Positions 1-32,793 of a DNA stretch of 32,793 bases are shown piece after piece. Below the pieces are notes generated by a model. The model was given only the letters and a program-made list of their open reading frames with translations, did not search any database and was not told the origin of the DNA. Both the position numbers and the translations under genes were made by a program. Position 1 is the first letter of the stretch, and each line of letters opens with the position of its first letter. The DNA comes from Deltaproteobacteria bacterium (lineage in GTDB: Bacteria > Myxococcota > SpSt-1050 > JACRCP01): contig JACRCP010000329.1 in NCBI GenBank assembly GCA_016218965.1, forward strand, positions 1 through 32,793, given 5' to 3'.

Positions 1-408
1 CGCCGTTTTCGCTCGCCTTTGACCATGGGTCCCTCCTGCGGTGCCCTGTCGCACCGGTGGTGTTGCAGGGGGTTCTCCCATGACTTGGCGATCTGTCAAC
101 TTCTCAGCCGCTCAACAGCAGAAGTGTTCCAGTAGAACTACCCTCGCCGCCAACCCGCCTCTCGCGTTTGCCTCTATGTGGAGCATACTCCAAGACACAA
201 ACGCTGGCAACCATGTCTTTGGCGGCTGGAACGGGACCTTTGGGCAAGGCTCGGCCGCCCTCGACGGCTTGGGTCATGCCGGAGGTCGGCGCGGGATGGG
301 GTGGAACTGGTCAACGGAGAATCATGGAGGGCGGTTCCGCCCGTTCGAGATGTCCGAAACACCGCTCGGGGACATCTCTGCTCACGACTTCAGTTTCTGG
401 CCAAAAAA
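1..408. other. Non-coding or unrecognised region upstream of hipBA
   Basis: No open frame here has a convincing ribosome site, codon pattern or recognisable protein. Two perfect inverted repeats are visible: a 6-bp stem GGGCGG/CCGCCC near 328-341, and a 9-bp stem GAGATGTCC (347-355) with GGACATCTC (370-378). Neither is followed by a T-run, so they are not clear terminators. The stretch may be the 3' flank of an upstream gene or a remnant. Confidence 0.4.
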
Positions 409-471
409 TTCCCGATCGGTAACTTAGACTTTGACTTCCAGCCGAATCCGTGAGATATTCCCGATCGGGAA
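409..471 (+). promoter_or_regulatory. hipBA promoter with two palindromic operators
   Basis: A perfect 14-bp palindrome TTCCCGATCGGGAA lies at 458-471 and a 13/14 copy TTCCCGATCGGTAA at 409-422, with centres 49 bp apart. A candidate sigma-70 promoter lies between and into them: -35 TTGACT (431-436), 17-bp spacer, -10 GATATT (454-459). The second palindrome overlaps the -10 and ends 5 bp before the hipB start. HipB family antitoxins are known to repress their own operon by binding inverted repeats, so autoregulation here is a well-grounded inference. Confidence 0.75.
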
Positions 472-476
472 CTACC

Positions 477-716
477 ATGGAGATCACGACCGCTGAACAA
501 CTTGGAGCGACCGTCCGCGGACGGCGCAGGCAGTTGAAGGTCACGCAGAAGGACCTGGCCATGACCTCCGGGACCGGCCTGCGCTTTGTTGTTGATCTCG
601 AGCGCGGAAAACCTACGTGCCAGATCGGGAAGATACTGCAAGTATTGCAGGCACTGGGGCTCGTCGTCGAAACGCGGGCGCTCGGCGGGGTGGAGACCGG
701 GGGAGGACAGCCGTGA
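477..716 (+). CDS. hipB: HipB-type Xre-family antitoxin
   Basis: This small helix-turn-helix protein of 79 residues is the antitoxin and operon repressor of the HipBA module. The Xre-type HTH spans roughly residues 9-48, with the TQKDLA helix and the following recognition segment ending in DLERGK. The start at ATG 477 was preferred to upstream in-frame codons because those lie inside the operator and promoter. The stop overlaps the hipA start by 4 bp (GTGA), which points to translational coupling. HipB normally dimerises, binds palindromic operators and holds the HipA kinase inactive; the operators at 409-471 fit that role. Confidence 0.85.
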   Translation: MEITTAEQLGATVRGRRRQLKVTQKDLAMTSGTGLRFVVDLERGKPTCQIGKILQVLQALGLVVETRALGGVETGGGQP

Positions 717-1993
717 GGCGGTTGGTCGTTTACTTAAACGGAGAACGCGTCGGGACGCTCGATCAGGACGACGATGGCCTGCTCGTCTTCCGATACGGCC
801 CCGAATGGCTGGGCAGGTCCAATGCGGTGCCGCTGTCGCGTTCTCTGCCGCTTCGGAGCGAGCCGTTTTCCGGACGGCACGCGCGCCCGTTTTTTGCCGG
901 CATCCTTCCCGACGAGGGACCCAGACGGCAGATTGCAGCCGTGCTCGGGATCAGCGAGGACAACGATTTCGCGATGCTCGAACGCCTTGGTGGCGAGTGC
1001 GCCGGGGCCGTGAGCCTGTGGCCGGAGGGTGCGGAGCCGCCGCCTGCGGGCGAGCAACGGGTGCGCGAGCTTGACGAGCAGGAACTTTGGGAAATAATCG
1101 TCGCGCTGCCTCACCGCCCGTTGATGGCAGGCCACGAGGGCGTTCGACTGTCGCTTGCCGGATCGCAGGAAAAACTCCCGATAGTCGTTCGCGGCACCGG
1201 CATCGCATTGCCGCTCGGCAGCACGCCGAGCACGCACATCATCAAACCGGAGCCAGAGAGATTCCCGGGCCTTGTCGCCAACGAGGTCCTGTGCATGACG
1301 CTCGCGGGCGAGATCGGATTGAATGTTGCCCGCACGGCAGCCCGACGGGTGGGCGGCAAGCCGTGCATCGTCGTTGAGCGCTATGACCGGATATCCGCCG
1401 CCGAGGGCGGGATCGTCCGCGCACATCAGGAGGACTTCTGCCAGGCGCTCGGCCTCCCTCCCGAGCGGAAATACCAGCAGGAAGGCGGGCCGCCGGTCCG
1501 GGATTGCATCTCGCTGCTCCGCCAGTGGTCCACCGCGCCCGTGCTCGACGTCAGAGACTTCATCGACGGCCTCGTTTTCAATGCGCTCATCGGAAACGCA
1601 GACGCGCACGGGAAAAACTACTCGATCACCTACCGTGGAGCCGAACGGCGGCTCGCGCCCTTCTACGACCTTGTCTGCACGCTCGCCTGGCCCGACCTTT
1701 CGAGGCGCCCGGCGATGAAGATCGGCGGGTCGGATTCGATCAGGGCGATCACGGCCGCTCACTGGAAGAAGATGTCGCAGGAGACGCGGCTGGGTTGGCC
1801 GATGGTGCGGGAGCGAATCGAAAGGCTCTGCCGGACGACCTTGGACGCCCTGCAGGAACCGGGACTGAAAGACGCGTCCGGTGACAGCGCCATGTTCGAA
1901 CGCATCAGCGGAATCGTCGCGGAAAACGCAGCGCGCATGCTCAAAGGTTTGCCCTACGCCCCCCGCGGCGCCCCTTCCACGACCTTTTCGTAG
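713..1993 (+). CDS. hipA: HipA-type serine/threonine kinase toxin
   Basis: HipA-family protein kinase, 426 residues (E. coli HipA has 440), which in E. coli phosphorylates glutamyl-tRNA synthetase and induces dormancy. The GTG start at 713 overlaps the hipB stop. Family motifs are in order: the N-subdomain; the loop SLAGSQEKLP (147-156), with Ser147 at the place of the E. coli autophosphorylation Ser150; THIIKPE with Lys178; RYDR (223-226); the catalytic loop GNADAHGKN (294-302) with Asp297; and the metal-binding YDL with Asp319. The catalytic set looks complete. The last roughly 14 residues are read from DNA that is antisense to the 3' end of the adenosine deaminase gene, so the original HipA C-terminus may have been altered at this junction. 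Confidence 0.93.
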   Translation: MRRLVVYLNGERVGTLDQDDDGLLVFRYGPEWLGRSNAVPLSRSLPLRSEPFSGRHARPFFAGILPDEGPRRQIAAVLGISEDNDFAMLERLGGECAGAVSLWPEGAEPPPAGEQRVRELDEQELWEIIVALPHRPLMAGHEGVRLSLAGSQEKLPIVVRGTGIALPLGSTPSTHIIKPEPERFPGLVANEVLCMTLAGEIGLNVARTAARRVGGKPCIVVERYDRISAAEGGIVRAHQEDFCQALGLPPERKYQQEGGPPVRDCISLLRQWSTAPVLDVRDFIDGLVFNALIGNADAHGKNYSITYRGAERRLAPFYDLVCTLAWPDLSRRPAMKIGGSDSIRAITAAHWKKMSQETRLGWPMVRERIERLCRTTLDALQEPGLKDASGDSAMFERISGIVAENAARMLKGLPYAPRGAPSTTFS

Positions 1994-3177
1994 TACTCCA
2001 TGCACCGCCTCACGTATTCGCGCTTGACGGCGTAGTTCTGGGGAAAGAAGCTGCGTTTGAATCCGTAGACAATGATGTTCTTGAGATCCTTTAGCGACAG
2101 GTCGAACGTGGTCGCGGCCTTCCAGAGCTCGTCGGTCACCGTGGTGTTGGAGACCGTCCGGTTGTCTGTGCAGACGGTCATCGAGATGCGGTGCGAGAGC
2201 ATCTGTCCAAACGGGTGCCACGCGAGGTCGCGGTACGCGGGGGTCGTCTGCTGGTTGCTGGTCAGGCAGATCTCGACGGTGATGCGGCGGTCGGCGATGA
2301 ACTGCGCAAGGTCGCGCACGTACCTGTCCTTGTCCTTGATGGCCGGGTCGCTCACCGTCTGCGGGTTGAGAAGCGACGTCCCGTGGCCTATCCGGTCGGC
2401 ATGCAACTCCGTGATTGCCTGGAATATGCTCTCGGGGCCATACGCCTCGCCGGCGTGCACGGTCTTTCGCAGAAAGTGACGGTGCGCCCACGTGTATGCC
2501 TCGCGATAGTCCATCGGAGGATAGCCTTCCTCGGGCCCCGCGAGGTCGAACCCCACGACGGGGACGCCGTGGTCGTCGCGGGCGTGCACGGCGGCCTGGA
2601 CGGTTTCAAGGGCGGCGAGCGAGAATACGCGGTCGCGTTCGGAGTACCGGTGTATCTCGACGAAGTTCCGGTAGTACTCGGAGAACCGCTCGTCGAAGTA
2701 ACGCATGGCGCAGACGATGATCCCGTACTCAAACGGCGGCTCGGCCCCCGAAGCTACTTCGGGGCGCCGGTTGAACGCGGACTTCGCCCGGTCCATACCG
2801 GCCGCTACCGCGCGGAGGACGTCGACCTCGTCCATGCCGGCCCGCGCATGGAGCTGCGGCGCAAAGCGCACCTCGACGTACCTCACGCCCTCGGCTTGGT
2901 TGTCCACGGCAAGTTCGTACGAAACCCGCTCGAGCGCCTCGCGCGTCTGCATGGCGGCGACCGTGTAGCCGAACCCCCGGAGGTACTCCTCGAGGTTCCC
3001 GTACGCCTCCTTGAAGACCAGCTCGCGCAGGCCCGCCTCCTCGCAGGACGGGAGCACGACGTTCGCGCCTCGCGCGAGATCGATGAGTGTCGGTATCCGG
3101 AGGGACCCGTCGAGGTGCACGTGCAGATCGGTTTTGGGCAGCCGCAGGAGAAGTTCGCGGGTGATGATGGTGTCCAT
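1954..3177 (-). CDS. add: Adenosine deaminase family protein
   Basis: Metal-dependent amidohydrolase of 407 residues predicted to deaminate adenosine (or a related purine) to inosine. Visible motifs are LHVHLDG with zinc ligands His19 and His21, HAGE (241-244) with zinc ligand His241 and catalytic Glu244, RIGHG (262-266), and CTDN with zinc ligand Asp338. Residue 339 is Asn where mammalian enzymes have a second Asp; a TDN form is known to me in other bacterial members, so this is a clade feature and not damage. The ATG at 3177 gives the usual short N-terminus before the HxH motif. No Shine-Dalgarno precedes it and a TATATA box lies 6 nt upstream, so the message may be leaderless. The 3' end overlaps hipA convergently by 40 bp. 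Confidence 0.92.
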   Translation of the reverse strand: MDTIITRELLLRLPKTDLHVHLDGSLRIPTLIDLARGANVVLPSCEEAGLRELVFKEAYGNLEEYLRGFGYTVAAMQTREALERVSYELAVDNQAEGVRYVEVRFAPQLHARAGMDEVDVLRAVAAGMDRAKSAFNRRPEVASGAEPPFEYGIIVCAMRYFDERFSEYYRNFVEIHRYSERDRVFSLAALETVQAAVHARDDHGVPVVGFDLAGPEEGYPPMDYREAYTWAHRHFLRKTVHAGEAYGPESIFQAITELHADRIGHGTSLLNPQTVSDPAIKDKDRYVRDLAQFIADRRITVEICLTSNQQTTPAYRDLAWHPFGQMLSHRISMTVCTDNRTVSNTTVTDELWKAATTFDLSLKDLKNIIVYGFKRSFFPQNYAVKREYVRRCMEYYEKVVEGAPRGA

Positions 3178-3183
3178 CAAGAC

Positions 3184-3212
3184 TATATAAAGGATCAAAA
3201 GCCGCGCCGCAA
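3184..3212 (-). promoter_or_regulatory. Candidate leaderless promoter for adenosine deaminase
   Basis: Reading on the minus strand, a weak -35 (TTGCGG, 3207-3212), a 17-bp spacer and a TATATA -10 (3184-3189) end 6 nt before the ATG at 3177. That spacing would place the transcription start at or next to the start codon. The -10 is conspicuous in this GC-rich context; the -35 matches only half the consensus. Confidence 0.35.
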
Positions 3213-3229
3213 ACTCCAAAACCCGCCGC

Positions 3230-3258
3230 TTGAAGATCTCCGCCCGTCTGTGTAGAGT
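3230..3258 (+). promoter_or_regulatory. Candidate sigma-70 promoter for the plsB-gpsA operon
   Basis: TTGAAG (3230-3235), a 17-bp spacer and TAGAGT (3253-3258) resemble a sigma-70 promoter with four of six matches in each box. Transcription would start near 3265, downstream of a possible GTG start at 3259, which favours the ATG at 3283 for the acyltransferase. Confidence 0.4.
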
Positions 3259-3282
3259 GTGGCTGCATTCACGGGGATTTTC

Positions 3283-4836
3283 ATGGACCCGAAAGACAAA
3301 GAACGCGTGCTGGTCGAGGTCGTGCAGAGGGTGTTTGACCACTTCGCCGATCCGCGAACGGTCGAACAGGCCCTGTTTGACACCATCTACCACGAGAGGC
3401 GTCGCATCGAGTCGGGGCGCGGCAACGGTGACGGCGCCGGGGCCGCGTTTTACGACCGGATCTACCGCGAGGGGGCGCGGGCTTCGCCCGAGCGCCACCG
3501 CGAGCTCCTGAAAGATATCATCACGGCATTCGCCGAGGAGGTCGCGGGCCACTTTGACCCCAGGGTCTATGCGCTGGCAACGAAGACAATCCCGACGGCG
3601 CTTCTTGCGCTTTTGAATACGCTCTCGCCGCTCAAGCTCGTGACCGGGGGCCTGGGCAACCTGGACGACTGCTTCAGGATTGGCGGCGAGACCGGGGCGT
3701 TCAAGGCCGCGGCCTCGCACGGGACCACAATCCTCGTGCCCACGCACTCGAGCCACTTGGACAGCATCCTCGCCGGCTACGCCATCTATCGGCTGGGTTT
3801 CCCGCCGTTCGTGTACGGCGCGGGCCTGAACCTCTTCAACAACAAGCTCATCGGCTTCTTCATGCACAACCTCGGCGCCTACAAGGTGGACCGCCGGAAG
3901 AAGGCCGAGCTTTACAAGGACGTTCTCAAGACCTACGCCGGCTGCACCATGGAGCTCGGGTATCACAACCTTTTTTTCCCCGGCGGGACGCGCACGCGTT
4001 CGGGCGCGGTTGAGCAGAAGCTCAAGCTGGGCCTTCTGGGGATGGGACTTGACGCCTACGTCCACAACCTGATGGCCAGGAAGCCCAGGCCGGACGTTTT
4101 CATCGTGCCGTGCACCATCAACTACCAGCTCGTGCTTGAGGCCGAGACCCTTATCGAGGACCACTTAAAGGAGGTCGGCAAGTCGCGCTACATCATCGAG
4201 GACGACGAGTTTTCACGGCCGCGGCGCGTGCTCGACTTCGTGCGGCAGTTGTTCTCGCTTGACTCCCGGATTCACCTCGTGGTGAGCAGGCCGCTCGACG
4301 TCTTCGGCAACGATGTCGACGACGAGGGCCGTTCGCTCGACCACCGGGGCCGGCCTGTCGATCGCACCCGGTACGTCATGCAGGGCGGAGCCCCGGCGTT
4401 CGACGACCAGCGTGACCAGGAGTACACGCGCGAGCTCGCGGCCTCGGTGGTGCGGGCATTCCATCGCGACACCGTCTTGAACTCGACGCACCTCGTGTCG
4501 CATGCGGTTTTCGGGTGGCTCAAAGACCGCAACCCGGGCACGGACCTGTATCGGCTCCTGCGCACCGGCGGGGCCGAGGAGTCCATCCCGCTCGCCGACG
4601 CCTACGCGCGCGTCGAGCGATCGCTTGCGGGACTTCGCGCGCGGGCCGACGGAGGCGCGGTGCGGCTCGACGAGTCGCTCACGGCCAAGGACATCGTGGC
4701 GCTCGTCAACGAGGCGCTCGCGCATCTCCGGAGCTATCACCGCCAGCCGGCGCTGGAGCGACGCGGCGACCGCCTGTTCCACATAGACAGGAACCTGCTT
4801 CTGTACTACCAGAACCGGGTCGCGGGGGTGGCTTGA
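3283..4836 (+). CDS. plsB: PlsB-type glycerol-3-phosphate acyltransferase
   Basis: Acyltransferase of 517 residues likely to acylate glycerol-3-phosphate at sn-1, the first step of phospholipid synthesis at the inner membrane. The HX4D catalytic motif HSSHLD is at residues 155-160 and the substrate-binding block FFPGGTRTRSG near 230-241, both typical of the PlsB/GPAT family; the arrangement after an N-terminal helical region also fits. It is shorter than E. coli PlsB (about 800 residues), so a role as a 1-acyl-G3P acyltransferase cannot be excluded. ATG 3283 was chosen because GGGG lies about 8 nt upstream and the promoter candidate starts transcription after the alternative GTG. Its stop codon overlaps the gpsA start by one base, so the two genes form an operon that makes and then acylates glycerol-3-phosphate. 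Confidence 0.82.
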   Translation: MDPKDKERVLVEVVQRVFDHFADPRTVEQALFDTIYHERRRIESGRGNGDGAGAAFYDRIYREGARASPERHRELLKDIITAFAEEVAGHFDPRVYALATKTIPTALLALLNTLSPLKLVTGGLGNLDDCFRIGGETGAFKAAASHGTTILVPTHSSHLDSILAGYAIYRLGFPPFVYGAGLNLFNNKLIGFFMHNLGAYKVDRRKKAELYKDVLKTYAGCTMELGYHNLFFPGGTRTRSGAVEQKLKLGLLGMGLDAYVHNLMARKPRPDVFIVPCTINYQLVLEAETLIEDHLKEVGKSRYIIEDDEFSRPRRVLDFVRQLFSLDSRIHLVVSRPLDVFGNDVDDEGRSLDHRGRPVDRTRYVMQGGAPAFDDQRDQEYTRELAASVVRAFHRDTVLNSTHLVSHAVFGWLKDRNPGTDLYRLLRTGGAEESIPLADAYARVERSLAGLRARADGGAVRLDESLTAKDIVALVNEALAHLRSYHRQPALERRGDRLFHIDRNLLLYYQNRVAGVA

Positions 4837-5855
4837 TGGCAAGACCACTTGACATCCTTGTCGTCGGCGGCGGGTCGTGGGGGACCGCTTTGGCCTCGAT
4901 CCTTGCCGGCCTGGGCCGGAAGGTCCGGCTGTGCGTCCGAAGACCCGAACAGGCCGACGAAATCAACACGCTGCACACGAACGGGCGCTATCTCCCCGGC
5001 GCGGCGCTCCCGCAGAACCTTTCGGCGACCGCCGACCTTGCAGGCTCCGTCGCCGAGGCCGCCGTCATCCTCGTCGTTGTACCTTCAAAGCACTTCCGCA
5101 CGACCGCGCGTGCCGTCGGCGAACGCGCTGCGGGCGACCAGATCATCGTTCATGCCACCAAGGGAATAGAGATTGAGACCTTCAAGCGCATGTCCGAGGT
5201 CCTGCGCGAGGAAACGTCGGTGCTCAAGATCGGCGTGCTCTCGGGTCCGAACCTCGCAAAGGAGATCGTGGCCGGGCAGCCGGCGGGTGCGCTCGTGGCG
5301 TCGCGCTATGACGAGGTGGTGAGGACCATGAAGGACCTGTTCACGGGCCCGCGGTTCAGGCTTTACGGGAGTCGCGACGTGGTCGGGACCGAGATCGCCG
5401 GGTCGTTCAAAAACGTGATCGCGCTCGCGGCCGGGGCCGTTGACGGCATGGGGTTGGGGAACAACACCAAGTCGCTCCTCGTGACCAGGGGGCTCTCCGA
5501 GATGGCCCGCTTCGGCGTGGCCCTCGGCGCCGACGTATTCACGTTCGCCGGGCTCGCCGGGATTGGCGACCTCATGGTCACCTGCGTTTCGCCGCTGTCG
5601 CGCAACCACCAGGTGGGCGAACGGGTGGGCAAGGGCGAAAGACTTGACGACGTGCTCGCCTCGATGCCGTATGTTGCCGAGGGCGTGCCGACGACCGCGG
5701 CCATCCACCGACAGGCGCGGAAGATGGGACTCGAGCTCCGGATCGTGAGCGCGGTGCACGCCTGCATTCACGAGGGAAAGACCGCGCGCGAGGCCATAAC
5801 CGAGCTGATGTCGCGCCCCGCCGGCGAGGAGCTCGGCGCGCTGGTGTACAAATGA
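4836..5855 (+). CDS. gpsA: NAD(P)-dependent glycerol-3-phosphate dehydrogenase
   Basis: GpsA, 339 residues, a normal length for the family; it reduces dihydroxyacetone phosphate to sn-glycerol-3-phosphate for phospholipid synthesis. The Rossmann motif VVGGGSWGTA is at residues 9-18. Other signature parts are HATKG (106-110), SGPNLAKE (136-143), the catalytic Lys192 in SFKN, GLGNNTK (206-212) and GIGDLMVTC (242-250) followed by Arg256-Asn257. It starts inside the TGATG junction with the upstream acyltransferase, so it is translationally coupled and supplies that enzyme's substrate. Nothing appears missing. Confidence 0.96.
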   Translation: MARPLDILVVGGGSWGTALASILAGLGRKVRLCVRRPEQADEINTLHTNGRYLPGAALPQNLSATADLAGSVAEAAVILVVVPSKHFRTTARAVGERAAGDQIIVHATKGIEIETFKRMSEVLREETSVLKIGVLSGPNLAKEIVAGQPAGALVASRYDEVVRTMKDLFTGPRFRLYGSRDVVGTEIAGSFKNVIALAAGAVDGMGLGNNTKSLLVTRGLSEMARFGVALGADVFTFAGLAGIGDLMVTCVSPLSRNHQVGERVGKGERLDDVLASMPYVAEGVPTTAAIHRQARKMGLELRIVSAVHACIHEGKTAREAITELMSRPAGEELGALVYK

Positions 5856-5861
5856 CGGCCC

Positions 5862-5882
5862 CCGGCGGGCTCGACCCGCCGG
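5862..5882 (+). terminator. GC-rich hairpin after gpsA
   Basis: A perfect 8-bp stem CCGGCGGG/CCCGCCGG with loop CTCGA begins 6 bp after the gpsA stop. No T-run follows, so it is at best a weak or U-less terminator, or an RNA-stabilising 3' structure. Confidence 0.4.
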
Positions 5883-5935
5883 AGCCGCCGACAAGATTGA
5901 GGATTTCTGCAAGAAGCGCGGCTGGAAGGCGTGGA

Positions 5936-6829
5936 TCATCGCGCGGATGCGGAGAGGGCGGCGGCTATGGACTTCACGAGGCCCACCGCCCTTTCGAGGT
6001 CGAACTCGGTGAAGTCGGCCTCCCGAAGTACAGGCCGGAGCTGTGAATCGACCTGCCGTACAAGCACAGCCAGACGCGGCTCGGAGACGTCCGCCGGTTC
6101 GTTCCCCGGCACCAATAGTTTCCTTCGCACGAGCGAAACCAACTCGCCGCTCCGAACGTCCAGCCCGAGTTTGCGGACCGCAAAGTCGATGTCGAAGAAA
6201 TCCCGAACGGCGGGTTCGCGTCGCGAAAGGGCCGCCCTCAGCTTTTCGGCAAAGGCCTCGGTCGACGAAATGCAGCGCACCTCGATCGGGGGAACGAGCG
6301 GTCCGCCCGAACCGGGGTCTTTGAGAATCGTTCTGGCAGGGGCGTTCTCGGCGGGAAGCAGAATGGGCTCGCGCAGTCCGACCTCGATCTTGATGGATTC
6401 CTCACGGGCGGCGAGCAGGGACTTGTATTTGACCGATGCTATGTACTGCGTCGAACCTCTTGCGCCCGTAATGGGGTTCGGCACGGAGAAGATCGGCAGG
6501 CGGCGCGGGAGGGTTGCGACGGCTTGCTTGAGCGTCTTCGTCCGCCTGCTGCGCTCTCCCCGGGTCGAGTCGACCGCCGTGGGGAGCGCGAAATCGAGAT
6601 CTTCGCTCAAGCGGCAGAACCGCGAATGGACCTTGGCAAGACACGTACCCCCCTTGAACACAAGGTTTCGGTCGGACTGCGAGAGGTATTCCAGCAAGAC
6701 CGTGCAGAGGTAGTCTTTTTCGATCAGTCGCGGCGCAAACAGCGTCTCTCGCGCGGTGAAGACGACCGCCGTCCTGAAGTACTCGGGGTCGTCCCACAGA
6801 CGGGCGGCCTGAATCTCAAGCCCGCTCAT
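5936..6829 (-). CDS. abiEii: AbiEii-type nucleotidyltransferase toxin (type IV TA)
   Basis: Nucleotidyltransferase-fold protein of 297 residues, the toxin half of an AbiE system. Motifs of the family are visible: VFKGGTCLAK (57-66), SEDLDF (75-80) with the two metal-binding Asp residues 77 and 79, the later IKIEVG block, and a C-terminal AEKL...RRE...RDFFDIDF segment typical of the DUF1814/AbiEii group. AbiE toxins cause reversible growth arrest and abort phage infection. Its start overlaps the end of the antitoxin gene by 14 bp. The pair is transcribed toward gpsA and seems to be inserted between gpsA and the MaoC gene. Function is inferred from family membership. Confidence 0.88.
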   Translation of the reverse strand: MSGLEIQAARLWDDPEYFRTAVVFTARETLFAPRLIEKDYLCTVLLEYLSQSDRNLVFKGGTCLAKVHSRFCRLSEDLDFALPTAVDSTRGERSRRTKTLKQAVATLPRRLPIFSVPNPITGARGSTQYIASVKYKSLLAAREESIKIEVGLREPILLPAENAPARTILKDPGSGGPLVPPIEVRCISSTEAFAEKLRAALSRREPAVRDFFDIDFAVRKLGLDVRSGELVSLVRRKLLVPGNEPADVSEPRLAVLVRQVDSQLRPVLREADFTEFDLERAVGLVKSIAAALSASAR

Positions 6830-7619
6830 TGAACACGACCCCCCATCGCGTGCTCGCTTTTCCCCGCTTCGGTCGGGTCGGGATCCAGGGAATCGGGCTG
6901 CTCGTCGGTTTCAGTGCGCTTTCGAGTTTCCGAACAAGCGACTCGGCGACGCCGAGGCGCTCGAACAAAGCTCCCACGCGGCGGATTGTGCCCACGTCGC
7001 CGAAACGGAGTGCACATTCCACGAGTCTTTCCGCGATGACCCGGCCTGACTCCAACTCCCGCGAAATCCACTCGAATCCTCGGGGAATCCCTTCGAACCT
7101 CGACCAGTCGTACACCGCGTCGACGAGCGAGCGGGTCCTCGACGCGTAGACCGCCTTGGCCTGCCCGCCGAACTCTCGTTCTTCGGTGTCACCGAGACGC
7201 GCGTCGTCGACCTTGATCAGCGTCAGGTCCACGGCGCCGACGCGCCGATCTCCCGAAACCCGGTTATTGTAGGCGTACACCCGGTTCGGCACCTGGTCGT
7301 CGAACCCGTAGAGGTTGAAAGCGTTCGGTCCGCAGATCTGGTATCGCCCCTGTTTTTCTTCCATCAAGGCGATCATCACTTCGGCGTCGGTCGGGGTCCA
7401 GGCGCCGCCCAACGGCAGCCGCGGCGGAACAAGGTAGACACCGTTCTTCACCCGCGCGATTAGCCCTCCCCGGGACAGCCGGCTGAGCAGTTTTTGCTCC
7501 TGTTCAGGCGCCAGGCGCAAAACCGACGCGGCCAGATCTCCCGCCCGGATCGTGTTCACCCCTCGCATCTGGGCGTACGAAAAGAACTGAGTTTCAAGTT
7601 TGCCCAACCTGGTTTTCAC
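6816..7619 (-). CDS. abiEi: AbiEi-type antitoxin and transcriptional repressor
   Basis: Antitoxin of 267 residues with an N-terminal winged helix (about residues 8-65; FSYAQMRGVNTIRAGDLA, then GLIARVKNGVYLVPP) and a C-terminal domain of the AbiEi type. Family members repress their own operon by binding inverted repeats through the N-terminal domain, while the C-terminal domain provides antitoxicity. The start is a GTG at 7619. A near-consensus sigma-70 promoter ends 6 nt upstream of it and no Shine-Dalgarno fits between, so translation is probably leaderless. The gene overlaps the toxin gene by 14 bp. The promoter is embedded in a large inverted repeat that is the likely operator. Confidence 0.88.
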   Translation of the reverse strand: MKTRLGKLETQFFSYAQMRGVNTIRAGDLAASVLRLAPEQEQKLLSRLSRGGLIARVKNGVYLVPPRLPLGGAWTPTDAEVMIALMEEKQGRYQICGPNAFNLYGFDDQVPNRVYAYNNRVSGDRRVGAVDLTLIKVDDARLGDTEEREFGGQAKAVYASRTRSLVDAVYDWSRFEGIPRGFEWISRELESGRVIAERLVECALRFGDVGTIRRVGALFERLGVAESLVRKLESALKPTSSPIPWIPTRPKRGKASTRWGVVFNERA

Positions 7620-7625
7620 GCCTGT

Positions 7626-7672
7626 ATTGTATTTCTAGGATAATGCCCTGTCAAGGCATTTTCTTGAAATAC
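7626..7672 (-). promoter_or_regulatory. abiE promoter within a nested inverted-repeat operator
   Basis: On the minus strand, -35 TTGACA (7649-7654), a spacer of exactly 17 bp and -10 TACAAT (7626-7631) make a near-perfect sigma-70 promoter, 6 nt from the GTG start. Around it are two nested inverted repeats: outer arms GTATTTC (7629-7635) and GAAATAC (7666-7672), and inner arms AATGCC (7642-7647) and GGCATT (7655-7660). The outer arm touches the stop codon of the upstream MaoC gene. Binding of AbiEi here would block RNA polymerase directly. Confidence 0.75.
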
Positions 7673-8130
7673 TACACAGAACCTCGGCCGGCGAGCTCGG
7701 CCAAGCGCGCGCGTTCGGGGGTCGAGGGGAGGAAGCCTTCGAGGCGGACGCGCATGACATCGAGGCCGTCCTGGTTGGTGAGAATCGCCGTGGCGATGGC
7801 AAAGCGCCGTTCGTCCACCGAATCGATCCGCATCCGGCACGTGACGGTGTCCCCGGGGTGGACGGGTCTTAGAAACTCGAAGTCCATCCGCGTGGCAAGC
7901 CACGAGATCTGTCCGCCGATCTCGGTGACCATCGAGCCGACAAGGAGACCGTGGCAGATGGTCCCCGCAAAACCCTTCATCGTTGCAAACGGCGCGTCGG
8001 AGTGGACGGCGTTCATGTCGCGCGTGATCCCGCCGAACGCGTGAACGTCGGCCCCCGCGAAAGTCCGCGAAAAAGCGAACTCGTCGCCCGTCTTCAATCC
8101 CTTTGCCGCCCGCCTCCGCCAGTCGTTCAT
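7672..8130 (-). CDS. MaoC-like hot-dog (R)-enoyl-CoA hydratase
   Basis: Single hot-dog domain of 152 residues, the size of MaoC/PhaJ-type (R)-specific enoyl-CoA hydratases, which hydrate trans-2-enoyl-CoA. The hydratase signature is present as ITRDMNAVHSDAPFA, with Asp38, Asn40 and His43 in the places of the catalytic Asp/His set, followed by ICHGLLVGSM (58-67). The ATG at 8130 overlaps the stop of the upstream channel gene by 4 bp (ATGA), so the two are co-transcribed. The substrate cannot be told from sequence. The pairing with an ion channel gives no obvious pathway. Confidence 0.85.
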   Translation of the reverse strand: MNDWRRRAAKGLKTGDEFAFSRTFAGADVHAFGGITRDMNAVHSDAPFATMKGFAGTICHGLLVGSMVTEIGGQISWLATRMDFEFLRPVHPGDTVTCRMRIDSVDERRFAIATAILTNQDGLDVMRVRLEGFLPSTPERARLAELAGRGSV

Positions 8131-10559
8131 GTTTCTTTCTTCCCGATGGTGTCCGTGTCGGCAGTCACGAAGAGGCGTTTGACCCTGTCCATGTCAATCA
8201 ACGCGTCAGGGCTTCGCGGGGCGGGATTCACCACGAACGTGGCGTCCGTCCGTCCGCCCGCGTCGCCGTACTCCACGCCGAACAGGATCATTCCTCTGGC
8301 GGCCAACGCGCCGAGGAGATCGCAGAACCCCGCCTTCCCTGAAACCCCCGACGGCACCACGTGACAGAACTCGAGCCCCTCGCTTGACACGAGCTCGTCG
8401 TAGATGCGGTGCAGGTGCGGGACGAACAGGCAATGCGCCATGAAGTACGTCCTGAGCTTCTGCGTCGAGAGCGCCCGCACGCGCCGCCCGCGGGAGGTCG
8501 CGGCCCGTCTCTCCATGATCTCACCCTTGGCCGAGGAGAGTATCTCGGCCAGAACGTGAAAACGCTCTCCCGATGCCACCCTGCCCTCGCGGACCGCGTC
8601 GAGAAGGCTGAAGAGCCACAGGAGGTTCTGCGCGTCGGGATCGGGCGCCTCGTTGTCGGCGAGAAAAACGGCGGCATCATAACGCGCCTCCCCGAGCGTG
8701 TTGTCCCGCGACAGCATGTGCATCAGGTCGCCCTCGGCGCCGTGGATCGAGACGTCGCGCCCCCCGGTCAGCCGCTCGAGGCAACGCTCCACCCCGGAGC
8801 CTTCCGGCGACTCGTGAAGCGCGCACCGCCATCTCTCCTGAAGCACTCGCGCAAGGCGACGCCCGCGCTCGCACCCCTGAACCAGAACATCGAACGCAAC
8901 GCCCGGGACAAACCGGCCCGTCTCCTCGACGAGCGTCGGAAGCATTTCGTTTTCGCCGACCACGAGGACCCTTTTGAGTTTCGTGAAAGTCTCGTCGAGC
9001 GACAGCGACACTTCGGGCGCCGGTCCGTCCTCCGAGGCGCCGGCCCCGGGGCATCCTTTCGTCATCCACGTTGCGGCCCTTGCAAGGTCGCGCTCCCTGC
9101 GGCAGATGCCTATGAGGCCGGAGAGGCCCGCCGGCCGGACCGCGCCGGGCGCCGGCGCCCACGCCGGATCCGACGCATGGATCGGGTCAAGGCACGGAAT
9201 GGTCTTTCCGTCTTTTTCGACGAGCACGCCGATGAGCACAACCCCGAATTTCCGGTACATCCCGGCCAGCAGTGCGCCAAATGGAATCGTGCCGCCGCGC
9301 GCCACCAGCCGGGCGCGGTCGCGCGGCGAAAACTCGCGCACGTTGATGTCGTTGCCCGCCGCTGTGAGCAGCTCTTCGTAGACACGGTCGATTCCGGGGA
9401 ACACGAGGTTCTGGCAAAGGATATTGCCCAGGATCTTGGCGAGCGGAACGGGCGTTATCGATCCGCCCCCGGCGGCGAGCGCCGCCGCCGTGTTCCGCCG
9501 GTGCCGGAGCTCAAGCAGGATGGCCGCCTCGGTGCGCTCGCGGAGGGCGAGCACGGTCGAGAGCGTGGTGGCATCGGCGTGTTCGCGCTTGTCCTGGTCG
9601 TAGAGCACAAGGATCCTCGCGGCCTCGGCGGGGTTGACAAGCTCGAGCGCCCGAAGGTCCGAAAGGTCGCCGGCGCGGTACTCCACCCCACTCAGGTCCG
9701 ATTCGTAGAGATAAGGCGGGGTGACCGGACTGTCCGACAAAAGCACGATGGGCATGCGGCGCCGCCTCTTGCGTATGATCTGGACGAGCTCGCGCAGGAG
9801 GTACGGCAGGTTCGGCCCGCGGCCGATGACCACGAGATGGTCCATCACCTTGACGGGCTTCTCGCGGTTGGACGCCAGCATCATCTGGACCACCGAGGCC
9901 CCGAGACCGATGATGAGCGACATGATGAAAACGCCGGCAATCGTCAGGAAGACCGAAAAAATCAGGTGTACGACCGGCCCCTTGAGGCTCTGGACGAGGT
10001 TGTCCGCGCTCTCAATTGCCCTAAACGACCACCACAGGAGGTCTTTGAGCGATCCCTTTTCGATCTCACCGTCGTTGTTGAGGTCGACCGGCACCTCGAG
10101 CACGTGCAACACGATTCCCGAAACCAGCGTGAGCATGGCGACGGCGCCCAGGAGGAAACCGAGCTGGTACTTGATCTCGTGGCGGCGGACGATGGCCCAC
10201 AGATCGGCGGTAAGCGCCATGAGATACCGGATGAGCAGCGAGAGCCGGACAAGCCGCAGAAGACGCAGGTACCTGCTGTCCAGAATCCAGTGCGCGTCGG
10301 GGAACATCCTGTGGAGCGGGAGGAAGCTCAGCACAGCAACGGCGTCAATCGCGAGGAGCAGCATCTCCCCGGCCAGGCGCCAGCCGCGAACGTGGCGCAG
10401 CATCGCCGTACGCACGACGAACTCCAGCCCGAACACGGCGAAAAACGCGAGGTCGAAGTTGTGAATGGCGTCAAACGGCAGGACCGACGTGACGATGAGG
10501 ACCGCGAGGACGAACTTGACCTCGGCGTGTTGGAAAAACCGCTCGACCGCTCCAAGCAT
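8127..10559 (-). CDS. Castor/Pollux-like ion channel with RCK domains
   Basis: Membrane protein of 810 residues. The N-terminal part has a voltage-sensor-like helix set (about 14-150), including an Arg-rich S4-like stretch YLRLLRLVRLSLLIRYL (97-113). A pore region follows near 171-230 with FRAIESADNLVQ at the place of the Castor/Pollux filter, then a hydrophobic helix (198-222). After this come RCK-type nucleotide-binding domains: HLVVIGRGP from 241 and a second RVLVVGENE unit in the C-terminal half. The family forms cation channels gated by cytoplasmic RCK rings. A loop DLNNDGEIEKG (159-169) just before the pore helix resembles an EF-hand or dockerin calcium loop, though position 12 is Ser. 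ATG 10559 was chosen over an upstream TTG. The ion is unknown. Confidence 0.83.
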   Translation of the reverse strand: MLGAVERFFQHAEVKFVLAVLIVTSVLPFDAIHNFDLAFFAVFGLEFVVRTAMLRHVRGWRLAGEMLLLAIDAVAVLSFLPLHRMFPDAHWILDSRYLRLLRLVRLSLLIRYLMALTADLWAIVRRHEIKYQLGFLLGAVAMLTLVSGIVLHVLEVPVDLNNDGEIEKGSLKDLLWWSFRAIESADNLVQSLKGPVVHLIFSVFLTIAGVFIMSLIIGLGASVVQMMLASNREKPVKVMDHLVVIGRGPNLPYLLRELVQIIRKRRRRMPIVLLSDSPVTPPYLYESDLSGVEYRAGDLSDLRALELVNPAEAARILVLYDQDKREHADATTLSTVLALRERTEAAILLELRHRRNTAAALAAGGGSITPVPLAKILGNILCQNLVFPGIDRVYEELLTAAGNDINVREFSPRDRARLVARGGTIPFGALLAGMYRKFGVVLIGVLVEKDGKTIPCLDPIHASDPAWAPAPGAVRPAGLSGLIGICRRERDLARAATWMTKGCPGAGASEDGPAPEVSLSLDETFTKLKRVLVVGENEMLPTLVEETGRFVPGVAFDVLVQGCERGRRLARVLQERWRCALHESPEGSGVERCLERLTGGRDVSIHGAEGDLMHMLSRDNTLGEARYDAAVFLADNEAPDPDAQNLLWLFSLLDAVREGRVASGERFHVLAEILSSAKGEIMERRAATSRGRRVRALSTQKLRTYFMAHCLFVPHLHRIYDELVSSEGLEFCHVVPSGVSGKAGFCDLLGALAARGMILFGVEYGDAGGRTDATFVVNPAPRSPDALIDMDRVKRLFVTADTDTIGKKET

Positions 10560-10579
10560 GTTGCGACAATAGCACCATA

Positions 10580-10637
10580 TTCCCAACGCGGGAAGTATGG
10601 GGTATCATTGCGGCGTCCCGCTCCTCCGCAGCGGAGG
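10580..10637 (+). promoter_or_regulatory. Promoter and SD-pairing hairpin before the CocE-type hydrolase
   Basis: TTCCCA (10580-10585), a 17-bp spacer and TATCAT (10603-10608) form a plausible sigma-70 promoter. In the leader, CCTCC (10623-10627) can pair with the Shine-Dalgarno GGAGG (10633-10637) across a GCAGC loop. The DNA is a longer palindrome, CCTCCGC-A-GCGGAGG. The hairpin would hide the ribosome site. Confidence 0.45.
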
Positions 10638-10642
10638 TCGTC

Positions 10643-12511
10643 ATGCACCGTACGCTGTTCGCATCATGGTTCGCGCTCGCCTGTCTCGGGGCAACGCACG
10701 CCCACGCCGCGGTCACCGCGACGGAAATGGTCCCGATGACCGACGGTGCCAAGCTCGCCACCGACGTCTACCTTCCGGCGCAGGGCGGCCCGTGGCCGGT
10801 GCTTCTGGCGCGCACGCCGTATGACAAGGACGGCATGACACAGACCGGGAACGACATCCAGAAGTCCAACCTGGCCGCCGCCGTCATCCAGGACACGCGC
10901 GGCCGGTTCCACTCGGAGGGGACCGACTGCATCTTCGCCTGCGACGCGGACGACGGGGCCGACACGATCGCTTGGATCGTGTCCCAGCCCTGGTGCAACG
11001 GGAAGATAATGACCCACGGCGGCTCGGCGCTGGGGATCGTCCAGTACATGCTTGCGCCAAAAAACGCTGCCGGTCTTGTGGGGATGATCGTGGACGTCGC
11101 GACGCCTGACCTTTACGACTTCATGTTCCCCGGCGGGGTCTTTCGCCAACACGACGTCGAGGGCTGGCTTGCCGGGCAGGGGAGCACGTTCTGGCTCGAC
11201 AACATCAAACAACATCCTTTCCTCGACGCGCACTGGGAGCCGGTGACCGCGTCCAGAAGATTCGGCGAGGTGAACGTCCCCGCGATACACGCCGGAGGCT
11301 GGTTCGACATCTTCACGCAGGGGACCATAGATGCCTTCGTCGGCTACCAGACGCGGGGCGGCGCAGGCGCAAGGGGAAAACAGAAACTCGTCATCGGCCC
11401 GTGGTCGCACGGCGCGCGCGGGAAGGAACAGGGCGAGATGGTCTTCCCGGACAATGCGACGCAGGATGCCATCAAGCTCGGCGACACGACGTTTACGTGG
11501 ATGGTCCACTACCTTGGCATCCAGAACCGTGAGGAACAGATCGACGCCATCCCCGCCGTGCAATACTACACAATGGGCGCGTGCGGCGAGACCGGCGCGC
11601 CCGGAAACGAGTGGCGGGAGGCCGAAGAGTGGCCGATCCCCGCGGCACCGACGCGGTACTACCTGCACGAAGGTGGAAAACTATTGACGGAGTGCCCCGC
11701 CGCCGACGCGTGGACCGATTCATGGACGTACGACCCGGCCGATCCGAGCGTCACAGTGGGCGGGGCCAACCTCACGCTTCCCGCCGGACCGTTCGATCAG
11801 TCCGGTGCGGTCGAGTCCCGGAGCGACGTCGCCGTCTACTCGACCGAAGTCCTTCCGGCGCCAGTCGAGGTCACCGGCCGCACGACCGCGCACCTGTGGG
11901 TTAGCGTCGACACGCCCGACACGGACCTCAACGTCCGTTTGACCGACGTTTACCCCGACGGAAGATCGATGCTCGTCACCGACAACCCGCTTCGCGTGGC
12001 CACTCGAGGAAAGGAAGACGGCATCGAGCTGCTCAAATCCGGCGAAATCGTCGAGGCGGTCGTGGACGTCGGAAGCACGTCAATGATCTTCAACAAGGGC
12101 CACCGCATCCGGATCATCATCTCGTCGTCGAACTCGCCGCGCTTTTTCCCCAACCCCAACAATGGCGAGTACTACGGCACGACGAAGCCGCTACGAAAGG
12201 CGACTGTTGCGCTCTATCACGACGCGGACCATCCGTCGTATCTCGAAGCCCCGAACCCGGACCTCGACCCGGCGGAAGTGAACGCGTGCGGGGGTGAACT
12301 CGACGGGGGGACGGACGGAACGACGGCCGACGGGGGGCCGACAGACGGGGGCACGACGGACGAAGGGATGACGGACGAGGGAATGCCGGGGGACGACGCG
12401 CACGATGCGGCGGGCGTAGACGATGGATCGGCGGGTACGGACGACGGTGGCGCCGACGCGGTCCCGGCCGAGCAGTCGGCGGGGTGCAGCTGCGCGGTGG
12501 TGGGGTTGTGA
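10643..12511 (+). CDS. Secreted CocE/NonD-type hydrolase with Cys-rich C-terminal tail
   Basis: Exported alpha/beta hydrolase of 622 residues in the CocE/X-Pro dipeptidyl-peptidase (S15) group. A signal peptide occupies residues 1-22 (cleavage after THAHA). The nucleophile elbow is HGGSALG. The acid is in AGGWFD and the His in IGPWSHG, matching the CocE triad order; a C-terminal jelly-roll domain follows. From about residue 560 a Thr/Asp/Gly-rich linker leads to a terminal GCSCAVVGL. No membrane helix or Arg cluster follows the Cys motif, unlike classical MYXO-CTERM proteins. GGAGG sits 5 nt before the ATG. The substrate (ester or peptide) is unknown. The same tail type occurs on three other proteins in this window. 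Confidence 0.87.
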   Translation: MHRTLFASWFALACLGATHAHAAVTATEMVPMTDGAKLATDVYLPAQGGPWPVLLARTPYDKDGMTQTGNDIQKSNLAAAVIQDTRGRFHSEGTDCIFACDADDGADTIAWIVSQPWCNGKIMTHGGSALGIVQYMLAPKNAAGLVGMIVDVATPDLYDFMFPGGVFRQHDVEGWLAGQGSTFWLDNIKQHPFLDAHWEPVTASRRFGEVNVPAIHAGGWFDIFTQGTIDAFVGYQTRGGAGARGKQKLVIGPWSHGARGKEQGEMVFPDNATQDAIKLGDTTFTWMVHYLGIQNREEQIDAIPAVQYYTMGACGETGAPGNEWREAEEWPIPAAPTRYYLHEGGKLLTECPAADAWTDSWTYDPADPSVTVGGANLTLPAGPFDQSGAVESRSDVAVYSTEVLPAPVEVTGRTTAHLWVSVDTPDTDLNVRLTDVYPDGRSMLVTDNPLRVATRGKEDGIELLKSGEIVEAVVDVGSTSMIFNKGHRIRIIISSSNSPRFFPNPNNGEYYGTTKPLRKATVALYHDADHPSYLEAPNPDLDPAEVNACGGELDGGTDGTTADGGPTDGGTTDEGMTDEGMPGDDAHDAAGVDDGSAGTDDGGADAVPAEQSAGCSCAVVGL

Positions 12512-12553
12512 AAATGCCTCTTTCGATGTTGAACACACGTGAAGCCACGACTC

Positions 12554-12633
12554 GGGTGCCACGGACAAGCGAAGCTTGTCCGTGTGCCGGCATGGCGTCC
12601 CACACGGACAACACGGAGTTGTCCGTGGCACCC
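12554..12633. repeat. Compound palindromic intergenic repeat
   Basis: Outer arms of 15 bp, GGGTGCCACGGACAA (12554-12568) and its exact reverse complement (12619-12633), enclose two further hairpins: CACGGACAAGC/GCTTGTCCGTG with loop GAA (12560-12584), and CACGGACAA/TTGTCCGTG with a 7-nt loop (12603-12627). The core CACGGACAA occurs in both units, so this looks like a paired REP-like element and not a simple terminator; no T-run follows. It lies in the 206-bp gap before the gene at 12718. Confidence 0.75.
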
Positions 12634-12717
12634 AAGCAAAGAAACAGGAAGATCGAAACAGTTGGCGTGCCTTCGTCAAATAACCTGCGAACGTGCGTTC
12701 GAAACAATCTCCGAACG

Positions 12718-13863
12718 ATGAAGTCTGTCATCTTGACAGTGGTTCTGGCAGCGCTCCTGCCCCAAGACGCGTTGGCCACGAGCATCCCCCCGGTCGATCT
12801 CGACGAGCTGATCGGACAGGCTGACTTCATCGTGGTCGCAAAAGTTGTCGAGACCTCGATCCCCGACGGGAAAGGGATCGCAGAGGTTTCGATAGTGCAG
12901 ACGTTGAAAGGTGACACCCTTGTCAAGCGGATAACCGTATTCCCCGTGCGCACTGGCTATGGTGCCCTTCTCAAAGACGAAACCGCGTTGCTGTTTCTCG
13001 TGTCGCAACCGAAACACCCGGACCCGTCGGCACAATCGAAATCGGAAGAGGCTTCGGGTGGGTCAAGGGTGATGCAGGTCATGCATTTCGGCACCGCAAA
13101 AATACCACTCCTGCAAACCGAGCATGGGGAAACGCTTCTCGATCTCCTGCGCCTGTCCGAAAGCAGCAGCATCGAATTCCCGAAATCGCTCGCAATCCAG
13201 AGTCCCTTGCGCCAGGAACGGACCGGCATGGTCATTAGCAACCATATGCCGCTGCGTCCGATTTTGGAGTATGTTGCCCGGAAGCTGGTCGAGGGACTTC
13301 CGCCCGCCCTTGCACTCAAGCGTTCGGTCAACTGGGGCTACGGGTGCGGTGGACATTGTGCGTTTCGGTACTCTGGCGAATCGTCCGTCGCCTTGCACGT
13401 GAAAGATGGCGTTGCAACATTGAATGACGTTGGAACCCACAAGGTCAGCGCAAACTACCCCAACGGGCATTCGGAGGATTCGCGGACGTGGAAACTCAAC
13501 TTCAAGGGATCGAACGCCATCGAGCGGGGGAAATCCACACTCTCGCTCAACGCCCAGGCAACATTGTGCGAGCACGAGGTGACCGGTGGCGAGGGGCGTT
13601 CCAAGGTGGACTGCTCGGGAAAAGCCCGCGAGATCGTCGTGGGGTGTGGCCGCGAACAGGTTTTTGCCATCCGGGGGAGCCCGAGACGAAACGCCGAACG
13701 CCGGGCGACCAACGCGTGGGTCTGCCGCTTGAAGGATTCGAAACCGGACTACCCCGGAACGGAGTTCCCGTGGGTTTTCGGCATTGATAGGGAGGTGCTC
13801 ACTTTGTACTTCGGCGAGCCGCACCCCGAAATCTACTATGTGATCGCCGACGACCCGCGTTGA
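12718..13863 (+). CDS. Secreted protein of unknown function
   Basis: Exported protein of 381 residues with a signal peptide (about 1-21, MKSVILTVVLAALLPQDALA). The first 100 residues resemble a pattern common in secreted proteins of these lineages: a PPVDLDELIGQADFIVVAKV segment followed by a beta-rich stretch with TLKGD. The rest contains several Cys residues (YGCGGHC, CEHE, VDCSGK, GCGRE, WVCR) consistent with disulfides outside the cytoplasm. ATG 12718 is chosen because it begins the signal peptide; earlier in-frame codons run through the palindromic repeat. A small lipoprotein gene follows after 11 bp, probably in the same operon. I do not recognise a specific family. Confidence 0.75.
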   Translation: MKSVILTVVLAALLPQDALATSIPPVDLDELIGQADFIVVAKVVETSIPDGKGIAEVSIVQTLKGDTLVKRITVFPVRTGYGALLKDETALLFLVSQPKHPDPSAQSKSEEASGGSRVMQVMHFGTAKIPLLQTEHGETLLDLLRLSESSSIEFPKSLAIQSPLRQERTGMVISNHMPLRPILEYVARKLVEGLPPALALKRSVNWGYGCGGHCAFRYSGESSVALHVKDGVATLNDVGTHKVSANYPNGHSEDSRTWKLNFKGSNAIERGKSTLSLNAQATLCEHEVTGGEGRSKVDCSGKAREIVVGCGREQVFAIRGSPRRNAERRATNAWVCRLKDSKPDYPGTEFPWVFGIDREVLTLYFGEPHPEIYYVIADDPR

Positions 13864-13874
13864 GAGGATTCAAC

Positions 13875-14123
13875 ATGACTAGGATGATAGCTGTCGCCGC
13901 ATTTCTTCTTCTGTCGCTTGCCGCCTGCAGGACCATCCCCGTCGCGGGCGAATGTCCCGGGGCGGCGGAGCTCAAATGCCCCACCGAAAAGGTCTGCTCG
14001 CTCGACCTCGAACGCGACTGCATGGATTGCGTGTGCTCCCAGCCCGAAGGACAGTTCGTCCCCGACCTGGACCAACCGAATCCTGACGAGACAAACCGGG
14101 CTGGCGATCCCATCCAGGACTGA
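13875..14123 (+). CDS. Small putative lipoprotein
   Basis: Protein of 82 residues with a type II signal peptide: a hydrophobic stretch ends in SLAAC, giving Cys18 as the lipidation site. The mature part has six further Cys residues (CPGAAELKC, KVC, DCMDCVC), suggesting a small disulfide-knotted domain, and an acidic Pro/Asp-rich end. The ATG at 13875 has GAGAGG 7 nt upstream. It sits 11 bp after the secreted protein gene at 12718, so the pair are probably expressed together. Function unknown. Confidence 0.65.
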   Translation: MTRMIAVAAFLLLSLAACRTIPVAGECPGAAELKCPTEKVCSLDLERDCMDCVCSQPEGQFVPDLDQPNPDETNRAGDPIQD

Positions 14124-14283
14124 CGCGCCAACGGTCATGGGGTGAGATTCCACCCGTAGGGTCGTCCCGCCCCTCCCCGCCCACCCCCGAATTCGTACCT
14201 GGCACCGGCAACGGGGTGTTTGTTTACCCATGGGGGTCCCCGTCCAACACGAACAAAACAAACAATTTCAGCACGTTGGCGCG

Positions 14284-14299
14284 TGGCACGGCCCTCGCA
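14284..14299 (+). promoter_or_regulatory. Candidate sigma-54 promoter
   Basis: TGGCACGG-CCC-TCGCA places GG (14285-14286) and GC (14297-14298) exactly 10 bp apart and matches the -24/-12 sigma-54 consensus except for one T-to-C change in the -12 element. Transcription would begin near 14310, leaving a leader of about 36 nt with a strong ribosome site before the lipoprotein at 14346. No enhancer site was recognised. Confidence 0.4.
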
Positions 14300-14345
14300 A
14301 CTCTCTTGGGCGAACGCGGGGATGAAAACTAGAGGGAGGTGGGTC

Positions 14346-14888
14346 ATGAAAACGAGGATGAACAAAGAATGGATGAAGGCGGTTCTTCCGGTCGCGATGC
14401 TCCTTGCGGCAGCCTGCGGGATGCCCGAGGACAAGGGCGACTGGGCAGACAACAGCGCTCTTGACCAGACGGCTGAATACGGGAAGGCCAAACCCGGCGC
14501 GACGGTCTCTCCGACTTACGTGCTCAAGTACACCGACGTGAAGGTCTCGGGTCAGGTCCCGGTATCGAAGTCGAGCTTCCCGATCGCGTCTACCGTTGAC
14601 GTCCACGTCGCTGTGGACTACACGAACCTCTCGGGCCTTCACGCCCAGTCGGTCCGGGTCTTCGCCCCCGACGGGAGCTTCTACCAGGGTTTCGACAAGT
14701 CCATCTGCGTCGGCAGCGGCTGCACAAGCGGCGCCGCCCCCGAGGTGATCGGCTCGGTCGCGCAGTACTGGGAGACCCTCCCGGTCGCCGGGACGTACAT
14801 CACACAGTACAACCTGAGCGGTTCCTGGCGCGTGGACCTGTACGTGGACGGTGTCAAGAAGCAGAGCGGGACGTTCTTGCTCAATTGA
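14346..14888 (+). CDS. Putative lipoprotein of unknown function
   Basis: Protein of 180 residues with a lipoprotein signal (MNKEWMKAVLPVAMLLAAAC; lipobox AAAC, Cys24 from the chosen start). The mature part looks like a single beta-sandwich: alternating beta strands such as VDVHVAVDYTNLSGL and the ending WRVDLYVDGVKKQSGTFLLN resemble Ig-like secreted domains. A CVGSGC pair could form a disulfide. AGGGAGG at 14333-14339 is a strong ribosome site for ATG 14346. A possible sigma-54 promoter lies upstream and a Rho-independent terminator directly downstream, so it appears monocistronic. No specific family is recognised. Confidence 0.75.
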   Translation: MKTRMNKEWMKAVLPVAMLLAAACGMPEDKGDWADNSALDQTAEYGKAKPGATVSPTYVLKYTDVKVSGQVPVSKSSFPIASTVDVHVAVDYTNLSGLHAQSVRVFAPDGSFYQGFDKSICVGSGCTSGAAPEVIGSVAQYWETLPVAGTYITQYNLSGSWRVDLYVDGVKKQSGTFLLN

Positions 14889-14900
14889 GAAAGCCCTCCC

Positions 14901-14950
14901 GGCAGGCCCCCCGGCCCCCCGCGACTCGCCGTCGGGGGCTTGCCTTTTTT
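14901..14950 (+). terminator. Rho-independent terminator
   Basis: GGCAGGCCCCC (14901-14911) pairs with GGGGGCTTGCC (14934-14944) in an 11-bp stem with one G-U pair, followed at once by TTTTTT (14945-14950). It starts 12 bp after the lipoprotein stop at 14888. Confidence 0.85.
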
Positions 14951-14982
14951 GCCTCCCGAACAACTCCGGGCAAGACCCGTCA

Positions 14983-15093
14983 ACCACAGAGGGAGCAGAG
15001 GACGCAGAGGACTTTTTGAAAAAGTCGCGCCGTCGCAGTTTCTGCCACAGAGCGCACAGAGATCACCGAGGCCCTCTGCGCTCTCTGCGGTTT
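14983..15093. repeat. CACAGAG-type intergenic repeat
   Basis: The left end AACCACAGAGGGAGCAGAGG and the reverse complement of the right end, AAACCGCAGAGAGCGCAGAG, are imperfect copies. A third related unit (GCCACAGAGCGCACAGAG) lies between, and a GACTTTTT/AAAAAGTC stem is inside. This CACAGAG motif recurs in intergenic regions of many environmental bacterial genomes. It fills the gap between the terminator and the 3' end of the metallophosphoesterase gene; no coding function is seen. Confidence 0.6.
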
Positions 15094-15116
15094 CATGCCC
15101 GCGGCCTCTGGTCTCT

Positions 15117-16685
15117 TCAGAAGCCCACCGCCGCGCACGAGCACCCGGCCTCGGCCCCTGCCTGGCCGGCGGCGCCCTCGTCCGGTTTTTCAAGCCAGCC
15201 GACATCTGCGCCCGAGTGCGCGCCGGCGTCGTCTTTCGCCGGGCCCGAATCGCCGGGGCCGACCGAACCGTCATCAACGCTCCCCTCGTCCTCTGCCGTC
15301 GCCGCGTCTTCTGCGACGACAATTGCGTCGTCCGCCACCCCCGCGTCCGTCGTCCCGTCGTCCTGCGTCCCTTCGTCCGTCGTGCCTCCGTCCTCCATCG
15401 CCCCCGCATCCATCGTTCCTCCGTCGGACTGCCCTGCCGCGTCCGATGTCCCGCCGTCTGTGGGCGGCACGTCCGGGTCCTCGGGCCCAAGGTCACACGC
15501 GACGTCTTCGACGAAAAACTCGTTGGTGGCGCTCGCGCTCGCGCTCGCGGTCGTCTCCACCGTCACCGTGTGCTTCCCCACCGACAGCGCGGTCGCGTCG
15601 AACTTCCCGCGCCACTGGAACGGATTGGACTGCCGCGGCGTCATCGGCACGGCGTTCCCGTTGTCAACCGAGAAACTGGCGCTCAAAACGCTCTGGGGGT
15701 CAAAGACGAGGGCCCGGACGGGGGCTTCCGTGCACGATTTGGGAACGGGCGCATTGTGCGGGTTCCTGACCTTGCCTCCCCAGTCGATCTCCTGATCGGC
15801 CGGGGCGGTGATGACTACCTTCGGCCAACCGGACCTGGCGTCGAAGATGTTGACCGTGGCCGCGAGGTTGTCCAGCGCCCAGATGGCAAGGTTGTCGCCC
15901 TTGCTCTGCCCGAGCGCGTCTATCCGGAAACGCAGGACGTTGTCGTTCTCCACGGTGAGCTTCAGGTCATGGTTGTGGCCGTGAGAGTAGTAGTTCACCT
16001 TGTACTGCTGGAAGAGGCCGTCCATGTCGGACGCTTTTTTTGCGTTCTTGTAGTCGTGGTGGCCAAAACCCATCTGGAACTCGGCGTCGGAGTTCGCCTG
16101 CAGGAACGCATTGACTTCGTCGATTTCGCCGGAAGTGAACTCCACGTTGTCGAACGGCCATTGCGCGCCGTCGTTGCCGGGCGTCGCCACGCTGAAGAAG
16201 TGGAGCGACTGCTGAGGGAAGTCCACGCGCCAGGACTGCTGGGTACTGTTGGTGTCCGCGCCCTGCACCGAGTACTTCAGGTAGTGGCTGAGTGCGCCCT
16301 CGCCGTAGGCGTCGTGGTTCCCGGGGACGTCGAAGTAGAAATCCGGGGTCATTCCGTGGTCGTCGAGGATCTGGCGGTACTCCTCCCACTCTTCGTCGCA
16401 CGGAGCCCCGAGATACGACCCCAGCGATCCGCAAGTGTGGTCGGTCAGGTCACCCGTGACCACGATGAACAGCGGGTTGACATTCTGCGCGCACTCGCCG
16501 AGCGCCCAAGGCAGGCTGTCCGGATACCAGCCTACGAGCCCGGTCGAGTTGATGTGCGTGTCGCTCGTCTGGATGAACCAGACGACGTTGGAGCCGTCGT
16601 TTGTGTACTTCCCGAGTGTCTGCGCTGTCGCGGACGACGGGAAGGAGAGGACGAGAACGACTGGAAACAGCGCGGCCTTTTTCAT
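15117..16685 (-). CDS. Secreted calcineurin-like metallophosphoesterase with Cys-rich tail
   Basis: Exported phosphoesterase of 522 residues. The signal peptide covers about residues 1-21 (SSATAQ). The five metallophosphoesterase blocks are present: SDTHIN with Asp42 and His44, GDLTD (78-82), GNHD (122-125), GHHD and GHNHD. The order resembles the TMEM62-like branch. A beta-sandwich domain follows (FSVDNGNAVPM ... HTVTVETTA), then an acidic Asp/Gly/Thr-rich linker of about 110 residues, ending in GCSCAAVGF. The tail has no membrane helix after it. The start was set at ATG 16685, which begins the signal peptide. The natural phosphoester is unknown. Location at the cell surface or periplasm is inferred. 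Confidence 0.87.
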   Translation of the reverse strand: MKKAALFPVVLVLSFPSSATAQTLGKYTNDGSNVVWFIQTSDTHINSTGLVGWYPDSLPWALGECAQNVNPLFIVVTGDLTDHTCGSLGSYLGAPCDEEWEEYRQILDDHGMTPDFYFDVPGNHDAYGEGALSHYLKYSVQGADTNSTQQSWRVDFPQQSLHFFSVATPGNDGAQWPFDNVEFTSGEIDEVNAFLQANSDAEFQMGFGHHDYKNAKKASDMDGLFQQYKVNYYSHGHNHDLKLTVENDNVLRFRIDALGQSKGDNLAIWALDNLAATVNIFDARSGWPKVVITAPADQEIDWGGKVRNPHNAPVPKSCTEAPVRALVFDPQSVLSASFSVDNGNAVPMTPRQSNPFQWRGKFDATALSVGKHTVTVETTASASASATNEFFVEDVACDLGPEDPDVPPTDGGTSDAAGQSDGGTMDAGAMEDGGTTDEGTQDDGTTDAGVADDAIVVAEDAATAEDEGSVDDGSVGPGDSGPAKDDAGAHSGADVGWLEKPDEGAAGQAGAEAGCSCAAVGF

Positions 16686-16819
16686 GTCCCGCTCCGGGAA
16701 AGGGTTGCGTTTTGGATTATACGGGTTTTGCGCAAAGAAACCAGCCCGATACTGGAGACAGGTGACCGACGGTTCGGTCCGGCTCAAAATGCCCGGCAAC
16801 ATCGCGACGGTGAGGGTGT

Positions 16820-17725
16820 TTATTCGGGAGTGAATACGAAAGGATAACGGACTGTGGCCTTGCCGCCTTTGGGCGCGGGGAACGAGCACCTTGAGACGGC
16901 CTTGAGCAGGCACTCCTCGAGCGGCGGACAATCGACGTACGACTGCTCGACCACGGCCTTCTCGACGCGTCCCTTCTCGCCCACGACGAACCTGACCAGG
17001 ACCTCGCCTCTTAAACCGGATTTCTTTTCGCGCGCCGCTTCGTAACAGACCCGAAAGTCCAGCGCCTCGCGCTCGATGCCCCGCGCCGCCGTCTCTCGAT
17101 CAAGACCGCCGTCGACAAGGATGCGCGTGGAGTCGATCTTCATCGGCGCGCCGGATTTTCTCGCGGGCGGGTCGTCCGCCGCATCTTCTCCGCCCCACGA
17201 CCCCAGCGGTTTGCCGGCCAGCGCCGCTACGAGCATCTTTTTCATCGGCTTGACGTTGCCGCCGAATCCGCCGCGGACTACCTGCAATACCGTCCCGTCG
17301 CGCCCGACAATCCAGTTGGTCGGGAGCCCGCTGTAACCCAGTCCGTCCGATACGCTCCCGTAACGGTCGTGCAGAACCTTGAACGGTATCGGCCCGGTCT
17401 TTTCCTCGAGTTTCTTGAGGTACTCCCGCGGCGGATCCTTGCCGGTGTCGACGCACAGAGCCACAGTGGCAAGCCCTTTGGGCCCCAGTTCCTTCTGGAG
17501 TTTCACCATTTCGGGCATCTGGCTGCGGCACGCGGAGCACCAGGATGCCCATACCGTGAGGAGTACGACCTTCCCCTTGAAGTCATCGATCGAGTACTGG
17601 ACTCCCGTGTCGGAAAGCTCCGGGGCCTTGAACGAGTGGATGGGCTCTCCGATGGTCACCGCGTTTGCCGCCGCCGGAGCCAGCGCCAACGCAAACACCA
17701 CTGCGCCCGAAAGTGTTCTTTTCAC
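16820..17725 (-). CDS. TlpA-like thioredoxin fused to an AgmX/PglI-type C-terminal domain
   Basis: Exported protein of 301 residues. A signal peptide (1-22) precedes a TlpA/ResA-type thioredoxin fold with the redox motif WCSAC (Cys63 and Cys66) and the cis-Pro segment SGLPTNWIVG. From about residue 205 a second domain begins: a Gly-Leu-Asp start, FRVCYEAAREKKSGLRGEV, RVEKAVVEQS and a final SFPAPKGGKATVRYPFVF. This is the pattern of the AgmX/PglI C-terminal domain found in many myxobacterial envelope proteins. The start is a GTG with AAGGGGG just upstream. The protein is likely a periplasmic thiol-disulfide factor whose tail domain binds another envelope component; the fusion is unusual to me. 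Confidence 0.84.
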   Translation of the reverse strand: MKRTLSGAVVFALALAPAAANAVTIGEPIHSFKAPELSDTGVQYSIDDFKGKVVLLTVWASWCSACRSQMPEMVKLQKELGPKGLATVALCVDTGKDPPREYLKKLEEKTGPIPFKVLHDRYGSVSDGLGYSGLPTNWIVGRDGTVLQVVRGGFGGNVKPMKKMLVAALAGKPLGSWGGEDAADDPPARKSGAPMKIDSTRILVDGGLDRETAARGIEREALDFRVCYEAAREKKSGLRGEVLVRFVVGEKGRVEKAVVEQSYVDCPPLEECLLKAVSRCSFPAPKGGKATVRYPFVFTPE

Positions 17726-17763
17726 GCCCCCTTTTTGTACCCGGAAACTGCTTTGCCGTCAAC

Positions 17764-17876
17764 CGTTGCGACCAGACGTTGCGACCAGACGGAAACCGGA
17801 CCCCGACGGCCGCTCTGACCAACTTCCTGCCGCACAATTGGCATCGGTGACAGTCCATTCGCGACAGTCCATTCGC
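17764..17876. repeat. Two short tandem duplications upstream of the LRR gene
   Basis: CGTTGCGACCAGA is repeated head to tail at 17764-17776 and 17777-17789. Separately, GACAGTCCATTCGC is repeated exactly at 17849-17862 and 17863-17876, ending 2 bp before a good -35 box. Both are in the 340-bp gap between the divergent TlpA-like and LRR genes, where no other gene is seen. Confidence 0.7.
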
Positions 17877-17878
17877 GT

Positions 17879-17907
17879 TTGCCAGGGCGAACCCCGGTTG
17901 GTATACT
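17879..17907 (+). promoter_or_regulatory. Sigma-70 promoter for the LRR protein gene
   Basis: TTGCCA (17879-17884), a spacer of exactly 17 bp and TATACT (17902-17907) match five of six bases in each box. Transcription would begin near 17914, next to an in-frame ATG at 17916. It lies directly downstream of the 14-bp tandem repeat. Confidence 0.6.
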
Positions 17908-18065
17908 TATGGTCGATGGATCTCCGCTTGCCTGTCGACCCAGCGACCGACCAGCCGCACATCAACAACAATGATGTGTCGGAAGGCCCTGGCCGGAAGG
18001 CCGCTCTCTGCCTTCACGCGCGGAATTCACCGGAGTCGGTGGCTCAAGGACGGGGGCACGGCGCG

Positions 18066-20408
18066 ATGACAGTGCAACGTTACATCGACGATCCCACAGA
18101 GACGGAACATCGGTTCCCGAAGAAGGCCCCGTGCGATCGCCTCGGTCGGCGGATGTCAGCGATTCTGGGCGTGGCGGCAATCGTGTTTGCGATTCCGGTC
18201 CATGCGCAGGGACAGGACGCCGCCGTTGAATTTTGCGGGAAGAAGTTCGCCAGCGATGTCAGAACGGTGATTTGCCGTTCGCGAAATCCAGGCGACCTTT
18301 CGCCGTTGTTGAAGCTCAAGCGCCTGGCGACGTTGCAGCTTGCCGGCGTCGGTCTCAAGGATCTCGAGGTACTCAAAGATCACCCGAGCCTGGCCTTCGT
18401 GTACCTGTTCGGAGGCGGAATCGCGGAGGCGACCATCCTCGGCGACCTAAGCGGCGGCGGCAAAAGTCCGGCGTGGCACGAAGTCGAAGCAGCCAACCTG
18501 CTCGCTCCAAGCAGGCTGGCGGCAGGGATTCTCGTGACGCCTGTCGCGGAAGGCCATCAGCCTTTTTGCATGGGCAACTATCCTGTCACGGCGACGATGA
18601 TAGTGTGCAGCCCCTTTGGCGTGACAGATCTGGAGGGCATCGAAGAATTCAAAGACCTGGTCGAATTGTCAATCTCGCATGGCGCCTTCGACGACCTCGC
18701 GCCAGTCAGAAGCCTCAGGAAACTCGAGCGGCTCTACATCTTGTTCCACAATGTGACGGACTTCTCGCCGCTTTCGGAAGTCACGAGCCTGAGACGGCTG
18801 GACTTGGGAAAATCCAACGTGACTGATCTGTCGTTTTTGAAAAACCTTGTCAACTTGGAGTATCTCAGGTTGGGACGCAGCGTGACTGATATCTCCGCGC
18901 TTGGCAACCTGACCAATCTGCGGGAACTGGATCTCCGAGGATCCAAGGTGAGCGATCTGCGGCCCATCGAGAATGCCCGCTACCTTCGCAAACTAGACCT
19001 CGACGGCACGTCTGTGTCCGATGTCTTGCCTCTGGCCGGGCTCAAGGACCTGCAAGTGCTGCTCCTCGACCGGACAAGAGTCAAAGACATCTCGCCGCTC
19101 AGCGAGTTGCGGGGGTTGGAGGAACTGGGGCTTTCCGGGACACCCGTGACCGACATCTCGGCGCTGTTGGGGCTCGGCCGGCTGGACGAAGTCGATCTTC
19201 GGGAAACAGACGTGCCGCCGAGACAAACCGTCGCGTTGAAGCACCGCCCCTCGCGGCCGCTTGTGTTGCCGGAGACGGGGCTTGCAAGCATCTGCGGATC
19301 TTGTTCCGCGATGCCGATGGACCGGTCGGCGCGGCGCCGAAAGGTTGAGGCGGAGACATACCGGGAAAGACTCGATGCTGCGAGATCGGCGACGACGGAG
19401 GAGATCAACCGGCGATTGGAAGCCCTGATCGCCGGTTACCACTTGCATCTCGACTTTGGGACGGGTCTCGAGATTGAGGCGTTGTTCACGGTCGCGGTGC
19501 AACGGCAAATCCCCGGGATTCGAGATCTGCTGGAACGCATGGTTGTCACGATGAATGACTACGAGCGTTCATTCAACCCGATGATTGATCGAGATGATGG
19601 TCGCCGGTCACGGGGGTTGGCCGTGACGCACCTGAGGGAACACGTTCTCAAACAGACAGCGAGGTTGCGATACCTCGAACGTGGGGTGCCGGACGAGGGA
19701 GAGCAGGCTCGGAACGAGTTGGAGGCGGTCAAGACGTTGACGGGCGACTGCTGCGCAAACCCGGCTTTTCATTCGCGTGAGTACGAACAATCAATCCTTC
19801 TGGGCGAGCTTCAACACTTTGTCAAACAAGACTTCCTGACCGCGCTCTTGGATGACACAGGCAAAACCAGCGGTTGCGCAAGGAAGACACTCCTCGAACA
19901 CTACTTGCGGCCCTCGCTCGAATGGGGGCGCCCACCCGAGCCCGATGCCGGCCTGTTGACACGCATTGTGGACAAAGAGATCAAAGAGGGGAAAGAGTTT
20001 CTTTCGCCCAGGATCTATCGGCTGTTTTCCGACGCCCTTCCGCGCGAGATTGCCGACGCTCTGGTGCCAGCAGGAACCGGGCTCAAGAAACGCGAGTCTG
20101 TTCGCGAGTACCTCGGATTCCTCCGAAGCGTCGTCTTTCTCGAGTGCATCCATCTCGAAAAGGCAAAATCGATCGCCTCGGCCTATCTCTGCGACAAGGA
20201 TCCCTCGATCTCCGGGTACGCGCGAGAGATCGATTTCCGGATTGGACTCGTGTGGGAGGCGTTGCGCCATGCAACGCCGGTGCAGGCGTTGCCGGATTCC
20301 GGGCAGTTCGCGCCGGACATGCGCCTGCGCTGGTTGGGCAAAATGGCCGAACACCAACGCCAAGTAAAGAAGGCATGTTCGGAGCGCCAGCCGGCCGCGT
20401 CGCAATGA
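18066..20408 (+). CDS. Exported leucine-rich-repeat protein with a large helical C-terminal region
   Basis: Protein of about 780 residues. A hydrophobic export signal (SAILGVAAIVFAIPVHA) follows a basic RLGRR stretch. Leucine-rich repeats of about 22 residues then run to roughly residue 380, with the bacterial internalin-like pattern of an NL-x-EL-x-L core followed by VTDISPL or VSDLRPI. After CGSCSAM the rest (about 360 residues) is mainly predicted helical and charged and is not recognised. The start is uncertain: ATG 18153 begins the signal core but lacks the basic residues, ATG 18066 includes them after a long n-region, and ATG 17916 would be leaderless from the promoter at 17879-17907. 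A surface or periplasmic binding role is inferred from the LRRs. Confidence 0.75.
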   Translation: MTVQRYIDDPTETEHRFPKKAPCDRLGRRMSAILGVAAIVFAIPVHAQGQDAAVEFCGKKFASDVRTVICRSRNPGDLSPLLKLKRLATLQLAGVGLKDLEVLKDHPSLAFVYLFGGGIAEATILGDLSGGGKSPAWHEVEAANLLAPSRLAAGILVTPVAEGHQPFCMGNYPVTATMIVCSPFGVTDLEGIEEFKDLVELSISHGAFDDLAPVRSLRKLERLYILFHNVTDFSPLSEVTSLRRLDLGKSNVTDLSFLKNLVNLEYLRLGRSVTDISALGNLTNLRELDLRGSKVSDLRPIENARYLRKLDLDGTSVSDVLPLAGLKDLQVLLLDRTRVKDISPLSELRGLEELGLSGTPVTDISALLGLGRLDEVDLRETDVPPRQTVALKHRPSRPLVLPETGLASICGSCSAMPMDRSARRRKVEAETYRERLDAARSATTEEINRRLEALIAGYHLHLDFGTGLEIEALFTVAVQRQIPGIRDLLERMVVTMNDYERSFNPMIDRDDGRRSRGLAVTHLREHVLKQTARLRYLERGVPDEGEQARNELEAVKTLTGDCCANPAFHSREYEQSILLGELQHFVKQDFLTALLDDTGKTSGCARKTLLEHYLRPSLEWGRPPEPDAGLLTRIVDKEIKEGKEFLSPRIYRLFSDALPREIADALVPAGTGLKKRESVREYLGFLRSVVFLECIHLEKAKSIASAYLCDKDPSISGYAREIDFRIGLVWEALRHATPVQALPDSGQFAPDMRLRWLGKMAEHQRQVKKACSERQPAASQ

Positions 20409-20422
20409 AGGGGGGAATCCGG

Positions 20423-20575
20423 TCACGCTGGAGGTGCCGCGCTCATGTCGCGGGGCATCCTTTGTGTGGCTTTTTCTTTGAACGCGCGAATGCCGGCTAG
20501 GTCGCGGGCGGCGACGTTCTCTTCCACCCTGGCTTGAGCCGCGACCTCGCCGTTCAGAACGAATTCAACCTCCAT
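20423..20575 (-). CDS. Possible small protein of 50 residues
   Basis: A short frame begins with ATG at 20575, with GAGG 6 nt upstream on the minus strand. The product has an N-terminal beta-like segment MEVEFVLNGEVAAQARV and a basic helix-like second half (AARDLAGIRAFKEKATQRMP). No family is recognised. It lies in the gap between the LRR and methyltransferase genes and converges on the LRR stop. The ribosome site is the main evidence. Confidence 0.35.
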   Translation of the reverse strand: MEVEFVLNGEVAAQARVEENVAARDLAGIRAFKEKATQRMPRDMSAAPPA

Positions 20576-20634
20576 GTTCGACCTCGAGCGCAGACGCGGA
20601 GCGACCCGCGGCCTCGGTAGTCGACCGAAGACTT

Positions 20635-20662
20635 GGACCGGGCGCCTTCTGGCGCCCGGTCC
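20635..20662. terminator. Perfect 12-bp hairpin in the LRR-methyltransferase gap
   Basis: GGACCGGGCGCC (20635-20646) and its exact complement (20651-20662) enclose a TTCT tetraloop. There is no T-run on either strand, so it could be a U-less terminator, an mRNA 3' structure or a small repeat. Apart from it and the possible 50-residue frame, the 365-bp gap shows nothing recognisable. Confidence 0.4.
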
Positions 20663-20773
20663 GGCATTCATCATCACGAATGTCGCGGGAGTCGGCGGCC
20701 AACGTTTCAACCGCTGGATTCCCGCCGGCGACTGTTGTATGTGAGCTTGGGACCGGCGCACAGGAGGTATCGG

Positions 20774-21772
20774 ATGAAGACGACGGCGCAAAAACCCATG
20801 CCCGACGAGATCAACTCGATCCTTCGCGGCTATCAACCGGCACGCACCCTGCTCACGGCCGTCGAACTTGACGTCTTCTCGGCCATCGGACGGGGCGCGA
20901 CGGCCCAAGACGTCGCCAAAAAGATCAAGTCAAGCCCCCGCGGGACCGAGATACTGCTCAACGCGCTGGCGGCGCTCGGGTTCGTGAACAAGACCGGCGA
21001 GGTCTTCCGCAACAGCGGGATTGCGGACGAGTTCCTTCGCGAAGGCGCAAAAAACGACTCGCGCCTTCCGATCCTCCACACCGCCAACCAGTGGCGGCGG
21101 TGGTCCGAAATGACCGACTGTGTCCGGCGCGGGAAACCGGCCGATCTCAAGCCGATGAAAAGCCGCGGCGCCGGCTGGCGCAACCCGTTCATCGCCGCGA
21201 TGCACAGAAACGCGGCCTCCCGTGCCCCGCGGCTCGCGGCGGCGCTCGACCTTCGCGGCGTCCGCTCTGTCCTCGACGTCGGCGGCGGATCGGGGGCCTT
21301 TTCGGTCGCGTTCGCCAGGGCCAACCCGGCGATCCGGGCGACCGTTTTCGATCTCCCAAACGTCACGCCTCTCACCCGGGAGTACGTGGGCCAAAGCGAT
21401 GTGGCGAAACGTGTGCGCACGCGCGACGGGGACTATCTCAAGGACGATTTCGGCGAGGGCTACGACCTTGTGCTGTTCTCCGCCGTCCTCCACATCAACT
21501 CACCCGCCGAGAACAAAAGGCTCCTCAAAAAGGCGTTCCGCGCGCTCAACTCGGGAGGGCGCGTGGTCATCCACGATTCCGTGATGGACCGGTCAAAGAC
21601 AAAACCCGCCTCCGGCGCGCTCTTCGCGCTCAACATGCTCGTCTCGACTCATAAGGGGAACAGCTACAGCGGTGCCGAGTACGGCCGGTGGCTGAAGGAC
21701 GCCGGGTTTTCTGGTTTGCAGACAATCCCACTTCCCGGCCCCTCGGGTCTGATGATCGGGCGGAAAAGTTGA
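20774..21772 (+). CDS. SAM-dependent O-methyltransferase (Methyltransf_2 type)
   Basis: Protein of 332 residues with the architecture of small-molecule O-methyltransferases. A winged-helix dimerisation domain (about 10-95) contains LLTAVELDVFSAIG and the LLNALAALGFV helix. The Rossmann-type domain has the SAM loop VLDVGGGSGAFS (166-177), the acidic FDLPNV that binds the ribose, GDYLKDDFGEGYDLV and LHINSPAENKRLLKKA. This fold methylates hydroxyl groups of aromatic or polyketide-like compounds; the substrate is unknown. AGGAGG at 20762-20767 is an ideal ribosome site. The beta-lactamase-fold gene follows after 14 bp, so they may share a transcript. Confidence 0.88.
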   Translation: MKTTAQKPMPDEINSILRGYQPARTLLTAVELDVFSAIGRGATAQDVAKKIKSSPRGTEILLNALAALGFVNKTGEVFRNSGIADEFLREGAKNDSRLPILHTANQWRRWSEMTDCVRRGKPADLKPMKSRGAGWRNPFIAAMHRNAASRAPRLAAALDLRGVRSVLDVGGGSGAFSVAFARANPAIRATVFDLPNVTPLTREYVGQSDVAKRVRTRDGDYLKDDFGEGYDLVLFSAVLHINSPAENKRLLKKAFRALNSGGRVVIHDSVMDRSKTKPASGALFALNMLVSTHKGNSYSGAEYGRWLKDAGFSGLQTIPLPGPSGLMIGRKS

Positions 21773-21786
21773 CCACCGGAGGTCCC

Positions 21787-23682
21787 ATGAAGCACGCGCT
21801 GGAAGGGGTTGCGGTCCTGACGATCGCCGCGTTTTCCGCAACCGCGGGAGCGTGGACGCCCGGGCAGACGGAGTTGTTTGACAAGGCAGTCGAGGAGTAC
21901 GTGTACTTTTCGGACGGGGCGGGGGCGGCGTACGCCGTCGCCGCCGGAAGCGACCAGCCGCTCGTTGTCGTCAAAGGCCTTGCGGACATTCCGAACCGGA
22001 CGCCGCTGGGTCCGGAGCACGTCTACCGGATCGGGTCCGTCACCAAGACGTTCGTTGCGGTCACGGTGCTCCAACTCGTCGAGGAGGGGAAGCTCTCGCT
22101 CGACGATCTTCTGTCGACGTGGTACCCCGCCTACCCGAACGCCGACAACGTGACCATCAAGATGCTCCTCAACATGACCACCGGTTTTACGGACTACCTC
22201 GAGGTTTCGGGGATCGACTATGGCAAAACGTGGACCCCGGAGGAACTCATCGAACTCTCGCTCGAAGGGTCCGCGTACTTTGAGCCGGGCGCGGCGTGGG
22301 CCTACTCGAACACCAACTACATTTTTTTAGGAAGGATAGTCGAGGAGGTCACCGGCCACACAATCGGTGCCGAGCTTCGGGCGCGAATCTTCGACAAGCT
22401 CGGTCTTTTGCACACTTGGTTCGACGGCGAGGAAACTGTCACCGACCCCATGCCCCGCGGATACGTCCACTCGTGGGGGTCGTTGTACGACTACACCTAC
22501 GGCCTCAACGCGAGTCTTGCGTGGGCCGCGGGGGCGATAGTCTCGTCACCGGGCGATCTGATCCGCTACGCGCAGGGCGTCTTCGGTGGCGGGCTGCTCA
22601 GTGCGGACTCGCTTGCCAAACTCATCGACTTCATCCACGTCGACGGCGTGCCGGTCTACGGACTCGGAGTCGTCCACTACGACACGGCGATCGGCGCCGC
22701 GTGGGGTCACGACGGGAGCACCGGCGAGTTCATGACGATCCTCATGCACGTGCCCGACAAGAACCTGTACTCGGTCATCCTCAACAACTCGGACAACTAC
22801 GACCAGTACGCGTTCAACGACGAAGGGCTTCTGATCGCGGCCGGCGCGCCGACGTTTGCGCCGCGAGACTGTACTGCGCCGGACGGGTTTCTCTCGACAA
22901 GCGGCGCCGAGAACCGCCTGACAGCCAAATTCAGGGGGGTGATCAACGCCGCGGACCCTTCCCCGGCGCCATTTCGCGCGGCCCTTGGGATATTGAAGCT
23001 CGACCGTTTCGGGTTCGTGACCGACACGAACTACTGTCGTGAGTATGCGTATCTGGTCGAGAGCGGCGGCGAGGAGTTCGTCAACTTCGACGCGAGCTGC
23101 TACGAGGGCGGCCGGTACAACGTAGGTCAGCTCACGGGACGGCTGTACCGCGTCTCAGTGCCGCTGACGTCGTTCGCGGCCGCCCGCGACGGCGGCTACA
23201 ACCAGTTCGCCGCCGGCGAGAAGACCAGCGCCGCGGTCTCGGACTTCACGTACGATCTGGACAAGGCGGTGGCCGTCAAATTTTGCTACGTCGCGCTCAA
23301 GGACAACGCCGGCGCGTCGGACCTCTTCGTCTGCCACTCGCCCGGGACGCAGTTCGCCGCCGGAGAGGAGATCGTCATGTGGGGGTCGATCGCGATGAGA
23401 ACGGAAATCCCGGCGCCCGAGCTGTGCTTCTGCTGGAACGATACAACGCAGGCCTACGACAATTGCCCGCTCGTCGATCCCGAGGACGGCGGAATGCGGG
23501 ACGCCGGGACCGATGGCGGGGCCGACGGATCCTCCGACGCCGCTCACGACACGGTACCGACCGACTCCGGGTCTCCGTTCGACGCGCAAGGCCCCGACGG
23601 CCCGGAGCCGCCCGCGGACTTCGCCTCCGAACCCGAAAGCGAAGGCGGCTGCGGCTGCACGACCCTGGGGCCGGTGTTATGA
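21787..23682 (+). CDS. Secreted serine beta-lactamase-fold hydrolase with Cys-rich tail
   Basis: Exported protein of 631 residues. The signal peptide is about 1-22. The penicillin-binding/class C beta-lactamase fold spans about 30-370 with all three motifs: SVTK (Ser84 and Lys87), YSN (173-175) and HDG (308-310). Likely activities are D-alanyl-D-alanine carboxypeptidase or esterase. A second domain (about 380-580) is beta-rich with several Cys residues and is unrecognised. An Asp/Gly-rich linker then leads to the end GGCGCTTLGPVL, a variant of the GCxC tail, again without a membrane helix. GGAGG lies at 21778-21782 before ATG 21787. It ends 7 bp from the convergent lipoprotein gene. Confidence 0.88.
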   Translation: MKHALEGVAVLTIAAFSATAGAWTPGQTELFDKAVEEYVYFSDGAGAAYAVAAGSDQPLVVVKGLADIPNRTPLGPEHVYRIGSVTKTFVAVTVLQLVEEGKLSLDDLLSTWYPAYPNADNVTIKMLLNMTTGFTDYLEVSGIDYGKTWTPEELIELSLEGSAYFEPGAAWAYSNTNYIFLGRIVEEVTGHTIGAELRARIFDKLGLLHTWFDGEETVTDPMPRGYVHSWGSLYDYTYGLNASLAWAAGAIVSSPGDLIRYAQGVFGGGLLSADSLAKLIDFIHVDGVPVYGLGVVHYDTAIGAAWGHDGSTGEFMTILMHVPDKNLYSVILNNSDNYDQYAFNDEGLLIAAGAPTFAPRDCTAPDGFLSTSGAENRLTAKFRGVINAADPSPAPFRAALGILKLDRFGFVTDTNYCREYAYLVESGGEEFVNFDASCYEGGRYNVGQLTGRLYRVSVPLTSFAAARDGGYNQFAAGEKTSAAVSDFTYDLDKAVAVKFCYVALKDNAGASDLFVCHSPGTQFAAGEEIVMWGSIAMRTEIPAPELCFCWNDTTQAYDNCPLVDPEDGGMRDAGTDGGADGSSDAAHDTVPTDSGSPFDAQGPDGPEPPADFASEPESEGGCGCTTLGPVL

Positions 23683-23689
23683 CTCGGCC

Positions 23690-24721
23690 CTACCGGCACA
23701 CCTCGTATGTGACGTTTTTGTACTCCCAGCCCCAGGGGGGGATGTGGCAGCAGGCGGCGGACGGGTCTTCTTCGCCGGCGGAGTTGTAGCACTCGAGCGC
23801 CTTGTCGACTCCGAAGACGAAGTGGAACGGGTCGGGGTTGGGGACCATCAGCGCTTCGGGAAGGAGCGCGCCCTCCCAGTGACTGCCGCCGATGTCGATC
23901 TCCGCCACGCCTCGTCCGGTATCATACACGACCGTCACCGGGTAGAACTGGCCAAGGTCCAGGCTGTGCGAGGGTTCGTTTAGGATCTTGTGCTCGATCG
24001 CCGCCGCCGAGCCGCACTTGGGGTACACCTTGTCCTTGTAGTACGTTTCGAACGTGACCTTGCGCGGCGACGGGCCCCGGAGCTTGAGCTCATAGAGGTT
24101 CCCGCCGTTGCACCACGGGGCGCCGCGGCGCAGCTCGACGAGGTAGTTGAACGCGGGGCCGAGCCTTGGAGGGCTGTAGATCGGGTTGTAACACGGCTCG
24201 TGCCAGTCGGTCGGCTTGAACTCGAAGCTTACCGTGGCCCTCACGTAGTTGACGCCCGGGTCCACCGGCAGTTCGACCTTCACGACAGGTTGCTGATCGG
24301 AGATGGCAAACGACACCGGCCCGGCGCCAGTGACGCAGACCATCCCGCCGTCGCCTCCACCTGCATCGCCCGCCCCGGTGTCCGGCCCGCCGCCGTCGTC
24401 AACTCCGGCATCCGCGGCGCCGCCGTCTTCCGTCCCTGCGTCGAATCCTCCGGTGTCGGTGATACCGGCGTCCCCGGGGTCCGCATCGTCCCCGCCCGCA
24501 TCGGATGCCGCGGTCCCTCCGTCCATCCCGCTGTCGGGCGCCACGGTCTCGTCGCCCCCGCCGCCATCAACCCGCGAATTCCCGGCGTCCCTTGAAGAAC
24601 CGCCGCCGGCATCGCCCGCGTCCTTCCCCCGGGAGACGTCCGACACGCCTTCCTCGACCGCATAGCATCCGCAAAAAGCGAGAATCGCGGCACCGGCGCA
24701 GACAATCAATACGGGCTTCAT
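23690..24721 (-). CDS. Lipoprotein with Asp/Gly-rich linker and lectin-like domain
   Basis: Protein of 343 residues. The type II signal peptide ends in AFCGC, so Cys17 or more likely Cys19 would be lipidated. It is followed by about 110 residues dominated by Asp, Gly and Ala, a flexible surface spacer. The C-terminal domain (about 130-343) is beta-rich with a WHEPCYNP segment, six or more Cys and the end WEYKNVTYEVCR. It resembles concanavalin-like carbohydrate-binding folds but I cannot name the family. A GAGGTGA ribosome site lies 8 nt before the ATG. The gene is divergent from the CAP-domain lipoprotein and both carry the same kind of linker. Confidence 0.75.
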   Translation of the reverse strand: MKPVLIVCAGAAILAFCGCYAVEEGVSDVSRGKDAGDAGGGSSRDAGNSRVDGGGGDETVAPDSGMDGGTAASDAGGDDADPGDAGITDTGGFDAGTEDGGAADAGVDDGGGPDTGAGDAGGGDGGMVCVTGAGPVSFAISDQQPVVKVELPVDPGVNYVRATVSFEFKPTDWHEPCYNPIYSPPRLGPAFNYLVELRRGAPWCNGGNLYELKLRGPSPRKVTFETYYKDKVYPKCGSAAAIEHKILNEPSHSLDLGQFYPVTVVYDTGRGVAEIDIGGSHWEGALLPEALMVPNPDPFHFVFGVDKALECYNSAGEEDPSAACCHIPPWGWEYKNVTYEVCR

Positions 24722-24740
24722 CGATGTTCACCTCGCGCCC

Positions 24741-24769
24741 ATCGTACAACAACACACCTGGCGGCTCAA
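24741..24769 (-). promoter_or_regulatory. Promoter for the 343-residue lipoprotein
   Basis: On the minus strand, TTGAGC (24764-24769), a 17-bp spacer and TACGAT (24741-24746) form a sigma-70-like promoter with a short leader holding a GAGGTGA ribosome site. Confidence 0.5.
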
Positions 24770-24777
24770 CTTCGCAT

Positions 24778-24851
24778 CCGGCCTTTGTTTGTTAGGGCCG
24801 GCCTTTGTTTTGACTCCGGGCGTCCGCCTCGTTATCATGCCGAAACGAGGC
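24778..24851 (+). promoter_or_regulatory. Promoter with direct repeats and an inverted repeat before the CAP lipoprotein
   Basis: TTGACT (24810-24815), a 17-bp spacer and TATCAT (24833-24838) form a strong sigma-70-like promoter. The 13-bp direct repeat CCGGCCTTTGTTT occurs at 24778-24790 and 24798-24810, 20 bp apart (about two helical turns), with the second copy touching the -35. An inverted repeat GCCTCGTT (24826-24833) / AACGAGGC (24844-24851) spans the -10 and the likely start point. These are plausible activator and repressor sites; the regulators are unknown. Confidence 0.5.
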
Positions 24852-24857
24852 GGGTGA

Positions 24858-25985
24858 ATGACACGTCGCGCAGTTCGCATTCTCTCAGTGGCCGTCTTCG
24901 CGGGTTTTGCGGCGGGCTGTTTCGCGCTCGCCTGCTACGGTGTCCCCGAAGACGACCTGCCGGGCGAAGATTCCGGGGAGGATGGGAGCGGCGGAACAGC
25001 CCGGGACGCCGGAAAGACGCGGGACGGCGGCGCGCCGAACGATGCCGGGAAGAAACCCGACGGCGGCACGGGCGGCAAGTGCGTCTCGGATTTCAACTGC
25101 CCGACCTCGGACCTCCCGTGGTGCGACACCGAGAGCGGCAGGTGCGTGCAGTGTCTCCTAAACGGTCAGTGCTACTCGGGGATATGCGACCTCGACACGC
25201 ACACCTGCACGGGGTCCGGGGGCGACGAGGGCGGGTTGAAGGACGCCGGCGGTGCCAAAGACACGGGCCAGCCGTTTGACTCGGGAACAAAAGACACCGG
25301 CCCGGCCGACCCCTGCGTCGGCGTGACATGCTCGGGACACGGCGCCTGCGTCAACCAGGGCGGTTCGGCATCGTGCTCGTGCGAATCGGGGTATGTCCCG
25401 AGCGGACTTGACTGTGTGAAAAACGACGCGTGCGGCGGGTGCTCGGGACGCGGGACGTGCACGACTTTCGGCGCGACGAACGTCTGCGCCTGCGACCCCG
25501 GGTACACCGCGGGCGACACCGCCGGGCGAACCTGCGTCCCCACTGCCGACGTCTGCAAGGGCGGACCGATCGACTATGACGTTGACGGCGACGGCACGAA
25601 CGAGAAGACCTTTGAGCCGTCGGGGCTCGAGTGCGAGATGTACGAATTGGTGAACTACACCCGCGCGACTCACAACGACGAAGGGGCGCCCGAGTGCCAC
25701 ACGCCTCTCGGGTACTCCCTTGAATGGTCCGCGCACGGGCGCAACCACAGCAAGAAGATGAGCGACAGGGGCGGCCTCTTTCACGAGGACTTCCCTTGGG
25801 GCCAGAACTGCGCCTACGGCTGCGACCCCGCGTGCGAGATGAGCATGTACATGACTGGTCCGTCCGAGCCGCACTGCCCCGACCTGTCGCACCACTGCAA
25901 CATCATGCGTTGCGGCTTCAGCTACGTCGGCATCGGATACTGGCCCCCCGACACCGGCACCTGGAACACCCAGAATTTCTACTGA
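24858..25985 (+). CDS. Lipoprotein with EGF-like modules and a CAP (SCP/PR-1) domain
   Basis: Protein of 375 residues. The signal ends at AAGC (Cys21), giving a lipoprotein, followed by an Asp/Gly-rich linker (about 30-75). Cys-rich modules follow: CVSDFNCPTSDLPWC ... CTGSG, then two EGF-like units (CSGHGACVN ... CSCESGY and CSGRGTCTTF ... CACDPGY). The C-terminal third is a CAP domain: LVNYTRATHNDEG, LEWSAHGRNHSKKM, LFHEDFPWGQNC and GFSYVGIGYW give the conserved His and Glu positions. CAP proteins act outside the cell in binding or proteolysis-like roles; the ligand is unknown. The stop overlaps the convergent glycoside hydrolase gene by 7 bp. Confidence 0.86.
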   Translation: MTRRAVRILSVAVFAGFAAGCFALACYGVPEDDLPGEDSGEDGSGGTARDAGKTRDGGAPNDAGKKPDGGTGGKCVSDFNCPTSDLPWCDTESGRCVQCLLNGQCYSGICDLDTHTCTGSGGDEGGLKDAGGAKDTGQPFDSGTKDTGPADPCVGVTCSGHGACVNQGGSASCSCESGYVPSGLDCVKNDACGGCSGRGTCTTFGATNVCACDPGYTAGDTAGRTCVPTADVCKGGPIDYDVDGDGTNEKTFEPSGLECEMYELVNYTRATHNDEGAPECHTPLGYSLEWSAHGRNHSKKMSDRGGLFHEDFPWGQNCAYGCDPACEMSMYMTGPSEPHCPDLSHHCNIMRCGFSYVGIGYWPPDTGTWNTQNFY

Positions 25986-28371
25986 AGCAGGCGCCAGCGG
26001 GCGTTTGCGAGCCAATCCGGCTGGCCTTCAAATCCCTGCATGGCCGGTTCGCCCGGGGCGGGGGGTTTGACGACCGGGAAGTCAGCGCGCCCCGGCCGGC
26101 CCAGAACGACGACCTTTTTCCCGTGGATGTCAGGCGGCCACGCATCCAACCCCTTGATGAAGTACACACCTCCGTCTTCCATGACTACCACCGCGCCCAT
26201 CTTGGCGTCGCGCGCGGTCCCCTCGACCACGATCTCGCTTCCGCTTTCCGCGCGTGACACGACCGATTCCTTCGGTTTGCCGGCGCGTTTCTCGCCTTTG
26301 ACCCGCATGCCGAGGAAGGCCAGCCGGTTGTGGATGAGATCGGCCGCGCGCGGCGCCTTTTCCCCTTCGCGGACAAGGAAAGTCACTTTCCACTCGCCGA
26401 TGTGCCACGGAGGCATTACCGGTTGTGTGTCGATCTGGCCCGCCTGCTCCTCTTTGTTGTAGAGGTGCACGTAGAACGCAATGCCGTCCGGGTCGGGCTC
26501 GGGGAATCCGGCGGTCCAGCCGGCGCGGGTAGTGCTGCGGTGCGTCTTGTGCGAGTACGAAATCTCGCACCGTGCGGGCCTGACGGCCTCGGCGACCGAG
26601 AACTTTTCGAGTTTCGGGTGTTCGGGTTTGAGCCTTTCGATTTCCCGCGCGATATCCTCTACGATCCTCGCGCACTCGGGTCTGACGCCGGCGTCGGGCG
26701 CGACCGCTTTCGCCGCGTCCGCCGGCGGGCCCGCTCCGACCGAGGCGCAGCTACAACCGCCGGTGGTGGCATGGTCAGCGCGTTCGGTGTCGGCTGTTGA
26801 CCGCGCGTCCGTTGTCCTTTGGCCCTTCGTCCCCGCGTCTGTCCCCGTCTCTGTCTCCGCGTCGTTCGTTCCTTCGTCCCCTGTCGCTCCGTCGGCGGAC
26901 AGGTCGGACGGATCGGACGCGTCCGACGAATCGGGACCCGAGTCGAAGGGGTTCCCACCGTCTCCCGTTGCGGCTCCCGCGTCTTCCTTCCCGACGTCCA
27001 TCGGTCCTTCGTCGGTCGCGGCGTCCCTGGCAGCGTCGAAGGACGCATCGGACGGATAGGACGTATCGGACGAATCGGACCCCGCGTCCTGCCCGGCGGG
27101 TCCGACGTGCACCGTGACGGTGTCCGCGTCCTCGATGCCGTCGTTGTCGGTCACGACGAGCGTCACGACGTAGGTCCCCGCGGGCGCGAACGCCCGGCTG
27201 ACCTTGGCGCCCTGCGCCTGCTCGGTCACGCCGTCCGAACGGTCGAAGTCCCAACGGTGTTTCGTGATCTGACCGTCGGGGTCTTTGGAGCCCGAGCCGT
27301 CGAACTGGGCGGGCACGCCGGCAACCGCGTCGATGTCCGGTCCCGCCTCGGCGCGCGGCTGGTGCGCGGCGATGTACTGCTTCACTGCGTCAAACGCGGG
27401 CTTGCGCGACCAGTCGGGACGGATGATCCCCCAGCAGTTGTCCATTCCCGGGTCGCAAGCGTCGGCGTCCCAGATCTCGTAGAAGATCGTCTTCTTCCAC
27501 CAAGACGACCTCTTGCGCATTTCGTCGAGCAACTGCGCGTAGTACGCCGCCTGCTTCTGTTCCCACTCCGCCGCCTGCGTCTTCCAGCCCACCTCGGTCA
27601 ACCAGACCGGCTTGCCCGAGAGCCCGTTGTTGTCGATCGCCTTTTTCCGGCACTTGTCCCATGGCCAGCCACCGGTGCAGTCCAGCCGCAGGAGGACCTT
27701 CTTGACGTCGTCGGTGTTGTCGCAGCAGGCATAGACATGGACAGTAATGACGTCCAGGTACTGGCCGCCGCCGGCCTTGAAAATGGCGTCCAGCCAGTCG
27801 TCGTTGCCCGAGTCGGGACCCAGCACGAGGGCCGCCGGGTCCGCCGCGCGCACCGCCTCGAACCCGGGTTTCAAGACGTAGTCCACGAACTGCTGCTGCG
27901 TCCCCGACCAGAAGTGCGCTGCTCGGGCTCGTTCCACATGCCCCAGTGCTTCACGCGGTCGCGGTAGCGCTCGACCGTCGCCTTGACGAAGTGTCGATAA
28001 AGGTCGGGCGAGCGCGGGACGCCTGTCCGGACTGCGCCGTCTGTGGCCCACTGGGGCGTGTACGCGAGCGTGGCGAAGACAAGGTGCCCGTGCGCACGGG
28101 CGGTGTCGACCATCTTGTCCATGATCGACCATTCGAACACGCCGTCCGAGGTCTCGATGCCGTTCCAGTCGGCGTCTATTCGCACCCACGGCGCGCCCAG
28201 TTCGTCAATGGCCGAAGCCGCCTCGGCCTCGTGCTGCGCGTGGAGCTGATGGACGCAGAAACCCCACGGCCACCCCTCGCGGTTGTCGGGGAGGTTAAGC
28301 ATCGTCTGGGCGCCTGCCGGCGCCGGGCAGACGAATGCCAACAAGAACGCGCCAACCCGAATCGACTTCAT
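25979..28371 (-). CDS. Secreted glycoside hydrolase with PKD domain, interrupted by a frameshift
   Basis: Two frames together encode one exported protein of about 797 residues. The first frame (28371 to about 27919) has a signal peptide (1-22) and half of a TIM-barrel ending in HWGMWNEPEQ, with Glu148 as likely acid/base. The rest is in another frame, starting at HFWSGTQQQFVDYVLKPG and holding the probable nucleophile in WLTEVGWKT. Joining them needs one extra base near 27916-27921. The pattern suits GH39/GH5-like enzymes. A PKD domain (PAQFDGSGSKDPDG ... HRWDFD), an Asp/Ser-rich linker, a GGCSCASVG motif and about 200 further residues of unknown type follow. The frameshift may be a sequencing error or a true inactivation. 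Confidence 0.8.
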
Positions 28372-28408
28372 GGGTTCTCCCTTTTGAAGGCCGAATTCTT
28401 CTCGGCAG

Positions 28409-28564
28409 CTATTCGTGCTCGATCACCGCCGCGACGACCGGCACCGGGTTGTCCCAGTGGACGAATAAGCCCGGGTCCGACGGGCACTTCCTGCGTTCCC
28501 GTCCGTCGACTGATGCCTGGACGAGCGTTGCGCCGCACACCGGACAGAATAGGAACTCGTGCAT
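28409..28564 (-). CDS. Orphan Nudix-type zinc ribbon (51 residues)
   Basis: A short protein that reads like only the N-terminal zinc ribbon of a Nudix hydrolase: FCPVCGATL, then RKCPSD, then FVHWDNPVPVVAAVIEHE and a stop, where full-length enzymes continue into the Nudix box. The second zinc knuckle has CPSD in place of CPxC, so metal binding may be lost. GGAGG lies 5 nt before the ATG at 28564, so it appears to be translated. It lies 37 bp upstream of the glycoside hydrolase gene on the same strand. No Nudix box was seen downstream in any frame. It is either a truncated gene or a stand-alone ribbon. Confidence 0.6.
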   Translation of the reverse strand: MHEFLFCPVCGATLVQASVDGRERRKCPSDPGLFVHWDNPVPVVAAVIEHE

Positions 28565-28588
28565 CGGTGCCTCCGGAGGGGATCTCAG

Positions 28589-29017
28589 TCAATGGACTTC
28601 GATCAAAACAGGCGCAGTTTGCTTTTGAGTGGTGCCGTTTCCTACCTGTCCGAAATAGTTGCGGCCCCAGCACCAGAGAGTGCCGTTGTTTTTGATTGCA
28701 CACGAATGTTGTTCTCCCGAAGACGACATGATCCAGTCGCTGTCGTTTCCAACCCGAATGGGCGCGAAAAAGCTGCCATAGTATTGTTCCCCATCCCCAA
28801 GCTGACTGTATAGATCAGACCCCCAGCACCAGAGCGTGCCGTCAGATTGAATCCCGCAGGTGTGGTCATCGCCAGGAGCGACGTTTTTCCATTGGTCATC
28901 GCTTTTCACCCTGGTCGGAACATCTTTGCCGCCAATTTTTCCAGTTCCGAGCTGACCATCATCGTTGTCACCCCAACACCCGATTTCGAGCGCTTCATGC
29001 TCACAACCCGACGTCGT
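28589..29017 (-). pseudogene. Remnant of an RCC1-repeat (beta-propeller) protein
   Basis: An open frame of 143 codons with no start codon near its beginning encodes RCC1-type repeats: CWGDNDDGQLGTG, DDHTCGIQSDGTLWCWG, SQLGDG, EQHSCAIKNNGTLWCWG and GQVGNGT. Complete proteins have about seven such blades, so most of the N-terminus is missing. The first residues (GCEHEALEIGCWG) look like a damaged blade. The remnant begins 17 bp inside the end of the RES toxin gene, with a TAG (29018-29020) just before it. GC content is lower than in neighbouring genes. The arrangement suggests that the toxin-antitoxin module replaced the front of this gene. Confidence 0.7.
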
Positions 29018-29516
29018 CTACTCTGAGAAACACCTTGCCGAGATCGGATTCGACCTTTTCCATGAAAAGCACCAGACACCATTTCGCCAAATCGTCCAAG
29101 AATGCCATCGAAGGCACGAAGATCGCCTGTGCCGGCGTGGTCGTCCGGATGAAGCTCGCTGTCGACCTGCATATGGCCTTGTCAAGGAAGCTTCTTTGCG
29201 GGTCGAGCGAGAGCGCCTTGACAACCTTCGCGTCAGTCAGGTCGAGTGTACTTTCAAGTTTCAGGCGATACTCATGGATCGTCCTGTCGCGAAGTTTCGC
29301 GACGAGCGACTTGGTCCTCGACTCCTCGACATGTCTTGAGAACTCTGCCAGCACGACCGATTTGTCACTCGCCAGGTAGAGCGTCGGCTCCCCTTCCCTG
29401 TTCCATCGATGCTCCAACGAACGCCCGCACAGGCTGAAATCCATCGGGTCGCCGGTCTTGGGGATGTGACGAACTGCCGGCCCGGTCCACGGCTTCAGGT
29501 ATGTGTGTATCGGCAT
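29001..29516 (-). CDS. RES-domain toxin
   Basis: RES-family toxin of 171 residues; characterised members degrade cellular NAD+ and stop growth. The conserved block GRSLEHRWNREGEPTLYLAS...LAEF contains Arg37, Tyr47 and Glu58. Their spacing (10 and 11 residues) is the same as in the known catalytic Arg31, Tyr41 and Glu52 of Pseudomonas putida Res. The start ATG overlaps the stop of the antitoxin gene by one base (TGATG), so the two are coupled. The end of the gene overlaps the open frame of the RCC1 remnant. All key residues seem present, so the toxin is probably active. Confidence 0.88.
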   Translation of the reverse strand: MPIHTYLKPWTGPAVRHIPKTGDPMDFSLCGRSLEHRWNREGEPTLYLASDKSVVLAEFSRHVEESRTKSLVAKLRDRTIHEYRLKLESTLDLTDAKVVKALSLDPQRSFLDKAICRSTASFIRTTTPAQAIFVPSMAFLDDLAKWCLVLFMEKVESDLGKVFLRVDDVGL

Positions 29517-29908
29517 CAGAAGCCAAGGCCCTCGTGGTCGTCGGCCAACGCACCGAGAACCTTATCGTAGTCGCCTTCCGCCATGAGCTGGATGGCGGTC
29601 TTGTGGCCAAACGCAGGTAGCGGAGTCGTCACGAATTCCTCGAGCCCATCCGGCGTGAAAACCTTGCGCCCCAACTCGACCACCTCGATCACCCTGGAGA
29701 GTCTCTCAAGGACGTCGTCGTGCGACGGCGAGAACTTGCCCTCTTTCCAGCGTTGCACGGTCTTCGAGCTCACCCTGAAAAGGTCTCCCATCCGCTCAGT
29801 CGAGATCGGTAGGTTGGAAAAGAGGTACCCGATCTGTCTCCCGCGGATTCCACGAGAAGCGACGAGTCCCTTCCTTTTCGCCCGCTTTTGCTCAACTTGC
29901 GTTCTCAT
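29516..29908 (-). CDS. Xre/MbcA/ParS-type antitoxin of the RES module
   Basis: Antitoxin of 130 residues. A DNA-binding helix-turn-helix lies at about 35-57 (ISTERMGDLFRVSSKTVQRW). The C-terminal toxin-binding domain follows: RLSRVIEVVELGRKVF, FVTTPLPAFGHKTAIQLMAEGDYDKV. The second ATG (29908) was chosen because GGAGGG lies 8 nt upstream; the first ATG (29926) would translate that ribosome site as part of the protein. A perfect palindrome at 29941-29964 lies just upstream and is the likely operator for autorepression by the antitoxin alone or with toxin. The gene overlaps the toxin gene by one base. Confidence 0.87.
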   Translation of the reverse strand: MRTQVEQKRAKRKGLVASRGIRGRQIGYLFSNLPISTERMGDLFRVSSKTVQRWKEGKFSPSHDDVLERLSRVIEVVELGRKVFTPDGLEEFVTTPLPAFGHKTAIQLMAEGDYDKVLGALADDHEGLGF

Positions 29909-29940
29909 CCGAGGCCCTCCTTCCATTTCCAGGTTACTCG

Positions 29941-29964
29941 TTGTCTGGACAATTGTCCAGACAA
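29941..29964. promoter_or_regulatory. Perfect 24-bp palindromic operator of the Xre-RES operon
   Basis: The half-site TTGTCTGGACAA is followed directly by its exact reverse complement TTGTCCAGACAA. It is centred 44 bp upstream of the chosen antitoxin start, where the promoter should be. A dimeric Xre-type repressor binding one symmetrical site is the expected use. Confidence 0.75.
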
Positions 29965-30196
29965 TTCCTTGTCGCGTTGGGATCGTTCAGTCTTGGGTGG
30001 GGGACGGGTTTCCCGGAGCGGCATGTTTACGGCAACCGCCGGCAGCGCCTATCTTCCCGCGTCGGCTGGTGGCGAGATCATCGTGTTTGACAGTTGAAAG
30101 GTTTCCACGGGTTTTTCCTTGACGGCCGGAGGGGGCGCGTGTATTCCTCTGCGGCGGATTTTTGTGAGTGAGTTCTTTCTTTGGGAGAGAACGCAA

Positions 30197-31357
30197 ATGG
30201 GCAAGGTCAGGCTTCCAAGGCATTTCGTCAGCAAGTACCCGCACAAGTTCTCGAAGGGGAAGGACAAATTTCTGTGCGGGAAGCGGATCCTCCCAAAGCC
30301 CATTACCGGCAAGGAGTCCCTGACGGACCTCGTCGACCGGACTTTTCTGGCCTACAACGCGGCGCGCCTCTCGGACGCCTGCCGTCTCTTCACCCAGAAG
30401 ATGCTCGGTCCCGACACGACGGTCGGCATGAGCCTCGCAGGTGCGCTCACCCCCGCCGGCCTCGGCGCGAGTGTCGTCATCCCGCTCATCAAGGCGGGTT
30501 TCGTGGACTGGATCGTCGCGACCGGCGCCAACCTGTACCACGACATGCACCACGCGATGAACCTCCCGCTCTACCGCGGCTCGCCGCACCTCTCCGACCG
30601 GGACCTCCGCAGGGTCGGGGTGGTGCGCATCTACGACATCCTTCTCGACTACAACACCGTACTTATGGCCACCGATGCGGTGCTGCGGCAGGTGCTCCGG
30701 CAGGACGAATTCCAGAAGGAGATGGGGACCGCCGAGCTGCACTACCTGCTGGGGAAGTACTGTGCCGAGTTCGAAGACCAGGTGGGCCTTTCGGACGTTT
30801 CGATGCTCGCGGCGGCGTACCGCGCGGGCGTGCCGTGCTTCTGCCCGTCGCCGGGGGATTCCACGATCGGAATGAACATCGCCGGGATCGAGCTCGAAGG
30901 GAGCAGGCTCCGCGTCAACCCGTCAATTGACGTGAACGAGACGACGGCCATCGTCCTTCAAACGAAGCGGAGCGGGAGGAAGAGCGCCGTCGTTCTGGTC
31001 GGCGGAGGATCGCCCAAGAACTTCACGCTCCAAACCGAGCCCCAGATCCAGGAAGTCCTTCGGATCAAGGAGATGGGGCACGACTACTTTTTGCAGTTTA
31101 CCGACGCCCGTCCCGACACCGGCGGCCTCTCGGGCGCGACTCCGAGCGAGGCGGTGAGTTGGGGAAAGGTGGACCCCAACCAGCTCCCCGACGCGATCGT
31201 CTGTTACCTCGATTCTACCGTCGCCGCGCCCATTTTCACGCACTACGCGCTGGCCAGGGTGAAACCGCGCAAGCTCAAAAGGCTTTATGACCGGCGCACG
31301 GAGCTGGTCGAGAAGGTGAAGAAAGAGTATTTCGCGCATCACAAGGGGAACGACTGA
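30197..31357 (+). CDS. Deoxyhypusine synthase family protein, probable homospermidine synthase
   Basis: Protein of 386 residues in the deoxyhypusine synthase family. Signature parts are [10 protein letters not shown] (109-118), [14 protein letters not shown] (212-224), [10 protein letters not shown] (267-275) with Lys274 at the place of the active-site lysine of human DHS (Lys329), and EAVSWGK (318-324). Bacteria lack eIF5A, the normal DHS substrate, and several bacterial relatives make homospermidine from putrescine and spermidine or putrescine alone. The next gene is an ornithine decarboxylase, which makes putrescine and supports this reading. GGGAGAG lies 7 nt before ATG 30197. Enzyme activity is inferred. 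Confidence 0.82.
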
Positions 31358-31458
31358 CTGGCAGGCATGAGGCGAGAGTTTGGGCCGCCGGAGCGCCAAG
31401 CGCGGAGCCGGCCCGTCGATTGTCTGTCAACGGAAACCATCGAAGCAAGGGGTTGGAT

Positions 31459-32600
31459 ATGATCGCCCATGCAAGGCTCAAGAATCTGGCCGAGGAGCAC
31501 GGGACTCCGCTTTTTGTCGTGGACCACGACGAGATCCGGCGCAACTACGCGATGTTCACGAGGCACATGCCGCGCGTGCAGGCGTACTATGCCGTCAAGG
31601 CGAACCCCGACCCGGCCATCGTGAAGACCCTTTGCAGGGCCGGAGCGAGCTTTGACGTCGCCTCGATGCCCGAGTTCATGATCGTGCACGAGTACATCAA
31701 GAACCTGACCCCCCGGGCGCGCCAGGACTACATCTGGGACAAGATCATCTACGCGAACCCGTGCAAGGCGAACGAAACACTGTCGCAGCTCGACCCGTAC
31801 AAGCCGCTGGTAACGTACGACAACCTCGACGAGGTCAAAAAGATGCGCAAGTACGCGCCGCACGCCGGGCTCGTCCTGCGAATCCAGGTGCCCAACACGG
31901 GATCCATGGTCGAGCTCTCGTCCAAGTTCGGCGCGGCGCCGGGCGAGGCCGTGGACCTCATAGAGGAAGCGCGCGACGCGGGTTCACCGTCGAGGGCCTG
32001 TCTTTCCACGTCGGGAGCCAGGCCACCAACTTCGACAACTACGTCCAGGCGCTGAACATCTCGGCCGACATCTTCAACGAGGCCAGGCTCCGCGGCCACA
32101 ACCGCATGAACCTCCTGGACATAGGCGGCGGCTTCCCCGCCCCGTACGACCGGAAGGTGAGGCCGTTCCCGGTCCTCGCGAGGCTCATCAACAAGGAGAT
32201 CGACCGGCTGTTTCCCAAAAACATCGAGATCCTCGCCGAGCCGGGGCGGTTCATGGTCGCGACTGCCGCGACGCTCGTGGTCAAGATCATCGGGAAGGCG
32301 GTGCGCGACGGCAAGCTCTGCTACTACGTGGACGACGGCATCTACGGGACGTTCTCGGGCATCCTGTTCGATCACTGCCAGTACCACCTTGAATCGTTCG
32401 CCAACGGCCGCAGGCACCTGTGTTCGGTCTTCGGCCCGACCTGCGACGCGCTCGACACCATCTCGCGCGCCGAGCGCCTCCCGGACCTCCCGCTGGGCGC
32501 CCTGCTGTGTTCGCGGAACGTCGGCGCCTACACGACGGCCTCGGCGACCGATTTCAACGGCATGCCCCGCGCGAAGGTCGTGCACGTGAACCAGCGATGA
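31459..32600 (+). CDS. Ornithine decarboxylase (fold III, PLP), interrupted by a frameshift
   Basis: Two frames together encode one PLP-dependent decarboxylase of about 380 residues. The first frame runs to residue 175 and has the PLP lysine in YYAVKAN (Lys47). The second begins at FTVEGLSFHVGS and holds DIGGGFP, AEPGRF and the ornithine-decarboxylase-type GPTCDALD near the C-terminus, with the ending GAYTTASATDFNG. Restoring one G in the run at 31980-31982 makes GCG GGG TTC and joins the frames. ATG 31459 follows an AAGGGG ribosome site. It is 101 bp downstream of the DHS-like gene and would supply its putrescine. The missing base may be a homopolymer sequencing error. Confidence 0.85.
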
Positions 32601-32793
32601 GCCCCCTCGCGTCCTTCGAACTTCGGAGATCCCGACGCACACCACGCACCCACTGGCATTCGGAGTACGCTCGTGGTCGACACCCACAGCCCCGCCCCGG
32701 GCCTACTCCGCCGAAGCAGCGGCTTTCGGCTGCGAAGGCTGGACGCGCCCTGGAGCCCCGGCTCGCCCCGAACCTGGGCCAGAAGCGACGAAA
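32601..32793. other. 3' flank of the polyamine operon
   Basis: No gene or clear terminator is seen in the last 193 bp. A weak GCAGC/GCTGC stem occurs near 32715-32735 without a T-run. Confidence 0.3.

Follow-up and report, generated by a model that had tools for sequence, protein, structure and literature searches.

A two-cysteine C-terminal tail on dozens of exported proteins seems to substitute for the longer, membrane-spanning MYXO-CTERM surface anchor of myxobacteria

Introduction

The C-terminal tags read by sortase, exosortase, rhombosortase and myxosortase share one plan, in which a motif is followed by a helix and a basic cluster. For the myxosortase tag, MYXO-CTERM (TIGR03901; MrtX, MrtC and MrtP), the described pathway comprises Sec export, a proposed lipidation of Cys, cleavage by MrtX beyond the Cys, and the type II secretion system (T2SS) (Guo, Haft and Wall 2025, PMC11980579). 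Cleavage of TraA by MrtX requires the Cys residues, and lipidation of these residues is only proposed in that work (PMC11980579). MrtX is a member of the Rce1/CaaX-protease superfamily, for which short, helix-free Cys tails are the classical substrates, so that a helix-free myxosortase client is plausible. To our knowledge, myxosortase cleavage has been demonstrated solely for helix-bearing substrates.

Here we describe a "naked" tail that resembles MYXO-CTERM in several respects: exported proteins carry a GCxC motif behind a disordered linker, the genome encodes a Mrt-family protease together with a T2SS secretin, and the client proteins are homologous. Unlike MYXO-CTERM, it has no transmembrane helix or Arg cluster and ends 4-5 residues past the second Cys. 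The eukaryotic CaaX box and Rce1, and archaeal MmRce1, offer a second likeness, in that the Cys motif is likewise short, C-terminal and helix-free and the genomes studied here encode a protease from the CPBP superfamily to which Rce1 belongs. In contrast to CaaX proteins, however, proteins with naked tails are exported and have two Cys, with 4-5 rather than 3 residues past the last one. The CaaX criterion of a Cys four from the end is therefore unmet, the second Cys being fifth or sixth from the end depending on the family (sister family and source family, respectively); CaaX-like aliphatic positions are present. The C-termini of Rab-type CXC proteins, which are cytoplasmic, eukaryotic and doubly prenylated, share the near-terminal C-x-C pair with the naked tail, as a resemblance only. 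GlyGly-CTERM/rhombosortase, PEP-CTERM/exosortase and LPXTG/sortase likewise mark many unrelated exported proteins for sorting through a C-terminal signal, but all are tripartite with a helix and rely on another motif and enzyme. A helix-free tail was not described in any paper recovered by a literature search, with the limitation that an earlier in silico survey of myxosortases lay outside its coverage.

The DNA analysed (the window, 32,793 nt) is contig C227 of a Myxococcota metagenome-assembled genome (MAG), here called G000 (6.29 Mb, 418 contigs, 94.7% complete). Only two order-mates were examined, G001 and G002, which belong to a family differing from that of G000. The scope is one order and three genomes, all three draft MAGs with simple in-house gene calls, and several samples were picked around motif matches, the exception being a 428-kb sample of G001.

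Results

A preliminary description of the window had assigned a GC[SG]C motif to four exported proteins. The motif occurs in all four, but only three of the copies are C-terminal tails (Table 1). The fourth, in a glycoside hydrolase gene, is internal, and the N-terminal part of that gene lies in a different frame (27871-28371) with the frame change near the gene start, so this copy was not counted as a tail. For the three remaining proteins, which had been said to end within 2-5 residues of the motif, the position near the chain end was confirmed and the distance corrected to 1-3 residues after the eight-residue motif, that is, to 5, 5 and 7 residues past the second Cys. As previously claimed, the codons for the Cys motif differ among the genes. 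TIGR03901 gave no match on the naked-tail proteins of the window at E<=1 (for the beta-lactamase-fold protein, among the best 25 of 45 families), and none of the NCBIfam models matched naked tails.

Table 1. Positions of motif-bearing genes, tails and a linker within the window.
Feature	Position	Strand	Basis or remark
CocE/NonD-type (peptidase S15) hydrolase, signal peptide, naked-tail end	10643..12511	+	TIGR00976 370 bits; PF02129/PF08530
Asp/Gly/Thr-rich linker, ~61 residues, N-terminal to GCSCAVVGL tail	12299..12481	+	translation
Naked tail GCSCAVVGL + stop	12482..12511	+	end of CocE/NonD-type hydrolase
Calcineurin-like metallophosphoesterase, signal peptide MKKAALFPVVLVLSFPSSATA, naked-tail end	15117..16685, likely start 16685	-	PF00149; signal-peptide scan
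Naked tail GCSCAAVGF + stop	15117..15146	-	end of metallophosphoesterase
Serine beta-lactamase-fold protein, naked-tail end	21787..23682, likely start 21787	+	PF00144 1e-52
Naked tail GCGCTTLGPVL + stop	23647..23682	+	end of beta-lactamase-fold protein
Glycoside hydrolase + PKD + Asp-rich linker + motif + unknown C-terminal part	25979..28371	-	
Internal motif copy GCSCASVG, >250 codons downstream, not a C-terminal tail	26735..26758	-	

Across G000, about 60 proteins carry a naked tail, most commonly with exactly five residues past the second Cys. The DNA motif pattern matched 31 times, mostly at the ends of long ORFs behind Asp-rich linkers, compared with a single match for the reversed-pattern control; the stop-anchored pattern matched 32 times compared with none for its reversed control, and a motif HMM marked 65 places. 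In a set of 64 collected proteins, of which a few have long tails or are doubtful, the chain continued for 5 residues past the last Cys in 38 and for 6-7 in 16, and seldom for more. The preliminary description had held that a lack of enrichment of the motif at protein ends would refute a sorting role, and strong enrichment was found. The tail consensus is GCxC followed by 4-5 residues, with V, L or I at the third position past the second Cys. Nearly all naked tails have the GC[SG]C signature, which corresponds to the invariant-Cys, generic GCGC motif of MYXO-CTERM, and conservation past the second Cys extends to the hydrophobic position and, in the family of G000, to a Gly. The two Cys are invariant in these sets partly by construction, since the sets were gathered with C-x-C patterns or a model derived from them; the independent check is the unselected G001 sample described below.

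The stop codons of 42 tail genes in G000 (TGA in 29, TAG in 13) were not followed in frame by a C-terminal helix, which rules out a hidden helix reached by read-through or frameshift. Hydrophobic stretches past these stops were few and scattered over all three frames, and the sole in-frame one (at L069) is the beginning of the following gene. A C-terminal Arg-rich cluster was absent from the naked tails examined.

Matches in the order-mates, for which the locus first found in G002 has 39% GC, had a closely similar form. All 19 that were inspected were naked, typically GC[SG]C[ST]x[VLI][EN] at the stop, and 26 of 28 collected proteins had four residues past the second Cys. The spacing to the chain end is therefore lineage-typical, mostly 5 in the family of G000 and 4 in the sister family. 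In the 428-kb sample of G001, which was not chosen for matches, 7 of 287 genes end in C-x-C plus exactly four residues, with 0.04 expected from Cys frequency, and no single-Cys variant of the tail was seen there. Together with the pattern and control counts, this sample rules out a chance origin of the tails. The four-residue pattern matched 36 times in G001 and 14 times in G002 (control, 1 and 1) and only at background level in the 192 other Myxococcota genomes of the 195 searched, and the five-residue form was likewise at background level in 55 other Myxococcota genomes. Flanks of 80 named mrt loci, scanned for naked tails, yielded one unconvincing match. Among the genomes searched, the tail is thus confined to one Myxococcota order, with the reservation that the patterns fix the spacing and that tails with a different spacing would escape them.

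Analysis of the tail-bearing proteins indicated that most are exported. A signal peptide was recognisable in 51 of 68 complete tail proteins compared with 180 of 585 other genes (p ~3e-12), even though the scan was crude and several of the remaining tail proteins have one by eye. Lipoprotein signals were rarer among tail proteins with a signal peptide than among the others with one (6/51 versus 60/180; p=0.003), two of the six lipobox calls being doubtful by eye. The general absence of an N-terminal type II signal is as expected if the tail itself is the anchor, and the few exceptions that are lipoproteins as well (e.g. L115, L117, L168 and L170) suggest that anchoring may not be the only role of the tail. 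The domains ahead of the tail are diverse and include metallophosphoesterases, Kelch propellers, VWA, M10 and M64 proteases, agmatine deiminase-like proteins, GH25, S15 and the beta-lactamase fold. A Cys-rich module of the approximate form CxCDxTYxCDxDCxCDPEC recurs directly ahead of the tail in both families (L069, L082, L104, L108, L109 and L113 in G000; L128, L132, L137 and L323 in G001/G002).

In addition to naked tails, G000 has about nine classical tails with motif, helix and Arg/Lys residues, e.g. GCACASVGTGGTGPAAALLVFVLGLVALVVLRRR. Contig C272 carries two paralogues (68% identity over 315 aa) that differ in their ends, one closing with GCSCSSVKV at the stop and the other with a helix and RRR; a G001 homologue of the helix-tailed protein is naked (52% over 641 aa). 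Similarly, a G000 metalloprotease (L308) with a helix and RRRQ tail has a naked homologue in G001 (53% over 361 aa). This protein is related to NCBIfam NF041905, the "myxosortase-dependent metalloprotease", a family scoring far above cut-off in genomes of the same phylum, and the relatives inspected in other Myxococcota genomes close with Cys plus helix, an Arg/Lys cluster being present in nearly all of them. Among these homologues, naked and motif-helix-Arg tails interchange. The preliminary description had also expected that helix-bearing versions of the same proteins in related genomes would expose the genes as truncated; their order-mate homologues are naked too, indicating that the genes are not truncated.

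No helix-type MYXO-CTERM was found in G001 or G002, either by TIGR03901 at E<=1 or among the sampled genes, leaving naked tails as the only candidate myxosortase substrates seen in these two genomes. The silence of TIGR03901 is weaker evidence than it seems, since it finds just two places in G000 compared with about nine helix tails by eye, but it is backed by the motif-HMM matches, all naked, and by the sampled genes. In G000, two ORFs of 2437 and 2254 aa (L071:13490, minus strand, and L111:9942, plus strand, respectively) have a MYXO-CTERM-like motif and helix in their interior. Beyond the helix come a run of basic residues and another hydrophobic segment, which in L111 resembles the signal peptide of a lipoprotein (LSAGC); these ORFs are possible fused precursors of two proteins.

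Each of the three genomes encodes exactly one myxosortase-family protein above the curated cut-off, with conserved EExxxR, LGHF and HxxxN-type residues, and in each the T2SS secretin GspD also scored over its cut-off. The placement of G000 in Myxococcota is inferred from the Myxococcus metalloprotease family NF041905, which genomes of this phylum carry, and from the closest named relatives of the myxosortase, which are Myxococcales, Archangium and Myxococcus. The mrt gene adjoins a DUF3108 gene in all three genomes (L154-L156). For the DUF3108 protein, considered as a possible lipid-handling partner of the myxosortase, the predicted structure was poor (pLDDT 47), which made a fold search on it unusable, and its sequence had no match among PDB sequences. 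Two lgt-like genes in tandem are conserved across the three genomes (L334-L336, L340-L342); G000 has six lgt-like genes (the pair and four more), compared with two each in the other Myxococcota checked. This connection to lgt is only a lead.

Discussion

Given the tail swap among homologues and the co-occurrence with a single conserved myxosortase, the tail looks, on sequence grounds, like a helix-free variant of MYXO-CTERM and not like an unrelated system. This upholds the earlier suggestion of a shortened, Cys-based signal for sorting or anchoring, which remains the best reading in light of the enrichment at protein ends and the naked homologues in order-mates. The further suggestion that the signal is distinct is upheld only in part, since naked and classical tails replace one another in homologous proteins.

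We consider it probable that the tail is a helix-free, CAAX-box-like form of MYXO-CTERM that is lipidated on Cys and trimmed by myxosortase, with lipidation and cleavage both inferred. In such a scheme, tail proteins would first be exported by Sec, after which one or both Cys would receive a lipid at the inner membrane, perhaps from an enzyme of the Lgt family, although the identity of the lipid-adding enzyme is itself inferred. The myxosortase would then remove the last residues, much as a prenylated CaaX protein loses its -aaX to Rce1, and the lipid would provide the membrane tethering for which classical MYXO-CTERM uses its hydrophobic helix. The route would be the published MYXO-CTERM pathway through the T2SS acting on a tag minus its helix, and the surface location of the products is again an inference.

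More tentatively, the tail could be an extracytoplasmic, bacterial CaaX-like box, in which a dedicated transferase would recognise the free C-terminus of a soluble exported protein in the absence of a membrane tether and lipidate it, the protein then being trimmed and surface-anchored. Lipidation might here be double, on the C-x-C pair, with the second lipid replacing the lost helix.

The myxosortase of the order-mates could nevertheless serve other substrates, and the tail could be read by an unrelated, unidentified sorting or anchoring enzyme. We regard this as unlikely, but the near-fixed spacing to a free C-terminus does point to recognition of the chain end, unlike the action of an intramembrane protease on a helix. 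In addition, the DUF3108 gene that adjoins mrt in this order was absent from the flanks of 79 other mrt loci (some of which end at a contig edge) and raises the possibility of an altered function. Nevertheless, the GCxC signature is identical to that of MYXO-CTERM, close homologues swap the two tails, and every genome retains its one myxosortase, all of which point back to the myxosortase reading.

Alternatively, the tail might be lipidated on Cys and left uncleaved, more like the product of a myxosortase than its substrate. The sequence already has little beyond the proposed lipidation motif, and this reading would also fit the depletion of lipoprotein signals; we find it improbable all the same, given that the conserved 4-5 residues past the second Cys suggest recognition and that a myxosortase is still kept. 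A purely structural Cys pair at the chain end, forming a disulfide, metal site or cross-link with no role in sorting, merits little credence: the two Cys do co-occur, with no single-Cys version in the G001 sample, and some linkers have the second Cys-rich module, but the tail follows many unrelated folds (from Metallophos, Kelch and VWA to M10/M64 proteases, GH25, S15 and beta-lactamase) and is interchangeable with MYXO-CTERM. Truncated or mis-assembled MYXO-CTERM genes, arising by frameshift or stop read-through, can practically be set aside despite the 418-contig assembly and the frame change in the glycoside hydrolase gene, in view of the missing in-frame helix, the few, scattered hydrophobic stretches past the stops, and the occurrence of the naked form in G001 and G002, where the length typical of the lineage differs.

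If the MYXO-CTERM reading is correct, the known surface-sorting system of myxobacteria may work in this order with a tag nearly as small as a CAAX box. The helix common to the described tags would become dispensable, recognition of the motif would be separable from membrane tethering, and the modifier of the MYXO-CTERM Cys would become directly testable with a short tag. With no NCBIfam model matching the tails, the surface proteins of this order would also escape present annotation.

Finally, the window contains other genes of note. An AbiEii-type nucleotidyltransferase toxin gene and an adjoining DUF6088 gene (5936-7619, minus strand) are likely a type IV toxin-antitoxin pair, and further downstream lie genes for a RES-domain protein (29001-29516, minus strand) and for a deoxyhypusine synthase-family protein (PF01916; 30119-31357, plus strand), the latter in a bacterium.
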